This document shows, piece by piece, positions 1 to 64,000 of a DNA stretch of 64,000 nt. The position numbers and the translations under genes were made by a program. The stretch's first letter is position 1; every line of letters starts with the position of its first letter. Location: assembly GCF_025244845.1 (NCBI RefSeq), contig NZ_CP104264.1, positions 2,108,001-2,172,000 of the forward strand, written 5' to 3'. This DNA is from Arthrobacter sp. zg-Y1171. Its GTDB lineage: Bacteria > Actinomycetota > Actinomycetes > Actinomycetales > Micrococcaceae. The notes beneath the pieces are model-generated. The model was not told the DNA's origin. It did no database searches and worked only from the letters and a program-made list of their open reading frames with translations.

Positions 1-366
1 TTCTTCCTGCGTGTAGATGGCCTTGCCGGAGATGCCGGCGAGGTCGTCGGTGCCGGAGCCCGGAATGATGTGCCCGGAACTCGCCGTCGCAGTCCCCTCG
101 GCCAGCCCCCAGTGCTGGATGACCATGGTTCCGGAGCGGCCCGCTATGGTTCCGGCAAAGACCTCGGAGCCCACATAGCCGGCCCCCACCGAGTTGCCGG
201 CCATAATCAGGTCCGCGACGGACGTCCCGGTGATGTCACCCTCGTAGATCTTCACCGCCCGAACCGTGGAGAGTTCGCTGTTGGTTCCTTCCACCTGGTA
301 CGGCGTGGGTTCCCACTCCGAAACGTCGAAATCCGCCACAATCACTTCTTCAGTTAGGTCGGTCAT
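1..366 (-). CDS. DUF3224 domain-containing protein (3' end cut by window edge)
   Basis: The reverse strand is open from an ATG at 366 to the window edge, giving 122 codons without a stop, and the protein continues outside. A GGAGTA ribosome-binding site lies directly before the ATG. The protein starts MTDLTEEVIVADFDVSEWEP and is rich in small residues and beta-strand-like stretches. This matches the small DUF3224 family, single-domain beta-barrel proteins usually of about 130 residues with no established reaction. The family assignment is recognition from sequence feel and length; the reading frame itself is clear. It is divergent from the glycosyltransferase gene that follows. Confidence 0.75.
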   Translation of the reverse strand, partial: MTDLTEEVIVADFDVSEWEPTPYQVEGTNSELSTVRAVKIYEGDITGTSVADLIMAGNSVGAGYVGSEVFAGTIAGRSGTMVIQHWGLAEGTATASSGHIIPGSGTDDLAGISGKAIYTQEE

Positions 367-420
367 TACTCCAGTATCCCGTGTCCGACGGCGGATTGCA
401 TGCCGGGTGCCGCGCTTGGG

Positions 421-426
421 TAGCCT
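421..426 (+). promoter_or_regulatory. Predicted -10 element of the GT87 gene
   Basis: TAGCCT fits the actinobacterial -10 pattern TAnnnT. An in-frame GTG lies seven bases downstream at 434, so transcription could begin at or next to that codon. The more conventional ATG at 485, with AAGGAG upstream, could then be an internal or the true start. No clear -35 element is visible. Confidence 0.4.
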
Positions 427-484
427 TATCGCTGTGCACGGACGCGGCACGGCAACGGATTTACCTAAGGAGCACCACCCTCGC

Positions 485-1750
485 ATGACCCGGAAATCGG
501 CATTCCAGCATCATCGGTTACTCCGCCCCGCCACCCTCTGGACGGTATTTGCCGTAGTCCACCTGGGCTTCCTTGCCGCCCTCGCGACCCGCATCCTGGG
601 CGGGGACGTCCTCAGTGATGTGGGCTTCTACCGGCTGTGGGCGTTCTCGGGAATCCAAAACGGCTACTGGGTCGGGATTGACGGCGGCTGGGTCTATCCC
701 ATAGCGGCGCTCATACCGATGGTCCTGTCAGCGGCCTTTGGCTACGATGCCTACCAGTTCACCTGGTTCCTGCTCTTCACCGCCCTGAACGCGGCCGGCG
801 TCGCGGTCCTTGCCCGGCGCGCCGGGACCCAGGGCATCGCGTCCGCCTACTGGTGGCTGGCCGTCACGGCACTGCTCGGCCCGGTTGCCGTGGGGCGCGT
901 GGACGGACTTACCGCACCGCTGGTGATCATGGGCCTGCTCTTCCTTGCCACCCGTCCCGTCCTTGCATCGGCCCTGCTGTCGCTGGCTACCTGGATCAAG
1001 GTCTGGCCCGCCGCCGTGATCCTCGCGGTGCTCGTGGCGTGGAAGAAACGCCTCACCCTGCTGGCCACCGGTGCCGCCGTGTCGGCGGTCATTGCCGTCG
1101 CCGTGGCGCTGTCCGGCGGTCTTTCCCACCTGCTGAGCTTCATCGGTGAACAGGGCGCCCGCGGCATGCAGATGGAAGCGCCGTTCACCACGCCGGGGCT
1201 CTGGCAGGCGATCCTCGGATCCTCCGACGCGTACATTTTCGAAGACAAGGTCATCAACACCCGCGAAGTCCGCGGCGCCCTCGGCGAGCCCGTGGCCGCG
1301 CTGATGACGCCGCTGCTGGCGCTGGCTGCCCTCGCCGTCGTCGGACTTCTCATCTGGGCGCTGCGCCGCGGGGCCGATTCGCGTGCCCTGCTGATCTCCG
1401 GCTCGCTGGCACTGGTGAGCGCGTTCATTGTGTTCAACAAGGTGGGGTCGCCGCAGTTCATGCTGTGGCTGGGCGCCGTGGTCGCCGTCGGACTGGCCTG
1501 GGAAGGCAAGGCGTGGAAGGTGCCCGGGGTACTTATGCCGGCGATTGCCGCGCTGACCACGCTGGTCTATCCGATGTTCTACTCTGCCCTGTACAACGAC
1601 CTGAACATTGCCGTGGCCCTGCTCCTGACCGCCCGCAACATCCTGCTGCTGGTGCTCTTCGGCTGGTCGGTGGCCCGGGTCATCCGCCTTACCCGGGCCG
1701 GCGGCGACAGCCTCAGTGCGTCCGCAGTTCGCCCGGAGCAGGCTCCGTAA
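485..1750 (+). CDS. GT87-type membrane glycosyltransferase (DUF2029 family)
   Basis: This 421-residue integral membrane protein has about ten hydrophobic segments and a charged C-terminal tail. Its overall pattern is that of the GT87/DUF2029 family of polyprenyl-phosphate-sugar dependent mannosyltransferases, GT-C fold enzymes that act on the outer membrane face in glycolipid or wall polysaccharide synthesis. The ATG at 485 follows AAGGAG with a longish 12-base gap. An in-frame GTG at 434 would add 17 polar residues and could be a leaderless start. The gene converges on mptB and overlaps it by 38 bases, so both termini are coding on both strands. The specific acceptor cannot be read from sequence. 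Confidence 0.75.
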   Translation: MTRKSAFQHHRLLRPATLWTVFAVVHLGFLAALATRILGGDVLSDVGFYRLWAFSGIQNGYWVGIDGGWVYPIAALIPMVLSAAFGYDAYQFTWFLLFTALNAAGVAVLARRAGTQGIASAYWWLAVTALLGPVAVGRVDGLTAPLVIMGLLFLATRPVLASALLSLATWIKVWPAAVILAVLVAWKKRLTLLATGAAVSAVIAVAVALSGGLSHLLSFIGEQGARGMQMEAPFTTPGLWQAILGSSDAYIFEDKVINTREVRGALGEPVAALMTPLLALAALAVVGLLIWALRRGADSRALLISGSLALVSAFIVFNKVGSPQFMLWLGAVVAVGLAWEGKAWKVPGVLMPAIAALTTLVYPMFYSALYNDLNIAVALLLTARNILLLVLFGWSVARVIRLTRAGGDSLSASAVRPEQAP

Positions 1751-3257
1751 GCTTTTTGCGGAACAGGACCTTGGTCTTGGGATCCAGGAAGATCAGGTAG
1801 AGGGCGAAGCCCAGCGCGATCACGGCGGCGATCTGGCGGGCCGCGCTGAGGCTGAACTCGAAGTAGGGCCAGATATCGAGCTGGTCGCTGATGGCGTAGA
1901 CCATAAAGAACGAAACAAACAGGTACAGCGTCTTCACCTGCCAGTCATCCCGCAGGCCCGTCACGGCGAACAGCGGGATGAGCCACACGACGTACCAGGA
2001 CTGGATCATCGGTGCCAGCATCACGATGGCGGCGAAGGCCAGCGCCAGCCGCCTGATCAGGCGGCTGTACTGCCCCACGAACATCTGCCACAGCACAATC
2101 CCCACGGAGGCCACGCGTCCGATCGTGTGGACAATGTCGGCCAGGGTCCAGCCCGGCAGTCCCAGGGCGTTGCCCAGCGTTGCCACCAGCATGCCGGCGA
2201 AGCCCACCGGGGCGTACCAGATCCAGACACTTCCGGGCGTGCTCAGGGCGCCCACCCAGCCGAAGCCGAAGCCGTTGATCAGGCCCATGATCCACAGCAG
2301 GCCCAGGGAAATGCCCGCAGTCATGAACCAGTAGACAAACTTCCGCCGCCATGACGCGTTCTTTCCGGCCCACAGCAGGCCGATAAACGGAAGGAAAATG
2401 ATGGTGATCGGCTTGATGCCGATGGACAGGGTCACCAGCAGGATGCCGGCGAGGGCCCGGTTGGTCGCGGCCAGATACAGTCCGGCCAGTGCCAGGCCGA
2501 TCATCAGGGCATCGTTATGGACTGCGGCGATGAAATTCACCAGGAACAGCGGGTTGGCTGCGGTCAGCCAGAGGGCACGGTTCGGGTTGATGCCGTGCAG
2601 CTCGGCCAGCTTCGGCACGTAGTAGACGCAGAGCGCGACGCCGATCAGCGCTATCAGCCGGAACAGCAGGATCGAGAACTCAGGCTGGCCGCCGGTAATC
2701 CGGACCACGAGTTCTTCGATCCAGAGGAAGACCGGTCCGTAAGGGGTGGGGCTTTGGGCCCAGAGATCATCTGCGCCGAGCTGCAGGTAGTTGGAGATCT
2801 GGGAGTAGCCGTCCTTGTACGGGTTCAACCCGCTGACCATCACCAGCCCCTGGGCGATGTAGGCGAAGACATCGCGGCTGAACAGCGGCAGGGCAACGCA
2901 CATGGGTGCCGACCATGCGATCACGGCGCGCAGTACCACCGGCCGCGATTCCGGGCCCCAGCACCCCTTCATCCGCTGGCCAAGCCGCAGCCAGGACCGC
3001 ACCAGGAGCATCCCGCCCGTTGCCAGCATCAGCACAGCGGCCACGGCGCCGATGGGCTGATCGAAGCGCATCCAGATAATCAGCGGATTGCTCCGGAGAG
3101 CGGCGGAATCGAGCGACAGCCAGCCCACGCCGAATGATCCGAAGAGGATCAAAAGGGAACCGATGAACCCCTGCAGGATCGCGATGTTGGGGCGGTCGGC
3201 TTTCGCTATCTCCGTGCCAGGAGACGAAGGCTCGGTCGCGGGGACCTGGGCGGTCAT
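1713..3257 (-). CDS. mptB: Polyprenol-phosphomannose-dependent alpha-1,6-mannosyltransferase MptB
   Basis: This 514-residue polytopic membrane protein has at least ten hydrophobic helices and a short cytoplasmic N-terminus. The SRDVFAYIAQG stretch after the second helix, the NPYKDGY and TPYGPVFLW segments and the overall length match MptB. In Corynebacteriales MptB adds alpha-1,6-mannose from polyprenyl-phosphomannose to the early mannan core of lipomannan. In Micrococcaceae a related lipomannan is made, so the same role is likely. ATG at 3257 is the only start close to the first helix; upstream there is only a weak GGAA. It is followed by the convergent GT87 gene, a second probable glycolipid mannosyltransferase. 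Confidence 0.82.
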   Translation of the reverse strand: MTAQVPATEPSSPGTEIAKADRPNIAILQGFIGSLLILFGSFGVGWLSLDSAALRSNPLIIWMRFDQPIGAVAAVLMLATGGMLLVRSWLRLGQRMKGCWGPESRPVVLRAVIAWSAPMCVALPLFSRDVFAYIAQGLVMVSGLNPYKDGYSQISNYLQLGADDLWAQSPTPYGPVFLWIEELVVRITGGQPEFSILLFRLIALIGVALCVYYVPKLAELHGINPNRALWLTAANPLFLVNFIAAVHNDALMIGLALAGLYLAATNRALAGILLVTLSIGIKPITIIFLPFIGLLWAGKNASWRRKFVYWFMTAGISLGLLWIMGLINGFGFGWVGALSTPGSVWIWYAPVGFAGMLVATLGNALGLPGWTLADIVHTIGRVASVGIVLWQMFVGQYSRLIRRLALAFAAIVMLAPMIQSWYVVWLIPLFAVTGLRDDWQVKTLYLFVSFFMVYAISDQLDIWPYFEFSLSAARQIAAVIALGFALYLIFLDPKTKVLFRKKLTEPAPGELRTH

Positions 3258-3317
3258 CTACGTGGTTCCAATCTCTGGGTGACACTGTGTCCTGCGGGCC
3301 TGTCGGCAGTCAGGGTC

Positions 3318-3360
3318 CGGTACCTGCTTCGAATGCGGGCATGAAAATGCCCGGGTACCG
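3318..3360 (-). other. Nested inverted repeat at the 5' end of the mptB leader
   Basis: The outer arms CGGTACC (3318-3324) and GGTACCG (3354-3360) enclose inner arms CGGGCAT (3336-3342) and ATGCCCG (3347-3353) around a GAAA/TTTC loop. A predicted TAATAT at 3371-3376 on the same strand would place the transcript start near 3364, so this structure would form at the very 5' end of mptB mRNA. Confidence 0.5.
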
Positions 3361-3370
3361 TAACAGGCTG

Positions 3371-3376
3371 ATATTA
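3371..3376 (-). promoter_or_regulatory. Predicted -10 element of mptB
   Basis: On the reverse strand the sequence TGCTAATAT contains TAATAT, close to the consensus -10 and preceded by an extended-type TGC. It lies 114 bases upstream of the mptB ATG. The -35 region is not recognisable, so this is a moderate prediction. Confidence 0.45.
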
Positions 3377-3492
3377 GCACCGGGCCCTGCGCTTGCCCGG
3401 GTCGTAGCCGACGCGGCCGCCGTCAATCCTGTGAGCCGGACCACTGTCGCTTACACTGGTGTTTCTGTTGTGACAAACGAGGCAAGGCGGTA

Positions 3493-4110
3493 TTGGCTGT
3501 GGGGCGCCACCGGGCAACAAAGATAAACAAACCCGTAAGGATCCGGGTTGCGGCAGCGCGGCCCGCACTACCGCAGGGACGCAGTCCGGAACTGCTGGCG
3601 TGGGGTGTCTTCCTCACCGCCGTTGCCGTCGTCGCCATGCTGTGGGTCGAGGTGCCTTGGGGCACCGTGACCGCCGCGTCGGCGCTGCTGTTCCTCGCTT
3701 TCGGGCTCAGCTGGCTCTTCGCTCCGCCGCGTACGACGGCGGCGGCGGCCTCCGCAGTCCCTGCTCAGGCCCTGCCGGCTCCGGCGGTGCGTGCTCCGGC
3801 GGCTCCGGCAACCGTTCCCGCGCCCGCCCCGCCCACGGCTGCAGTTGCATCTCCCCCATCCGCTGGAGCCGCCACTGCGCATGCCCGTCCCCGCTCCGCA
3901 GACCGGGCCCGAAACGCGCCGCACGGACGGCGTGCTGCCGCCGCCCCGGTGTTGATGCCCGCCGAACCGAGCCGCTGGACCCGCACCTTCGGACCGCCCG
4001 ACACCGGCCAGATTCCCCTGCAGCCCTACCTGTCCGGCGTGCCGGCAAGCTACGCCACCGCTGACAACGCCCTTCCGGACCGGCGCCAGCGCAGCCACTC
4101 CAGCCTTTAG
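3493..4110 (+). CDS. Small two-helix membrane protein with Pro/Ala-rich tail
   Basis: I do not recognise a family. The 205-residue product has a basic N-terminus, two adjacent hydrophobic helices at about residues 33-54 and 57-80, and then a low-complexity tail rich in Ala and Pro (about residues 82-150). A more ordinary polar C-terminus follows. The start is TTG at 3493, or GTG at 3499 two codons later; AAGGCGG lies just upstream. The opposite strand is also open over this stretch, but the plus frame has the membrane-protein character and ends neatly before the orn promoter. It may be a membrane anchor with an extended cytoplasmic or extracellular linker. Confidence 0.6.
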   Translation: MAVGRHRATKINKPVRIRVAAARPALPQGRSPELLAWGVFLTAVAVVAMLWVEVPWGTVTAASALLFLAFGLSWLFAPPRTTAAAASAVPAQALPAPAVRAPAAPATVPAPAPPTAAVASPPSAGAATAHARPRSADRARNAPHGRRAAAAPVLMPAEPSRWTRTFGPPDTGQIPLQPYLSGVPASYATADNALPDRRQRSHSSL

Positions 4111-4149
4111 CCTCCGGACCCTTTCCAGGGACCAGGTGGTCGAAAGCGG

Positions 4150-4155
4150 TACATT
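4150..4155 (+). promoter_or_regulatory. Predicted leaderless promoter -10 of orn
   Basis: TACATT ends six bases before the GTG start codon at 4162, which places the expected transcript start on the start codon itself. The intervening GGAGGA looks like a Shine-Dalgarno sequence but abuts the GTG, a spacing too short for normal use. Confidence 0.5.
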
Positions 4156-4161
4156 GGAGGA

Positions 4162-4764
4162 GTGCCAATAACAAATGAACGTATGGTCTGGATCGACTGC
4201 GAAATGACCGGTCTGGACATCAAGAACGACGCCCTGATCGAAGTGGCCGTCCTCGTCACGGACTCCGAGCTGAACATCCTCGGCGACGGCGTGGACGTGG
4301 TCATCAAGCCAGATGACGCCTCGCTGGCGCAGATGGGTGACTTTGTGCGCCAGATGCACACCACCTCCAAGCTCCTCGACGAACTGCCCAACGGCATCAC
4401 CATGGCCGAGGCCGAGGCCGCCGTCGTCGAATACATCACCAAGTGGGTGCCCGAGCCCAAGAAAGCGCAGCTCGCCGGCAACTCCGTGGGGACGGACAAG
4501 ATGTTCCTGGCCCGCGACATGCCCGAAGTGATCGATTACCTGCACTACCGGATCATCGATGTATCCACCATCAAGGAGCTGGCCCGCCGCTGGTATCCGA
4601 GGGCCTACTTCCAGGCGCCGGCGAAGAACGGAGGCCACCGTGCCCTCGGTGATATCCGCGATTCCATCAATGAGCTGCGCTACTACCGCGAGGCTGTTTT
4701 CGTCCCCGCGCCGGGGCCGGATTCCGCCACTGCGAAGAAGATTGCCGCAGGAATTTCGAGTTAG
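4162..4764 (+). CDS. orn: Oligoribonuclease (3'-5' exoribonuclease for nanoRNA)
   Basis: This 200-residue DEDDh exonuclease degrades 2-5 nt RNAs, and pGpG from cyclic-di-GMP turnover, in the cytosol. Visible motifs are the N-terminal WIDCEMTGLD block (about residues 10-19, first Asp and Glu), the GNSVGTDKMFL segment with the second Asp, and the AKNGGHRALGDIRDS block carrying the catalytic His and last Asp. Length is normal for the family. The GTG start at 4162 is supported by alignment of the first motif about ten residues in. An in-frame ATG at 4183 would remove most of the N-terminal strand. It stands alone before tRNA-His, an arrangement common in Micrococcaceae. Confidence 0.95.
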   Translation: MPITNERMVWIDCEMTGLDIKNDALIEVAVLVTDSELNILGDGVDVVIKPDDASLAQMGDFVRQMHTTSKLLDELPNGITMAEAEAAVVEYITKWVPEPKKAQLAGNSVGTDKMFLARDMPEVIDYLHYRIIDVSTIKELARRWYPRAYFQAPAKNGGHRALGDIRDSINELRYYREAVFVPAPGPDSATAKKIAAGISS

Positions 4765-4904
4765 CTCCATCACAAAAGTGCTGCTCGGTGCCGGACGTGT
4801 CAAAAGCACTCCAAAAACCGTGTAAGCTTGATTCCGCTGCCTCAGATAAATGAGTCCGCAAGACCACTCGCCTGGACTTCGCGGATGAACGTTTGAGGCA
4901 CATG

Positions 4905-4980
4905 GTGGGTATAGCTCAGTTGGCAGAGCGCCTGGTTGTGGTCCAGGAGGTCGCGGGTTCAACCCCCGTTACTCACCCCA
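4905..4980 (+). tRNA. tRNA-His (anticodon GTG)
   Basis: A full cloverleaf folds by eye. The acceptor GTGGGTA pairs with TACTCAC, the anticodon loop TTGTGGT carries GTG, and the T arm is GCGGG-TTCAACC-CCCGT. The CCA end is encoded. G at 4904 can supply the extra G-1, and position 73 is C; this G-1:C73 pair is the identity signature of bacterial tRNA-His. Confidence 0.97.
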
Positions 4981-5004
4981 ATGAGGCTGGCGGTTCCAGC
5001 TTCG

Positions 5005-5038
5005 AAAGGCCGCCTCGGATTAGTCCGGGGCGGCCTTT
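5005..5038 (+). terminator. Rho-independent terminator of tRNA-His
   Basis: Arms at 5005-5019 and 5024-5038 form a 15-bp stem (one G-T pair) with a TTAG loop. The downstream strand ends in TTTTATGTTTGTGTTT. It lies 24 bases after the tRNA. Confidence 0.9.
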
Positions 5039-5152
5039 TATGTTTGTGTTTCACTGTTAGCGGTGCAGTGCCTAATGCACGGCGCCCGTGGGCAATGGCC
5101 CGCACTGAACCCCATACGCCTATGCGTGGCTTATCAATGAGGAGGCGCCGCC

Positions 5153-6310
5153 TTGGAGCGCAGACTGTTCGAAGAGGACCATGAGCTGTTCCGGGAAGTC
5201 GTCCGGGAATTCGATGCCCGCGAAGTCGCCGCCGGATACCCGGAATGGGATGCGGCGCACATGATGCCCCGCCGGCTCTGGAAAGCAGCCGGCGAACAGG
5301 GCCTGCTCGGCCTGGCCGTTCCCGAGGAGTTCGGCGGCGCCGGGATGCCGGATTACCGCTTCCGCGCCGTGATGGACGAGGAATTTGCCCGCTCCAACCA
5401 CCTCGCCGTCGGCCTCGCCTTCCATCTGCATGACGACATGGTCCTCCCCCACCTGCTGGCCTACGGCTCCGACGAGCTGAAGGAACACTGGCTGCCCGGC
5501 ATGGTGTCCGGAGATCTGGTCACCTCGGTAGCCTGGACCGAGCCCGGCGCGGGCAGCGACCTCCGGGGCATCCGCACCAAGGCGGTCCGCACCGACGACG
5601 GCGACTGGCGCCTCAGCGGCCAGAAGACCTTCATCGGCAACGGCATCAGCGGCGATGCGTCCCTGGTCCTTGCCCGGACGGACGGCGGCACCGGCCGTGG
5701 ACAGCGCGATTCGTTCAGCATGTTCATGGTGGAGAAAACCGAGGGCTACAGCACCGGCCGCCAGCTCGACAAGATGGGCCTGAAGGCCTCCGACACCGCT
5801 GAACTGTTCTTCGACGATGTTCACGTCCCGGCCGCCAACCTTGTGGGCGACGTCGGCCGCGGGCTGGAGTACGCCGAGGGGCAGCTTCCCCAGGGCCGGC
5901 TGGCCATCGCCGTCGCCTCGTCCGCCGTCGCCCGCCAGATCTACGAAGCCACCGTGGAATACACCAAAAACCGCAACGCCTTCGGGGACCGGATCGCCGA
6001 CTTCCAGAACAGCCGGTTTGCACTGGCGGACATCCTCACCGAGGTTGAAGTCACCGAAGCCTACGTCGATTCGGCCATCCTTGCGTTCAATGAAGGAAAG
6101 CTCGACGCCGTCTCGGCCGCCAAGGCCAAGCTCTGGGCCAGCGAACGGGCCAAGTCCATCACGGACCGCTGCCTGCAGCTGCACGGCGGCTACGGCTACA
6201 TCCTGGAATACCCGGTGGCCCAGGCCTTCCTGGCCGCCCGCCTGCTGACCATCTTCGGCGGCACCAGCGAAATCATGCGGGAAGTCATCGGACGCGGCAT
6301 CGTCCGCTGA
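5153..6310 (+). CDS. Acyl-CoA dehydrogenase family protein
   Basis: This 385-residue FAD-dependent flavoprotein oxidises acyl-CoA to enoyl-CoA, passing electrons to electron-transfer flavoprotein. The length is typical and the domains run in the usual order: N-terminal helical domain, beta domain with the signature AWTEPGAGSDL (about residues 125-135), and C-terminal helical domain ending in GGTSEIMREVIGR. The LQLHGGYGY motif near residue 340 is the usual FAD-contact segment. The start is TTG at 5153, preceded by TGAGGAGGC at good distance. Substrate chain length or branching cannot be deduced. It precedes def with a 40-base gap, so both may share a transcript. Confidence 0.9.
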   Translation: MERRLFEEDHELFREVVREFDAREVAAGYPEWDAAHMMPRRLWKAAGEQGLLGLAVPEEFGGAGMPDYRFRAVMDEEFARSNHLAVGLAFHLHDDMVLPHLLAYGSDELKEHWLPGMVSGDLVTSVAWTEPGAGSDLRGIRTKAVRTDDGDWRLSGQKTFIGNGISGDASLVLARTDGGTGRGQRDSFSMFMVEKTEGYSTGRQLDKMGLKASDTAELFFDDVHVPAANLVGDVGRGLEYAEGQLPQGRLAIAVASSAVARQIYEATVEYTKNRNAFGDRIADFQNSRFALADILTEVEVTEAYVDSAILAFNEGKLDAVSAAKAKLWASERAKSITDRCLQLHGGYGYILEYPVAQAFLAARLLTIFGGTSEIMREVIGRGIVR

Positions 6311-6350
6311 GCCCGGTTCCCGGCACCAACACCACGAGAGAAAGACAGTA

Positions 6351-6923
6351 ATGACCGTTCGTCCCATCGTCATCCACGGAGAACCCGTACTGCACCGCAG
6401 GGCGGCCGAGGTGGAAGAGTTCAATGACGAGCTGCGCACCTTGGTTGCCGATATGTTCGAAACGATGGACGTCGCCAACGGCGTCGGCCTCGCAGCCCCG
6501 CAGATCGGCGTCGGCCTGCGCCTGTTCACCTTCGACTATGAGAACGACGACGACGCTCCGAACCGCGGCGTCGTCATCAACCCGGTCCTGATCACGTCCA
6601 AGATCCCGGGCTCCGCCCCCGATCCGGACGAAACCTCCGAAGGCTGCCTCTCCGTACCCGGCGAGAATTTCCCGGTGAACCGGGCAGAATGGGCGAAGAT
6701 CAGCGGCTTCGACGAGTTCGGCGCGCCCGTGCAGTTCGAGGCGACCGACTGGTTTGCCCGCGTCCTGCAGCACGAGTACGACCACCTCGACGGCAAGCTC
6801 TACGTGGACCGGCTTACCGACCGCTGGAGCCGCAAGGCGCGGAAGGTGATGAAGGCGCAGGGCTGGACCGCCCCGGGCCATACCTGGATGCCGGGTGTGG
6901 ACCCGGACCCCTTCGGCCACTGA
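6351..6923 (+). CDS. def: Peptide deformylase
   Basis: The enzyme removes the N-formyl group from nascent proteins in the cytosol, using a bound divalent metal. All three class motifs are present: GVGLAAPQIG at residues 44-53, EGCLSVP with metal ligand Cys99, and QHEYDHLDG with ligands His141 and His145 and catalytic Glu142. The product has 190 residues, a normal length with the usual actinobacterial C-terminal extension. ATG at 6351 follows GAGAGAAAG. It is followed by a long bidirectional terminator shared with the convergent GAPDH gene. Confidence 0.97.
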   Translation: MTVRPIVIHGEPVLHRRAAEVEEFNDELRTLVADMFETMDVANGVGLAAPQIGVGLRLFTFDYENDDDAPNRGVVINPVLITSKIPGSAPDPDETSEGCLSVPGENFPVNRAEWAKISGFDEFGAPVQFEATDWFARVLQHEYDHLDGKLYVDRLTDRWSRKARKVMKAQGWTAPGHTWMPGVDPDPFGH

Positions 6924-6952
6924 GTCCTTCTGTACCGACACCGCCCGTAACG

Positions 6953-6992
6953 CACGAAGGGCCCGCAGGAAATCTCCTGCGGGCCCTTCGTG
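6953..6992. terminator. Bidirectional terminator between def and the GAPDH gene
   Basis: The arms at 6953-6970 and 6975-6992 form a perfect 18-bp GC-rich stem closed by an AATC loop. It sits between convergent genes and can serve both. T-tracts are poor on either side (TGATTTAA on the plus side). Confidence 0.85.
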
Positions 6993-7020
6993 ATTTAAGC
7001 TCGCTGCGCGTTGCCGGCCC

Positions 7021-8484
7021 TTAGCCGGCGATGGCTGCCAGCGACTGTGCCTTGGGGAAAGCCGGCGGGTTGACGTGCGCCATCTCCTCCAGGACCCGGA
7101 CCACCTGGCAGCTGTACCCGAATTCGTTGTCGTACCAGACGTACAGCACGAGGTTCTTGCCGTTGGAAATGGTCGCGAGACCGTCCACGATCCCGGCGCG
7201 CTTGGAACCCACGAAGTCGCTGGACACCACCTCGGGCGAGGCGATGTAGTCGATCTGCTTGTGCAGCGGAGAGTTCAACGAGGTTTCGCGCAGGAAGGCG
7301 TTCACTTCGTCCCTGGTGGCGGCGCTCTCCAGGTTCAGGTTGAGGATGGCCATCGACACGTCCGGGGTGGGTACGCGGATCGCGTTGCCGCTGAGCTTGC
7401 CTTCCAGCTCCGGCAGTGCCTTGGCAACCGCCTTCGCGGCACCGGTTTCCGTGATGACCATGTTCAGCGCCGCGGAGCGCCCGCGCCGGTCGCCGTTGTG
7501 GAAGTTGTCGATCAGGTTCTGGTCATTGGTGAAGGAATGCACCGTTTCCACGTGCCCGTTCACAATGCCGTACTTGTCGTTGAGGACCTTGAGCACCGGG
7601 GTGATGGCGTTGGTGGTGCAGGAGGCAGCCGTAATGATCCGGTCCTCGTCCGTGATGGACCCGTGGTTGATCCCGTGCACGATGTTCTTCAGGTTCCCCT
7701 TGCCCGGTGCGGTCAGCAGCACCCGGGACACACCCTTCGCGGCCAGGTGCTGGGACAGGCCTTCCTCATCGCGCCAGCGGCCGGTGTTGTCCACCACCAC
7801 CGCATCGTTGATGCCGTACGCCGTGTAATCCACGGTCGCCGGATCGTTCGAGTAAATGACCTGGATCAGGGTTCCGTTGGCGAGGATGGTGTTTTTTTCC
7901 TCGTCCACCGTGATGGTGCCGTTGAAGGCCCCGTGGACCGAGTCCCGGCGCAGCAGGCTGGCGCGCTTCACGAGATCGTTTTCGGAGCCCTTCCGCACTA
8001 CGATCGCGCGCAGCCGCAGGCCCTGCCCGCCGCCTGCTTTCTCCACGAGGATCCGGGCCAGGAGCCGTCCGATGCGGCCAAAGCCGTAGAGGACGACGTC
8101 GGTGCTCGTCCGCTCGTCGGCTCCGCTCTTGCCGGCGACGTCGGCCAGTTCGGCCCGCAGGAAGTCGTTGAGATCCCCGCCCTGCTCCTTGTACTTGTTG
8201 CTCAGCCTGGCCAGGTCCACGGACGCGGCACCCAGTTCCAGCTCGGTCAGGGCCCGGAGCAACGGGTAGGTCTCTGCGACCGGGAGTTCGGTTTCGTCGA
8301 TCTGGCGGGCGAACCGGTGCGCCTTCAGGATGTCGATAACCGACTTGTTGACGAGTGGACGCCCATAGACCGAGGTCACCACGCTGTTTTCCCGGTAGAG
8401 CCGCCCGATCAGCGGAATCATGGCCTCGGCGAGGGCCTCCCGATCCATCCAGGCATCAAGGCACGTATCCGAATTGGAGCTCAC
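7021..8484 (-). CDS. Glyceraldehyde-3-phosphate dehydrogenase, long GapB type
   Basis: The product has 487 residues, about 130-150 more than ordinary GAPDH. The extra N-terminal region (residues 1-125) is helical. It is followed by the Rossmann motif GFGRIGR (134-140) and the catalytic ASCTTNAITP with Cys289. The long form resembles the second corynebacterial GAPDH (GapB), described as working mainly in the gluconeogenic direction and accepting NADP. That role here is inference. The start is GTG at 8484 with AAGGAT about eleven bases upstream. The leader carries a hairpin CCGGCAC-N6-GTGCCGG at 8508-8527. A glycolytic GAPDH is presumably encoded elsewhere. Confidence 0.88.
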   Translation of the reverse strand: MSSNSDTCLDAWMDREALAEAMIPLIGRLYRENSVVTSVYGRPLVNKSVIDILKAHRFARQIDETELPVAETYPLLRALTELELGAASVDLARLSNKYKEQGGDLNDFLRAELADVAGKSGADERTSTDVVLYGFGRIGRLLARILVEKAGGGQGLRLRAIVVRKGSENDLVKRASLLRRDSVHGAFNGTITVDEEKNTILANGTLIQVIYSNDPATVDYTAYGINDAVVVDNTGRWRDEEGLSQHLAAKGVSRVLLTAPGKGNLKNIVHGINHGSITDEDRIITAASCTTNAITPVLKVLNDKYGIVNGHVETVHSFTNDQNLIDNFHNGDRRGRSAALNMVITETGAAKAVAKALPELEGKLSGNAIRVPTPDVSMAILNLNLESAATRDEVNAFLRETSLNSPLHKQIDYIASPEVVSSDFVGSKRAGIVDGLATISNGKNLVLYVWYDNEFGYSCQVVRVLEEMAHVNPPAFPKAQSLAAIAG

Positions 8485-8507
8485 AGAACTTCACATCCTT
8501 TTCTCAG

Positions 8508-8527
8508 CCGGCACTGCGTTGTGCCGG
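8508..8527 (-). other. Hairpin in the GAPDH leader
   Basis: Perfect 7-bp arms CCGGCAC and GTGCCGG surround a six-base loop, 24 bases upstream of the GTG start. It could be an operator or an mRNA structure; no T-tract follows. Confidence 0.35.
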
Positions 8528-8601
8528 TTGGGCGGTAATCCCTACCAGTGTATTAGGACACATCAACCCCGCCGGACCCACGGCTGAGAGATCAGTCACA
8601 T

Positions 8602-9909
8602 TCAGGAGGCCTGCAGGCCGCTTTCGGCACGGTCGCCTGCCGGACCTTCCGCTCGCGGGGGTTCCAGGTCCGCAAGATCCCTTACCCGGCGCAGCGGGCC
8701 GAAGACAGCGGCCAACGGGGCAAGCGCGGCCACCAGGATCCCGGTCAGGATCGCTCCCCGGATATCCATCACCTCGACCAGCAGCCCGGCGGCAAATGCC
8801 GCGACGGCGAGCATGCCCCAGGTCACCATCCGCTGGGCGGACCCGAGGCGGCCGAGCATCTGCGGCGGGCAGACCCGCTGGCGGAAGGTCGTGGAGACGA
8901 CAATGTTCAAGGCAATGGAAAAGCCCGCGATGAAAAGTCCGACAAAGCCGGCAGTCATTCCCCAGCCCGGAGAGATGAACAGCAGGGTCGCGTATCCGCC
9001 TACTACCGGGAACATCGAATACCGCCACACCCGCCCGGAACCGAGACGGCCGGTGATCCACTTGGTGGACAAGCCGCCGATGGTTCCCCCAACCGCCGTA
9101 GCTGCCGTCAGGAGGCCCAGCATGCCCGGAGACTCTCCGAGGGAACGGATCACCAGCAGGACCAGCAGCGACACCACGATGTTGCCGCCGAGGTTCCAGA
9201 GCGCGCCGGTGATGAGCAGCACGCGCAGGGGCACGGTACTGAAGGTGTAGCGCAGTCCCTCCCCCATGTCCCGGAAAACCCTCCGGTCCTTCGGGCGGTC
9301 GGGACGGGCCTCGGCAACGTCAAGCCGGAGAATCGCCGACAGGGAGGCAAAGGACGCGGCGACCTGCAGCAGCAAAGCATTGGATGCCCCCCAGGCATCC
9401 GTGACCCAGCCGCCCACGGCCCGGCCGCCGGCGTCGCCAAGGGCACCGGAACCCGTCATGAGCCCGTTGCCCTCCACCAGTTCCTCGCGGTCCACCGCGG
9501 CAGGCACGAGTGCCTGCTCGGCAAGGGTAAAGAACACTGCTGCGAGTCCTGCACCGAAAGACACCGCGAATAACTGGGTAACCGTGAGCGCCCCCAGCCA
9601 CCAGGCCACCGGCAGGCTGGCCAGCAGCAGTGTCCGTACGGCAAGCGAAACCACTATCAGCGGGCGGCGCCGGTGCCTGTCCACCAGCACGCCGATAGGC
9701 AGCGCGAACAGGAGCCAGGGAAGAAAGGTCATACCGGAAAGGACGGCAACCGTGGAGTTCGAGGCATCCAGTTCCGTCACCGCTATCACCGGCAGGGCCA
9801 CGCTGGTTACGGCAGTGCCGAATATTCCGGCGGTTGAAGAGATCCACAGCCGTCGGAAATTCGCATTTCGCAGAACCAGGGGCTTCCTTGCCGCCTCCGT
9901 GTGGGACAT
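8602..9909 (-). CDS. MFS transporter, probable exporter
   Basis: This 435-residue protein has about twelve hydrophobic segments, in the style of the MFS_3 / enterobactin-exporter-like group. The loop between helices 2 and 3 reads GVLVDRHRRRPL, a form of the MFS signature. A further G-rich segment (ALGDAGGRAVGGW) lies after helix 4. The substrate is unknown and no substrate-specific neighbour helps. I prefer ATG at 9909 over the GTG two codons upstream because a TAGTCT -10 element ends exactly six bases before it, giving a leaderless mRNA. The gene is separated from the divergently placed but same-strand rnpB by about 130 bases. Confidence 0.82.
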   Translation of the reverse strand: MSHTEAARKPLVLRNANFRRLWISSTAGIFGTAVTSVALPVIAVTELDASNSTVAVLSGMTFLPWLLFALPIGVLVDRHRRRPLIVVSLAVRTLLLASLPVAWWLGALTVTQLFAVSFGAGLAAVFFTLAEQALVPAAVDREELVEGNGLMTGSGALGDAGGRAVGGWVTDAWGASNALLLQVAASFASLSAILRLDVAEARPDRPKDRRVFRDMGEGLRYTFSTVPLRVLLITGALWNLGGNIVVSLLVLLVIRSLGESPGMLGLLTAATAVGGTIGGLSTKWITGRLGSGRVWRYSMFPVVGGYATLLFISPGWGMTAGFVGLFIAGFSIALNIVVSTTFRQRVCPPQMLGRLGSAQRMVTWGMLAVAAFAAGLLVEVMDIRGAILTGILVAALAPLAAVFGPLRRVRDLADLEPPRAEGPAGDRAESGLQAS

Positions 9910-9915
9910 TGCCAC

Positions 9916-9921
9916 AGACTA
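9916..9921 (-). promoter_or_regulatory. Predicted leaderless promoter -10 of the MFS gene
   Basis: The reverse strand reads TAGTCT followed by GTGGCA and then ATG. The spacing of six bases equals that seen before yaaA, orn and other genes in this window. Confidence 0.5.
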
Positions 9922-10044
9922 GCCCAGCACCGGTTGAATAAAACGAGTCAACGTGCCGGAAAAGGAATATTGCACGAAAGCTTTGCCAAGAGTGCGGAAA
10001 TCTTTGGCTGCTCCGCACGGCCGCGGGTTTTGTGCGGAAGTATG

Positions 10045-10453
10045 TGGACGGGTTGGCCGATAAGCCGGGTTTTGTACGCCCGGACCGTTACCGGACCGGG
10101 AGCGGCAATCATCCATCTAGGGCCGCCGTTGCCGGCTGCCTCAAGCGGCCTACCCGGACACATCGGGCGGGCAGCCCTCAAACGTGTCCTGTATGGCCTT
10201 GCTCCGGGTGGGGTTTACCTAGCCGTCCCGGTCACCCGGGACGCTGGTGGTCTCTTACACCGCCTTTTCACCCTTACCTGCTCAGGCTGCAAAGCAGCTT
10301 TAGCCGGCGGTTTCTTTTCTGTGGCACTGGCCTGCGGGTTTCCCCGAGTGGGCGTTACCCACCACCCTGCCCTGCGGAGCCCGGACTTTCCTCGGCGGCT
10401 GCGGTTTCCTCGAAGGAGTCCGCGCCGACGCGATTGCCTGGCCAACCCGTCCA
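10045..10453 (-). ncRNA. rnpB: RNase P RNA (bacterial class A)
   Basis: The reverse strand carries the conserved core of M1-type RNase P RNA. The 5' part contains GAGGAAAGTCCGGGCTCC (plus positions 10375-10392), the CR-I/P4 strand. The 3' part contains the ACAAAACCCGGCTTATCGGCC block that pairs back to it. The terminal helix is formed by GGGTTGGCC near the 5' end and GGCCAACCCGTCC at the 3' end. The length of about 409 nt is right for an actinobacterial ribozyme, which cleaves the 5' leader of pre-tRNAs together with the RnpA protein. The exact ends are judged from the terminal helix and the promoter. Confidence 0.96.
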
Positions 10454-10459
10454 CAGTCA

Positions 10460-10465
10460 ACTCTA
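10460..10465 (-). promoter_or_regulatory. Predicted -10 element of rnpB
   Basis: TAGAGT on the reverse strand ends six bases before the predicted RNA 5' end at 10453. This agreement supports both the element and the end assignment. Confidence 0.6.
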
Positions 10466-10513
10466 CCGTCCCGGAGGCGCTGCCCGGTCCGGACCTGCGC
10501 CGGCCGGCTCGCG

Positions 10514-10519
10514 TAGGAT
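10514..10519 (+). promoter_or_regulatory. Predicted leaderless promoter -10 of yaaA
   Basis: TAGGAT is followed by six bases (TAACCG) and then the GTG start. No Shine-Dalgarno sequence is present in between. Confidence 0.55.
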
Positions 10520-10525
10520 TAACCG

Positions 10526-11290
10526 GTGCTGATTCTGCTCCCGCCCTCCGAAGGAAAAACCCCTGCAGCGTCCGGGCCGCCCCTGGACCCGTCCCGGCTG
10601 CATTTCCCCTTGCTTTCCGAACCCCGCTCGCTGGTACTCAAGGCCCTGGCCGAAGCCAGCGGCTCCGAAAATGCCCTGGCTGTCTTGGGGGTGGGGGCAA
10701 CCCTGGCCCCGGAAGTACGGCGCAATACCGCCTTGGACACCGAGCCCTGCGCACCCGCGCACCGGGTCTACACGGGTGTGTTGTACGACGCGCTGGGCTA
10801 CGCCTCGCTCCCGCCGGCGGTGCAGCGGCGTGCAGACGATGCCGTGCTGGTGATGTCCGCCCTGTGGGGTGCCCTCGGCTTTGCGGATCCGATTCCGGCC
10901 TACCGGCTCTCGATGTCAGTGCGGCTTCCCGAGACCGGGCGCCTTGCCGCCTTCTGGAAGCAGCACCTGACCGGTCCGCTGGACGAGTACGCCGGGGATT
11001 CACTGGTGGTGGACTGCCGCTCCAGCACCTATGCCGCAGCTTGGGCGCCGGATCCGCAGCGCACGGCGGCGGTTAACGTATTTACCGTCCGCGACGGCCA
11101 ACGCAAAGTGGTTTCGCACTTCGCCAAGCACACCCGCGGCGAGCTGGCCCGCCATCTGCTCCTGCGCACCGGCACGGAGCCGGCGACGCCGCAGGACCTG
11201 CTGGCTGCTGCACAGGAAAAGTGGGAGGCCGAGCTGGTGGCCCCGGCAGGCCGGAAGCCGTACCAGCTCAACCTCATCCTGGCCGGATAG
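10526..11290 (+). CDS. yaaA: YaaA family (DUF328) peroxide-stress protein
   Basis: The 254-residue product begins with the family hallmark LILLPPSEGKT. It also has the internal VMSALWGAL and PIPAYRLSM blocks and the late FVSHFAK-like segment (KVVSHFAKHTRGEL). In E. coli YaaA protects against hydrogen peroxide by limiting free iron and binds DNA. Whether this actinobacterial member does the same is inference. The start is GTG at 10526, at the expected transcript start of a TAGGAT promoter, so the mRNA appears leaderless. It lies divergent to rnpB and convergent with the RNase HI fusion gene, with only four bases between stops. Confidence 0.9.
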   Translation: MLILLPPSEGKTPAASGPPLDPSRLHFPLLSEPRSLVLKALAEASGSENALAVLGVGATLAPEVRRNTALDTEPCAPAHRVYTGVLYDALGYASLPPAVQRRADDAVLVMSALWGALGFADPIPAYRLSMSVRLPETGRLAAFWKQHLTGPLDEYAGDSLVVDCRSSTYAAAWAPDPQRTAAVNVFTVRDGQRKVVSHFAKHTRGELARHLLLRTGTEPATPQDLLAAAQEKWEAELVAPAGRKPYQLNLILAG

Positions 11291-11294
11291 CGCC

Positions 11295-12254
11295 CTACCC
11301 GGCCACCAGTTCCACTTCGAAACCCTCTTCGTTTTCCAGGTAGGCGGCGTAGTGCTCCGCTCCCCCGGCGTGGGGATGCCGGTCCGCGAACATCAGGGTC
11401 CAGCCGTGGCTGGCCGCACGCCGTGCCAGGAGTTCGACGTCGGCCTCCGAACCGGCGCAGAACGCGAGGTGGTTCAGTCCGGGCCGCTTCCGGGAATAGG
11501 GACCGCGTTCGACGTCGGGGCCTTCCTCGAGCACGATGTAGCCCTCGGCGCCCTGCCAGCTCGCACCGGTGGTCCAGGTGTCCTTCCGGACGTAGCCCAC
11601 CCGTTCCAGCAGCCAGCCCAGCGACTTTTCCGCCGCAGCGAAGTCGTTGACCCAGATCTCCGTGTGATGCAGCCGTCCCGTGGGGGCGGCCGCAGGAGCA
11701 GGAGACGACGCCGCTTCGAGTACCGCCGCGGCGGCGGCTGCCTTGGTATCCGCACCGGCGCGCGGCTTCCACGGAATGCCGGCCGTGCCTGCGTCCATTG
11801 CCTCATTGGACAACCGGTCCGCGTCCTTGTTCAGTTCCCGCGGAATCCACTGGTATTTCACCCGCTGCGGATTGACGATGGAACGTGCCTTCGCCGCAAG
11901 CTTCTGCATGTCGGCATGCTTGATCTTCCAGCGGCCGCTCATCTGCTCGACCACGAGCTTGGAATCCATCTTCGCCAGGATCCAGCAGTCCGGGTCGATG
12001 CTGTGCGCCAGCTCCAGGGCCGCGATAAGGCCTGAATACTCGGCAACGTTATTGGACACCCGGCCCACGTATTCGGCTTTTTCAGCCAGGATGCGGCCGG
12101 TGTCAGGATCGCGGACCAGCGCACCGTAACCGGCAATACCCGGATTGCCCCGCGACCCCCCGTCGGCTTCCACGATCAGGGTCCGCCGGGAGCTGCCGGC
12201 GGAGGCGCGGCGGGGTTCCTCGCCGGAGTCAGGCTCCGGGTCAAACAATGTCAC
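11295..12254 (-). CDS. RNase HI domain fused to a VOC (glyoxalase-like) domain
   Basis: The 319-residue protein has two parts. Residues about 24-155 are a type I RNase H with all four acidic residues visible: VEADGGSRGNPG, NNVAEYSGL, KMDSKLVV and NKDADRLSNEAM. It would cut RNA in RNA-DNA hybrids. After an Ala-rich linker (about 170-190), residues 192-318 form a vicinal-oxygen-chelate domain with LHHTEIWV, LNHLAFCAG and a final ENEEGFEVELV, giving candidate metal ligands His and Glu. Many actinobacteria instead carry RNase HI fused to a phosphatase-like domain. The role of the VOC half is unknown. The start is GTG at 12254, three bases after the upstream gene, so the two are cotranscribed. Confidence 0.88.
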   Translation of the reverse strand: MTLFDPEPDSGEEPRRASAGSSRRTLIVEADGGSRGNPGIAGYGALVRDPDTGRILAEKAEYVGRVSNNVAEYSGLIAALELAHSIDPDCWILAKMDSKLVVEQMSGRWKIKHADMQKLAAKARSIVNPQRVKYQWIPRELNKDADRLSNEAMDAGTAGIPWKPRAGADTKAAAAAAVLEAASSPAPAAAPTGRLHHTEIWVNDFAAAEKSLGWLLERVGYVRKDTWTTGASWQGAEGYIVLEEGPDVERGPYSRKRPGLNHLAFCAGSEADVELLARRAASHGWTLMFADRHPHAGGAEHYAAYLENEEGFEVELVAG

Positions 12255-12257
12255 CGC

Positions 12258-12998
12258 TTAGCTGCCCCACTCGGCAGAGCGGACCAGGATGCAGCCCGAA
12301 TCCGGGCAGAACACAATCTCGTCTTCGGCAGCCTTGCGGATGTCAGCAAGGTCACCGGGGCTCAGCTGCATGCCCGAGCCCTCGGAGGTGCCGTGGAAGA
12401 GCCGCGCGGCGCCGATGCCGTGCTTTGACAAGGTCTTTTCGTAGATGGCAAGCAGCGCAGTATCGAAGCTGTCGGCCAGCTCTGCACGGCGGGCTTCGGC
12501 GTCGGAGCTGTCCGCAGCAATGACGGCGAGTTCGGCGTCGCGCTTCTCCTCCAGTTCCCGGCGCTTCCCGTGCAGGGATGTCAGTGCTTCACCGGCTTCG
12601 GCTTCGCGGGTGCGGGCAGCCTCGAGCCGTTCCATCACGTCGAGTTCGACGTCTTCAAGGTCGGACCGGCGGCGTTCGAGGGATACGATTTCCGCCTGCA
12701 GCGCCGTGAGCTCCTTGGAGCCGCCCTTGCCGCTGTCCAGGTGCTGCTGGTCACGGGCCATCCGTGCGACAACGGATGCTACGTCCGCTTCGGCGCGGGT
12801 GAGCTCACGTTCGATGTCGGCCACTTCCGTGCCGGCTGCCACGCGTGCGCTTTCAGCTGCGGCGACGGCACCGGCCAGGGACGCGATCTCGGGATTGTTG
12901 CTAACGTTGCGGGCCTGATTGCGCAGGGACTTGATCCTGCTGTCCAGGGCCTGCAGATCCAGCAGCCTCAGCTGCTCCGCGGGCGATGCTTTTGCCAC
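12258..12998 (-). CDS. Coiled-coil zinc-ribbon-family protein (zf-RING_7/C4 type)
   Basis: This 246-residue protein is predicted to be a long antiparallel coiled coil (about residues 5-180) followed by a short C-terminal module. The family usually ends in a four-cysteine zinc ribbon. Here only one pair survives (FCPDSGC near residue 235), and the first pair is replaced by a segment reading HGTSEGSGMQLSP. The homolog in Mycobacterium sits next to the RNase HI gene, the same neighbourhood as here. Its function is unknown; a nucleic-acid or tRNA/ribosome-linked role has been suggested for the family. The start is GTG at 12998 with a strong GGAGGTAA. Confidence 0.85.
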   Translation of the reverse strand: MAKASPAEQLRLLDLQALDSRIKSLRNQARNVSNNPEIASLAGAVAAAESARVAAGTEVADIERELTRAEADVASVVARMARDQQHLDSGKGGSKELTALQAEIVSLERRRSDLEDVELDVMERLEAARTREAEAGEALTSLHGKRRELEEKRDAELAVIAADSSDAEARRAELADSFDTALLAIYEKTLSKHGIGAARLFHGTSEGSGMQLSPGDLADIRKAAEDEIVFCPDSGCILVRSAEWGS

Positions 12999-13075
12999 CG
13001 GTTACCTCCGTGTATATCCGGACCTGCCTGGCCCGGCTCTCCTAAGCCTATGCCACCGCCGGGGATCACTTCAGC

Positions 13076-13984
13076 CTACGGCGTCAGCACGAAGTCCCAC
13101 GGATCCGTGTTCACGCCGCTGACGCGCACGTCAGCGGCGAAGCCCTGGTCCGTCAGGACGTTTTCGAGGGCGTTCGCGGCCGGCGTCAGCCACAGCCATT
13201 CGCTGCCGAAGTGGGAGACGTCCATGAGGTACGGACGGCCGTTTCCGGCAGAGGCACGCTCCCGCAGTTCCGACGCCGGATGGTGGCGCAGGTCCGCGGT
13301 GACGTAGACGTCGGCACGCTGGGCACGGACGGCGTCGAACAGGCTGTCGCCGGCTCCGCCGCAGACGGCTACCCGGCGGACCATGCCCTGCGGGTCGCCC
13401 GCCACGCGGACGCCGCCGGCGACGGCGGGCAGGAGGCTGAAGACGCGCTCGGCGAAGTCCGCAAGCGACAGCATCTCGGGAAGATCCCCGACCCGGCCGA
13501 TTCCCTCTTCGGGCAGGCCTTCCGCGGCGGGAACCAGCGGGCTGACGTTCCGGAGCCCGAAGGCATCTGCGAGCACGTCGGACACGCCGCCGACGGCGCT
13601 GTCGCCGTTGGTATGCACCGTCAACAGTGCGCAGCCGCCCTCGATCAGCCGGTGCACGGCGTCGCCCTTGAACGAATTGGCAGCTACGGAGTTCACCGGT
13701 TTCAGCAGCAGGGGGTGATGGGTGACGAGCAGATCCGCTCCCCATTCAAGGGCCTCGTCGATGACCTCACGGGTGGGATCAACCGCGAACAGGATCCGCC
13801 GGACCTCCCGGTCGCCGCGGCCTGCAACCAGGCCGGGCGCGTCCCAGTCCTCGGCCAGTGATTCGGGCCAGAGCTCTTCGGCTGCCAGGAGTACGTCGCC
13901 AAGGGTGGGTGTGTCGCTGCCGCCGGTGGCCTGGTCAGGTTCAGTGTCCGCGCCGGCGCGCTCGTGGGGGTGATCCGCTTCCAT
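13076..13984 (-). CDS. Nif3-like dinuclear metal centre protein
   Basis: The product is a member of the NIF3/DUF34 family, hexameric toroid proteins with a two-metal site of unresolved function. Metal-binding motifs are visible: LVTHHPLLLKP (about residue 95), LLTVHTNGDSA, and a late FGSEWLW-preceding SHF/H segment. The WDAPGLV block near residue 40 is also typical. I use ATG at 13984 (302 residues). A TTG at 14020 would add twelve non-conserved residues, and neither start has a good ribosome-binding site. It lies upstream of the zinc-ribbon gene on the same strand, with a 77-base gap, and may head that operon. The pair is common in actinobacteria. Confidence 0.87.
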   Translation of the reverse strand: MEADHPHERAGADTEPDQATGGSDTPTLGDVLLAAEELWPESLAEDWDAPGLVAGRGDREVRRILFAVDPTREVIDEALEWGADLLVTHHPLLLKPVNSVAANSFKGDAVHRLIEGGCALLTVHTNGDSAVGGVSDVLADAFGLRNVSPLVPAAEGLPEEGIGRVGDLPEMLSLADFAERVFSLLPAVAGGVRVAGDPQGMVRRVAVCGGAGDSLFDAVRAQRADVYVTADLRHHPASELRERASAGNGRPYLMDVSHFGSEWLWLTPAANALENVLTDQGFAADVRVSGVNTDPWDFVLTP

Positions 13985-14112
13985 GACTTTAGTTCTACCC
14001 GCTGCCGTTGCCGTGCTCAATTCCGCCGCGCCTGCCGTGACGGAACGAACACCGCCGCACCCGGTTACCGGACATCGGGAATCAAAGCGGGACCTGATGC
14101 CTTGTTAAGGGC

Positions 14113-14637
14113 ATGAAGACGTATGTATTAGGCGGAGGCTGCTTTTGGTGCCTCGATGCTCTTTACCGCAAGGTCCGCGGCGTAACCGACGTAGTTTCCG
14201 GCTACACAGGGGGTGCGGTGGACAACCCGGACTATGACAGCGTGAGCGCCGGGATCACCGGACACGCAGAAGTAGTGGCCGTGACCTTTGACGAGGACAT
14301 GATCCCTCCGGAAGTCATCCTGGACATGTTCTTTTCGCAGCATGACCCCACCACCCTGAACCGACAGGGCTACGACGTCGGCACCCAGTACCGGTCCTCG
14401 ATGTTCTACCGGGACGAGGATCAGCGCAAGGAATTCGAAGCTGCGCTTGAGCGTGCCCGGGAGAACTGGAAGGACCCGATCGTCACCGAGATCGTGCCCC
14501 TTCCCCGGTTTTACCCGGCGGAGGATTTCCACCAGGACTTCTACGCCAAGCACCCCGGCCAGGGTTACTGTCAGGTGATCATTAATCCGAAGCTGGCCAA
14601 GGCCCGCAAGTATTACTCCGAATGGCTTCAGGACTAA
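14113..14637 (+). CDS. msrA: Peptide-methionine (S)-S-oxide reductase
   Basis: This 174-residue enzyme reduces methionine-S-sulfoxide in oxidised proteins, recycled by thioredoxin. The signature GGCFWC holds the catalytic Cys10; Cys13 is next to it, and the likely resolving Cys is in GYCQVI near residue 152. The conserved SGYTGG, TGHAEVV and YRSSMFY blocks are intact. ATG at 14113 follows AAGGGC. It lies 98 bases upstream of cysK in the same direction, joining a repair enzyme for a sulfur amino acid with the cysteine pathway, although a shared transcript is only an inference. Confidence 0.96.
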   Translation: MKTYVLGGGCFWCLDALYRKVRGVTDVVSGYTGGAVDNPDYDSVSAGITGHAEVVAVTFDEDMIPPEVILDMFFSQHDPTTLNRQGYDVGTQYRSSMFYRDEDQRKEFEAALERARENWKDPIVTEIVPLPRFYPAEDFHQDFYAKHPGQGYCQVIINPKLAKARKYYSEWLQD

Positions 14638-14676
14638 GGCTGTCCGGCCGCGCCGATAGGCTGGAACGGGCATAAC

Positions 14677-14706
14677 TGAGTCCGGCTTTGTTGAGTCCGG
14701 CTTTTT
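14677..14706 (+). repeat. Tandem 15-bp duplication upstream of cysK
   Basis: Two adjacent copies read TGAGTCCGGCTTTGT and TGAGTCCGGCTTTTT, differing at one base. They lie just after msrA and 30 bases before the cysK start. Confidence 0.8.
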
Positions 14707-14735
14707 GAAGGAACGTTGAAGGAATAGAGGAAACC

Positions 14736-15671
14736 ATGGCTCGTATTTATGACGATGTAACCCAGCTCGTAGGCGGTACCCCGCTGGTCCGCCTGAACCG
14801 GCTCGCCGAGGGGCTTCCCGCCCAGGTGGCGGTGAAGCTGGAGTTCTACAACCCGGCCAACAGCGTCAAGGACCGGATCGGCGTGGCCATCGTCGACGCC
14901 GCCGAGAAGGCGGGCGCGCTTCAGCCCGGCGGCACCATCGTGGAGGGCACCTCCGGCAATACCGGTATCGCCCTGGCCATGGTGGGCGCTGCCCGCGGCT
15001 ACAAGGTGATCCTCACCATGCCCGAAACCATGTCCACGGAGCGCCGGGTGATGCTCCGTGCCTACGGTGCGGAGATTGTCCTCACCCCCGGCGCCGAGGG
15101 CATGCGCGGAGCAGTGGACAAGGCCAAGGAAATCGTGGCCACCACCGAAAACGCCATCTGGGCGCAGCAGTTCGCCAATGAAGCGAACCCGGCCGTACAC
15201 CGCGCCACCACCGCCGAGGAAATCTGGGCCGACACCGATGGAAAGGTGGACATCTTCGTGGCCGGCATCGGCACCGGCGGCACCATCACCGGCGTCGGGC
15301 AGGTCCTGAAGGAACGCAAGCCGGACGTGAAGATTGTGGCGGTAGAGCCCAAGGACTCCGCCATCCTCAACGGCGGATCCCCCGGCCCCCACAAGATCCA
15401 GGGCATCGGTGCCAACTTCGTCCCCGAGATCCTGGACACCACCGTCTATGACGAGGTCTTTGACGCCTCCATCGAGGATTCCGTAGCCACGGCCCGCGCA
15501 CTGGGCACCCAGGAGGGCATCCTCGGCGGTATCTCCTCCGGTGCCATCGTCTGGGCTGCACTGGAACTCGCCAAGCGCGAAGAGAACGCCGGTAAGCTGA
15601 TTGTTGCCACCGTCTGCGACTTCGGAGAACGTTACATCTCTACGGTCCTGTACGACGACATCCGCGGTTAG
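14736..15671 (+). CDS. cysK: Cysteine synthase A (O-acetylserine sulfhydrylase)
   Basis: This PLP enzyme converts O-acetylserine and sulfide to cysteine. It has 311 residues, as usual. The PLP lysine is Lys45 in NSVKDRIG, the substrate loop is TSGNTGIA (72-79), and the phosphate-binding glycine loop is [10 protein letters not shown] (about 174-183). The [10 protein letters not shown] block near the end fits CysK. ATG at 14736 follows GAGGAAACC. It is followed after 48 bases by cysE, which makes its substrate and in many bacteria also forms the cysteine synthase complex with it through the CysE C-terminus; here CysE ends in Ile, as that complex requires. Confidence 0.97.
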
Positions 15672-15719
15672 TCCGCGTTCCGTCCCTGCGGGGCGGATCA
15701 TCCGAGCAGAAAGTTCTCT

Positions 15720-16304
15720 GTGAGTCTGTTAGCCCGACTGCGCGAAGACCTCGACGCCGCCGCATCACACGATCCGGCGGCCAGAGGCTCGCTCGAAAAC
15801 CTCGTTGTCTACTCCGGCCTGCATGCCATCTGGATGCACCGGCTGACGCACCGCATGTGGGCCCGGCCCCCGCTGCGGTTCCCGGCGCGCGTGCTCTCGC
15901 AGGTGACCCGTTTTGCCACCGGCATCGAGATCCACCCCGGAGCGACCATCGGCCGCCGGTTCTTTATCGACCACGGCATGGGGGTGGTCATCGGCGAGAC
16001 AGCGGAGATCGGCAATGACGTCATGCTTTACCACGGGGTGACCCTGGGCGGCCGTTCGCTGGCCAAGGTCAAGCGCCACCCGACCATCTGCGACGGGGTC
16101 ACCGTAGGTGCGGGAGCGAAGATCCTGGGGCCGGTGACCATTGGTGCGAACAGCGCGGTGGGAGCCAACGCCGTGGTGGTCAAGGATGCCCCGGCGGATT
16201 CGATCATCACCGGCATCCCGGCCAAGTGGCGGCATCGGGACACCAAGATGACCCAGCCCGCGGTGGACCCGGCCGAGTACATCGATCCGGCCATTTACAT
16301 CTAG
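15720..16304 (+). CDS. cysE: Serine O-acetyltransferase
   Basis: The enzyme makes O-acetylserine from serine and acetyl-CoA, the first step of cysteine synthesis. The 194-residue length is the short bacterial/actinobacterial form lacking part of the N-terminal helical domain of E. coli CysE. A left-handed beta-helix of hexapeptide repeats runs from about residue 75 ([17 protein letters not shown], then [10 protein letters not shown]). It includes the catalytic His in FIDHG and [10 protein letters not shown]. The C-terminus is an Ile, which can dock into the CysK active site. The start is GTG at 15720 with GAAAG upstream. A strong terminator follows. Confidence 0.96.
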
Positions 16305-16319
16305 CCGGAACAGCACACT

Positions 16320-16353
16320 AAAAAGGTCCGCAGCTTCCGCTGCGGACCTTTTT
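16320..16353. terminator. Bidirectional terminator between cysE and gnd
   Basis: The 15-base arms at 16320-16334 and 16339-16353 pair perfectly around TTCC. A-rich and T-rich ends give U-tracts in both directions, suitable for both convergent operons. Confidence 0.95.
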
Positions 16354-16370
16354 AGTACCCTTTGGGTTCC

Positions 16371-17807
16371 TTAGTGGGTGTCCACTGCCTCGACCTCGGC
16401 GCGGTCTTCGCCCCACATGGTGTGGAAGGTTCCTTCGGCGTCGACCCGGTGGTAGGTGTGTGCACCGAACAGGTCCCGCAGGCCCTGCGTCAGTGCCGCC
16501 GGAAGCCGCTTGCGGCGCAGGCCGTCGTAGTAGGCCAGCGAGGAGGAGAACACCGGCACGGGAATGCCCAGCTGCACGGCGACGGAGACCACGCGGCGCC
16601 AGGCCGGAACGGCGGCGGCGATCGACTCCGCGAACGCCGGGGCGAACAGCAGGTTCGCGGGAGCTTCGCTGCCGGCGTAGGCCTTCATGATGTCATCCAG
16701 CAGTTCCGCGCGGATGATGCAGCCGGCACGCCAGAGCGAGGCGATCTCGTCCAGCTTCAGTTCCCAGCCGTATTCCCTGGCTGCAGCGTTGAGCATGTCG
16801 ATGCCCTGCGCGTAGCTGACCAGCTTGGAGGCGTAGAGGGCCTGCCGCACGTCGTCGACGAACGTATCCGGAAGCTCGACGGCGGCTTCCTCGCCCTGGA
16901 GAGTGTGCTGTGCAACTTCGCGCTGTCCGCGCTGGGAGGACAGTGCGCGGGCGAAGACCGACTCGGCGATGGCGGAAACCGGGGAACCCAGGTCCAGGCC
17001 GGAGACGACCGTCCAGCGTCCGGTGCCTTTCTGCCCGGCGGAGTCCACCACTACGTCCACGAACGGCTTCCCGGTCCGGGCGTCCACGTGGCCCAGGACC
17101 TCCGCGGTGATTTCGATCAGGAAGGAGCTGAGCTGACCGGTGTTCCACTCGTTGAAGATCCTGGCCTGCTCGGCCGGTTCAATGCCGGCAGCGGAGCGCA
17201 GCAGGTCGTAGGCCTCGCCGATCACCTGCATGTCCGCATATTCGATGCCGTTGTGCACCATCTTCACAAAGTGGCCGGCCCCGTCGGTGCCGATCCAGGT
17301 GCAGCAGGGCTCGCCGTCGTACTTCGCGGCGATCTTCTCCAGCATCGGGCCCAGGGAATCGTAGGACTCGCGGGAACCGCCGGGCATGATGGAGGGGCCC
17401 AGGAGGGCTCCCTCTTCACCGCCGGAGACGCCGACGCCGACAAAGTGCAGGTCCTTCTCAGCCAGGGCGGCCTCGCGGCGGCGGGTGTCCTCGAAATGCG
17501 AGTTGCCGCCGTCGATCACGATGTCGCCCGGCTCCAGCAGCGGAACCAGCTGGCCGATCACCGAATCCACCGGCGCTCCGGCCTTGACCATGATCAGAAC
17601 GCGGCGCGGTTTCTCCAGTGAGTCAACCAGTTCCTGCAGCGTCTCGGTGCGGATGAACTCCCCCTCATCGCCGTGGGCGGAAAGCAGGGCATCCGTTTTC
17701 TCGATGGAACGGTTGTGCAGGGCCACCGTGTAACCGTTGCGGGCGAGATTGCGGGCGAGGTTTGCACCCATGACGGCAAGGCCGGTTACACCAATTTGTG
17801 CACTCAA
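16371..17807 (-). CDS. gnd: 6-phosphogluconate dehydrogenase, NADP-dependent decarboxylating
   Basis: This pentose phosphate pathway enzyme converts 6-phosphogluconate to ribulose 5-phosphate, CO2 and NADPH. The coenzyme loop GVTGLAVMGANLARN begins at residue 5 and is followed by NRS, the usual NADP-phosphate contact. The substrate signature IGTDGAGHFVKMVHNGIEY and the later KGTGRWT block are complete. I place the start at TTG 17807 (478 residues), just ahead of the Rossmann strand and preceded by GGAGAG. Further upstream in-frame codons would add 16 residues not seen in the family. It shares its terminator with the cysKE operon. Confidence 0.96.
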   Translation of the reverse strand: MSAQIGVTGLAVMGANLARNLARNGYTVALHNRSIEKTDALLSAHGDEGEFIRTETLQELVDSLEKPRRVLIMVKAGAPVDSVIGQLVPLLEPGDIVIDGGNSHFEDTRRREAALAEKDLHFVGVGVSGGEEGALLGPSIMPGGSRESYDSLGPMLEKIAAKYDGEPCCTWIGTDGAGHFVKMVHNGIEYADMQVIGEAYDLLRSAAGIEPAEQARIFNEWNTGQLSSFLIEITAEVLGHVDARTGKPFVDVVVDSAGQKGTGRWTVVSGLDLGSPVSAIAESVFARALSSQRGQREVAQHTLQGEEAAVELPDTFVDDVRQALYASKLVSYAQGIDMLNAAAREYGWELKLDEIASLWRAGCIIRAELLDDIMKAYAGSEAPANLLFAPAFAESIAAAVPAWRRVVSVAVQLGIPVPVFSSSLAYYDGLRRKRLPAALTQGLRDLFGAHTYHRVDAEGTFHTMWGEDRAEVEAVDTH

Positions 17808-17933
17808 GTTCTCTCCAAGGATGGTTCGGGTGCCCGGCGGGCACGGGGACGGCACATGATCATTGCGCCGTGTTCACGCTCCAGCCTATGCTTCTTCGGC
17901 GTCCCGCCGCCACAGGGGCCCCCGGCCGCGGGA

Positions 17934-18791
17934 TCAGGCCCCGGCTTCGTAGCCGTTGATCACCGAGGCAACGCCTTCGACAATCCCGATCCCTTCCTCG
18001 AGCGTGGAGTTCCGGGAACTGAGCACAACAATGCTGTAGTCGCTCCCCCCGGCCCGGACGAACCCGGCGCTGCCCACGTTCCACACGGCGTCGTCGTCCT
18101 GCAGCCAGCCGTTCTTCAACGCCACCTCGGCATCGGGCGCCTGCACCCCCGCATTGATCCCCCAGTTCTGCTCCGGGCAGACGTTTTCCATGAGTCCGAC
18201 GGCGAACGCCAACAGGTCCGGGTCCAGCCAGTCGGCACCGCAGGCCACCGTCCGGGCAATGCGCAACTGGTCCCCTGCAGTGGTTTCGCCGGCTCCCCAG
18301 ACTTCACCGGCTTCCGTATCCTCCACCCCGATGAGCTCATAGGTGCGGTTCAGTTCCTCCCGGCCCCCAAGCCGGCCGTACAGCTCGGTGGTGGCTTCAT
18401 TGTCGCTGTATTCGATCATCAGGGTTGCCAGGTATTCTTCCTCCGCCGTGAAGCTGCGCTGCTCTTCGGTGGCCTGGCGGACCAGGGTCAGGAGGATGGG
18501 AACCTTCACCAGGCTTGCCTCGAGGTACCGTCCGTCCGGGTTTTCGATCCAGGACTTCCCGGTGCGGTTGTCCTGGAGGGCCACGGAGAAATCTTCCCGC
18601 CTGTCCCCGGCCATCATGTCCAGGGCGGCTGCAATCGCTTCCGGTGCCCCTGTGTCCGCGGTGCTGGCAGTGCCTTGCTCTGCGGTTGGTGGTACCAGCG
18701 GAGCGTCGCCCGGCGCCGAGCAGCCGCCCAGCAGGATCATTACGGCAAGCGCTGCGCCAACGCGCTTCCGCGCCTGGAATTCCTTTGCCAT
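17934..18791 (-). CDS. Beta-lactamase-like (class A fold) lipoprotein
   Basis: This 285-residue secreted lipoprotein has a basic N-terminus, a hydrophobic helix and the lipobox LLGGC, with lipidated Cys24. A Thr/Pro-rich linker leads into a class A serine beta-lactamase-like domain. The three motifs are SLVK (Ser93 and Lys96), SDN (129-131) and KNG (225-227, where KTG is usual). I see no clear Glu166-type omega-loop motif, so it may be a DD-peptidase-like or non-hydrolytic relative rather than a resistance enzyme. ATG at 18791 is preferred; a GTG three codons upstream is possible. It lies alone between gnd and tRNA-Val. Confidence 0.82.
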   Translation of the reverse strand: MAKEFQARKRVGAALAVMILLGGCSAPGDAPLVPPTAEQGTASTADTGAPEAIAAALDMMAGDRREDFSVALQDNRTGKSWIENPDGRYLEASLVKVPILLTLVRQATEEQRSFTAEEEYLATLMIEYSDNEATTELYGRLGGREELNRTYELIGVEDTEAGEVWGAGETTAGDQLRIARTVACGADWLDPDLLAFAVGLMENVCPEQNWGINAGVQAPDAEVALKNGWLQDDDAVWNVGSAGFVRAGGSDYSIVVLSSRNSTLEEGIGIVEGVASVINGYEAGA

Positions 18792-18828
18792 CAACCCCAC
18801 TCGTTTCGTACGTCTGTGCGGTTAAACC

Positions 18829-18874
18829 AAAAGCCGCCGTTGCCTTCCACATCTGCGGAAAGTAACGGCGGCTT
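18829..18874 (-). terminator. Terminator of tRNA-Val
   Basis: Arms AAGCCGCCGTT and AACGGCGGCTT flank an internal small hairpin (CTTTCC with GGAAGG). On the reverse strand the stem is followed by TTTTGG. It lies directly after the tRNA. Confidence 0.8.
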
Positions 18875-18877
18875 CTC

Positions 18878-18953
18878 TGGTGGGTCCTACCGGGATCGAA
18901 CCGATGACATCCACGGTGTAAACGTGGCGCTCTACCAGCTGAGCTAAAGACCC
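18878..18953 (-). tRNA. tRNA-Val (anticodon TAC)
   Basis: The reverse strand folds to a standard cloverleaf. Acceptor GGGTCTT pairs with AGGACCC, the D arm is AGCTCAGCTGGTAGAGC, and the anticodon stem CCACG-CGTGG has loop TTTACAC. The T loop is TTCGATC. The 3' CCA is encoded at 18880-18878. Confidence 0.97.
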
Positions 18954-19037
18954 AAGACATGTTGCCCGGCCGTCAGAAACTTCTCCGCAGGCCCTGCATC
19001 ACGAGGAACTACATTACCGTAAGACCGCGCCGGATGC

Positions 19038-19988
19038 CTAATCGGTGCCGTTCTGCGCTCCGGCCGGCAGGTCCGGGAGGTTTTCGGCCAGCCAGGTCAA
19101 GGCCGTGCTGACTCCCATATCGATCTTCAGGGTGGCCAGCGGATCCCCCCGCGTGGACCCACGGTTGATGATGACCACCGGCTTGCCGGCCTTGGCCGCG
19201 TACCGGACAAAGCGCAGCCCGCTCATCACGGTCAGTGAGGAACCCGCCACCAGCAGGGCACCGGCGTCGTCCACCACAGAGAAGGCCCGGGCCACTCGGT
19301 CCTTGGGAACGTTCTCGCCGAAGTACACGAAGTCCGGCTTCAGCATTCCGCCGCAGACGGGACAGTCCGCAACGACGAAGTTCTCGGTATCGGCGATATC
19401 CGCGTCGGCATCCGGGGCGATCCCGCCGTCGAGCCGCACCTGCTCCAGATAACCGGGGTTCAGCTCCTGCAGCAGACCGGCAACTTCGGAACGGGAAAAG
19501 CCCGAACGGCAGTTCAGGCAGACCACACGGTCGTAACGCCCGTGCAGGTCGATGACGTTGATGCTGCCGGCGTCCGTGTGGAGCCGGTCCACGTTCTGGG
19601 TGATCAGGCCCGAGAGCAGTCCCCGCCGTTCCAGGACCACCGCGGCCCCATGGCCGGGGTTGGGCACCGCATGGCGCAGATGGTGCCAGCCAATGTGGTT
19701 GCGGGCCCAATACCGGCGGCGGAGGTCAGGATCACCGACAAACTGCTGGTAGGTCAGCGGATTCCGCGGGGGCGCGTCGGGCCCGCGGTAGTCCGGGATG
19801 CCGGAATCCGTGCTCAGCCCGGCACCGGTCAGCAGCGCCAGCCGCTGCCCGCCCAGATAGCCGACGGCGCGCTCGAGGAGCCGCAGCTCAGCCTCGGTGG
19901 GCGGCGGAACGGATTCGAGGGCATGGCCGCTGGCGAAACCCGTGAGGCCGAGGCCCGGGCGGGAGTCGTTCGGCTGCTGTTCGCTCAC
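19038..19988 (-). CDS. Sir2-family NAD-dependent protein deacylase
   Basis: The 316-residue sirtuin uses NAD to remove acyl groups from protein lysines. Present are GAGLSTDSGIPDYRG (NAD binding), TQNVDRLH, the catalytic His in DLHGRYD, and two zinc-ligand pairs CLNC and CPVCG separated by about 50 residues. The GSSLTVMSGLRFV block closes the Rossmann part. The start is GTG at 19988 with GGAGGC upstream, four bases overlapping the stop of the peroxiredoxin gene (GTGA). This shows translational coupling in a DUF3052-peroxiredoxin-sirtuin operon, transcribed away from aceE. Substrates are unknown. Confidence 0.93.
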   Translation of the reverse strand: MSEQQPNDSRPGLGLTGFASGHALESVPPPTEAELRLLERAVGYLGGQRLALLTGAGLSTDSGIPDYRGPDAPPRNPLTYQQFVGDPDLRRRYWARNHIGWHHLRHAVPNPGHGAAVVLERRGLLSGLITQNVDRLHTDAGSINVIDLHGRYDRVVCLNCRSGFSRSEVAGLLQELNPGYLEQVRLDGGIAPDADADIADTENFVVADCPVCGGMLKPDFVYFGENVPKDRVARAFSVVDDAGALLVAGSSLTVMSGLRFVRYAAKAGKPVVIINRGSTRGDPLATLKIDMGVSTALTWLAENLPDLPAGAQNGTD

Positions 19989-20449
19989 AGTGCCTCCAAA
20001 GCAGTACGGTACTGCTCGAGCGGACGCGCTGCGCCCGGGTCGGAACGGATGCATGCGCGGAGGGCGCCTTCCCCGTCCATCACAAAGCTGGCGCGTTCCG
20101 CCAGCCCCCTGCGTGCGTCAAAAGCCCCAAAAGCCCGCGCCGTCTCGCCGTGCGGCCAGAAATCGGAAAGCAGGTCGAAGCCGAAGCCTTCCTGCTCGGC
20201 CCAGGCACGCAGGGTGTACTTCGAGTCACAGGAAGCTGCCAGCAGGCGCACGCCGGCGTCGTCGAAAAGGGCACGTTCGGACTGCAGCTCCGCGAGCTCG
20301 CCCCGGCACACCTGGGAGAACGCGAACGGGAAAAAGACCAGCACGACGCCGGATCCCCGGAGACCGTCCAGCCGGACCTCTTCGCCGAACTGGTTGGGAA
20401 GGCAGAAGTCCGGTACCGCAGCACCTGCCGTGAGCAGGTGCGCAGTCAC
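19985..20449 (-). CDS. Peroxiredoxin, AhpE-like
   Basis: This 154-residue thiol peroxidase of the AhpC/TSA superfamily has the peroxidatic cysteine in FAFSQVCRGEL (about residue 48) with the conserved Pro-x-x-x-S/T context (FFPFAFS). A second cysteine (ASCDSKY) is not at a typical resolving position, so a one-cysteine AhpE mechanism relying on an external thiol is likely. It would reduce organic peroxides or peroxynitrite. Its GTG start overlaps the stop of the DUF3052 gene, and its stop overlaps the start of the sirtuin gene; both are 4-base GTGA overlaps. Confidence 0.92.
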   Translation of the reverse strand: MTAHLLTAGAAVPDFCLPNQFGEEVRLDGLRGSGVVLVFFPFAFSQVCRGELAELQSERALFDDAGVRLLAASCDSKYTLRAWAEQEGFGFDLLSDFWPHGETARAFGAFDARRGLAERASFVMDGEGALRACIRSDPGAARPLEQYRTALEAL

Positions 20450-20865
20450 TTCTTGCGTCGGCTCACCAGGCGTGTGGCAGCCCAGTCATCGGTGACGCCC
20501 GGGGAAGTGGTGACGTGCAGTCCCGCTGTGGGTGCTGCTTCCTCGATGTCGGCCGGAGGAACGTAGCCCTCGCGCCCGGACTTCGGAGTCAGAACCCAGA
20601 CCACGCCGCCGTCGTCGAGCGTGGTCAGGGAATCGACCAGCGCGTCCACGAGGTCGCCGTCGTCGGCGCGCCACCAGAGGATGACGCCGTCCACAACATC
20701 GTGGTCGTCTTCAGTGAGCAACTCGCCGCCGATGAGGTCCTCTAGGTCCTCACGGAAGTCGAAGTCCACATCCTCGTCGTAGCCGTACTCCTGAACCAGG
20801 TCCCCGTCCTTGAAACCCAATCTGCTCGCCACGTTTTCTTCAGTGACGGCTTCGGCCTCGCTCAC
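20446..20865 (-). CDS. DUF3052 domain-containing protein
   Basis: This 139-residue acidic protein belongs to the actinobacterial DUF3052 family. Recognisable blocks are ASRLGFKDGDLVQEYGYDED, the hydrophobic ILWWRADDGDLVDAL, and WVLTPKSGREGYVPPADI. Members sit beside aceE in many actinobacteria, as here, but no biochemical role is established. GTG at 20865 is chosen because AGGAGG lies seven bases upstream. An open frame reaches further back to 20967 but has no support. It is the first gene of the coupled operon divergent from aceE, with about 290 bases shared between the two promoters. Confidence 0.9.
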   Translation of the reverse strand: MSEAEAVTEENVASRLGFKDGDLVQEYGYDEDVDFDFREDLEDLIGGELLTEDDHDVVDGVILWWRADDGDLVDALVDSLTTLDDGGVVWVLTPKSGREGYVPPADIEEAAPTAGLHVTTSPGVTDDWAATRLVSRRKK

Positions 20866-21034
20866 TTCACTCCTCCTAGTTGACTGCATAAATACAAGGG
20901 AATCACACATTTGCCTGATCTGCGCTGTCTCCGACTCAACGAAACACCTAAAACCCGCAGGCTTCAAGGGTTTGGGGGTCTACGCCGTCAGCGATGAGTG
21001 CCGGGCAGGCTACGCAACTACGGCCGCTCGGGAC

Positions 21035-21040
21035 TAGAGT
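21035..21040 (+). promoter_or_regulatory. Predicted -10 element of aceE
   Basis: TAGAGT, identical to the predicted rnpB -10, lies 114 bases before the aceE start and would give a leader of about 108 nt. The leader contains a GCGCATACGCGC near-palindrome. The assignment is tentative. Confidence 0.35.
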
Positions 21041-21154
21041 GGATAAAAAGGGGCGCCGAGGCGCGCATACGCGCAAGCGAAGATCCGGCGGACACCGGCC
21101 GGATACCACAGAAAGAATGTCGCAGACACAATCTGTACATGAGAGAGGTTGGCC

Positions 21155-23893
21155 GTGGCCGCAGAAGACACAACGGACATCCTGAGCGGGTTAACCAACC
21201 AGCTGCCGGACCGTGATCCCGAGGAAACCGCAGAATGGATCGAATCGCTCGACGAGCTGATCCGTTCGCAGGGCACTGAACGCGCGCAGTACATAATGCG
21301 TTCACTGCTCCAGCGCGCCGGTTCCCAGAGCGTGGGCGTGCCGATGGTAACCACCACCGACTACGTCAACACCATCCCGGTTGATCAGGAACCCGAATTC
21401 CCCGGTGACGAGGAAATCGAACGGCGATACCGCGCGTGGCTGCGTTGGAACGCCGCCATCATGGTGCACCGGGCCCAGCGCCCGGGCATCGGCGTCGGCG
21501 GCCATATTTCAACGTACGCCGGAGCAGCGACCCTGTACGAAGTGGGCATGAACCACTTCTTCCGGGGCAAGGACCACCCGGGCGGCGGAGACCAGATTTA
21601 CTTCCAGGGTCACGCCTCCCCCGGCATGTATGCCCGCGCCTTCCTCGAAGGCCGCCTGTCCGAAGAGGACATGGACGGCTTCCGCCAGGAGAAGTCCCGC
21701 GAGGGGCATGCACTGTCCTCCTACCCGCATCCGCGCAGCATGCCGGACTTCTGGGAATTCCCGACGGTTTCCATGGGCATTGGTCCCATGAACGCCATCT
21801 ACCAGGCACAGTCCAACCGCTACCTGCAGAACCGCGGCATCAAGGACACTTCCGAGCAGCATGTTTGGGCGTTCCTTGGCGACGGAGAAATGGACGAGCC
21901 CGAATCGCGCGGCCTGCTCCAGCTCGCCGCCAATGACAAGCTCGACAACCTGACCTTCGTGATCAACTGCAACCTGCAGCGCCTCGACGGCCCGGTCCGC
22001 GGCAACGGCAAGATCATGCAGGAACTGGAAGCCTTCTTCCGAGGCGCAGGCTGGAATGTCATCAAGGTTGTCTGGGGCCGCGAGTGGGATGACCTGCTCC
22101 AGCGCGACAAGGACGGCTCGCTGGTGGACATCATGAATGCCACCCCCGACGGCGACTACCAGACCTACAAGGCCGAGTCCGGCGGATTTGTGCGCGACCA
22201 CTTCTTCGGCAAGACCCCGGAGACCAAGGAACTCGTTGCCAACCTGACCGACGAGGAAATCTGGAACCTCAAGCGCGGCGGCCACGACTACCGCAAGGTT
22301 TACGCCGCGTACAAGGCCGCCACGGAATTCAAGGGCGCGCCGACGGTCATCCTGGCCCACACGGTCAAGGGCTACGGCCTGGGCACGCACTTCGAGGGCC
22401 GCAACGCGACCCACCAGATGAAGAAGCTCACGCTCGATGACCTGAAGGCCTTCCGCGACCACCTGCGGATCCCGATCAGCGACGAGCAGCTCGAAGCCGA
22501 CCCGTACCAGCCGCCGTACTACAACCCGGGAGCGGATGCCCCCGAGATCAAGTACATGCTGGAACGCCGGCGCGAACTGGGCGGCAACGTCCCGGAACGC
22601 CGGGTAAAGCACGAACCCGTCCACCTTCCGGACGAGAAAGCCTACGAAGTAGCCAACCGGGGTTCCGGCAAGCAGCTGGCCGCCACGACCATGGCCTTCG
22701 TCCGCCTGCTCAAGGACCTGATGCGGGACAAGGAGTTCGGCAAGCGCATTGTGCCGATCATCCCCGATGAGGCCCGTACCTTCGGCATGGACTCGTTCTT
22801 CCCGACGGCAAAGATCTACAACCCCAAGGGGCAGAACTACCTGTCCGTGGACCGGGACCTCGTCCTGGCCTACAAGGAATCCCCGCAGGGCCAGATTGTG
22901 CACGTCGGCATCAACGAGGCCGGCTCGATTGCGGCGTTCACCGCGGCGGGCACGTCCTACGCCACGCACGGCGAGCCGCTGATCCCGGTCTACGTGTTCT
23001 ACTCGATGTTCGGCTTCCAGCGCACCGCCGACTACATCTGGGCGGCTACCGACCAGATGGCACGCGGGTTCCTGATCTCGGCTACCGCCGGCCGCACCAC
23101 CCTCACCGGTGAAGGCCTGCAGCACGCCGACGGCCACTCGCCGATCCTGGCCTCCACCAACCCCGCGGTGAAGACCTACGATCCGGCCTACGGCTACGAG
23201 ATCGGACACATTGTCCGCCACGGCCTCGAGGAGATGTACGGCCCGGATTCCAAGGATCCGAACGTCATCTACAACCTCATGGTCTACAACGAGCCGATCC
23301 AGCAGCCCAAGGCCCCCGAGGACCTGGACGTGGAAGGCATCATCAAGGGTATCTACCTGCTCGCACCGGCAAAGATCGACGGACCCCGCACCCAGCTGCT
23401 GGCCTCCGGTGTTGCCGTGCCGTGGGCCTTGGAAGCCCAGAAGCTCCTTGCCGAGGACTGGGGTGTTTCGGCCGATGTCTGGTCCGTGACCTCCTGGAAC
23501 GAACTTCGCCGCGACGGCCTCGCCGCCGAGGAGGAAGCCTTCCTGAACCCCGGCTCTGAGCCGCGGGTACCCTTCGTCACCCAGCAGCTGGCCGGTGCCA
23601 CCGGCCCGATTGTTGCCTCCACGGACTACATGAAGGCCGTACCGGACCAGATCCGCCAGTTCCTGCCGAACGAATTCGCCACCCTCGGTGCCGACGACTT
23701 CGGTTTTGCGGACACGCGTGCAGCTGCTCGCCGGTACTTCAAGATCGACAGCCACTCGATGGTGGTGCGGGCATTGGAGATGCTCGCCCGCCGCGGTGAA
23801 GTCGACGCCAATGCCCCCAAGGAGGCAATCGAGAAGTACCACCTGCTGGACGTCAACGCCGGCACCAGCGGAAACGCCGGCGGCGACGCCTAG
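21155..23893 (+). CDS. aceE: Pyruvate dehydrogenase E1 component, homodimeric type
   Basis: This 912-residue thiamine-diphosphate enzyme decarboxylates pyruvate and acetylates the lipoyl domains of E2. The single-chain form is the one used by actinobacteria. Diagnostic segments are [17 protein letters not shown], the ThDP motif [14 protein letters not shown] ending in [14 protein letters not shown], and the pyrimidine-side [19 protein letters not shown]. The GTG at 21155 is used, since residues VAAEDT fit the family start and GAGAGAGG lies at good distance; a TTG two codons upstream is less likely. It is monocistronic and ends in a strong terminator. It supplies acetyl-CoA to the fatty-acid operon that follows. 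Confidence 0.97.
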
Positions 23894-23923
23894 GTAATCC
23901 GCCGGTCCTCGAACTCGGGGAAC

Positions 23924-23963
23924 ATGAAAAGGAACCGCCGCATCTGCGGCGGTTCCTTTTCAT
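23924..23963 (+). terminator. Terminator of aceE
   Basis: An 18-bp perfect stem (23924-23941 with 23946-23963, loop ATCT) has an A-rich base on the left and TTTTCATTT on the right. Confidence 0.95.
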
Positions 23964-23981
23964 TTGGCGGCCCCGTGTTGA

Positions 23982-24412
23982 CCTGACTGGGAATCCATAC
24001 GGATTTCGCGCAATCCCCGCCGTCCGGGCGTCCGCCAGCTGCTGCATTTCGGCGCGAGCGACGTGCTGCCCCTGAACGGCAGCGGGCAGGGCGAAAAGGA
24101 CCCGGGCCTGTTACTGGCCCTGGCCCGCTTCGGCCGGACATCCTGCATAGTGCTGGGGCAGGACCGGGAACGCGGAACAGGACAGGCTGCTCTGGGACCG
24201 GCTTCGCTCCGGGAGGCACGCCGCTGGCCGCCCACGGGATTGTGGACCACACGGTGGCGGAACTGCCAGATGCCGCCGAGGAGGCACCCGAATTCTGCCG
24301 GCGGATGGCCCGGGCCGTGGAATACGAGCTGGCCTCGCTTCGCGCCGTTCCGCCGGACGAGCGGCTGGCACGGCGCACGGAGCGATTCCGGCGGCTGGGA
24401 TCGGCGCTGTAG
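23982..24412 (+). pseudogene. Remnant of an acetyl/acyl-CoA carboxylase carboxyltransferase gene
   Basis: Two fragments in different frames survive. From 23982, in the frame of 24000, the translation contains ESIRISRNPRRPGVRQLL and then LNGSGQGEKDPGLLLALARF and CIVLGQDR. This resembles the start of an AccA-type carboxyltransferase domain. From about 24228, in the frame of the TAG at 24410, it contains AAHGIVDHTVAELPDAAEE and FCRRMARAVEYELASL, like the end of the same domain. The 150-200 residues normally between them, and any start codon and N-terminal half, are absent. The frames differ, so the product cannot be made. The family call is by motif resemblance. The rest of the 662-base gap holds only the aceE terminator and the fasR upstream region. 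Confidence 0.65.
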
Positions 24413-24501
24413 TACCGCTGTCACTGCCCCCGGGCCGGCATGGGCAGTAACCGGGCGGCAGCCGGGAACGATGTGAAACCCAAGCTGCCCGCCTAGCCAA
24501 C

Positions 24502-24518
24502 TTGTAGCCTTCACACAA
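24502..24518. promoter_or_regulatory. 17-bp TTGTAG-N5-ACACAA element upstream of fasR
   Basis: The sequence TTGTAGCCTTCACACAA matches the perfect inverted repeat upstream of fabD at 13 of 17 positions or better, including CTTGTAG and CTTC in the same register. Its centre is about 47 bases before the predicted fasR transcript start, a position typical for an activator site. I infer a FasR operator. Confidence 0.55.
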
Positions 24519-24543
24519 AATAGCGGTTCACTCGTGCAGGCCG

Positions 24544-24549
24544 TAAGCT
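24544..24549 (+). promoter_or_regulatory. Predicted leaderless promoter -10 of fasR
   Basis: TAAGCT lies seven bases before the ATG at 24557. No Shine-Dalgarno sequence at usable spacing is present, and no -35 box is seen, as expected for activator-dependent transcription. Confidence 0.5.
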
Positions 24550-24556
24550 CGCAGGT

Positions 24557-25780
24557 ATGCCAGTGCGTCCCAATACGTCCGCTGCCTCAGCGCCGCCGGA
24601 AGCAGACCAGCCCACCGTCGAGCGCCTGAAAGCGAATATCGGCAGGCTTTCGACTGCCACCCTGCAGCAGCTGGACATTTCCCTGCCGTGGTACCGGGGG
24701 CTGCGCCCGGACGAGCGCTCGGCACTGGGAATGGTTGCACAGAAGGGCATCGCGTCCTTCGTGAACTGGTACCAGCGTCCTGCCTCGCCCGCCTGGGTGC
24801 TCAGCGACGTCTTCGGCACCGCCCCTACCGAGCTCACCCGCTCGATCAGCCTGCAGAAGGCCCTCCAGCTGATCCGGGTGGTGGTCCAGGTGGTCGAGGA
24901 CCGGGTGCCGGAGCTGGCTGGCAGCGAGGTCCAGTCCAAACTGCGCGAAGCGGTGCTGCGCTATTCGCGTGAAGTGGCCTTCGCCGCCGCCGATGTCTAT
25001 GCCCGTGCGGCCGAAACCCGGGGTGCCTGGGACACCCGGCTGGAGGCCCTTGTGGTCGACGCCATCCTGCGCGGCGAGAGTTCGGACGCGCTGCGCTCCC
25101 GGATTGCCGCCGTCGGCTGGAGCTCCGCGGCACCGGTCACCGTCATGGTGGGCGGCTCTCCTGCCGAAGCCAATGCCACATTCGTGAATGAACTCCGCCG
25201 GGCCACGGGCCGGCTGGCCGAGGACACCCTCGTGGGGATCCAGGGCGAGCGGCTGATCCTGGTCCTGGGCGGACTGGAGGACAAGGCCTTCTCCTACACC
25301 CGCCTGTCCGAACTCTTCGGTCCGGGACCGGTGGTGTACGGCCCGCCCGCACTCTCCCTTGTCGAGGCCGGCCCGTCCGCGCAGGCCGCGTTCGCCGGAC
25401 TCACCGCCGCCCGCGCCTGGCCGGCTGCACCACGCCCGGTGGCAGCTGACGACCTGTGGCCCGAGCGGGTGATGTCCGGGGATGACACCGCACGCAAGGC
25501 CCTGGTGGAAAGCATCTACACACCCCTGCTGGGTGCCTCCAACGGGCTGGCAGAGACCCTTAGCGCGTACCTCTCGCTGGGCCATTCCCTGGAGGCCACG
25601 GCACGTGAACTCTTCGTCCATGCCAATACGGTCCGCTACCGCCTGCGGAGGGTCTGCGATGTGACCGGATGGGACCCGATGCTGCCCCGCGAAGCGTTCG
25701 TACTGCAGACCGCGCTGGTGGTCGGACGCCTGGCACCGGCCGGAAAAGCCGCCCCCGAGAAGCCCGCCGTCCGCCTCTGA
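24557..25780 (+). CDS. fasR: PucR/CdaR-type regulator of fatty acid synthesis, FasR-like
   Basis: The 407-residue protein has a long helical N-terminal region, a weak GGDEF-like central domain (about residues 170-280) and a C-terminal PucR helix-turn-helix. The latter reads LSLGHSLEATARELFVHAN then TVRYRLRRVCDVTGW. This layout and the position directly upstream of fabD match FasR, the activator of fatty-acid synthase genes in Streptomyces and Mycobacterium. It would sense acyl-CoA supply; ligand identity here is inference. The ATG at 24557 coincides with a predicted leaderless transcript start. A 17-bp element is shared by its own promoter and the fabD promoter, which suggests autoregulation. 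Confidence 0.88.
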   Translation: MPVRPNTSAASAPPEADQPTVERLKANIGRLSTATLQQLDISLPWYRGLRPDERSALGMVAQKGIASFVNWYQRPASPAWVLSDVFGTAPTELTRSISLQKALQLIRVVVQVVEDRVPELAGSEVQSKLREAVLRYSREVAFAAADVYARAAETRGAWDTRLEALVVDAILRGESSDALRSRIAAVGWSSAAPVTVMVGGSPAEANATFVNELRRATGRLAEDTLVGIQGERLILVLGGLEDKAFSYTRLSELFGPGPVVYGPPALSLVEAGPSAQAAFAGLTAARAWPAAPRPVAADDLWPERVMSGDDTARKALVESIYTPLLGASNGLAETLSAYLSLGHSLEATARELFVHANTVRYRLRRVCDVTGWDPMLPREAFVLQTALVVGRLAPAGKAAPEKPAVRL

Positions 25781-25805
25781 ACCCTGCCCAGGCGCCGTCG
25801 TTGGC

Positions 25806-25822
25806 TTGTAGACTTCCTACAA
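25806..25822. promoter_or_regulatory. Perfect inverted repeat TTGTAG-N5-CTACAA upstream of fabD
   Basis: The 6-5-6 repeat TTGTAGACTTCCTACAA ends 67 bases before the fabD GTG. The same core occurs upstream of fasR. It is the best candidate in the window for the FasR binding site controlling the fab operon. Confidence 0.6.
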
Positions 25823-25889
25823 AGGCGTCCGGGGAGCTTGGTCTACGCAAACACCCGGTCCCGTCCCCTATCTTTGGAAAGCTGTATAC

Positions 25890-26843
25890 GTGCTTGCAAT
25901 CGTCTGCCCCGGCCAGGGGTCCCAAACGCCAGGATTCCTCTCACCGTGGCTGGAACTGCCCGGCGTACGGGATCACCTTTCCGCGCTGAGCGACGTCGCC
26001 GGCCTGGACCTCATTGCCCACGGCACGGTCTCCGACGAGGAAACCATCAAGGACACCGCCGTCGCCCAGCCCCTGATCGTTGCCGCGGGCCTGATGGCCG
26101 CCCGGCTGCTGCTGGAGCCCTCGGCACTGACATCCTCCACCGTCCTGGCCGGCCACTCGGTCGGCGAGATCACCGCCTCCGCCATCGCCGGTGCGCTGCC
26201 GGAAAACGACGCCCTGGTGTTTGTCCGGGAACGGGCCAACGCCATGGCACGCGCCGCAGCGGTTGAGCCCACGGGCATGAGCGCCATTCTGGGCGGGGAT
26301 CCCGACGACGTGGCCGCCGTGCTGGAAGCCGCAGGGCTCACGGCGGCGAACGCCAACGGCGGCGGGCAGACCGTGGCGGCCGGGACGCACAACCAGCTCG
26401 AGGTACTCACCGCAGCACCGCCGGCCAAGGCACGGGTTATTCCGTTGAAGGTCGCCGGGGCGTTCCACACCTCCCACATGGCCCCCGCCGTGACTGTCCT
26501 GGAAGCACTGCGTCCCTCCCTCACCCCGCAGGCGCCGCTGGCCACCCTGCTCTCCAACCGCGACGGCGCCGCAGTGGTGTCCGGTGACGCCAACCTTGAC
26601 AGCCTCATCGCCCAGGTATCCCGCCCGGTACGGTGGGACCTCTGCATGGAGAACATGCTCGGCATGGGCGTGACCGGCCTGCTGGAACTGCCGCCGGCAG
26701 GAACCCTCACCGGACTGGCACGCCGCGGCATGAAGGGCATACCGACACTCGCCCTGAAATCCCCAGAAGATCTAACCGCTGCCCGGGAGTTCATCCGTGA
26801 GCATTCCGGAACGGCAGCAACAACCGGAGAAGGTAACGCGTGA
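25890..26843 (+). CDS. fabD: Malonyl-CoA:ACP transacylase
   Basis: The enzyme loads malonyl units from CoA onto acyl carrier protein for type II fatty acid synthesis. It has 317 residues. The sequence opens with the family CPGQGSQTPGF. The serine nucleophile lies in AGHSVGEITA (about residue 90), and the catalytic His is in AFHTSHMAP (about residue 193). The start is GTG at 25890, eight bases after GGAAAG. The last four bases overlap the start of fabH (GTGA), so the two are translationally coupled at the head of the fabD-fabH-acpP-fabF operon. Confidence 0.96.
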   Translation: MLAIVCPGQGSQTPGFLSPWLELPGVRDHLSALSDVAGLDLIAHGTVSDEETIKDTAVAQPLIVAAGLMAARLLLEPSALTSSTVLAGHSVGEITASAIAGALPENDALVFVRERANAMARAAAVEPTGMSAILGGDPDDVAAVLEAAGLTAANANGGGQTVAAGTHNQLEVLTAAPPAKARVIPLKVAGAFHTSHMAPAVTVLEALRPSLTPQAPLATLLSNRDGAAVVSGDANLDSLIAQVSRPVRWDLCMENMLGMGVTGLLELPPAGTLTGLARRGMKGIPTLALKSPEDLTAAREFIREHSGTAATTGEGNA

Positions 26844-27901
26844 GCACGCCCACCCTGAAGCAGTCCCCCGTCAACGAATTCAGCCGAATCCACGGCATCG
26901 GCGCCTTCCGCCCCGACGTCATTGTCAGCAACGACGACGTCTGCCAGTGGATCGATTCCTCCGATGAGTGGATCCGCCAGCGCACCGGCATCGTGACCCG
27001 GCACCGTGCGGACAAGGGCACGTCCGTGGTGGACATGGCAGAGGCTGCCGGACGCGAGGCGTTGAAGAACGCCGGCATCGAGGGATCCCAGCTCGGCGCC
27101 GTCATCGTCTCCACCGTGACCCACCCCTACGCGACGCCTTCCGCGGCCACCCAGATCACCGAGCGGCTGGGCGCGACGCCGGCACCGGCCTACGATGTTT
27201 CCGCCGCGTGCGCCGGGTACTGCTACGGCATTGCCCAGGCAGACGCGCTGGTCCGCTCCGGCGCCGCCACCTACGTGCTGGTCATCGGCGTGGAAAAGCT
27301 TTCGGACTTCATCGACAACACCGAACGCACCATCTCCTTCCTGCTCGGCGACGGTGCCGGCGCCGTCGTCGTCGGCCCCTCCGACACCCCCGGAATCGCG
27401 CCCTCCGTCTGGGGATCCGACGGCAGCAAGTCCGGTGCCATCGGCATGACCCACTCCATGCTGGATGTCCGGGAACTTTCCCTCGCCGCCGAGGCCGACG
27501 GCGGCATGAGCCCCGCGGACCTCTCCGACCGGGACACCAAGCTCTGGCCCACCCTGCGCCAGGACGGCCAGACGGTCTTCCGCTGGGCCGTATGGGAGAT
27601 GGCCAAGGCTGCCCAGCAGGCGCTCGACGCCGCCGGGATCACTGCCGAGGATCTCTCCGCCTTCGTGCCGCACCAGGCCAATATGCGCATCATTGACGAA
27701 ATGGCGAAGCAGTTGAAGCTGCCCGAGTCAGTCATCATTGCCCGCGACATCGCCGATGCGGGAAACACCTCGGCCGCGTCCATTCCGCTGGCCACCTACC
27801 GCCTGCTGCAGGAGCACCCCGAACTGAGCGGCAAGCTGTCGCTGCAGATCGGCTTCGGTGCCGGCCTTGTGTTCGGCGCGCAGGTAGTTGTCCTTCCCTA
27901 G
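26840..27901 (+). CDS. fabH: 3-oxoacyl-ACP synthase III (ketoacyl-ACP synthase III)
   Basis: The condensing enzyme starts each fatty acid from an acyl-CoA primer and malonyl-ACP. In this group branched-chain primers from leucine, isoleucine and valine give iso- and anteiso-fatty acids. It has 353 residues, slightly longer than usual because of a short N-terminal extension. The catalytic triad is visible: Cys in SAACAGYCYG, His in VPHQANMRI and Asn in DAGNTSAASIP. The start GTG overlaps the fabD stop. The gap to acpP is 110 bases. Confidence 0.96.
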   Translation: MSTPTLKQSPVNEFSRIHGIGAFRPDVIVSNDDVCQWIDSSDEWIRQRTGIVTRHRADKGTSVVDMAEAAGREALKNAGIEGSQLGAVIVSTVTHPYATPSAATQITERLGATPAPAYDVSAACAGYCYGIAQADALVRSGAATYVLVIGVEKLSDFIDNTERTISFLLGDGAGAVVVGPSDTPGIAPSVWGSDGSKSGAIGMTHSMLDVRELSLAAEADGGMSPADLSDRDTKLWPTLRQDGQTVFRWAVWEMAKAAQQALDAAGITAEDLSAFVPHQANMRIIDEMAKQLKLPESVIIARDIADAGNTSAASIPLATYRLLQEHPELSGKLSLQIGFGAGLVFGAQVVVLP

Positions 27902-28011
27902 CCCCAATTCCGCAGTGCCGGCCACGCCGGTGCAGCCCACAGAACCACACCGCTTCGGCGGTTGGAAAACCGGACCGGTCCCGTACCGGCACTACAAGAA
28001 AAGGAGCCAAC

Positions 28012-28257
28012 ATGGCTAGCAAAGAAGAAATCCTGGCCGGCCTCGCCGAGATCGTCAATGAAGAGACGGGTCTGGCCCCCGAGGCCGTTGAGCTGGACAA
28101 GTCCTTCACCGATGACCTGGACATCGACTCCATTTCCATGATGACCATCGTCGTCAACGCCGAAGAAAAGTTCGGCGTGCGCATCCCGGACGAAGAGGTC
28201 AAGAACCTGAAGACCGTCGGCGACGCCGTGGACTTCATCTCCAACGCCCAGGCATAA
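28012..28257 (+). CDS. acpP: Acyl carrier protein
   Basis: This 81-residue acidic four-helix protein carries the growing acyl chain on a 4'-phosphopantetheine arm attached to Ser40 in the motif DDLDIDSIS. The length and charge are typical. ATG at 28012 has a strong AAGGAG seven bases upstream, the best ribosome-binding site of the operon, in line with the high level needed for this protein. It lies between fabH and fabF. Confidence 0.97.
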   Translation: MASKEEILAGLAEIVNEETGLAPEAVELDKSFTDDLDIDSISMMTIVVNAEEKFGVRIPDEEVKNLKTVGDAVDFISNAQA

Positions 28258-28337
28258 CCTTCCGGCGGCCGCTGCCTGGCGGCGGCCGCCCGGTACTGCC
28301 GGAACCAGCACCTGCAACTGCTTCAAGAGAGTGAATC

Positions 28338-29573
28338 ATGGCCCGCAAAGTAGTCATCACAGGCCTCGGAGCGACCACGCCCATCGGCGGGGACGTTCCA
28401 ACCATGTGGAAGAACGCACTGCAGGGTGTCTCCGGCGCCCGTACCCTGGAAGACGAATGGGTGGAGAAGTACTCGCTGCCCGTGACCTTTGCAGCGCGGG
28501 CCACCACTCCCGCTTCGGAAGTCCTTTCCCGCGTCGAAGCCAAGCGGATGGACCCCTCCACGCAGTTCGCCGTCGTCGCGGCGCGCGAAGCCTGGGCCGA
28601 TTCCGGCCTCGCAGACATTGACCACGACCGGCTTGCCGTCTCCTTCGCCACCGGTATCGGCGGCATCTGGACCCTGCTCGACGCCTGGGACACCCTGCGC
28701 GAAAAGGGACCGCGGCGGGTACTGCCCATGACCGTTCCGATGCTGATGCCCAACGGCCCGTCCGCCGCGGTCAGCCTCGACCTGGGTGCCCGCGCCGGCG
28801 CCCACACACCCGTCTCAGCCTGCGCCTCCGGAACCGAGGCCCTCCACCAGGGCCTGGACATGATCCGCTCCGGCAAAGCCGACATCGTCGTCGCCGGCGG
28901 CGCGGAAGCCTGCATTCACCCGATGCCCTTGGCATCCTTCGCCTCCATGCAGGCCCTGTCCAAGCGCAACGATGATCCCCAGCGTGCCTCCCGCCCCTAT
29001 GACAAGGACCGCGACGGCTTCGTGATGGGTGAGGGCGCCGGTGCGCTGGTGCTCGAAAGCGAAGAGCACGCCCTGGCCCGCGGAGCACGGATTTACGCCG
29101 AACTTGCAGGCACGGCCGTCACCGCCGACGCGTACCACATCACCGCCCCGGACCCCGAGGGCCTCGGCGCCACCAGGGCCCTGAAGTCCGCTCTCTTTGA
29201 TGCCCGGGCGCAGGCCGAGGACGTAGTCCACGTGAACGCGCACGCCACCTCCACCCCGGTGGGCGACAAGCCGGAATACACCGCGCTGAAGGCTGCCCTG
29301 GGCAGTGCCCTCGACGGAGTTGCCGTGTCAGCGACCAAGTCGCAGATGGGCCACCTGCTGGGTGCCTCCGGTGCAGTCGAAGCCGTCCTGACGGCTTTGG
29401 CGGTCTACGAGCGCCAGGCGCCGGCCACGATCAACCTGGAAAACCAGGATCCGGAGATTCCGCTCGACGTGGTGACCTCCAGCCGCCAGCTGCGCGGCGG
29501 AGACATCGTGGCGCTGAGCAATTCCTTCGGCTTCGGCGGGCACAACGCCGTCGCCGTGCTGCGCAGCCGCTAA
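28338..29573 (+). CDS. fabF: 3-oxoacyl-ACP synthase II
   Basis: This elongating condensing enzyme has 411 residues and the full Cys-His-His set: SACASGTEAL (nucleophile near residue 165), NAHATSTPVGD, and KSQMGHLLGASGAVE. It extends acyl-ACP with malonyl-ACP. ATG at 28338 follows GAGAG. The 80-base gap after acpP contains a GGCGGCCGC/GCGGCCGCC hairpin but no T-tract, so read-through is likely. The operon ends here with a long terminator. Several actinobacteria have a carboxyltransferase gene near this operon; here only a decayed copy upstream of fasR is seen. Confidence 0.97.
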   Translation: MARKVVITGLGATTPIGGDVPTMWKNALQGVSGARTLEDEWVEKYSLPVTFAARATTPASEVLSRVEAKRMDPSTQFAVVAAREAWADSGLADIDHDRLAVSFATGIGGIWTLLDAWDTLREKGPRRVLPMTVPMLMPNGPSAAVSLDLGARAGAHTPVSACASGTEALHQGLDMIRSGKADIVVAGGAEACIHPMPLASFASMQALSKRNDDPQRASRPYDKDRDGFVMGEGAGALVLESEEHALARGARIYAELAGTAVTADAYHITAPDPEGLGATRALKSALFDARAQAEDVVHVNAHATSTPVGDKPEYTALKAALGSALDGVAVSATKSQMGHLLGASGAVEAVLTALAVYERQAPATINLENQDPEIPLDVVTSSRQLRGGDIVALSNSFGFGGHNAVAVLRSR

Positions 29574-29587
29574 CCCGTTCGCTTACG

Positions 29588-29629
29588 ACAACAGGCGTCC
29601 GTTCCCCGCGGGGAACGGACGCCTGTTGT
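29588..29629. terminator. Bidirectional terminator after fabF
   Basis: Twenty-base arms at 29588-29607 and 29610-29629 pair perfectly across a GC centre. The plus side continues GTTTGC. It separates the fab operon from the convergent DUF3145 gene. Confidence 0.9.
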
Positions 29630-29654
29630 GTTTGCTACGGAGTTTTTGAGGAGA

Positions 29655-30158
29655 CTAGCCGACCTGGTGCAGCCAGCGCACCGGAGCGCCGTCGGCCGCG
29701 TGCCGGAACGGCTCCAGCTCTTCGTCCCAGGCCTCGCCCAGGGCGAGTGAGAGTTCGTGGTAGACCGCCGACGGATCGCCGGCACCGTTTTCATAGGCGT
29801 AACGGATGCGGTTCTCGGAAATCATGATGTTGCCGTGCACGTCGGTGGCGGCGTGGAAGATGCCCAGCTCAGGCGTGTGTGCCCAGCGGCTGCCGTCGGC
29901 TCCGGGGCTCTGTTCCTCCGTCACCTCGTACCGGAGGTGCGCCCAGCCGCGCAGCGCGGACGCGAGCAGGGAACCGGTGCCCTGCGGTCCGGTCCAGGCG
30001 ATTTCGGCCCGTACCATTCCGGGCGCAGCCGGCTGAGGGGTCCACTGTAGATCCGTTCGCTTTTCCACGACGGATCCGATGGCCCACTCAATATGGGGGC
30101 ACAACGCGGAAGGGGCAGAGTGCACAAACAGTACGCCGCGCGCCATCACAACAGACAT
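29655..30158 (-). CDS. DUF3145 family protein
   Basis: The 167-residue protein belongs to the actinobacteria-specific DUF3145 family, near-universally found beside the fatty-acid synthesis operon, with no known function. Blocks include ARGVLFVHSAPSALCPHIEWA at the N-terminus, ALRGWAHLRYEVTEE and a Glu/Tyr-rich end. ATG at 30158 is chosen because GGAGG lies five bases upstream and the family begins at this point; the frame is open 39 codons further back. The 196 bases upstream to xerC hold a perfect 10-bp hairpin (30295-30321) without T-tract and a possible promoter, TTGGCG-N18-CACAAT. Confidence 0.9.
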   Translation of the reverse strand: MSVVMARGVLFVHSAPSALCPHIEWAIGSVVEKRTDLQWTPQPAAPGMVRAEIAWTGPQGTGSLLASALRGWAHLRYEVTEEQSPGADGSRWAHTPELGIFHAATDVHGNIMISENRIRYAYENGAGDPSAVYHELSLALGEAWDEELEPFRHAADGAPVRWLHQVG

Positions 30159-30355
30159 TCCATCCTCCATAGCTGTAGGTACGTCTTCCCCAACGACCTG
30201 CTGCTGCATGGACGGATATCGAGCCGGATGTGACCGCTGTCCATCATTGTGCCGTAAGTTACGTCGATGCGCCAATGTATCCTTTTGAGCCTCCGCAGCA
30301 CCGCAGGCTCGGCGGTGCTGCCGGAGTCGGGCGGCGGTCCCTGGGCGGCCCTCCC

Positions 30356-31300
30356 TTAGGCTCGCGGATGCGCCTGGCTGTAGCTCTGGCGCAGCCTGTC
30401 CACTGACACGTGTGTGTAGAGCTGCGTGGTGGCCAGCGACGAATGGCCCAGGATTTCCTGCACGGCACGCAGATCGGCACCGCCGTCGAGCAGGTGGGTG
30501 GCCGCGGAGTGGCGCAGGGCGTGCGGCCCGGAGGCGGACGTGTCCGGCACGGCTTCCAAAAGCCCTGCCACCACGCTGCGGACCTGCCGCTGGTCCACCC
30601 GTCCGCCCCGCTTGCCCAGGAACAATGCCGGACCGCTGTCCCCGGTCGCCATCGACGGACGGCCGCGGCGCAGCCAGTCATCCACCGCGAGCGCAGCCGG
30701 CAGGCCGTAAGGCACCGTGCGTTCCTTGTTGCCCTTGCCCAGCACGGTGAGCGTCCTGCGGTCCGGATCGAGGTCGTCGACGTCCAGTCCGGCCAGCTCC
30801 CCCACCCGGATGCCCGTTGCGTAGAGCAGTTCGACCATCGCGCGGTCCCGCAGAGCCACTGGTTCGCCCTCGGCGGCAGCCGCCTGCAGGGTTTCGAACA
30901 GGTCATCGAGCTGGCTGCTGCGCAGCACGCCGGGAAGGGTCTTTTCCTTCTTCGGTGCTTTCAGCCGCAGGGCCGGGTTTTCGCTGATAAGTTCCTCGCG
31001 CAGGGCCCAGTTGGTGAAGCTGCGTGCCGTGGCGGCGCGGCGGGCCAGCGTGGAACGGGCCTGCCCGCCGGCACTGAGTTCGCCCAGCCAGCCGCGCAGG
31101 ATGCCCAGGTCCAGTTCCTGGAGCGAGCCTGCTCCGGCGCCGAGGGCATAGTCGAGCAGCTTCGACACATCCGACTCATAGGCACGGACCGTGTGCTCGG
31201 AGCGGCCACGCTCCGCCGTAAGGTACCGGCAGAAGCCCTCCAGTGCGGAACGGAATTCCGCCGGCCACGCAGTTCGCCCTGCTGCTCCCTTTGATGTCAC
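30356..31300 (-). CDS. xerC: Tyrosine recombinase XerC
   Basis: This 314-residue site-specific recombinase resolves chromosome dimers at dif with XerD. The N-terminal SAM-like core-binding domain (about residues 15-100) is followed by the catalytic domain. Its residues are Arg in ATGIRVGEL, Lys in GKGNKER, His-x-x-Arg in [10 protein letters not shown], His/Trp in LGHSSLATT and the nucleophile Tyr in TQLYTHV. The GTG at 31300 gives the normal length. Its only Shine-Dalgarno candidate, AAAGAGG, abuts the codon, so the start is uncertain. It lies at the end of the yraN-comM-dprA block, a conserved actinobacterial order, with the Ogt-like gene inserted before it. Confidence 0.92.
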
Positions 31301-31331
31301 CTCTTTACTGTTCTCTCTTTGCCGCCGACGT

Positions 31332-31859
31332 TCAAGCAGGCACGCTGTCGGCACGCAGGCAGTTGCGCCGCAGGTGTTCTGTCTGCGGGGCCTGCTCGAG
31401 TTCCAGCAGGTACCGTTTCGCATCGACGCCGCCCGAGTATCCCGTCAGCGCGCCGCGGGACCCCACCACGCGGTGGGTGGGCACAACCAGGTTCAACGGG
31501 TTATGGGCCAATGCTGCTCCCACGCTTCGGGCCTTGGCCGCGTCGCCCAGCAGGACCGCCAGCTGCTTGTAGCTTGCCGTCCTGCCGTAGGCGATGCCCG
31601 AGACCTGCTCCCATACCCTGCGCTGGAACTCGGTCCCCTGGGGATTGGTATCCACGCTGAAGCAGCAGCGCCGGCCCTCGAAGTACTCCGTCAGTTGACG
31701 TTCGACATCCTCGAAGCCGTCTTCGGCCGCAATGCCGTACGGTGTCCCTGACCCTGCCGGCGCAGCGGGCGGCCCCAGCCGGACCATGGACAGGAGTCCG
31801 TCCATAGCGACGAGGGTGAGTACCCCTACCGGCGAGGTGACTATCTTGTGAGTGATCAT
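31332..31859 (-). CDS. Ogt/MGMT-family protein with Thr at the acceptor-cysteine position
   Basis: The 175-residue protein is colinear with O6-alkylguanine-DNA alkyltransferases: an N-terminal ribonuclease-like domain, then [20 protein letters not shown], the helix-turn-helix with Arg111 ([11 protein letters not shown]) and the active-site loop. That loop should read PCHRV. Here it is PTHRV, with Thr128 encoded by ACC at 31476-31478, so the irreversible methyl acceptor is absent. Two cysteines at 65-66 are far from the site. It may be an alkyltransferase-like protein that flags lesions for excision repair, or a dead enzyme. ATG at 31859 follows AGGACG. It lies between dprA and xerC on the same strand. 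Confidence 0.85.
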
Positions 31860-31905
31860 GATGACGTCCTTTCTGGATGTGCGGATAGTCGAAATGTCGA
31901 TGCTG

Positions 31906-33129
31906 CTAACGCCGGCCGCGGCGCCACTGGTCTCCTTCGGACCGTACGGCCAGTCCTTCCAATTCCAGCCGCGCCAGCCCGGCGCGCACCCCTTGCAGGG
32001 AAAGCCCGGCGACGGTAGCCAGTTTCTCGGTGGTCGTTCCGCTGCGCACCGGCAGCGCATCCAGCAGCAGCAGGTCCTCCACGGGCAGCCCGTCGTGATC
32101 TGCCCGGCGGCCTCCCTCCCGGCTGTCCCCTGCCCGGCTGGCCGGATCGCCCGGCTCTCCCGGCGGGACATCACGGAGCGGCCCGGCCAGCTCCACCACT
32201 TCCCGGGCATCGGTCACGCAGACTGCGCTTCCGTCGCGCAGCAGCCGGTGGCATCCGGCAGAGTTGGCTGAGTACACGGAGCCCGGCACCGCACCGACTT
32301 CCCGCCCTAACCCGGCGGCATGGTGGGCAGTGTTCAGTGCTCCGGATCTCCAGCGGGCCTCCACCACCACGGTGACGGCGCTCAGCGCAGCGATGATCCG
32401 GTTCCGTTGCAGGAATCTCCAGCGGGTGGGGGCAGATCCCGGCGGCACTTCGGACAGCAGCAGTCCGCGCTCCGCGACGGCGCGAAGCAGGTCCTCGTTG
32501 CCGGCCGGGTAGAACCGGTCCGCACCGCACGCCATGACCGCTAGCGTGGCCGGGGCATCAGCGGATGCAGCTGCGAGCGCGGCACGATGTGCCTGGGCAT
32601 CGATTCCGTAGGCGCCTCCGGAGACAACGGTGTACCCGCGGTTGGCCAGCCCCGCTGCGAGGTCCCCCGCTATGGACAGCCCGTATCCGGTCGCGTCCCG
32701 GGAACCCACTACTGCCACGGTCCGGTCCAGTTCCGGCAGGCCCCGCTTCAGGTCTCCCCGTACCCAGAGACACAACGGCATTTCCTGCTGCAGGTGGCGC
32801 AATGACTCGGGCCAACGGGGATCCTCCGGCACAAGGAGTTCCCCACCCAGACGGCGGATCGCGTCCAGGTCCCGGTCCGGCGCAAGGTCCGCTACCCGCG
32901 GGGCCCACCTTTTCAGTCCCTCGGCCAGGGCGCTTCCCTGGCCGCTGCCCGGGGATAGAAAGCGTGACGTTTCGGCGGCGAGATCCGGAGGCGTGCCCGC
33001 CGCTCCGGTGGCGATCTGCAGCGCCTGGACCGGACCGGCGGCCGCCACGAGTGCCAGGCCCACGGTATCTGAAGGTTCGAACAGCCTGGACAACGCCGCC
33101 CGTGCGACCAGCACCTCGTCATTACTCAT
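31906..33129 (-). CDS. dprA: DNA-processing protein DprA
   Basis: The 407-residue protein binds single-stranded DNA and loads RecA during uptake and recombination. The Rossmann-like domain starts at RTVAVVGSRDATGYG (about residue 145). It continues with the family-specific VSGGAYGIDAQAHRAAL, ACGADRFYPAGN and SGALNTAHHAAGLGREVGAVPG. A C-terminal winged-helix-like domain (about 345-400) follows a low-complexity linker. ATG at 33129 overlaps the comM stop (ATGA). The two genes are kept together in most actinobacteria, including ones not known to be competent. Confidence 0.94.
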   Translation of the reverse strand: MSNDEVLVARAALSRLFEPSDTVGLALVAAAGPVQALQIATGAAGTPPDLAAETSRFLSPGSGQGSALAEGLKRWAPRVADLAPDRDLDAIRRLGGELLVPEDPRWPESLRHLQQEMPLCLWVRGDLKRGLPELDRTVAVVGSRDATGYGLSIAGDLAAGLANRGYTVVSGGAYGIDAQAHRAALAAASADAPATLAVMACGADRFYPAGNEDLLRAVAERGLLLSEVPPGSAPTRWRFLQRNRIIAALSAVTVVVEARWRSGALNTAHHAAGLGREVGAVPGSVYSANSAGCHRLLRDGSAVCVTDAREVVELAGPLRDVPPGEPGDPASRAGDSREGGRRADHDGLPVEDLLLLDALPVRSGTTTEKLATVAGLSLQGVRAGLARLELEGLAVRSEGDQWRRGRR

Positions 33130-34673
33130 GCCGCCGCTCCCTGCCGGCGGAAAGCGAGGGCCTGCCCGACGTCGTCGGCGTCCGGGCTTCCGTGCCCGGC
33201 AAGATCGGCGACGGTCCAGGCCACCCGCAATACCCGGTCGTAGCCCCGGGCCGTCAGGAGCTGGCGGTCCATGGCCCGGTCCAGGGCCGACGTTGCTTTG
33301 CTCGGCGGCCGCAGGCTGTCCCGCAGCAAGGTGCCGGGAACCTCGGCATTGGTTTCGCATCCCAGCGGCTGAAGCCGCTCCCGTTGGAGCCGCCGCGCCT
33401 CCAGCACGCGTGCCGCCACCGTGGAGCTGGCCTCCGCAGGCTCTGCGGCGAAGTAGTCGACCAGGGAGACCCTCTGCACGGAGAGCTGCAGGTCCACCCG
33501 ATCCAGCAGCGGACCGGAGAGCCGGCTGAAGTACCGGCGCCGCTGTGTGGAGGTGCAGGTGCACTCGATCCCCTTGCCGGTTGCGAGTCCGCAGGGACAG
33601 GGATTGGCGGCAAGGACGAGCTGGAAGCGTGCCGGATACACGGCTGTACCCGCTGCCCGGTGCAGGACTAGCTCGCCGCTCTCAAGCGGTTGGCGCAAGC
33701 CGTCCAGGACCCGTCTCTCATACTCGGGCGCCTCATCGAGGAACAACACGCCGCGGTGGGCGCGGGAGGCAGCGCCGGGGCGCGGGATGCCTGAACCGCC
33801 GCCGATCACCGCTGCCGTGGACGCGGTGTGGTGCGGACTTTCGAACGGTGGTCGACGGAGCAGCTGGCGGCAGGGGCGTCCCTGCCAGGCGAGGGAGTGA
33901 ATGGCGGTGACTTCCATTGCCTGGTCATCGGAAAGGTCCGGCAGGATGCCGGGCAACCGCTCAGCCAGCATGGTCTTTCCGGCGCCCGGCGGCCCGGTCA
34001 TCAACAGATGGTGTGCTCCTGCTGCAGCCACTTCGACGGCGAAGCGGGCCTCTGCCTGCCCCGCCACGTCCGCAAGGTCGGGAATCCGGGATTCAGCCTG
34101 GCCCTCTTCGTGGTCGGGATCTTCGCCGGTACGGGCCACCGGCAGTGGAAAACTAAGCTGCTCGGCGTCGGCGCCGAGGTCGGCGGCCACCTCGGCCAGG
34201 CAGGAGTATCCCCGGACGCGGGCAGCAGGCACCAGTGCAGCCTCCTCTGCGTTCTCCGCCGCCACGGCAAAGTCCGTGTAGCCGGCCGCAACCGCGGCCA
34301 CAACAGCCGGAAGTATGCCCCGGATCGGCCGAAGCCGGCTATCCAGCCCGAGTTCCGCCAGGAAGATGCAGCGGCCCGGGCTGCGCAGGACACCGCCGGC
34401 GCAGAGTGCAGCCACGGCTATGGCCAGGTCGAAGCCGGAGCCGTGCTTCGGTACATCCGCAGGCATCAGGTTGACCGTGATGCGGCGCCGGCTCAGCGGC
34501 AGCCCGGCGTTTTTTGCCGCCGACTTCACCCGGTCGCGCGCCTCGTTAAGGGAGGCGTCCGGCAGCCCCAGCAGGATAAAGGACGGAAGGGACTGGCCGA
34601 TGTCGGCTTCAATCTCAACGATCCTGCCCTGCAGGCCGACCAGCCCTACCCCGTAGGTCCGTCCGAGCCCCAT
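33126..34673 (-). CDS. comM: ComM/YifB-type Mg-chelatase-like AAA+ ATPase
   Basis: This 515-residue protein has an N-terminal Lon-protease-like fold (residues 1-170) without protease activity. An AAA+ domain follows, with Walker A GPPGAGKTMLAER (about 220), Walker B VLFLDEAPE and a C-terminal Mg-chelatase helical domain with SARGYDR-like TARGYDRVLRVAWT. ComM of Vibrio is a hexameric helicase that promotes branch migration during transformation; the same is inferred here. ATG at 34673 shares a base with the yraN stop (TGATG). It lies in the yraN-comM-dprA operon. Confidence 0.94.
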   Translation of the reverse strand: MGLGRTYGVGLVGLQGRIVEIEADIGQSLPSFILLGLPDASLNEARDRVKSAAKNAGLPLSRRRITVNLMPADVPKHGSGFDLAIAVAALCAGGVLRSPGRCIFLAELGLDSRLRPIRGILPAVVAAVAAGYTDFAVAAENAEEAALVPAARVRGYSCLAEVAADLGADAEQLSFPLPVARTGEDPDHEEGQAESRIPDLADVAGQAEARFAVEVAAAGAHHLLMTGPPGAGKTMLAERLPGILPDLSDDQAMEVTAIHSLAWQGRPCRQLLRRPPFESPHHTASTAAVIGGGSGIPRPGAASRAHRGVLFLDEAPEYERRVLDGLRQPLESGELVLHRAAGTAVYPARFQLVLAANPCPCGLATGKGIECTCTSTQRRRYFSRLSGPLLDRVDLQLSVQRVSLVDYFAAEPAEASSTVAARVLEARRLQRERLQPLGCETNAEVPGTLLRDSLRPPSKATSALDRAMDRQLLTARGYDRVLRVAWTVADLAGHGSPDADDVGQALAFRRQGAAA

Positions 34674-35029
34674 CAGGAGATTCCCCGCAGGTGCTCCACG
34701 ACGGGCGGATTAGCGCCGTCGTCGAGAATCGAGACTGCGTCGATCCGGCGGTGGGTGAAGTAGCGGCTGTTGGCCCGGGCCCAGGCCCCTGCCAGCTGGT
34801 AGAGGCGGGCGACCTTATCCTGCCCGATCGCTTCGAAGGGGTGTCCGAAGTCCAGCGAGGAGCGCGTTTTCACTTCGACCACCACCAGGGTGGCCCCGTC
34901 CACGGCGACCAGGTCGATCTCGCCCTCGGGACACCGCCAGTTCCGGTCGATGATGCGAAGCCCGGCGTCGGTCAGGTACCGCGCCGCCAGTTCTTCTCCG
35001 CGGCTTCCCAGGATGTCTTTGGCTTTCAT
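34673..35029 (-). CDS. YraN family (UPF0102) nuclease-fold protein
   Basis: This 118-residue protein has the restriction-endonuclease-like fold. The probable catalytic residues are visible: Glu in GSRGEELAARYL, Asp-x-x-Val in GEIDLVAVD, and Glu-x-Lys in VVVEVKTRS. A holliday-junction-resolvase-like role is often proposed but not established. ATG at 35029 matches the family start (MKAKDILG); a GTG at 35038 is possible. No clear ribosome-binding site precedes either. It heads the yraN-comM-dprA operon. Confidence 0.9.
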   Translation of the reverse strand: MKAKDILGSRGEELAARYLTDAGLRIIDRNWRCPEGEIDLVAVDGATLVVVEVKTRSSLDFGHPFEAIGQDKVARLYQLAGAWARANSRYFTHRRIDAVSILDDGANPPVVEHLRGIS

Positions 35030-35137
35030 GTCCACCACGTTGGCTCAAACCGGACGGACCGGGCACAGCACGACACAGCCGTGTGGAGAAGGATTCCGCC
35101 GCCGCGCACCGGAACCTGAGTGTGGAGGAGCAGAAGT

Positions 35138-35872
35138 TCAGGCCAGTCCCCCGTTGGCGTAGACCACCTGGCCGTTGACCCAGCGACCCGGCCCGGCAAG
35201 GAAGGCAACGGTTTCGGCGATGTCTTCGGGCTGGCCCAGGCGCCCTGGCGGCGCCGCCTCGGCCAGCCGCTCGACGGTGGCCTCGTCCTTTCCGTCCAGG
35301 AACAACGCCGTCGCTGTCGGCCCGGGCGCCACCGCGTTGACCGTGATGTCCCGTCCCCGCAGTTCCCGCGCCAGGATCAGCGTCATCCCTTCCACTGCAG
35401 CTTTGCTGGCCACATAGGCGCCGTAGCCGGGGTATTGGGTGCGCCGGACGGTGGTCGAAAAGTTGATGATCGCTCCACCCGGACGGACCCGGCGGGCCGC
35501 CTGCTGCGAGACCACGAACGTTCCCCGGATATTCGTGTGGTGCATCCGGTCCAGGTCCGCCAGATCCAGCTCGGCGATCGGGCCAAGGAGCATGATGCCT
35601 GCGGTGTTGACGACCACGTCCAGGCCGCCGAACGCTTTCTCGACGGCGTCGAATGCGGCGGCCATCGCGGTCTCGTCCCCCACGTCTCCGCCCACGGCCA
35701 AGGCAAGTCCGCCCTCGGCGGCAATGTCGGCAACAACCCCGTCCGCTGTCGCCAGGTTCCGCGCGTAGTGCACACCCACCGAATAGCCGTTCAACGCGAG
35801 CCGTCGGACCACGGCCGCTCCGATCCCGCCGGATCCTCCGGTCACCAGGGCAACCCGTCCCGCAGTAGCCAT
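35138..35872 (-). CDS. Short-chain dehydrogenase/reductase
   Basis: The 244-residue classical SDR is an NAD(P)-dependent oxidoreductase. The coenzyme loop TGGSGGIGAAV is at residues 10-20, followed by NTAGI (NNAG motif variant), catalytic Ser in NFSTTVRR, and YVASK with catalytic Tyr and Lys near residue 155. An Arg-free turn (HYARN) after the second strand leaves coenzyme preference open. ATG at 35872 is preceded by GAGGAGAGC. It resembles 3-oxoacyl reductase-like or sorbose-reductase-like SDRs; the substrate is unknown. The gene lies upstream of yraN on the same strand with a 108-base gap. Confidence 0.88.
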   Translation of the reverse strand: MATAGRVALVTGGSGGIGAAVVRRLALNGYSVGVHYARNLATADGVVADIAAEGGLALAVGGDVGDETAMAAAFDAVEKAFGGLDVVVNTAGIMLLGPIAELDLADLDRMHHTNIRGTFVVSQQAARRVRPGGAIINFSTTVRRTQYPGYGAYVASKAAVEGMTLILARELRGRDITVNAVAPGPTATALFLDGKDEATVERLAEAAPPGRLGQPEDIAETVAFLAGPGRWVNGQVVYANGGLA

Positions 35873-36083
35873 AACGCTCTCCTCGCTGGTCGTGGGCAGG
35901 ACCTCGGCGTTTTCAACTTCCGGGATACACCACCGATGCCATGCCGCCAAGGGCAGATAAGACGCCCGACCGGAATTTGAGCGGGTCTTGTCGGGAAACT
36001 GCGTCATTCCGTAGGGGAACGCTGAGACGGCCCGGACAGGATAGCGACGCTAACGCCCATGTTCGACTCACAAAAAGGACATC

Positions 36084-37001
36084 ATGCAAAACCGCAAGCG
36101 AAATACAACCGCTGTCGTGGCAGGATTTGCAGCCTTAGCGGGGCTGTCGATTGTCACCGGTGCACCGGCTTTGGCCACCGCCGCGCCGGCGACCGGGGAC
36201 ACTGTCCCAACCACGTCGCCGAGTGGGTCTCCCTCGGCGGAGGTTTCCGTGACGGAAACCGGAATCTACTTGTACCGGAAGGTAGACGCGCAGAAGCCGG
36301 CCGCCTGGGAAAACTCGGGGAAACAAACCTTCCTGGCCAAGCAGCCCGGACACCAGTGGTTCACCGATGTAACGTCCCTGGTCCCCTTGGTTCCATTCGA
36401 GGTATGCGGTCCCGGCTGGGCCGTCCAGCAAGACGTACTCGAGTTCGAAGGCACTTATGAGTGGCCGAAGAACCTCCTTTATCCCGAGCCCTTCCCCGGG
36501 AACCCGAAGCTAAAGGCCTCCCAGCATCAGGAGCTCGAGGAGGTGATGACGGTTCCCGATTGCGCTTCCACGCCGACGCCGACGCCGACGCCGGAGCCTG
36601 CTAATCCCCCTCCCACGTCGACGCCGACGCCCACCCCCACGGACACCCCGTCCCAGAAGCCGACGCCGACGCCCACCCCCACGGACACCCCGTCCAGGCC
36701 CCCGGCAGGTGCGGTCACGCCGACACCGGCAGCCACCCCGGCAGCCACCCCATCGGAAACCCCGGCAGGCTCGGTAACCCCGCCCGGTTCGAACAGCACC
36801 ACTCCTGCCCCGGGCAGCACCCCGGCGGCCCCGGGCACCACGAACCCCGGGATCCAGGTTGCCGGCAACCCCAGCCCCCGCGTTCCCGATGCCGGGCTCG
36901 CCCACACGGGTGCCGGCGGAACGTGGCTTGCCGCGGCCGGCGCAGCTATCCTGGCTGTCGGAGCGGTACTGGTGGTCATTGCCCGCCGCAGGAAAGCCTA
37001 A
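36084..37001 (+). CDS. Secreted Thr/Pro-rich wall protein with LAHTG sorting signal
   Basis: The 305-residue protein has a signal peptide (basic QNRKRN, hydrophobic helix, likely cleavage after ALA near residue 32). A globular segment of about 120 residues with two cysteines (EVCGPG and PDCAS) follows, then a Thr/Pro/Ser repeat region (about 160-265). The end is a sortase signal: LAHTG near residue 273, a hydrophobic helix and the tail ARRRKA. The LAxTG motif is that of class E sortases of high-GC Gram-positives. The globular domain is not one I recognise. It probably displays this domain outside the peptidoglycan on a stalk. ATG at 36084 follows AAAAGGAC. Confidence 0.85.
   Translation: MQNRKRNTTAVVAGFAALAGLSIVTGAPALATAAPATGDTVPTTSPSGSPSAEVSVTETGIYLYRKVDAQKPAAWENSGKQTFLAKQPGHQWFTDVTSLVPLVPFEVCGPGWAVQQDVLEFEGTYEWPKNLLYPEPFPGNPKLKASQHQELEEVMTVPDCASTPTPTPTPEPANPPPTSTPTPTPTDTPSQKPTPTPTPTDTPSRPPAGAVTPTPAATPAATPSETPAGSVTPPGSNSTTPAPGSTPAAPGTTNPGIQVAGNPSPRVPDAGLAHTGAGGTWLAAAGAAILAVGAVLVVIARRRKA
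36619..36695 (+). repeat. Direct 35-bp repeat with 42-bp period in the stalk region
   Basis: Two identical 35-base copies (36619-36653 and 36661-36695) encode TPTPTPTDTPS. The exact identity at DNA level, including wobble bases, points to a recent duplication of a 14-codon unit. A further (CGCCGA)n run lies at 36571-36593. Confidence 0.85.
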
Positions 37002-37008
37002 GCCCAAA

Positions 37009-37045
37009 GGTGTACCCCGGATGCCGTCAGTGCCCGGGGTACACC
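37009..37045. terminator. Hairpin between convergent wall-protein and 2H-phosphoesterase genes
   Basis: The 12-base arms GGTGTACCCCGG and CCGGGGTACACC pair perfectly with a 13-base loop. The right arm lies inside the last codons of the opposite gene. There is no T-tract, so activity as an intrinsic terminator is uncertain. Confidence 0.45.
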
Positions 37046-37614
37046 ACCGGCATCGGCTGCAGCGTCACGGATTCCAGCGGAAGCGAAGGCAGGGCGCCCG
37101 CAAACCCCCGCGCCAGGGAGATGTGCGGGCGCAGGGTCCCGGCAAACATGAAGTTCGGATCACCGGCCATGAAGGCCGCCGCGTCCCGGATCCCGGCGGC
37201 GCCGAGAAAACCAACCAGCTCGCCGTACAGGTCCCGATGCAGCAAGGCGAGTTCCGGCGTCGGCAGGTATTCCACTACCAAGGTCGAGCCGCGCATACCG
37301 AACCCGGCAAACCCCGCCGGCTCCAGCCGGAAGGAAACCGCGGGCAGCAGCGCCTCGGTCCGGGCAACGTACCCGGCGAGCAGCTGCTCGTAGGCAGAAC
37401 GTGAAATACCGGTCTGGGCATTGACGGCCCGGTGCACGTCCAGCACCTTCCCGAAGTGGATCAGCGTCAGGTGCAGCTGCTGCCGCGGCACCAGCCGCGT
37501 GCCGGCCGGCAGCGACTGCTGCAGGGACAGCAGGTGTGCCAGTGACGGACCGTCGGGCTGCATTTGTGCGTACAGGCGGAGGTTGGCGTCGAAGCCGCGC
37601 CGGGACTCGGGCAT
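37027..37614 (-). CDS. 2H phosphoesterase superfamily protein (2'-5' RNA ligase-like)
   Basis: The 195-residue protein carries the two defining tetrapeptide motifs: HLTLIHFG near residue 49 and HISLARG near residue 162. This is the LigT / cyclic phosphodiesterase fold. Members hydrolyse 2',3'-cyclic phosphates or join tRNA halves; the physiological substrate here is unknown. The ATG at 37614 is preceded at seven bases by TAGACT on the same strand, so the mRNA is probably leaderless. It is divergent from the GNAT gene with just 43 bases between the start codons. Confidence 0.88.
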   Translation of the reverse strand: MPESRRGFDANLRLYAQMQPDGPSLAHLLSLQQSLPAGTRLVPRQQLHLTLIHFGKVLDVHRAVNAQTGISRSAYEQLLAGYVARTEALLPAVSFRLEPAGFAGFGMRGSTLVVEYLPTPELALLHRDLYGELVGFLGAAGIRDAAAFMAGDPNFMFAGTLRPHISLARGFAGALPSLPLESVTLQPMPVVYPGH

Positions 37615-37621
37615 GCCGCTA

Positions 37622-37627
37622 AGTCTA
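37622..37627 (-). promoter_or_regulatory. Predicted leaderless promoter -10 of the 2H phosphoesterase gene
   Basis: TAGACT on the reverse strand ends seven bases before the ATG at 37614. It lies inside what would be the -35 region of the divergent GNAT promoter. Confidence 0.5.
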
Positions 37628-37645
37628 GGCCCGGATTACACCCGC

Positions 37646-37651
37646 TAGGCT
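37646..37651 (+). promoter_or_regulatory. Predicted leaderless promoter -10 of the GNAT gene
   Basis: TAGGCT is followed by GTCCGG and the GTG at 37658. The geometry is the same as at yaaA. Confidence 0.5.
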
Positions 37652-37657
37652 GTCCGG

Positions 37658-38248
37658 GTGGCTTTCGCGATCCCGCTGCTCAGCGACGACATCCTCCTGC
37701 TCCGTCCGCACGCCGCCGCCGACCTCGATGCCGTGTATGCACGCTGCATCGACCCTGTGTCGGTCCAGTGGACCACCATTCCGCTGGGCTACACGCCGGA
37801 GATGGCGCAGCAGTACCTGGCCGCCATCTCGGTGCCGCAGGAAAACGCCGTGTCCTGGGCGCTCGACGTCGGCGGCAAATATGCAGGCACCATCTACCTG
37901 CGCTTCGAAGGTGCAGCCTCCGGTTCGCTGGGCTTCGTCACGTCGCCGGAATACCGGGGCCGCGGCCTGATGTCCCGCGCGGTCCGGCTGGCAGTGGGGC
38001 ACGCCTTCGAGGACCTGGACTGGGATGTGGTCACATGGAAGGCGAATGCGGGAAACACCGGCAGCTATAAGACCGTCTGGCGCTGCGGTTTCCCGCCGCC
38101 GATCGCGGTGCCATATCTGCTGAACCACCGCGGAACAATGGTTGAGGGATGGATTTCCAGCCTCGCCCGGAATGACCCAAGGAGCCCATCCGTCAGCTGG
38201 GCGAAGGCAGGGGCGGAAGCTACAGTTCGTCGGCCTTCGGCAGTGTGA
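37658..38248 (+). CDS. GNAT-family N-acetyltransferase, RimJ-like
   Basis: This 196-residue acetyl-CoA dependent transferase resembles the RimJ/RimL group (Acetyltransf_3). It has the opening LLRPHAAADLDAVYARCIDP, the acetyl-CoA binding strand-loop SPEYRGRGLMSRAVRL (about residues 95-112) and the closing GFPPPI-like block after NTGSYKTVWRCG. The substrate is unknown. The start GTG at 37658 coincides with the expected transcript start. The 3' end overlaps the convergent DUF2469 gene by 29 bases. Confidence 0.87.
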   Translation: MAFAIPLLSDDILLLRPHAAADLDAVYARCIDPVSVQWTTIPLGYTPEMAQQYLAAISVPQENAVSWALDVGGKYAGTIYLRFEGAASGSLGFVTSPEYRGRGLMSRAVRLAVGHAFEDLDWDVVTWKANAGNTGSYKTVWRCGFPPPIAVPYLLNHRGTMVEGWISSLARNDPRSPSVSWAKAGAEATVRRPSAV

Positions 38249-38540
38249 GGTCGTCGTTGCGGGTCAATTCCTCCACGTTGACGTCCTTGAAGGTGATCAC
38301 CCGCACGCTTTTGACGAACCGAGCGGACCGGTAGACATCCCAGACCCACGCGTCCTGCAGCGTGAGGTCGAAGTAGATCTCGCCGTCGGCGGACCGGGCC
38401 TGCAGGTCCACGTGGTTGGCCAGGTAAAAGCGCCGCTCGGTTTCCACCACGTAGCTGAAGAGGCCTACGACGTCGCGGTACTCCCGGTACAGCTGGAGCT
38501 CCATGTCCGTTTCATAGTTCTCAAGGTCTTCGGCGCTCAT
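38220..38540 (-). CDS. DUF2469 family protein
   Basis: This 106-residue acidic protein is highly conserved in actinobacteria immediately after rnhB, as here. The N-terminus reads MSAEDLENYETDMELQLYRE and the middle FSYVVETERRFYLANHVDL; the function is unknown. ATG at 38540 matches the conserved start and is preceded by TAGGAAC; the frame stays open six codons further. It lies seven bases after the rnhB stop and belongs to the lepB-lepB-rnhB-DUF2469 operon. Confidence 0.93.
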   Translation of the reverse strand: MSAEDLENYETDMELQLYREYRDVVGLFSYVVETERRFYLANHVDLQARSADGEIYFDLTLQDAWVWDVYRSARFVKSVRVITFKDVNVEELTRNDDLTLPKADEL

Positions 38541-38547
38541 GTTCCTA

Positions 38548-39285
38548 TCATCCCCCAACTGTGCTCAAGTCGTCTTCCGGTTCCAGCAACGGTTCCCCCG
38601 GGCGGGGCTTGGAGCCCAGCCGCCAGGACATGCGGTGCAGCCTCGTTGGTCCATGGACGTCGATGGCCGCGCGGTGCGACTCGGTGGCATAACCCTTGTT
38701 GATCTCCCACGAATAGTGCGGGTTCGAAGCGGCAAACTCTACCATCATGGCGTCGCGTTCCACCTTCGCCAGCACGCTGGCGGCGGCCACGCTCAGGCAC
38801 TGCATGTCCGCCTTGATCCGGGTGTGTACGGGCACGGTGCATCCCGGCGCCGGTTCATCCGGATCGTCGAACAGGCTGCCCTGCCGCTCGGGCGAGAGCC
38901 AGTTGTAGTTGCCGTCCAGGAGTACGACGTCGGGACGCAGGGTTGAGCACACCTGGTCCCAGGCGCGCGTTCCGGCCAGGCGAAGGGCGACGGTCAGCCC
39001 GTGCAGGTCGATCTCCGCCGCACTGGCATGGCCCACACCCCAGGCCAGGGCCCATTTCCTGATCTGCGGAACCAGCGCGTTCCGGTCCGCCACGGAAAGG
39101 AGCTTGCTGTCCCGCACTCCCTTGAGGGAGCGCACGGTAGCCAGGTCCACGGCCACCATCCCTACGGACACCGGTCCGGCCAGGGCGCCGCGGCCTACTT
39201 CGTCGCAGCCGGCCAAGATCCGGTGCCCGGAGGCAGCGAACGTGCGCTCATACCGAAGGGTCGGTGGCTTCGCCGTGGAACTCAC
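38548..39285 (-). CDS. rnhB: Ribonuclease HII
   Basis: This 245-residue endonuclease removes ribonucleotides from DNA. The first catalytic pair is in [14 protein letters not shown] (about residues 27-40), another Asp in VLLDGNYNW, and a conserved region [11 protein letters not shown] follows with the late acidic residue. The GSLF-type insertion ([11 protein letters not shown]) is common in actinobacterial enzymes. The start is GTG at 39285, overlapping the stop of the upstream lepB gene (GTGA). Together with the RNase HI fusion at 11.3 kb, this window encodes both RNase H types. Confidence 0.96.
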
Positions 39286-40046
39286 TTGCTGCCGCTCGGT
39301 TCCGGGACATCCTCGAAGACTTCCGAATAGTCGTCAACCCCGCCGACGCGGTTCAGCGGCCAGGCCGTCACTACGGCCTTGCCCTCAATGTCCTCCACGT
39401 CTACGAAACCGCCGCCCTCACCGTATTGGTGTTCGCGGGAATCGGCAGAGGCATTGCGGTGGTCCCCCATCACCCAGACCTTGCCCTCGGGGACAACCAC
39501 GTCAAAGGGGATGTCGGAGGGTGCGGCGCCGGGGTACAGGTAGGGCTCGTCCAAGGGTTCGCCGTTGACGGTGATCCTGCCGTTGGCATCGCAGCAGACC
39601 ACATGGTCGCCTTCGGTGCCGATGACACGCTTGACCAGGTGCTGCTGGGACTCGTCAGGGAGCAGGCCAACAAAGGTCAGGCCCTCGCGGATCGGATTCG
39701 TTGCCTTCTCCGCGGTCTGCGGCAGCCAGCCCTTGGTGTCCTTGAAGACCACGACGTCGCCGCGGTTCAGGTCCATCGGTTCAGGGACCAGAAGGTTGAC
39801 GAAAATCCGGTCATTGATTTCCAGCGTCTCTTCCATGGACCCCGAGGGGATGTAAAACGCCCGGAAAAGGAAGGTCTTGATCAGGAAGGACAGCACCAGG
39901 GCTATCACCACGATCGTGAGGACTTCACGCAGCCAGGCGCCGAAACCGCGTTTCTTTTCCTTCGGTGCGGCCGAGTGCGCTGCGTGGTCCCGCTGCTCCC
40001 CGGAGCCGGGCGTCCCGTCAGGGGACTGGTCCGGTTGCTGCGACAT
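39282..40046 (-). CDS. lepB: Signal peptidase I (second copy)
   Basis: This 254-residue membrane serine protease cleaves Sec and Tat signal peptides outside the membrane. A Pro/Ser-rich cytoplasmic start and one transmembrane helix (about residues 43-63) precede the catalytic Ser in [12 protein letters not shown]. The general base Lys is in [14 protein letters not shown] and the third box is [17 protein letters not shown] at 40046 follows AGAGGAAA; the frame is open ten codons further. Tandem with a second, diverged lepB 11 bases upstream. Confidence 0.95.
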
Positions 40047-40057
40047 TGCGTTTCCTC

Positions 40058-40768
40058 TTATTTCTCCGTGTTCCACTCGGCTCCTAAGGATAGCCGGTCA
40101 ATATTGGTGCCGCGCTCGAGCGGCCAAAGAATTCGCTGGGCCTGTCCGATCACCCGTTCCGTGGAGATCAGACCGCCGCCGGGAGCTCCCAGCAGGGACC
40201 GGGAATCCGCCGAAACGGACCGGTGGTCCCCCATCAGCCACAGCCTGCCTTCGGGAACGACGACGTCGAACGCGTGGTCGCTGGGAGCGTCTCCAGAGTA
40301 AACGTACGGCTCGTCCACGGGAGTTCCGTTGATGGTTATCCGCGGATCCCCGTCCGTGCAGCAGCTCACCCTGTCCCCCGCCACACCGATGACCCGTTTC
40401 ACGTAAACGGCGTCGCTGCCGGCCAGCCCCACCCAGCGACCCACGGTGACCGCGGCGTCGGCCACTGCCGGACGCCCGCTGTGCAGCGGCGCCAGCGAGC
40501 CCCGGCCGTCGAACACCACCACATCGCCGCGCCGGATGCCAGCCGAATCATAGGCGGTGCGGGAGACCAGGATCCGGTCACCGGGTTCCAGCAACGGCTG
40601 CATGGAATCCGAGGGGATGTAGAAAACGTCGAACAGGAACGCCCGCACGAGGGCGGCCAGGATCACGGCCGCGGCGAGAGCACATAGCACAAAACGCCAG
40701 CCCACAAACCGGGGCCGGCGTTTCGTGTGCTTCGCGGAGGGACCCCCGGAGGCGGATGCTGCAGTCAA
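40058..40768 (-). CDS. lepB: Signal peptidase I (first copy)
   Basis: This 236-residue paralog has the same layout: basic N-terminus, transmembrane helix at about residues 25-45, catalytic Ser in FYIPSDSMQPLL, Lys in VYVKRVIGVAGDRV and box E in LMGDHRSVSADSRS. All catalytic residues are retained, so both copies should be active, perhaps with different substrate preference. The start is TTG at 40768, five bases after the rplS stop and without a clear Shine-Dalgarno, which suggests dependence on rplS translation. Confidence 0.93.
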   Translation of the reverse strand: MTAASASGGPSAKHTKRRPRFVGWRFVLCALAAAVILAALVRAFLFDVFYIPSDSMQPLLEPGDRILVSRTAYDSAGIRRGDVVVFDGRGSLAPLHSGRPAVADAAVTVGRWVGLAGSDAVYVKRVIGVAGDRVSCCTDGDPRITINGTPVDEPYVYSGDAPSDHAFDVVVPEGRLWLMGDHRSVSADSRSLLGAPGGGLISTERVIGQAQRILWPLERGTNIDRLSLGAEWNTEK

Positions 40769-40773
40769 GTAAG

Positions 40774-41133
40774 TTACTTGGCGGGACGGAAGTCGCGCTT
40801 TTCCTTGATCTTGGCTGCCTTGCCGCGCAGATCGCGCATGTAGTACAGCTTCGCGCGGCGGACGTCGCCCTTGGAGACAACCTCGAGCTTGTCGATGACC
40901 GGGGAGTGTACCGGGAAGGTACGCTCCACGCCGACGCCGAAGCTGACCTTGCGGACCGTGAAGGTCGCGCGGAGGCCGTCGCCCTGGCGCTTGAGCACGA
41001 AGCCCTGGAAGACCTGAACACGGGTGTTCTTGCCTTCGATGATGTTTACGTGAACCTTGACCGTGTCACCGGCGCGGAACTCGGGGATGTCCGTACGCAG
41101 GGAAGCTGCGTCAACAGAATCTAGGATGTGCAT
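40774..41133 (-). CDS. rplS: 50S ribosomal protein L19
   Basis: This 119-residue protein of the ribosomal subunit interface is recognised from [30 protein letters not shown] and [23 protein letters not shown] at 41133 follows AGGAGTGATAAACA. The 238 bases between trmD and rplS contain no gene. They may hold a separate promoter and an autoregulatory leader, but I cannot recognise a known L19 leader fold. Confidence 0.98.
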
Positions 41134-41371
41134 TGTTTATCACTCCTGGTGAACGCCACAGGTCATTCACTTTGGTAACGGCAGCAAGAATGCGCCCCTA
41201 AATGCGGGCTGCACGGATGCTGTCGAAGTTAGTAGACCGGCAGGACCGAGGATGGAATGCCGGTGTGTACATATCTGTTGGCCGCGTTCCCCCTGTGGCA
41301 GGTACGGACCCAGATGACACAACTCCCCATTTTGCCATACGCATCCGAACGGCACCAATCCGGCGCTGCCG

Positions 41372-42151
41372 TCAGGCGGGCGGGCAGACCCTGCCGTCAC
41401 GGATTTCGTAGCCCAGCGCCGCCAAAGTGGCCCGGTCGGCCTTGTCCAGCGCGGCGGCGTCGAGCTTTTCGATCAGATCGGGCCGGCGTGCCGCGGTGCG
41501 CCGCAGCTGTTCGTCCCGCCGGAACCGGGCGATCTTGCCGTGGTTGCCGCTGAGCAGGACCTCCGGGACGGCACGATCGCGCCAGGCCGAGGGCTTGGTG
41601 TAGACCGGGTATTCCAGCAGCCCGTCCGAGTGGGATTCCTCGACAAGGGACTCGGGATTCCCGACGACGCCGGGCACCAGCCTGCCTACGGCCTCGACCA
41701 TGGCCAGCACCGCGACCTCCCCGCCGTTGAGCACGTAGTCTCCGAGGCTGACGGGACGGACGTCAAAGCGTTCCCCGGCCCATTCCAGCACCCGCTCGTC
41801 GATTCCTTCGTAGCGGCCGCAGGCGAAGACGAGGTGCTTCTCCTCGGCCAGCTCGTAGGCCATGGCCTGCGTGAAGACTGCACCGGCCGGCGAGGGGACG
41901 ATCAGGACCGGCCGCTCGTCGCCGTCGCCCGCAACCGCGTCCAGTGCGGCGGCCCAGGGCTCGGGCTTCATAACCATGCCCGCTCCCCCGCCGTAGGGGG
42001 TGTCATCGACGGTACGGTGCCGGTCTGAGGTGAACTCCCGCAGGTCATGCACGGCCAGGTCCAGCAGGCCTTCCTGCCGGGCCTTGCCGATCAGGGACAG
42101 CTCAAGGGCTGCCAGGTACTCCGGGAAAATACTGACGACGTCGATGCGCAC
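41372..42151 (-). CDS. trmD: tRNA (guanine-37-N1)-methyltransferase
   Basis: This 259-residue SPOUT methyltransferase makes m1G37 and prevents frameshifts. The trefoil-knot region contains [29 protein letters not shown] and the C-terminal DNA-contacting [17 protein letters not shown]. The start is GTG at 42151, adjoining the rimM stop. Order rimM-trmD-rplS is conserved. Confidence 0.97.
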
Positions 42152-42715
42152 TTACTGTCCGGCTTCCTTCGTGTCGGCCGGGGCTGCGTCCTTTTTGTCT
42201 TCGGGCTTATTCAGCTCGAAGAGCCCCTCCGGCGGAGTGAGCAGGACATAGCCGTCTTCGATATTCACTTCGGGGACAATGGCCTCGACGAACGGTACGA
42301 GGATTTCCTCGCCGCGGCCGTCCTCGACCACCAGCAGGTCCTGGACGGTGAGGGTGCGCAGGCCGCTGACGGTGCCGACGACGTCGTCACCTACCCGTGC
42401 CTTCAGGCCCACCAGTTCGTGCTCGTACCAGCCCTCGTCGTCGTCGTCCTCGTCCACCGTTTCGGTGTCGATGAACAGCTTCACGCCGCGCAGTTCCTCT
42501 GCGCCGTTGCGGTCCGTGATTTCTTCGAAGCCCAGCAGCAGGATGTCCTTGTTCCAACGCGCACTGATCACCGTCAGCGGGCCCTTGGCGGCCGGCTCTA
42601 CGGTGAGCTCGGTGCCCGGGACAAAGCGGTCCTCGGGTGCGTCGGTCAGCACCTGGACGGTCACTTCACCGCGGATGCCGTGCGGCTTGCCGATGCGTGC
42701 CACCTGTAACTGCAT
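42152..42715 (-). CDS. rimM: 16S rRNA processing protein RimM
   Basis: This 187-residue ribosome maturation factor helps assemble the 30S head and binds S19. The N-terminal beta barrel has ARIGKPHGIRGEVTVQVLTD. The PRC-barrel C-terminal domain has LVGLKARVGDDVVGTVSGL and FVEAIVPEVNIEDGYVLL. It carries an acidic insertion TVDEDDDDEGW. ATG at 42715 follows GAGGAG. A strong terminator lies upstream after khpA, so rimM-trmD need their own promoter or depend on read-through. Confidence 0.96.
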   Translation of the reverse strand: MQLQVARIGKPHGIRGEVTVQVLTDAPEDRFVPGTELTVEPAAKGPLTVISARWNKDILLLGFEEITDRNGAEELRGVKLFIDTETVDEDDDDEGWYEHELVGLKARVGDDVVGTVSGLRTLTVQDLLVVEDGRGEEILVPFVEAIVPEVNIEDGYVLLTPPEGLFELNKPEDKKDAAPADTKEAGQ

Positions 42716-42761
42716 GGATTCTCCTCTATGGGGTTTTCGTCGCCTGGATTGGCCGGCGCCT

Positions 42762-42806
42762 GAAAAAAATCCGGCCCCTTCACCATTATCTGGTGTCGGG
42801 GCCGGA
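42762..42806 (-). terminator. Terminator or attenuator between khpA and rimM
   Basis: On the reverse strand ATCCGGCCCC pairs with GGGGCCGGAT (10 bp), with an inner ACCA/TGGT hairpin, and is followed by seven T residues. It is one of the clearest intrinsic terminators in the window, yet it lies within a conserved ribosomal gene cluster. Confidence 0.9.
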
Positions 42807-42884
42807 TCCTGTGTACTGCTTTACTTCCGGTACTGCAGTGAAGAACTGTTCGCTTCCGCTGCGCCGTCGGTGATCATTTTCAGA

Positions 42885-43127
42885 TCAGCGGCGCCGGTCC
42901 GTGTCCACTACGTCCACTCGGACCTGCTCACCGTCGGCAAGGGCTGCGATGACCGTGCGCAGTGCGCGTGCGGTCCGTCCCTGCCTGCCGATGACCCGGC
43001 CGAGGTCGTCCTGGTGAACCCGAACCTCGAGGGTTTCCCCACGGCGGTTGCTCTTGGCGGAAACCTTGACGTCCTCAGGACTGTCAACGATTCCGCGCAC
43101 GAGGTGCTCCAGCGCTTCAGCGAGCAA
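42885..43127 (-). CDS. khpA: KH-domain RNA-binding protein KhpA
   Basis: This 80-residue protein is essentially one KH domain with the RNA-binding loop GRVIGRQGRTARALRTV. It usually follows rpsP in actinobacteria and Firmicutes and pairs with KhpB (Jag) in controlling cell envelope growth. The start TTG at 43127 lies one base after the rpsP stop, with GAGGCAGAG as ribosome-binding site inside rpsP. Confidence 0.93.
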   Translation of the reverse strand: MLAEALEHLVRGIVDSPEDVKVSAKSNRRGETLEVRVHQDDLGRVIGRQGRTARALRTVIAALADGEQVRVDVVDTDRRR

Positions 43128-43128
43128 G

Positions 43129-43536
43129 TTACTCTGCCTCAGCCTCGGTGGAGGCCTCGGGGGCCTCTTCCTTCTTGGCCTTCGGGGTGATGGCCTCGGG
43201 GACAATCACGGACTTCTTTTCGGGAACCACGAAGGGCTCCTTCGGGGCCTTGGTACGCAGGGTACCTTCCTGGCCGTCGATGTTCTTGAACTTCTGCCAG
43301 TCACCGGTGATCTTCAGCAGTGCTGCGACCTGCTCGGTGGGCTGGGCGCCGACGCCGAGCCAGTACTGCGCACGGTCCGACTTGATGTCGATGTACGACG
43401 GCTCTTCGGTCGGACGGTAAAGTCCGATTTCTTCGATGGCACGGCCATCGCGCTTGGCACGGGAATCCATGACAACAACGCGGTAGTGTGCTGAGAACTT
43501 CTTGCCAAGGCGCTTAAGGCGAATCTTTACGGCCAC
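43129..43536 (-). CDS. rpsP: 30S ribosomal protein S16
   Basis: The 135-residue protein is recognised from [21 protein letters not shown] and [11 protein letters not shown]. The core is about 85 residues; the remaining 50 are the acidic, Glu/Ala-rich tail typical of actinobacterial S16. GTG at 43536 matches the conserved start and follows AGGAG at somewhat long spacing. Confidence 0.97.
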
Positions 43537-43730
43537 TTTTGTGGTCACTCCTGATCTGAAATGGGGCGAACCCGTACTTCTGCTCCCGTGGGGCGGGCCA
43601 TAACGTTGGGGTTCAAAAGGACAAGATGCATGCACGGAGAGAGGGCCCGCGCAGATCGAGTACCAGACCATTGTGCCAGATGACTTCATCTTTTGCGACT
43701 CGCGCGGCCGCAGCGGATATCGGCGGATTT

Positions 43731-44612
43731 TCAGCCGGCGGCAACACGCAGCCGGTTCCGCCACGGGTCCTCGAAACGCAGCTCGGCCCCGGTGGAGTGG
43801 CTGGAAATTCCGGCAACCCGAAGGCGGTCCGCAAGCCCGGCGACGTCGTCGGCGGTTGGAACGGTAATCAGCACCTCGCCCAGGCCCAGCGTGTCGCGGC
43901 GCGGACCGGCGCCGCGGCTGTTCCAGACGTTCATCGCCATGTGGTGGTGGTAGCCGCCGGCGGAGACAAAGAGTGCCTGCCCGTGGAAACCGGCCGTCCG
44001 CTCAAAGCCGAGTGTATCGATGTAGAACGCGGCAGCGGTTTCCGTGTCCCCCACCTGCAGGTGAACGTGCCCGACGGCGGCATCAGCAGCCTGGAGTCCA
44101 TCCAGCGCCGCTTCGGTGAGGTGGTCGCGGAAGTAGGCCTGAGGAGACAGCGGCAATGACGCCATCCGCACTTCCCTGCCGGCCGCGGTCTCGTTCCAAC
44201 CCCAGGTATCCCGCGGCTTGTCATAGTAGAGCTCGATGCCGTTGCCTTCAGGATCGGTGAAGTAGAACGCCTCGCTGACGAGGTGGTCCGCGGAACCGGC
44301 AAAGGCCGACGGGTCATACCGGGCCGCGGAGGCAACGGTGGCAGCAAGGTCGGCCTGGGTTTCGAAGAGGACGGCGGTGTGGAACAGTCCTGCCTCGCCG
44401 CGGGAGGCCACCTGCAATCCGGGCGCCGGCGCCAGGTGCACCACCGGGACGCTTCCCCGCCCCAGATACTGGCCGCCGTCAGCCTCCGCCACTACCTCCA
44501 GGCCGAGGGCACCGCGGTAGTAGGCGGAGACCTTTGCGAGGTCGCCCACCTTGAGCATGACCGTGCCCATGGCGAGATCGGCGGGCAGCAGGTCATTTAC
44601 TTGAAGGTTCAT
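43731..44612 (-). CDS. Two-domain VOC protein, ring-cleavage-dioxygenase-like (CatE type)
   Basis: The 293-residue protein has two vicinal-oxygen-chelate domains. The first, about residues 14-130, contains LFHTAVLFE and [15 protein letters not shown]. The second, about 160-290, contains [22 protein letters not shown] and a late LRFEDPWRN. Metal ligands His, His and Glu (ELYYD or ELRFED) are in place. It is similar to Bacillus CatE/YfiE-type catechol 2,3-dioxygenases, which in Firmicutes are induced by quinones and catechols through MarR-type repressors. ATG at 44612 lies six bases after TAAACT, and two operator-like repeats flank it. The enzyme reaction is inference. Confidence 0.87.
44596..44612. 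promoter_or_regulatory. Operator-like site 1, overlapping the VOC start codon
   Basis: TTTACTTGAAGGTTCAT differs at one base from the second copy 25 bases away. It covers the ATG and the next four codons of the VOC gene. Confidence 0.6.
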
Positions 44613-44618
44613 GCAATG

Positions 44619-44624
44619 AGTTTA
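44619..44624 (-). promoter_or_regulatory. Predicted leaderless promoter -10 of the VOC gene
   Basis: TAAACT on the reverse strand is followed by CATTGC and then the ATG. The six-base spacing is the same as at yaaA and orn, and the hexamer lies between the two operator-like repeats. Confidence 0.55.
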
Positions 44625-44637
44625 CTTGAAGCTTCAT
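44621..44637. promoter_or_regulatory. Operator-like site 2, overlapping the VOC -10 region
   Basis: TTTACTTGAAGCTTCAT contains the dyad TGAAGCTTCA. It overlaps the -10 hexamer and the spacer upstream of it. Confidence 0.6.
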
Positions 44638-44767
44638 CTAATCCCAAAGTCTCCTGCCCAGGGACGGGGTGGAAGCACCGTATAAGGCCATTGTCCGGCA
44701 GCCTAAGTCCTGTTACGGTCGGCTCGGCCGGCAACCCTGCGGGCCACAATACGAGTGGGGGAACTGC

Positions 44768-44860
44768 ATGCTCGGTGCAAAGCGACACAACCGGATACTC
44801 GCCGACTACGCCATTGGGCTGACGGAAGACCGGCATCCCGTTGAGTTGGAGCGGGCATGA
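44768..44860 (+). CDS. Possible 30-residue small protein coupled to the next membrane gene
   Basis: ATG at 44768, six bases after GGGGGA, opens a 30-codon frame (MLGAKRHNRIL to PVELERA) that ends in a TGA overlapping the ATG of the following membrane protein (ATGA). The frame is also open back to a GTG at 44669. The overlap and ribosome-binding site suggest a translated leader or small protein; composition alone does not prove it. Confidence 0.4.
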   Translation: MLGAKRHNRILADYAIGLTEDRHPVELERA

Positions 44861-45678
44861 GCCAGTCAACGGCCCAAAGAAAGCGGAAACCGTCCGGCGG
44901 AAGGAAAAAGAAGCGGGCGCTCGGGACCGTCACCGGCATCGGCGTCGTCCTGGCGCTGCTCGGCGTGGCCCTGGTGGCCGTGAACCTGTTCTTCTTGTCC
45001 CATGCCTACGACCTGTCCTCGTGGGAGGATGACGTCACGGTTCCGGGCGGGCTCTTCGCCCTCCCCGGGGGTCTGTTCCTGGTTGCGATGTGCTTTATCT
45101 TCACCGGACGGGTCCTGCGCGGCCACGTGAGCACAACGACCCCCAAAGGATTGGAAGGCGGCACGGTCGTCTCCTCAAACACCTATCTCTCCCCGCGGGC
45201 CCACCTGGCCTGGCTGGGTGTGGCGCTGGCCTTCTGGATCGTCCTCATTCCCGTTCCCGTTCTGCTCTCCCTCGGGGGCGGCTGGCCGCAGACCGTCAGC
45301 GACGCGGCGAGAGGCCAGATCTGGGTCAACCTGGTGCTTTACGGCGGCCTTGCGGCGGCAATCGCAGGCGTCCTTTTCGTCTCCCACCTCAAGAAACAGC
45401 ACTATCTGGCGCTGTCCGCCGCCGATAACCTCCGGCTGGATGAGCCCCAGCGGGGAATCTGGCGCTGGCTCACCTTCCGCTGGCGCTTCGACCTGTGGCT
45501 CGGAGCATTCGGAGGAGCGTTCATCGGCGTCTCGTTTGCCTTCCTGCCCTACGTCAATCCCGCTGCCCTGGTGATCCTCCTGGCCATCGGCGCCGTGCCC
45601 ATGGTCCTCGGGGTGCTGCTGGCACGGCAGTACTGGCGGGCAAAGCTGCCCCTGGGGCTGGCCGAATCCTTCGCCTAG
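44857..45678 (+). CDS. Membrane protein of unknown function
   Basis: I do not recognise a family. The 273-residue protein has a strongly basic N-terminus (about residues 8-20, KRKPSGGRKKKR) followed by six or so hydrophobic helices at roughly 24-48, 64-82, 118-140, 157-178, 213-232 and 235-256. There are no signature motifs. The ATG at 44857 overlaps a small upstream open frame. The stop overlaps the convergent GNAT gene by four bases. Its position among accessory genes between rpsP and ffh suggests insertion into a conserved block. Confidence 0.75.
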   Translation: MSQSTAQRKRKPSGGRKKKRALGTVTGIGVVLALLGVALVAVNLFFLSHAYDLSSWEDDVTVPGGLFALPGGLFLVAMCFIFTGRVLRGHVSTTTPKGLEGGTVVSSNTYLSPRAHLAWLGVALAFWIVLIPVPVLLSLGGGWPQTVSDAARGQIWVNLVLYGGLAAAIAGVLFVSHLKKQHYLALSAADNLRLDEPQRGIWRWLTFRWRFDLWLGAFGGAFIGVSFAFLPYVNPAALVILLAIGAVPMVLGVLLARQYWRAKLPLGLAESFA

Positions 45679-46226
45679 GGTGTCCCGGACGACGACGGCG
45701 GCCGGGACGCCTGGCCCTGCCGCTTGAACAGGTCCCGGCGCATGGCGACCCGCTCCCCCAGGGCATCCAGGCCGAGCTGCCTTTCGTGGGTCCGGAGTGC
45801 GGCAAGCCCGCCGACGGGATGGGTCACGATCTCGAAGCCGCAGCTGGCGTAGAACGGGGCGTTGAACGGCACCTCGGCAAAGGTGCACAGCGTCATCGAG
45901 GTGTAGCCCCGCTGCCGCGCCCAGCCGAGGGCAGCCTCCACCAGCGCCCGTCCCACTCCCGCCCCGGCGGCACCGGGGTGTACCGAAAGCTGCTCCAGGT
46001 GGGCCTGTCCGTCAACCTCCTTCAGGCGGGCGAATCCCACGGGCGGATTGCCCGCAACCAGAATGTGGAGGGAAGCTGCGAGCTCCGGAACGGTGGCCGG
46101 CGGCGGCAGCTTCCCGGAGCCTGCGGGCAGCATCCCGTCCAGCAGCGTGTCGGATGCTTGCTCCAACGCGGGGAGGACGGGAAGATCTTCGGGGCCGGCG
46201 CTCCGGATGGACGGTCCACCCATCAA
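45675..46226 (-). CDS. GNAT-family N-acetyltransferase
   Basis: This 183-residue GNAT has the acetyl-CoA signature LSVHPGAAGAGVGRALVEAAL (about residues 78-98) and the closing FYASCGFEIV typical of small-molecule or peptide acetyltransferases. The opening IRSAGPEDLPVLPALEQAS is the usual beta1-alpha1 region. The substrate is unknown. Its ATG overlaps the stop of the preceding hydrolase-fold gene (ATGA), so the two are coupled. Confidence 0.88.
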   Translation of the reverse strand: MMGGPSIRSAGPEDLPVLPALEQASDTLLDGMLPAGSGKLPPPATVPELAASLHILVAGNPPVGFARLKEVDGQAHLEQLSVHPGAAGAGVGRALVEAALGWARQRGYTSMTLCTFAEVPFNAPFYASCGFEIVTHPVGGLAALRTHERQLGLDALGERVAMRRDLFKRQGQASRPPSSSGTP

Positions 46227-46801
46227 CTGGCCGGCATCCGGCTGACAGAGGCCAGGAACTCCCGGATCGCCTGCCGCCCGGCATCCGTGTCCTGCGGACG
46301 GTGGTTCCCGCCGACCTGCTGGTGCTCGGCTCCCGTCGAGGCCAGGAAATCCGCCACCTCTTCATACAGCGGTTCCCATCCGCCGGTAAGGACCAGCGTG
46401 GGGACACCCGGGACAATGTCCAACGGAGCGTCGTCAAAGAGGGGCTGCAGCAGGTTGCGGTGAGCGGTCGTGGCCGGCAGGTCGCGGGTCAGGGAGAAGA
46501 CCGCAGGCTCACACAGGACCAGGGAAAAGACCCGAGCCGGATCGCGGAGTGCCGCCAGCATGGCCGGAACCGCACCGGCCGCATGCGCCACCAGGTGCCC
46601 TCCGTCGGCCAGTTCCTCCCGGATCAGGGCGATGTCCGCTTCCAGGTCCGGAGGCAGCGGATCGGCGACGGCGTCATAGCCGTGGCGCCGAAGGAACAGG
46701 CAGTCATAGTCGAGGGCGAGCCCGTGCTGCCGGGGCCAGGCGGCCGCGCCGAAACTGCCGGCGCCGTGCACAAACACCACTCGTTCCCGAGGCAAACCCA
46801 C
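46223..46801 (-). CDS. Alpha/beta-hydrolase-fold protein lacking the serine nucleophile
   Basis: The 192-residue protein has the oxyanion strand VVFVHGAGSFG (residues 8-18) and the order of an alpha/beta hydrolase, ending with a short helix. The nucleophile elbow, usually G-x-S-x-G, reads VAHAAGA: residue 74 is Ala instead of Ser and the first small residue is Ala72. The late His (GGNHRPQD) remains. The protein therefore probably binds a ligand rather than hydrolysing by the standard mechanism. GTG at 46801 follows directly after the Nudix-like gene, and the stop overlaps the GNAT start. Confidence 0.8.
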   Translation of the reverse strand: MGLPRERVVFVHGAGSFGAAAWPRQHGLALDYDCLFLRRHGYDAVADPLPPDLEADIALIREELADGGHLVAHAAGAVPAMLAALRDPARVFSLVLCEPAVFSLTRDLPATTAHRNLLQPLFDDAPLDIVPGVPTLVLTGGWEPLYEEVADFLASTGAEHQQVGGNHRPQDTDAGRQAIREFLASVSRMPAS

Positions 46802-46803
46802 TC

Positions 46804-47352
46804 CTAATGTCCAAGAATTCCGGAAAAGCCCTCCAGCGGCGGCATCATCCGGCGGAGCGCCGGCGCGGCGACCGGCCCCGCGGAAACAGGTTCACCGTTC
46901 ACGAGTTCCACCATGGTGCCCAGTTCCAGAGCTTCCAGCGCGGCTCCCCACTCCCCGCCATGCCCCTCGTCCAGTCCCGAACCGCAATCCGCCAGGGGAA
47001 TGAAGCCGGCCTCCCACTCCCCGCCTGCTCCGGTAAAGGACGTCACGGACGTGGACAACGTGCCGCCGTCGAACAGGAAATCGATCGAGTCCGCCTGTCC
47101 CTGGGTGCCCTGCACGTAGTCCAGCACCAGCACGCGGCCGACATTGAACTCGGGATCCAGGGTTGCACGGGCAATGCGGCGGGCGGCGGAGCGTGGATCC
47201 TCCCCGCCCTTCACCACTCCTCCCGGCAGCTCCCAGGCGTTGCCGTTACGCAGCATCAGCACGCGGCCGTCGCTGGTGCGGATCAGGACCCGTACGGTGA
47301 TGCTGCGTCGGAAGACCGACCCGTAAAAGCCGCTCAGCCCCTGTGCCGCCAT
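46804..47352 (-). CDS. Nudix-fold protein with degenerate Nudix box
   Basis: The 182-residue product shows the Nudix layout: ITVRVLIRTSDGRVLMLR, then AWELPGGVVKGGEDPRSAARR. The box begins normally (Gly45, Glu51, Arg59), but the catalytic REUxEExG part reads RIARATLD (59-66), so all metal-binding glutamates are absent. Hydrolysis of nucleoside diphosphate derivatives is thus unlikely; a binding or regulatory role is possible. ATG at 47352 follows AAGGGACC. It heads a three-gene coupled run with the hydrolase-fold and GNAT genes. Confidence 0.8.
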   Translation of the reverse strand: MAAQGLSGFYGSVFRRSITVRVLIRTSDGRVLMLRNGNAWELPGGVVKGGEDPRSAARRIARATLDPEFNVGRVLVLDYVQGTQGQADSIDFLFDGGTLSTSVTSFTGAGGEWEAGFIPLADCGSGLDEGHGGEWGAALEALELGTMVELVNGEPVSAGPVAAPALRRMMPPLEGFSGILGH

Positions 47353-47419
47353 GCTGGTCCCTTCCTCTGCTGCCGAACTTCGGCGCTGCGCCGTGAAGGC
47401 GCGCATCCGCCATTAAACA

Positions 47420-47450
47420 CACAACGCCGGACTCCGAGTCCGGCGTTGTG
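47420..47450 (-). terminator. Terminator of ffh
   Basis: Fourteen-base arms CACAACGCCGGACT and AGTCCGGCGTTGTG pair perfectly around CCG. On the reverse strand the stem is followed by TGTTTAATGG. It separates ffh from the Nudix-like gene. Confidence 0.85.
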
Positions 47451-47469
47451 CGGGGGTGCGGTGCAGACC

Positions 47470-49053
47470 CTACTTACCGAGGAACTTGTCGAAGCCCTTG
47501 GGCAGGTTCAGCGAGGACGGGTCGAAGTCCGCCTCCTGGCCGCCGAACGCACTGCCGGTGGGCAGGGCCTGCCGGGCTCCGGCACGCCGGGCCTCCGCCT
47601 CTGCCCGTTCCTGGGCGGCCTTGGCCGGGTTGCCCGACTTGGCCTTCTTCTTGCCCTTGGCTGCCTGCTGCTTCTTGCGCGCACCGCCGAACCCGCCGGG
47701 TCCTGCCATGCCGGGCATACCCGGAATGCCGCCGCCGGCAGCCATCTTCTTCATCATCTTCTGCGCCTGCACGAAACGCTCGAGCAGGCCGTTGACCTCT
47801 GAGACGTGGACGCCGGAACCGCGGGCGATGCGGGCGCGCCGGGATCCGTTGATGATCTTGGGTGCTACCCGCTCGTGCGGGGTCATGGAGCGGACAATCG
47901 CTTCCACCCGGTCGATTTCGCGTTCGTCGAAGTTCTCCAGCTGCTCACGCATGCCGGCGGCGCCGGGCATCATCATGAGCATCTTCTTCATGGAGCCCAT
48001 CTTGCGGATCTGCTGCATCTGGGCGAGGAAGTCGTCGAGGGTGAAGTCTTCCTGGTCGGCGAACTTCTTCGCCATCCGGTTGGCTTCGTCCTTGTCCCAG
48101 CTCTGCTCGGCCTGCTCGATCAGGGTCAGGACGTCGCCGAGGTCCAGGATGCGGCTGGCCATGCGGTCCGGGTGGAAGACCTCGAAGTCGGTCAGGCCCT
48201 CGCCGGTGGAGGCGAACATGATGGGCTTGCCGGTCACCGACGCCACGGACAGTGCGGCACCGCCGCGGGCATCGCCGTCGAGCTTGGTGAGGACCACGCC
48301 GGTGAAGTTGACGCCCTCGTTGAAGGCCTGCGCCGTGTTCACGGCGTCCTGGCCGATCATGGCGTCAATGACGAACAGGACTTCGTCCGGGTTGATCGCG
48401 GCGCGGATGTCCGCGGCCTGCTGCATCAGTTCGGCATCCACGCCCAGGCGGCCGGCGGTGTCGACAATGACGACGTCGTAAAGCTTGGTGCGTGCTTCCT
48501 CGATGCCCTGGCGCGCGACGGCGACCGGATCACCGGTGGCTGCCTCGAACTCGGAGGAAACGCCGGGGTGCGGTGCGTAGACGGGGACGCCGGCGCGTTC
48601 GCCGTTGACCTGCAGCTGGCGGACGGCGTTGGGGCGCTGCAGGTCCGCTGCGACCAGCAGCGGGCTGTGGCCCTGGGACTTCAGGTGCTTGGAGAGCTTG
48701 CCGGCCAGGGTGGTCTTACCGGCACCCTGCAGGCCCGCGAGCATGATGACCGTGGGCGGGTTCTTCGCCAGGCGCAGCCGGCGGGTCTCGCCGCCGAGGA
48801 TGCCCTTGAGCTCCTCGTTGACGATCTTGACGACCTGCTGGCCCGGGTTCAGCGCCTGCGAAACCTCCAGGCCGAGGGCACGTTCCTTGACGGAAGCGGT
48901 GAAGGCGCGCACCACCGGAACGGCGACGTCGGCGTCCAGCAGGGCGCGGCGGATCTCGCGAACGGTGGCATCGACGTCGGCCTCGGTGAGCCGGCCCTTG
49001 CCGCGGAGATTCTTGAAGGTTGAAGTCAACCGGTCAGACAGTGAATTGAACAC
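47470..49053 (-). CDS. ffh: Signal recognition particle protein Ffh
   Basis: This 527-residue SRP54 homolog binds signal peptides and 4.5S RNA and delivers ribosomes to FtsY. The N domain (1-90) is followed by the GTPase domain with GLQGAGKTTLAGKL (P-loop near 107), DTAGRLGVD and TKLDGDARGG. The Met-rich M domain (about 325-440) contains the RNA-binding SRRARIARGSGVHVSEVN. The Gly/Met/Lys-rich C-terminal tail is longer than in E. coli. The start is GTG at 49053. Confidence 0.97.
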   Translation of the reverse strand: MFNSLSDRLTSTFKNLRGKGRLTEADVDATVREIRRALLDADVAVPVVRAFTASVKERALGLEVSQALNPGQQVVKIVNEELKGILGGETRRLRLAKNPPTVIMLAGLQGAGKTTLAGKLSKHLKSQGHSPLLVAADLQRPNAVRQLQVNGERAGVPVYAPHPGVSSEFEAATGDPVAVARQGIEEARTKLYDVVIVDTAGRLGVDAELMQQAADIRAAINPDEVLFVIDAMIGQDAVNTAQAFNEGVNFTGVVLTKLDGDARGGAALSVASVTGKPIMFASTGEGLTDFEVFHPDRMASRILDLGDVLTLIEQAEQSWDKDEANRMAKKFADQEDFTLDDFLAQMQQIRKMGSMKKMLMMMPGAAGMREQLENFDEREIDRVEAIVRSMTPHERVAPKIINGSRRARIARGSGVHVSEVNGLLERFVQAQKMMKKMAAGGGIPGMPGMAGPGGFGGARKKQQAAKGKKKAKSGNPAKAAQERAEAEARRAGARQALPTGSAFGGQEADFDPSSLNLPKGFDKFLGK

Positions 49054-49174
49054 GTGCCGCGCACTTCTTTCGTCAGTTCTTCGCCATGTTTGGCAGGCCC
49101 AGCTGTTAAGGGTACCAAGCCGCTCCCGCTATTCGCCCCTCCTGCCCTGGCGGATGGCTTCGCCGGATCGCCGG

Positions 49175-49204
49175 ACCGCCCGGCTGGAGCACCAGCCGGG
49201 CGGT
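49175..49204 (-). terminator. Hairpin downstream of amtB-glnB
   Basis: Thirteen-base arms ACCGCCCGGCTGG and CCAGCCGGGCGGT pair around AGCA, 22 bases after the glnB stop. No T-tract is present, so it may stabilise the 3' end instead. Confidence 0.55.
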
Positions 49205-49226
49205 AGGTTCCTTTCGCGCCGGGGCG

Positions 49227-50860
<1,634 letters not shown>

Positions 50861-50998
50861 CTTCACGTCCCTTCACATATGGCGGGCATCTCCCGCACAA
50901 CGAACTCTGCCGGGGCCAGATTTCCGTCCGGACCCGGAGGTGTTGCCGGGAGGTTACAAACCGGGCGCTGAGGTAAAAGGATCGTGACAACGACATTT

Positions 50999-51012
50999 CG
51001 GAAACGTTTCCG
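50999..51012. promoter_or_regulatory. Perfect 14-bp palindrome upstream of amtB
   Basis: CGGAAACGTTTCCG lies about 140 bases before the amtB start and close to the ftsY terminator. A GTGAC lies 14 bases away. It could be an operator for nitrogen control, but it does not match a site I can name with confidence. Confidence 0.35.
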
Positions 51013-51020
51013 GACACGCA

Positions 51021-51054
51021 AAAGCCCCGCCTCCCTTGCGGGAAACGGGGCTTT
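51021..51054 (-). terminator. Terminator of ftsY
   Basis: Arms AAAGCCCCG and CGGGGCTTT pair with an intervening region that can extend the stem. It ends 17 bases before the ftsY stop on the other side, and the reverse strand continues TTTTGCG. Confidence 0.8.
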
Positions 51055-51070
51055 GGGTTCGGGAGGCCGC

Positions 51071-52258
51071 CTAGCTCAGCAGTGCGTCCACGAAGCTCTC
51101 CGCTTCGAACGGTGCCAGGTCGTCGGCACCTTCGCCCAGTCCCACGAGCTTCACGGGCACGCCCAGGGTCCGCTGGATGGCGACGACGATGCCGCCCTTG
51201 GCGGTGCCGTCCAGCTTGGTCAGGACGATGCCGGAGATGTTGACGACCTCGGCGAAAACCTTCGCCTGGGTCAGTCCGTTCTGGCCGGTGGTGGCATCCA
51301 GGACCAGCAGGACCTCGTCCACGGCGGCCTGCTTTTCGATGACGCGCTTGACCTTGCCGAGCTCGTCCATCAGGCCGACCTTGTTCTGCAGCCGTCCGGC
51401 GGTGTCAATCAGGACCACGTCGACTTCGCCCTCGATGCCGGCCTTGACCGCTTCGAACGCCACGGAGGCGGGGTCAGCGCCGTCGATCTCGGAGCGCACG
51501 GTGGGCACGCCTACGCGCTGTCCCCAGGTGGCCAGCTGTTCGGCGGCGGCGGCACGGAAGGTGTCGGCAGCGCCCAGCAGCACGTCCTTGTCTTCGGCGA
51601 CGAGTACGCGGGCCAGCTTGCCCACGGTGGTGGTCTTGCCGACGCCGTTGACGCCCACGACCATGACGACGGCGGGGGTCTCGGCGTGGCGGGTCACTGC
51701 CAGGGAACGGTCCATGGACGGATCCACCAGCTTGATCAGTTCCTCGCGCAGCATCGCATGGACTTCCTGCGGATCCTGGCTGCCGGAGACCTTGACCCGC
51801 TGACGCAGCGCATCCACGAGTTCCATGGTGGGTTCGGTGCCCAGGTCGGCAAGGAGGAGGGTTTCCTCGATCTCGTCCCAGACGTCTTCGTCGATCGTGT
51901 CCCGGGACAGCAGTGCCAGCAGCGCCTTGCCCAGCGCGTTGTTGGATTTCGCCAGCCGTGCCCGCAGCCGGGCCAGGCGGCCCTGCACCGGTTCGGGCGT
52001 TTCGATGGTCGGCGCCTGCGGGGCAGGGGCTTCCTCCAGGTCGCGCAGGTCATCCGGGACGACGACGTCGGTCTCCCCCGGCGGTGCCTCCAGGGTGTCG
52101 GTGCCGCCGCCGGTTCCCGTGACCGGATCGTTGGCGTCCCGGCGGGTGGGGTACATGCTCTTGGGTGTACGCCGGGTCCGTACCAGCAGTGTCGCGGAGA
52201 AGCCGACAACGGCGATCGCAACAAGGACATAGATCACTATCGAAAGGGTCTCATTCAC
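51071..52258 (-). CDS. ftsY: Signal recognition particle receptor FtsY
   Basis: This 395-residue SRP receptor GTPase has an N-terminal hydrophobic helix (about residues 3-24), which anchors it in the membrane as in other actinobacteria. A short acidic A region, the N domain and the G domain follow, with GVNGVGKTTTVGKLA (about 206-220), DTAGRLQNK and TKLDGTAKGG. The start is GTG at 52258. The smc-ftsY order is interrupted by the inward-facing MFS-amidotransferase pair. Confidence 0.97.
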   Translation of the reverse strand: MNETLSIVIYVLVAIAVVGFSATLLVRTRRTPKSMYPTRRDANDPVTGTGGGTDTLEAPPGETDVVVPDDLRDLEEAPAPQAPTIETPEPVQGRLARLRARLAKSNNALGKALLALLSRDTIDEDVWDEIEETLLLADLGTEPTMELVDALRQRVKVSGSQDPQEVHAMLREELIKLVDPSMDRSLAVTRHAETPAVVMVVGVNGVGKTTTVGKLARVLVAEDKDVLLGAADTFRAAAAEQLATWGQRVGVPTVRSEIDGADPASVAFEAVKAGIEGEVDVVLIDTAGRLQNKVGLMDELGKVKRVIEKQAAVDEVLLVLDATTGQNGLTQAKVFAEVVNISGIVLTKLDGTAKGGIVVAIQRTLGVPVKLVGLGEGADDLAPFEAESFVDALLS

Positions 52259-52320
52259 GCTCCCAAGCTTCTCACATGCTGCTCATCCCCTCCCCTGGGA
52301 TCTGAGAGAATCGCCTTATC

Positions 52321-53550
52321 ATGGTGCGCTCTTCCAGAATCCGAATCCCGCAGGAAATCCAGGTCCTCATCGCGGCCGCCTTCGTCATCGCCCTTGGCTT
52401 TGGCCTGGTGGCGCCGGTGTTGCCGCAGTTCGCGCAGAGTTTCGACGTCGGCGTGACCGCTTCCGCCGTCATTGTCAGCGCGTTCGCGTTCACCCGGCTG
52501 GTGTTCGCCCCGGCCGGCGGCATGCTGCTGGAAAAGCTCGGCGAGCGCCCGGTCTACATTGCCGGCCTGCTGATCGTGGCCCTGTCCACCGCCGCATGCG
52601 CCTTTGCCCAGAGCTACTGGCAGCTCCTGGTCTTCCGCGGCCTGGGCGGCATTGGTTCGACCATGTTCACGATCTCGGCCATGGCGCTCATCATCCGGCT
52701 TGCACCTCCGGAGATCCGCGGCAGGGTTTCCAGCGCCTATGCCTCCTCGTTCCTGCTGGGCAATATCGGCGGACCGCTGCTCGGCGGCCTGCTGGCCGGA
52801 TTCGGACTGCGCGTTCCGTTCCTTGTCTATGCCGCCGCGCTGGTGCTGGCCGCCGGCGTCGTCTTCCTCCGGCTGAAGGACTCCCGGCCGGTCGCCGGGC
52901 CCGACGACACCAAGCCCGCCGCACTGCCCGTACTGACCGTCGCGGAGGCGCTGCGGGATCCGACGTACCGTGCGGCGCTGGTTTCCTCCTTCGCCAACGG
53001 CTGGTCCTCGTTCGGTGTGCGGAATGCCCTGGTTCCGCTGTTCGCTGCCGCGGCGCTGTCCGCCGGACCGGAGGTGGCGGGCATTTCCCTGACCGCCTTC
53101 GCAGTGGGTACCGCCGTCGTCCTGACGTTCTCCGGCCGGCTGGCCGACAGCTGGGGCCGCAAGCCCCTGGCCCTTATCGGACTGGCCGTCAACGCCGCAG
53201 CCACCGCGTTGATGGGCTTCAGCTCCAGCGTGCCGGAGTTCCTGATCATCTCCGTCATCGCCGGCATGGGCACCGGCCTGCTCAATCCCGCACAGCAGGC
53301 CGCCGTGGGCGACATCATCGGCAACGGGCGCAGCGGCGGAAAGGTCCTGGCCACCTTCCAGATGGCCAGCGACACCGGCGCCATTGCCGGTCCCATCCTC
53401 GCCGGCATGCTCGCCGACTCGCTGGGCTACTCCTGGGCGTTCGGCGTTACCGGTGCCATTGCCGCCATGGGCTTCATCGCCTGGCTGACGGCGCGGGAGA
53501 CCCTGCCTGCCCGGAAAGCGGCCCCGGCCCCCACTACCATCGAGGAATGA
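52321..53550 (+). CDS. MFS transporter (DHA1-like)
   Basis: This 409-residue protein has twelve hydrophobic segments and the MFS loop GGMLLEKLGERPVYIAG between helices 2 and 3. The equivalent GRLADSWGRKPLALIG is in the second half, so the internal duplication is visible. A proton-driven drug or metabolite exporter is likely; the substrate is unknown. ATG at 52321 follows GAGAGAA at 11 bases. Its stop overlaps the next gene (ATGA). Confidence 0.88.
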   Translation: MVRSSRIRIPQEIQVLIAAAFVIALGFGLVAPVLPQFAQSFDVGVTASAVIVSAFAFTRLVFAPAGGMLLEKLGERPVYIAGLLIVALSTAACAFAQSYWQLLVFRGLGGIGSTMFTISAMALIIRLAPPEIRGRVSSAYASSFLLGNIGGPLLGGLLAGFGLRVPFLVYAAALVLAAGVVFLRLKDSRPVAGPDDTKPAALPVLTVAEALRDPTYRAALVSSFANGWSSFGVRNALVPLFAAAALSAGPEVAGISLTAFAVGTAVVLTFSGRLADSWGRKPLALIGLAVNAAATALMGFSSSVPEFLIISVIAGMGTGLLNPAQQAAVGDIIGNGRSGGKVLATFQMASDTGAIAGPILAGMLADSLGYSWAFGVTGAIAAMGFIAWLTARETLPARKAAPAPTTIEE

Positions 53551-54278
53551 AGCCTTTCCTGCTCCTGGCCACCCGCGCCGAAGATGACGCCGCCGACGAG
53601 GAGTACGCCTCTTTCCTGCGCTTCGGCGGGCTCGACGAGGGGCAGCTGCACCGGGTCCGCCTCGAAGCCGGCCCGCTGCCGCCGGTGGACCTGGATTCCT
53701 ACAGCGGCGTGATTGTGGGCGGCGGCCCGTTCAACTCGAGCGATCCCGAGGAGTCCAAGTCCCCGGTCCAGCTGCGGGTGGAGTCGGAGATGGCCGAGCT
53801 GCTGGACGACGTCGTAGCCCGCGACTTTCCGTTCTTCGGTGCCTGCTACGGAGTGGGCACGCTGGGCCGGCACCAGGGCGCAACCGTGGACCGCCGGTAC
53901 GGCGAGCCGGTGGGCCCGGTCGAGGTCCGGCTGACGCCCGAAGGCCGACGCGACCCGCTGCTGGAAGGCGTACCGGATACCTTCGCCGCGTACGTGGGGC
54001 ATAAGGAGGCCATCGCCGAGCTGCCGGCCCATGCGGTGAGCCTTGCCGGTTCGGCGACCTGCCCGGTGCAGATGTTCCGGGTGAAGTCCAACCTGTACGC
54101 CACGCAGTTCCATCCGGAGCTGGACGTGGCCGGGCTGCTGACGCGGATCTCCGTGTACCGGCATGCCGGCTACTTTGAGCCGGATGAGGCGGAGACGGTG
54201 ATGGACGCCGTCCGCGGATCGGCCGTGCACGTGCCGCCGCGGGTGCTGCGCAACTTCGTGAGCCGTTACGCGTCCTAG
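53547..54278 (+). CDS. Class I glutamine amidotransferase-like protein
   Basis: This 243-residue protein has a stand-alone GATase1 fold, of the GMP-synthase glutaminase-like group. The cysteine nucleophile is Cys100 in FFGACYGVGTLG, and the His-Glu pair is in QFHPELD near residue 190. An oxyanion-type GGGPFNSSD lies at 58-66. Similar free-standing proteins in actinobacteria have no confirmed acceptor. It is coupled to the MFS gene by an ATGA overlap, hinting at a joint role such as making and exporting, or detoxifying, one compound. It overlaps the convergent smc gene by four bases. Confidence 0.87.
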   Translation: MKPFLLLATRAEDDAADEEYASFLRFGGLDEGQLHRVRLEAGPLPPVDLDSYSGVIVGGGPFNSSDPEESKSPVQLRVESEMAELLDDVVARDFPFFGACYGVGTLGRHQGATVDRRYGEPVGPVEVRLTPEGRRDPLLEGVPDTFAAYVGHKEAIAELPAHAVSLAGSATCPVQMFRVKSNLYATQFHPELDVAGLLTRISVYRHAGYFEPDEAETVMDAVRGSAVHVPPRVLRNFVSRYAS

Positions 54279-57200
54279 CGCCGGACGGCTCCGGGCTCCG
54301 TCCCGCGCTCGATCCGCTGGCTGATGACGGTGGAAACCCCGTCGCCGCGCATGGTCACGCCGTAGAGCGCGTCCGCCACTTCCATGGTGCGCTTCTGGTG
54401 GGTGATGACGATCAGCTGGCTGGACTCCCGCAGTTCCTCGAAGATGGTGAGCAGCCGGCCGAGGTTCGTGTCATCCAGCGCGGCCTCCACCTCGTCCATC
54501 ACGTAGAACGGCGAGGGCCGGGCCTTGAAGATGGCCACCAGCAGCGCCACGGCCGTCAGTGAGCGTTCCCCGCCGGAGAGCAGGGAAAGCCGCTTGATCT
54601 TCTTGCCGGCCGGCCGGGCATGGACCTCGATTCCGGTGGTCAGCATGTTGTCCGGATCGGTCAGCACCAGCCGTCCCTCCCCGCCCGGGAACAGCGTGCC
54701 GAAGACATGCTTGAACTGCTCGGCAGTGTCCCGGTACGCGGCGGTGAAGACCTCTTCCACGCGGCGGTCGACGTCGGCAATGATGTCCAGCAGGTCCTTC
54801 CGGGTGGCTTTGAGGTCTTCCAGCTGCGTGGACAGGAACTGGTGGCGTTCCTCCAGGGCGGCAAATTCCTCCAGCGCCAGGGGGTTGACCTTTCCGAGCG
54901 CCGCCAGGTCCCGCTCGGCGCGCTTCAGCCGCTTCTCCTGCTCCGCCCGGACATACGGGATGCCGTCCAGGAGCGGATTGCCGTCCTCGTCCACGGGCGT
55001 GCGCAGTGCCGCCCACTTGTCGCCGCTGACCGGCTCGGCGGGCACCGGGACCGGCTGGTCCGGCCCGAAGTTCGCCACCAGATGCTCGGCGGTCATGCCC
55101 AGCTCCTCGAGGGCGCGGGCTTCGAGGGTCTCGATGCGCAGCCGCTGCTGTGCACGGACCAGCTCGTCGCGGTGGACGGAGTCCGTGAGCCGTGCCAGTT
55201 CCGCAGCGGCGTCGTTGTTGGCGCTGCGGACGGCGGACAGTTCGGCTTCCTGTGCGGTCCGGGCTTCCTCCGCACGGCTGCGTTCCTCGGCTGCCAGTGC
55301 CAGGGAAACCTGCAGGTGTGCCAGCACGGCTTCTGCCGCCGCGCCCACGGCAACCGCGCGGGCATGCTGTCCGGCACGGCGTCGGGCCCGTTCCGCCGCG
55401 GCAGCCCGGGCCCGGCGTTCGGCCAGGGCAGCGCGTTCCAGTGACTCCGCGCGGCCGGCTACGGCCTTGAGCTGTTCTTCGGCCGAGCGCAGGCCCAGCC
55501 GGGCATCCATTTCCGCCTGCCGTGCGGACGCCGCGGCGAGCGCCAAAGCATCCCGCTGGTCCGCAGACGGTTCCTCGTCGGGCAGGTGTTCCTCGCCGGC
55601 TGCGGCGAGGCGCTCGGACACGGCCGCCAGTTTCGCTTCTTCCGCCACCACGTTGGCTTCTGCCGCCGCCACCAGGGACGAGAGCCGCTCGGCCTCCCCC
55701 GAGGCGGCGCGCAGGGCGGAACCCAGAGTGCCGAGCCGTTCAGCTACCGCAGCCAGCCGAGCATCGGACTCGTGCAGGGCCGCGAGTGCCGTGTCCGCCC
55801 GCAGCCGGCACGCCTCGACCCGCGCGGCCGCTGCGCCGATGCCGGCACCTGCTTCCTCCGCCCGGGCGCGTGCCGCTGCGAGGCGGGCATCCGTTTCCTC
55901 CACCGCGGCGGAGATTTCCAGCAGCCCCGGGGCCGAGGCGGACCCGCCCCGGGCGCTGAAGGCGCTCAGCACATCCCCGTCGGGCGTCACCGCGACGGCG
56001 CCGGGCGAGGCGGCCACCAGGCTCACGGCCGAGGCCAGGTCGGGGACTGCCACGGCGTTGCCCAGCAGTGCGTACAGGGCTTCCTGCACCTTGGCATCGG
56101 CGCTCAGCAGGGACAGCACGGGCACCGCGCCGGCCGGAAGGTCCGCGGGCAGCTCAGCGGCCCGGGCCGGTGCCCCGCCCAGCAGCAGTTCCACCTGCCC
56201 CTCCCCCGTGTCCTTCAGGTGCTGCAGGGCCCGGGCTGCGGCGTCGAGGTCCGCGGCGGCCAGGGCGTCCGCTGCGGATCCCAATGCTGCCGCCACTGTC
56301 CGTTCACAGCCCGGCTTGACGCTGACCAATTCCGCCAGCGGTTCCAGCACGCCGTCCACCCCGGCCCCGCGCAGGGAGGCGCTGCCGTCGCGCCGGTCCA
56401 GGCCGACGGCGAGGGCCTCACGGCGGGCGGCGAGGTTCTCGGTTTCGCGGACTGCTTCCCGCTCGGCCTGCTGCAGCTGCCGGAGTTCCTGCTCGGCCGC
56501 TTCGAGGGCTGCCTGCGCTTCTTCATACTCGGCGTCCAGGTCCGCTTCGCCTGCCTCGGCTCCGGCAGCGGACCCTTCCAGCTGCTCGAACTCTTCGCGG
56601 GCGCGGGTACGGCGTTCCTCGGCAGCGGCGATCGAGGCCCGCAGCCTGCCCGCTTCGGACTGTGCCGAGGCCACCCTCGAACGGGCGGCTTCCACCGAGC
56701 CGGTCAGCCGGGCCATGCCCTCGCGCCGGTCCGCGGCGGCCCGGAGGAGCCCGGCATACCGCTTTTCCTCCGCAGCCGCTTCCTCTTCGGCCGCCTCGCG
56801 GATCTCCACGGCGTCCTCCAGCCGTGCCCGCCGGTCCTCGATTTCGGTGTCCAGGGCCGCGGCTTCAGCGCGGACCCGGTCCGCGGAGGCCTGCAGCTGT
56901 TCCGGGTCCCGGCCGCTGCCGGCCGCCGGTTCCGCTGCCCCCAGCAGCCGGGCACGCTCGGCCGCGAGCGCGGCAAGGGAACGGAACCGTTCCTGCAGGG
57001 AGGACAGTTCGTACCAGGTGTCCCGTGCGGCGTTGAGCTTCGGTGCGGCCTGCGCAGCCAGGGCCTCGAGTTCGGCCTGCCGCTTCCTGCCCTCTTCCAC
57101 CGCAGCCTCCACTACCGTGCGGCGTGCCTTCAGGGCCGATTCATCCGCGGCGTCCTTCTCGTAGGCAGCCTTCAGGGTGGCCAGGTCATCGGCCAGCAGC

Positions 57201-57892
57201 CGTGAACGGGCGTCCCGGACATCCTGCTGCACCGTCTTGGCCCGGCGGGCGACGGCGGCCTGCTTGCCCAGCGGTCCGAGCTGGCGCCGCAGTTCGGCAG
57301 TGAGGTCGGTGACGCGGGCGAGGTTCGCGGCCATGGCGTCCAGCTTGCGCAGGGTTTTTTCCTTGCGCCGCCGGTGCTTGAGGATGCCGGCGGCTTCCTC
57401 GATAAAGCCCCGGCGTTCCTCCGCTGAAGCGTGCAGCACCTTGTCCAGCTGGCCCTGCCCGACTATGACATGCATCTCACGGCCCAGGCCGGAGTCCGAG
57501 AGCAGTTCCTGGATGTCGAGCAGGCGGCAGGGGCTGCCGTTGATGGCGTACTCGGATCCGCCGGTGCGGAAGAGCGTGCGCGAAATGGTGACTTCGGAGT
57601 ATTCAATCGGCAGGGCGCCGTCGGCGTTGTCGATGGTCAGCGATACCTGGGCCCTGCCCAGCGGTGCACGGCCGGAAGCGCCGGACGTGCCCGCGAAGAT
57701 CACGTCTTCCATCTTTCCGCCGCGCAGGGTTTTGGCGCCCTGTTCGCCCATCACCCATGCCAGGGCATCCACCACATTGGACTTCCCGGACCCATTGGGG
57801 CCAACCACCGCCGTCACACCGGGTTCGAACTCAAAGGTGGTGGCCGATGCAAAGGACTTGAATCCTCGCATGGTCAGGGTCTTCAGATGCAC
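54275..57892 (-). CDS. smc: Chromosome segregation protein SMC
   Basis: This 1205-residue condensin ATPase has an N-terminal head with Walker A VVGPNGSGKSNVVDAL (residues 31-46). Coiled coil 1 (about 170-500), a hinge with conserved glycines (about 510-660), returning coiled coil 2 (to about 1030) and a C-terminal head follow. The latter has signature LLSGGERSLTAVALL and Walker B PFYVMDEVEAALDD. It compacts and segregates chromosomes with ScpAB. Coiled-coil composition is strongly Ala/Glu/Arg, giving long open frames on the opposite strand. The start is GTG at 57892. Confidence 0.97.
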   Translation of the reverse strand: MHLKTLTMRGFKSFASATTFEFEPGVTAVVGPNGSGKSNVVDALAWVMGEQGAKTLRGGKMEDVIFAGTSGASGRAPLGRAQVSLTIDNADGALPIEYSEVTISRTLFRTGGSEYAINGSPCRLLDIQELLSDSGLGREMHVIVGQGQLDKVLHASAEERRGFIEEAAGILKHRRRKEKTLRKLDAMAANLARVTDLTAELRRQLGPLGKQAAVARRAKTVQQDVRDARSRLLADDLATLKAAYEKDAADESALKARRTVVEAAVEEGRKRQAELEALAAQAAPKLNAARDTWYELSSLQERFRSLAALAAERARLLGAAEPAAGSGRDPEQLQASADRVRAEAAALDTEIEDRRARLEDAVEIREAAEEEAAAEEKRYAGLLRAAADRREGMARLTGSVEAARSRVASAQSEAGRLRASIAAAEERRTRAREEFEQLEGSAAGAEAGEADLDAEYEEAQAALEAAEQELRQLQQAEREAVRETENLAARREALAVGLDRRDGSASLRGAGVDGVLEPLAELVSVKPGCERTVAAALGSAADALAAADLDAAARALQHLKDTGEGQVELLLGGAPARAAELPADLPAGAVPVLSLLSADAKVQEALYALLGNAVAVPDLASAVSLVAASPGAVAVTPDGDVLSAFSARGGSASAPGLLEISAAVEETDARLAAARARAEEAGAGIGAAAARVEACRLRADTALAALHESDARLAAVAERLGTLGSALRAASGEAERLSSLVAAAEANVVAEEAKLAAVSERLAAAGEEHLPDEEPSADQRDALALAAASARQAEMDARLGLRSAEEQLKAVAGRAESLERAALAERRARAAAAERARRRAGQHARAVAVGAAAEAVLAHLQVSLALAAEERSRAEEARTAQEAELSAVRSANNDAAAELARLTDSVHRDELVRAQQRLRIETLEARALEELGMTAEHLVANFGPDQPVPVPAEPVSGDKWAALRTPVDEDGNPLLDGIPYVRAEQEKRLKRAERDLAALGKVNPLALEEFAALEERHQFLSTQLEDLKATRKDLLDIIADVDRRVEEVFTAAYRDTAEQFKHVFGTLFPGGEGRLVLTDPDNMLTTGIEVHARPAGKKIKRLSLLSGGERSLTAVALLVAIFKARPSPFYVMDEVEAALDDTNLGRLLTIFEELRESSQLIVITHQKRTMEVADALYGVTMRGDGVSTVISQRIERGTEPGAVRR

Positions 57893-58029
57893 GGGGGTTA
57901 ATCTCTCCTGCCGGGGTTGATTCCTTAAATCTACGCGGTTAGCGTCAAAATTCCGCTCTACTCGGAGAGCGTAATCCGGCTTTTGCCTGCGGAATCGCGG
58001 GGCCGGTCAGTAGGCTTCTAGAAGAGTCA

Positions 58030-58035
58030 TATGAT
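58030..58035 (+). promoter_or_regulatory. Predicted -10 element of the ole operon
   Basis: TATGAT is a near-consensus hexamer. The transcript would begin around 58042. That is next to an in-frame GTG (58044) and 65 bases before the TTG start preferred for oleA. Confidence 0.5.
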
Positions 58036-58106
58036 TTTAGGGCGTGGATGCAGGCTTCACGGCGGCCGCCAGCGCGATAGGTTCAGCAGCAGACAAGGCA
58101 GGCATT

Positions 58107-59132
58107 TTGACCGGGAACTTCAACTTCCAGCACTCCAACTCCGCCATCCTCAGCGTGAACAGCGTTGAAGCTCCGGTGGTCATGAGTTCCAGTGAATTCG
58201 ACGAGCGCCTCGAGCCGTCGCTCAAGCGGCTGCGGCTCTCCAAACGCCTGCTCGAGCGGGTGGCAGGCGTGAGTGAACGCCGCTGGTGGGCCCCCGGCAC
58301 CGCGTTCGACGACGGCGCCACCGAAGCCGGTGCCAAGGCCCTGGCCGAAGCCGGCGTCGAAGCATCCGAAATCGGACTGCTCATCAACACCTCGGTGACG
58401 CGCCGGAACCTTGAGCCTTCCGTAGCCGTGAAGATCCACAACGGCCTGGGACTGCCCTCCTCCGCCATGAACTTCGACCTGGCCAACGCCTGCCTGGGCT
58501 TCGTCAACGGCATCACCCTGGCGTCCAACATGATCGACTCAGGGCAGATCAACTATGCCTTGATCGTGGCCGGCGAAGATTCCCAGGGCGTGCAGGAAGC
58601 CACTTTCGAGCGCCTGAACGCCCCCGATTCCACCCGCGACGACTACCTGCGGGAATTCGCCACCCTCACCCTCGGCTCCGGTGCGGCTGCCGCCGTCATC
58701 GGCCGCGCGGACCGCCACCCCGGCTCGCACCGCATCCTCGGCGGCGTTTCGCGTGCCGGCACCCAGCACCACGAGCTGTGCGTGGGCGGCATCGACGGCA
58801 TGTACACCGACACCAAGGGCCTGCTGGACGGCGGCCTGGAACTCGTGGTGGATGCGTGGCACGAAGCCCACGGCAACGGCTGGGACTGGTCCGGCATGGA
58901 CCGCTACGTGACCCACCAGGTGTCCAACTCCTACACCAACGCCATCATCAAGGCCGTGGACCTGGACCGGAAAAAGGTGCCGATCACGTTCCCGAACTGG
59001 GGCAATGTCGGTCCGGCGTCGCTGCCGATGACCCTGGCCCAGGAATCCCGTTCCCTGAACCCCGGCGACCGTGTGCTGTGCATGGGCGTGGGCTCCGGAC
59101 TGAACACGACCATGATGGAGATTGCGTGGTAG
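58107..59132 (+). CDS. oleA: OleA, thiolase-fold enzyme for head-to-head acyl-CoA condensation
   Basis: This 341-residue enzyme joins two fatty acyl-CoAs to a 2-alkyl-3-ketoacid, the first step of long-chain olefin synthesis. The thiolase residues are visible, counted from the TTG at 58107: Cys129 in NACLGFVNG, His270 in YVTHQVSN and Asn300 in WGNVGPASLP. Glu103 in RRNLEPS is the residue specific to OleA and not to FabH. The next genes (oleBC, oleD) confirm the assignment. The start is uncertain: TTG 58107 fits the family N-terminus (TGNFNFQHSN), while GTG 58044 would add 21 residues and fits a nearly leaderless promoter. Confidence 0.93.
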   Translation: MTGNFNFQHSNSAILSVNSVEAPVVMSSSEFDERLEPSLKRLRLSKRLLERVAGVSERRWWAPGTAFDDGATEAGAKALAEAGVEASEIGLLINTSVTRRNLEPSVAVKIHNGLGLPSSAMNFDLANACLGFVNGITLASNMIDSGQINYALIVAGEDSQGVQEATFERLNAPDSTRDDYLREFATLTLGSGAAAAVIGRADRHPGSHRILGGVSRAGTQHHELCVGGIDGMYTDTKGLLDGGLELVVDAWHEAHGNGWDWSGMDRYVTHQVSNSYTNAIIKAVDLDRKKVPITFPNWGNVGPASLPMTLAQESRSLNPGDRVLCMGVGSGLNTTMMEIAW

Positions 59133-61750
59133 AGGAGCTTTGGCCCGGCGTTTCCGCCGCCTGGTCCACGTTTGTCCACGTTCCCTCCACCGCCGCCGTC
59201 GACGTCGCCGGCTCCGTGCGCAAGTGGCACATCCTCGACAACGGCCCTGACCTGGCCGCCGCCGGGGTTGAACCGGCCGGAACCCTGCTCTGCGTGCACG
59301 GCAACCCCACCTGGTCCTATCTCTGGCGCACCCTGCTGGCTGCCGGCGCTTCCGCCGACAAGCCGTGGCGCGTAGTGGCCGTTGACCAGCTGGATATGGG
59401 CTTCTCCGAGCGCACCGGTGCCTTCCGGCGGCTGGAGGACCGGATCACCGACCTCGGCAACCTCACGGACACGCTGGGGATCACGGGTCCCGTGGTCACT
59501 GTCGGCCATGACTGGGGCGGCGTGATTTCCCTGGGCTGGGCGCTGCGGCACCGCCGCCAGCTGGCCGGCGTCGTCCTGACCAACACCGCTGTGCATCCGG
59601 CCGGCTACTCGCTGCCGCCGGCCCTGAAGCTGGCCCTGCATCCGGCCGTCCACCCCTGGGGCACGCGCAGCACCGATGCCTTTATCCGGGTCACGCATTC
59701 CCTCGCGCAGCCCGCACACCCGGCTCCCGTGCGGGAGGCCTTCGCGCTGCCGTACCGCGGTGCGGCCCGCCGGCAGGGCGTCGCGAACTTCGTTGCCGAC
59801 ATTCCCGCCGTCGATTCCCACCCGAGCTGGCGCGCGCTGAACACCGTAGCCGAGGGCATCCGCCGGCTCAACGTTCCCTCGCTGGTTCTCTGGGGTCCTC
59901 GGGATCCGGTCTTTTCCGACCGCTACCTGCGCGACCTGCTGGAGCGGCTGCCGGAATCCTCCGTGCACCGGTTCGAGGGTGCGGGGCACCTGCTTCCCGA
60001 AGACGTCGACATCGCCTCCCCCGTCTTCGCCTGGCTGCGGACGGCCGTCGAAGAGCCTGCGGATTCCGCCCTCCGGCGCACTGAGCCGTTCCGCCCCATG
60101 CTTGCCGAGCTGGATGAGCGGGCGCGCGATACGAGCCCCGCCGTCGTCGACATGGCACCGCTGGGCGGAGGCGAAGGCACGGCCCCGCGCACCTTGTCCT
60201 GGGCGGGGCTTGCGGAACGCGTGAATGCCCTCGCTGCGGGTCTCGCCGCGGCCGGCGTGCGTCCCGGAACCCGGGTGAACCTGCTGGTTCCGCCCGGCAT
60301 TGAACTGACCTCGCTGATTTACGCGTGCCTGCGCCTGAACGCCGTCATCGTGGTGGCCGACGCCGGCCTCGGCACCAAGGGACTCGGCCGCGCCATCAAG
60401 GGCGCCGGTCCGGCGTTCCTGATCGGCATCGACCGGGCGCTGATCGGTGCCCGGGCGCTGGGCTGGCCGGGAACCCGGATCAGCGTGTCCGAGCTGTCTC
60501 CGGCCCGCAAACGGCTGCTGGGTGTGCGGCATTCCGTCGAGGGTCTCATTGCCGACGGTTCCGGCTCCGAAGCGCCGTGGTATCCCGCGGACCCCGACGC
60601 CGACGCCGCCGTCCTGTTCACCTCCGGCTCGACGGGCCCGGCCAAGGGCGTGGTGTACACGCACCGGCAGCTGGCCGCGATGCGCGACGCCATCAAGGAC
60701 ACCTATAACCTCCGTGCCGGGACCTCGCTGGTGGCAGGCTTCGCGCCGTTCGCCCTGCTGGGGCCGGCGCTGGGGGCAACGTCAGTGACTCCGGACATGG
60801 ACGTCACCTCCCCGCGCACCCTGACCGCGGCAGCCCTGGCTGATGCCGCCGTCGCCGTGGATGCCACCACCATCTTTGCTTCCCCTGCGGCGCTGACCAA
60901 CGTGCTGGCCACGTCCGGCCAACTGGACGCTGCACAGCGGGCCGCACTGGCACAGGTGGAACTGCTGCTTTCCGCCGGCGCCCCGATAGCCGAGCCGCTT
61001 CTGGCCCAGGTGCAGGATCTGGTGCCGAAGGCGTCCCTGCACACCCCGTACGGCATGACCGAAGCGCTGCCGGTCACCGACATCAGCCTCGAGGGCATCC
61101 GTGCCGCGGGTGCCGGCAACGGCGTCTGCGTGGGCATCCCGGTGTCCCGGGCCGACGTGGCCATCGCCGAAGTCTTGCCGGACGGCTCGGTCGGCAACAA
61201 ACCGCTGACCGTCGCGAACCGCACCGGTGAAATCCTGGTCAGCGCCCCGCACGTCAAGGACCGCTACGACCGGCTCTGGATCACGGAACGCCACAGTTCC
61301 TCCATTGACGGCTGGCACCGCACCGGCGACGTCGGCCACTTCGACGATGAGGGCCGGCTGTGGGTCGAGGGCCGCCTGGGGCACATCCTCACCACTGCGG
61401 ACGGTGTCCGGACTCCGGTGGCAGCCGAGCAGGCGGCCGAGACGGTCGACGGCGTAGGCAGGGTGGCGCTGGTCGGCGTCGGACCCGCGGGTGCCCAGGT
61501 GCCCGTGGCCGTGCTCGAAACGGAACCGCCCGCCCGCCGGGCCGGAACCGCGACTCCGGCGCTGACCGCAGCTGTGCGGTCCCGCGTGGCCGAGCTGGTG
61601 GGGCTCGATCTGGCGGCGGTACTGGTGCTGCCGCAGATGCCCACCGATATCCGGCACAATTCCAAGATCGACCGCACCGCGTTGGCGGACTGGGCCTCCC
61701 GGCTGCTCGCCGGCGGTCCGGTGCCGAGCCTGGGCAAGGGACGGCGATGA
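59126..61750 (+). CDS. oleBC: OleBC fusion: beta-lactone decarboxylase plus beta-lactone synthetase
   Basis: The 874-residue protein joins two steps. Residues about 12-330 are OleB, a haloalkane-dehalogenase-like alpha/beta fold with HGNPTWSYLW, the aspartate nucleophile Asp129 in GHDWGGV and the late His in GAGHLLPED. It decarboxylates the cis-beta-lactone to the alkene. Residues about 345-874 are OleC, an AMP-binding enzyme with LFTSGSTGPAKGVVYTH near 496-512, TPYGMTEALP and a C-terminal NSKIDRTAL. It forms the lactone from the beta-hydroxy acid with ATP. The oleBC fusion is characteristic of actinobacteria such as Micrococcus. GTG at 59126 follows GATGGAG and overlaps oleA by seven bases. 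Confidence 0.94.
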   Translation: MVEELWPGVSAAWSTFVHVPSTAAVDVAGSVRKWHILDNGPDLAAAGVEPAGTLLCVHGNPTWSYLWRTLLAAGASADKPWRVVAVDQLDMGFSERTGAFRRLEDRITDLGNLTDTLGITGPVVTVGHDWGGVISLGWALRHRRQLAGVVLTNTAVHPAGYSLPPALKLALHPAVHPWGTRSTDAFIRVTHSLAQPAHPAPVREAFALPYRGAARRQGVANFVADIPAVDSHPSWRALNTVAEGIRRLNVPSLVLWGPRDPVFSDRYLRDLLERLPESSVHRFEGAGHLLPEDVDIASPVFAWLRTAVEEPADSALRRTEPFRPMLAELDERARDTSPAVVDMAPLGGGEGTAPRTLSWAGLAERVNALAAGLAAAGVRPGTRVNLLVPPGIELTSLIYACLRLNAVIVVADAGLGTKGLGRAIKGAGPAFLIGIDRALIGARALGWPGTRISVSELSPARKRLLGVRHSVEGLIADGSGSEAPWYPADPDADAAVLFTSGSTGPAKGVVYTHRQLAAMRDAIKDTYNLRAGTSLVAGFAPFALLGPALGATSVTPDMDVTSPRTLTAAALADAAVAVDATTIFASPAALTNVLATSGQLDAAQRAALAQVELLLSAGAPIAEPLLAQVQDLVPKASLHTPYGMTEALPVTDISLEGIRAAGAGNGVCVGIPVSRADVAIAEVLPDGSVGNKPLTVANRTGEILVSAPHVKDRYDRLWITERHSSSIDGWHRTGDVGHFDDEGRLWVEGRLGHILTTADGVRTPVAAEQAAETVDGVGRVALVGVGPAGAQVPVAVLETEPPARRAGTATPALTAAVRSRVAELVGLDLAAVLVLPQMPTDIRHNSKIDRTALADWASRLLAGGPVPSLGKGRR

Positions 61751-62745
61751 GCTCCGCCGTCCTGCCTCCCCGGAATGTCCTCGTCACCGGTGCCAGCGGC
61801 CTGCTGGGCGGCGCCGTGGCGGACCTGCTGGAAGCCAAGGGCCACAAGGTCCGCACGTTCCAGCGCCGGCCGGGAGTCCCGGGCCGGGACTCCGTGGCCG
61901 GGTCCGTTGCGGATCCCGCTGCTGCTGCCCGCGCCGTGGACGGGATGGACGCAGTAATCCATCTCGCCGCGAAGGTTTCCTTTACCGGCGAGTGGCATGA
62001 GTTCGAGGAAACCAACATCGTTGGTACGCAGGTCCTGCTGCAGGCTGCGCAGGCGGCCGGGGTCCGCGACGTCGTCTTCGTGTCCTCTCCGTCCGTGGCG
62101 CACTTCGGCGAACCGATTGCCGGTGCCGGTGCGGGTACTGCAGATCCGTCCCGTGCCCGCGGCTTCTACGCCGCGTCCAAGGCCCAGGCCGAGCTCATTG
62201 CGCTGGCGCAGAACTCCTCCGATTTCCGGGTCACTGCCATCCGCCCGCATATCGTCTGGGGGCCCGGCGATACGCAGCTGGTGGAACGCGTGATCGACCG
62301 TGCCCGGTCCGGCCGGCTGCCGCTGCTGGATGCCGGTGCTGCGCTGATCGACACCACGTATATCGACAACGCGGCGGCAGCCATTGTCCGCGGGCTCGAG
62401 CGGATGGATGCCGCGGCCGGCCGTGCCCTCGTGGTGACTAACGGACAGCCGAGGCCGGTAGGGGAACTGATTGCCGGGATCTGTGCCGCCGCTGGAGTGG
62501 CTGCACCGGGCTGGAGCGTTCCCGGCAAGGTTGCCCGCGGCGCCGGAAGCCTGATCGAGAAGGCATGGCTGGTGGCCGGCCGGCGGGGTCTGGTCCATGA
62601 CGAGCCGCCCATGACCCGCTTCCTTGCCGAGCAGCTCTCGACGTCGCACTGGTTTGACCAGCGCGAAACCCGCGAAGTGCTGGACTGGACGCCCGAAGTT
62701 TCGATTGAAGACGGCATGATCCGGCTTGCCCGGCACTACTCCTAG
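61747..62745 (+). CDS. oleD: OleD, 2-alkyl-3-ketoalkanoic acid reductase
   Basis: The 332-residue extended-SDR enzyme reduces the OleA product with NAD(P)H to a 2-alkyl-3-hydroxy acid, the substrate of OleC. The coenzyme loop TGASGLLGG is at residues 14-22. VSSPSVAHFG holds the catalytic Ser, and YAASK holds Tyr141 and Lys145. The 3-beta-HSD-like pattern continues with RPHIVWGPGD and DTTYIDNAA. ATG at 61747 overlaps the oleBC stop (ATGA). The TAG stop forms part of a TAGGAT hexamer that seems to drive the next gene. Confidence 0.94.
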   Translation: MSSAVLPPRNVLVTGASGLLGGAVADLLEAKGHKVRTFQRRPGVPGRDSVAGSVADPAAAARAVDGMDAVIHLAAKVSFTGEWHEFEETNIVGTQVLLQAAQAAGVRDVVFVSSPSVAHFGEPIAGAGAGTADPSRARGFYAASKAQAELIALAQNSSDFRVTAIRPHIVWGPGDTQLVERVIDRARSGRLPLLDAGAALIDTTYIDNAAAAIVRGLERMDAAAGRALVVTNGQPRPVGELIAGICAAAGVAAPGWSVPGKVARGAGSLIEKAWLVAGRRGLVHDEPPMTRFLAEQLSTSHWFDQRETREVLDWTPEVSIEDGMIRLARHYS

Positions 62746-62748
62746 GAT
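62743..62748 (+). promoter_or_regulatory. Predicted leaderless promoter -10 overlapping the oleD stop
   Basis: TAGGAT begins with the oleD TAG stop codon and is followed by GATCCC and the GTG start at 62755, the same spacing as at yaaA. Confidence 0.5.
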
Positions 62749-62754
62749 GATCCC

Positions 62755-63573
62755 GTGAAAAGCCTGCAGACGATCGAGTCCTGGCCCGTCGACCACGCCG
62801 CTGCCGCCGTCGTAGGCGTTGACGGCGAGGTGCTGGGAACCGCCGGCGACCAGGACCTCCGTTTTCGGCTGGCGTCAGTCACCAAGCTGCTGAGCGCATA
62901 CGCCGTTCTGGTGTCCCTCGATGAGGGAGCCTTGGAACTCGATCAGCCTGCGGGCCCCGAGGGATCCACCGTCCGGCATCTGCTGGCCCATTCCGGCGGC
63001 TACGACTTCGGCGAGCGCACCGTCCGCTACACCCCCGGTACCCGGCGCCTGTATTCCAACGCGGGTTTTGAGGTACTCGGAGAGACACTGGAGCAGGCTA
63101 CGGGCATGGCCTTCGGGGAATACCTGCGGGAAGGCGTGCTGGTTCCGCTGGGCATGTCTTCCACAACACTGGAGGGCTCCCCCGCTGCCGGTGCCGTCTC
63201 CACGGCTGCGGACCTCAGCAGGTTTGCTGCCGAGCTGCAGGCTCCCACGCTCACGGATCCGGGCCGGTTGACGGAAGCCACGCAGGTGGTCTTTCCCGGC
63301 CTGGCGGGAGTGCTTCCCGGTTTCGGCCGGCAGAACGAGAACGACTGGGGTCTCGGTTTCGAGATCCGTGCCCAGAAGTCTCCGCACTGGACCGGTGCCA
63401 ACAGCTCGCCGGCCGCTTTCGGGCACTTCGGCCAGTCGGGCACTTTCCTCTGGGTGGATCCTGCGGCTCGTGCTGCTGCTGTCTGCCTTACCGACCGCGA
63501 TTTCGGTCCTTGGGCTGCCGAGGTGTGGCCTCCCTTTACCGACGGGGTCCTTGCGGAGCTGGCGGACCGGTAG
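62755..63573 (+). CDS. Serine hydrolase of the beta-lactamase / penicillin-binding fold
   Basis: This 272-residue protein has the class C beta-lactamase-like (PF00144-type) domain. The nucleophile motif is SVTK (Ser41, Lys44), the second motif YSN (100-102), and the third HFGQSG near residue 222. No signal peptide is visible, so it acts in the cytosol, unlike cell-wall enzymes of this fold; cytosolic members are often esterases. It starts ten bases after oleD in the same direction and may be cotranscribed with it, but it also has its own leaderless-type promoter. A link with olefin metabolism is not established. Confidence 0.88.
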   Translation: MKSLQTIESWPVDHAAAAVVGVDGEVLGTAGDQDLRFRLASVTKLLSAYAVLVSLDEGALELDQPAGPEGSTVRHLLAHSGGYDFGERTVRYTPGTRRLYSNAGFEVLGETLEQATGMAFGEYLREGVLVPLGMSSTTLEGSPAAGAVSTAADLSRFAAELQAPTLTDPGRLTEATQVVFPGLAGVLPGFGRQNENDWGLGFEIRAQKSPHWTGANSSPAAFGHFGQSGTFLWVDPAARAAAVCLTDRDFGPWAAEVWPPFTDGVLAELADR

Positions 63574-63584
63574 CGTTCTGCCTG

Positions 63585-64000
63585 CTACGCGGCCCAAACC
63601 AGGTCCACGATGCAGGCTTCCAGGAAACCCTTCGGGGGCGGCTTGCCTCCCGTCCGATCGCCAGCGCTGTCCTCGGCCCTGCTTCCGGGGAGCGGAGGCG
63701 CCGTGGACCGGTAGGTGTGCCCTGTTGGGGTGGTGGTCTCGACGGTTTGCGGTGTAGTTGATCCCGGCGGCGGATCGAGCGTTTGCGCCTTCCAATCGGG
63801 TGCTTCCTTAGCCTGGTTGCATGCCTCGCAGAGTCCCTGACCGTTCGCAGTGCTGGTCTCCCCGCCGTCACGGTGCGGGCGAATATGGTCGAGATGCCGA
63901 ATCGGTGCCCCGCACCACTGCATTCGGCAGGTCTGGTCGCGAGCCGCGATAAACCGTCCCAGCGAAGCCGGGAACAAGCGCGCCCGGGAATCCATAGCGA
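63585..64000 (-). CDS. HNH endonuclease of the DUF222/13E12 type (N-terminal part outside window)
   Basis: The frame is open from the TAG at 63585 to the window edge, so only the C-terminal part is present. It contains the HNH nuclease motif: [19 protein letters not shown], then [20 protein letters not shown], with four cysteines for structural zinc and the catalytic His-Asn-His set. A Pro/Thr-rich tail follows. Such genes occur in many copies in Arthrobacter and mycobacteria, usually after a DUF222 domain. Their function is unknown and they are suspected mobile or selfish elements. Confidence 0.85.

Follow-up and report, generated by a model that had tools for sequence, protein, structure and literature searches.

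The window analyzed here is a stretch of 64,000 nucleotides from Arthrobacter sp. zg-Y1171 (contig NZ_CP104264.1) in which fasR, the gene of a PucR-type regulator, directly precedes the fabD operon, an order that recurs in many relatives. Its relevant features are the following (window positions, all on the + strand):

24502..24518, +, predicted FasR operator at fasR, TTGTAGCCTTCACACAA; imperfect palindrome with exact TTGT-N9-ACAA core
24544..24549, +, TAAGCT, predicted -10 hexamer of fasR; 34 bases downstream of the operator center
24557..25780, +, fasR, encoding a PucR-type regulator with GGDEF-like and PucR HTH domains; orthologous to MabR of Mycobacterium
25806..25822, +, predicted FasR operator at fabD, TTGTAGACTTCCTACAA; perfect 6-5-6 palindrome
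25838..25842, +, TTGGT within a conserved GAGCTTGGT block, at a constant offset of 32 bases downstream of the fabD operator start
25875..25883, +, conserved TGGAAAGCT just ahead of fabD, read either as a ribosome-binding site or, if fabD is leaderless, as an extended -10; kept in loci L279 and L280
25890..26843, +, fabD
26840..27901, +, fabH
28012..28257, +, acpP (acyl carrier protein)
28338..29573, +, fabF

The fasR product carries a PucR C-terminal HTH and a GGDEF-like domain (PF13556, E 3.7e-19; PF17853, E 4e-10) and matches the two solved halves of MabR from Mycobacterium. By eye, the HTH stretch is closely similar, and residues 19-153 match the N-terminal MabR chain 9fb1_A (E 2.9e-21), a domain that has a globin-like fold in MabR. 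In six genomes of family f36 (G274, G294, G311, G327, G342, G353), the FasR match is interrupted around query residues 240-250 and splits into two stretches, which points to an insertion in the protein. A contig titled Vibrio cholerae strain 35D (WNZI01000002.1, locus L072) encodes a FasR 80% identical to that of the window; fasR and fabD are arranged there as in the window and both sites are present, and the contig's title or assembly is probably wrong. Upstream of the fasR promoter, the stretch 23980-24412 that follows a large frame ending at 23893 holds only short + strand frames and may contain a decayed gene.

A first-pass annotation of this DNA had described a perfect 6-5-6 inverted repeat upstream of fabD and a similar element in the same orientation upstream of fasR, each with a C directly before it and an A directly after it. 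Coordinates, strand and symmetry of the fabD copy as well as place, orientation and direct neighbors of the fasR copy are all borne out. The fasR copy differs from the palindrome TTGTAGN5CTACAA by two mismatches, whereas the core TTGT-N9-ACAA is exact in both, and its center lies 47 bases before the fasR ATG, the distance that had been given to a start predicted to be leaderless and that we likewise infer to be so. At up to two mismatches, the shared pattern TTGTAGNCTTCNNACAA matches the window twice against 0.05 expected, and at least two matches occurred in 0 of 100 shuffles, though this is a weak test because the pattern was picked after seeing the sites. A sigma-70 promoter scan of 23880-25950 gave no match.

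Motif abundance was considered as evidence and rejected because the reversed control pattern is as frequent or commoner throughout the genome: at up to two mismatches, the Arthrobacter genome holds 30 motif matches compared to 143 for the control, and the bare core 14 compared to 28, with similar per-genome numbers in relatives. The case therefore rests on the position and conservation of the sites rather than on their number. Exactly two mismatches are found at 26 places including fasR; three others were inspected by eye and none is claimed (3275409 and 3054670 lie inside coding-looking frames, 32868 just before a GntR-like frame). Both palindromes are very probably operators of the known FasR/MabR class.

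Conservation of the sites at fabD and fasR

The first-pass annotation had staked its proposal on conservation of the element upstream of orthologous genes. For fasR and fabD we built sets from 170 loci (30 + 80 + 60) that are nearly all from Micrococcaceae, with only L113 (Occultella) from outside, and merged duplicates. At fabD, all 145 unique upstream regions (145/145) carry a site with at most two mismatches, i.e., the absence that had been named as counter-evidence was not observed, and its start falls 83 (32 regions), 84 (82) or 85 (31) bases before the start codon. When the fasR-fabD interval was scored instead, 140 of 143 contained the site, compared to a mean of 0.66 and a maximum of 8 for permuted palindromes; in the three misses (L102, L143, L160), a perfect site sits at -83/-84, outside the interval scored. 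Our class-level set comprises 40 hand-picked loci of other families, 39 of them with fabD (L304 has none in the examined stretch). There, 32 of the 39 carry a site within two mismatches at -82 to -86, compared to no more than 3 for any of 59 permuted palindromes; at that position the palindrome is perfect in 5/39 and its core exact in 18/39. L300 and L325 show no match at -82 to -86 even at four mismatches, with the core of L325 at -99.

Downstream of the fabD operator, 25/39 loci outside the family have a TTSGT block at 32 bases from the operator start, compared to 8 of 780 background windows, and may represent a -35 region or a second contact. The hexamer TATCTT (25869-25874) was rejected as the fabD -10 given that TANNNT occurs at this offset in merely 15 of 140 regions, and no recognizable TANNNT stands at a fixed place before fabD in the family upstream regions. 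A leaderless fabD start would center the operator at about -76, compared to about -67 from the transcription start as reported for the S. coelicolor operator in the accessible part of PMC5541348.

The fasR copy is conserved more patchily. After exclusion of L112 (no fasR upstream) and L168 (overlapping frames, with a one-mismatch site at -85), a site within two mismatches was found in 97 of 146 unique family upstream regions (permuted palindromes: mean 1.25, maximum 20) and within one mismatch in 22 (permuted maximum 1), while 31 have nothing within three. With two of the 59 permuted palindromes, 20 and 18 of the 146 regions score within two mismatches and 93 and 77 within three, so that the fasR site is clear at zero to two mismatches only. 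Spacer length is sharply defined: the exact core with its nine-base spacer occurs in 100/146 family regions and in 21/40 regions outside the family, and any other spacer of 3 to 15 bases in at most one. Among the 21 is L316 of family f35, where fasR and fabD are divergent and apparently share one palindrome at -86 of fabD. The fasR operator is thus lineage-dependent, i.e., the expected conservation of this copy holds for much of the family and fails for part of it. That FasR controls its own gene is well supported by these patterns, and with the core so frequent, yet any site missing from 31 of the family regions, such self-control would be widespread but not universal.

Carboxylase and biotin genes and the geometry of their promoters

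The 3.42-Mb Arthrobacter genome contains four matches to TTGTAGN5CTACAA with at most one mismatch:

site 1, before fabD
site 2, before the biotin-carboxylase gene (accC)
site 3, between the carboxyltransferase gene (accD) and a divergent SDR gene, which is followed by a biotin ligase gene
site 4, upstream of bioY, with an ECF-type ATPase gene after bioY

Conservation at accC, accD and bioY was scored in 30 loci of 41 genomes each at up to two mismatches. The first-pass annotation had also suggested a search upstream of acc genes, and in Micrococcaceae this search was positive: the accC site is present in 28/30 loci (permuted maximum 2; misses G002 and G033, both of genus g3) and the accD site in 28/30 (permuted maximum 5; misses G002 and G013, the latter although FasR is present). 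The bioY site is found in 11/30 loci and absent from 19/30 (permuted maximum 1); in G009 and G019 it lies at or inside the assumed start, and in G099 and G145 a bioY-like frame is preceded by a perfect site. In L175, L366, L367 and L371, bioY is divergent from an ABC ATPase gene with a FasR-type site between them. By eye, many accD upstream regions of L219-L248 show a TTGTGC or TTGTAC block about 25-35 bases after the -10-like hexamer, possibly a leader element.

Outside the family, 350 bases upstream of accC were scanned in 28 loci, with at least 3 of the 28 genomes lacking a FasR match. None has a site within one mismatch and two, both of family f37, have one within two mismatches, which is also the permuted maximum. 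We therefore rejected a class-wide accC site, and this branch looks specific to Micrococcaceae. The operator itself belongs to a known class; the sites before carboxylase genes and bioY are, as predicted targets, what appears to be new. In the open-access literature, titles and abstract openings name no acc or bioY gene as target of a PucR-type FasR, which is weak evidence of novelty with subscription papers mostly outside this coverage.

The usual form of the actinobacterial -10 hexamer is TANNNT, and the operators keep fixed distances to it. From operator center to TANNNT we found 70 (21 loci) or 69 (6) bases at accC, i.e., in 27/28, 31 (25) or 32 (2) at accD, again in 27/28, and 31 (8) or 32 (1) at bioY, i.e., in 9/11, compared to a base rate of 0.014-0.015 per position for these three genes. 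At fasR, the distance is 34 (57), 33 (12) or 35 (5) bases, i.e., 33-35 in 74 of the 97 family regions with a site. With the transcription start counted 12 bases after the first base of the -10 hexamer, the operators would center near -43 to -46 at accD, bioY and fasR and near -82 at accC. A position around -46 is usual for activators. Among the 21 loci from other families with the core at fasR, the distance to TANNNT is instead 10 bases in 3 and 17-19 bases in 9; in these 12 the operator overlaps the core promoter, as would suit repression, so that the sign of self-control may be either.

A genus without clear fasR, the proposed regulon and its alternatives

A FasR match of E 1e-3 or better is found in 142 of 149 family genomes, with G118 matching only weakly, and all eight genomes without clear FasR belong to one genus, g3. 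There, fabD is preceded by a pyruvate dehydrogenase-like frame in six of eight loci and by a recombinase-like frame in two, with no fasR in between by eye. The perfect motif occurs in 0/8 of these genomes, and at -82 to -86 of fabD a site within three mismatches is found in 0/8 and within four in 1/8. The accC site is likewise missing in both loci scored from this genus (G002, G033) and the accD site in the single one (G002), while a GGAAAGCTG block before fabD is kept in g3 loci L279 and L280. The operators have been lost together with fasR in g3.

Taking sites, conservation, spacing, targets and this co-loss together, we consider it highly probable that FasR binds these palindromes, activates the fabD operon, controls itself and reaches the acc and, in part, bioY genes. 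A FasR dimer would bind the 17-bp palindromes flanking its own gene mainly via the half-sites TTGT and ACAA, which a nine-base spacer separates, with a preference for AG/CT on their inner side. From a position some 76 bases ahead of the fabD start, it would activate fabD-fabH-acpP-fabF, and from the fasR operator it would control its own gene. In Micrococcaceae, the regulon would extend to an acyl-CoA carboxylase through its biotin-carboxylase and carboxyltransferase genes and, in some of the family, also to bioY, the gene of the biotin importer. With acc, bioY and fab genes under FasR, malonyl-CoA supply, cofactor supply and chain start would be controlled together. A bolder model, which may equally well prove right or wrong, casts Micrococcaceae FasR as a master switch of malonyl-CoA making and fatty-acid start that co-activates both carboxylase subunits, the fab operon and, in some lineages, the biotin importer from two fixed geometries (near -43 to -46, or -76 to -82), with a sign of self-control possibly reversed between families.

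It is scarcely conceivable that the similarity reflects chance or plain relatedness of neighboring DNA. Whole upstream regions are indeed alike within one genus and the window holds only two copies, but alignment columns adjoining the fabD palindrome carry little information next to arms near 2 bits, permuted palindromes stay below the observed counts, and the site recurs at unlinked genes. A role of the inverted repeats as RNA hairpins or terminators, for which the fabD copy with its perfect 6-bp repeat and five-base loop would be suited, is most improbable: at accC, accD, bioY and fasR a conserved -10-like hexamer follows the repeat, which would thus not be transcribed from that promoter, a terminator scan of 23880-25950 lists neither site, and changes between the outer half-sites are tolerated while changes of spacer length are not. 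Another regulator, e.g., of biotin or carboxylase metabolism, could bind the palindrome with FasR as a mere neighbor, in line with three of the four best genomic sites lying at carboxylase or biotin genes and with a link between FasR and palindrome that is here drawn from sequence. We regard this as improbable and a biotin regulator in particular as an unlikely binder. The site tracks the fasR-fabD pair across many families whereas the accC site does not, sites are gone where fasR is gone, and the orthologue MabR has a published site of the same core and spacer. Moreover, a fragment of the biotin ligase (171 residues, start assumed) yields only the ligase domain, and the site TGAAC-N3-GTTCA that the accessible part of PMC3398298 predicts for BioQ, a predicted regulator of biotin genes in Actinobacteria and thus of the same phylum, is unlike the TTGT-N9-ACAA sites found here.

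Repression rather than activation by FasR, at least of its own gene, is a possibility that we find doubtful yet worth taking seriously. Speaking for it is the overlap of operator and core promoter in 12 of the 21 core-carrying loci from other families, whereas in Micrococcaceae the prevailing distance puts the operator center near -46, where activators usually bind, and both MabR and S. coelicolor FasR activate fabD according to the accessible portions of the published work. As a whole, FasR acting through the palindromes at fabD and at its own gene, as the first-pass annotation had suggested, is backed by conservation, spacer-length specificity, co-loss and the published MabR site, and remains our preferred, sequence-derived reading. 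For Arthrobacter and relatives, it yields an operator, a promoter geometry and a regulon of fatty-acid control that can be put to the test, and the constancy of the distances opens a way into the mechanism of transcription activation by a PucR-type protein.

Comparison with known regulators

Rv3208 of Mycobacterium is a TetR-type protein. It is this protein that bears the name FasR there, acts on the FAS-I operon and differs from MabR (accessible text of PMC5541348). The first-pass annotation had named FasR as a known activator in both Streptomyces and Mycobacterium; the mycobacterial orthologue is MabR.

MabR (Rv2242) has orthologous domains with solved structures and, as far as the accessible text of PMC5541348 goes, activates the Mycobacterium fasII operon from the recognition sequence TTTTGT(N)9ACAAAA, with sites reported at -87 and -147. 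Core and spacer are the same here, though neither window site has this longer form: the flanks are TT/AA for MabR, whereas the window sites have C before and one extra A after. MabR also differs in that it serves mycolic acid synthesis.

FasR (SCO2386) of S. coelicolor is likewise a PucR-type regulator, an activator encoded beside the fabD operon with an inverted-repeat operator. The same accessible sources describe it as a MabR orthologue recognizing highly similar repeats (PMC5541348) and as activator of fabDHPF (PMC7324645). Its target described there is the fab operon, while in Arthrobacter fasR, the carboxylase genes and bioY also have sites. In two f37 loci that we compared under S. coelicolor FasR, the fasR upstream region has no site within three mismatches.

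The wiring as such resembles that of Corynebacterium glutamicum, where FasR jointly controls acyl-CoA carboxylase (accBC, accD1) and fatty acid synthase genes (accessible part of PMC6460773). That protein is a repressor of another family (TetR-type according to a title cited there), and the likeness is in wiring only. In Micrococcaceae, a PucR-type regulator would connect carboxylase and fatty-acid synthase genes in the way that a TetR-type one does in Corynebacterium, and would include biotin uptake as well.
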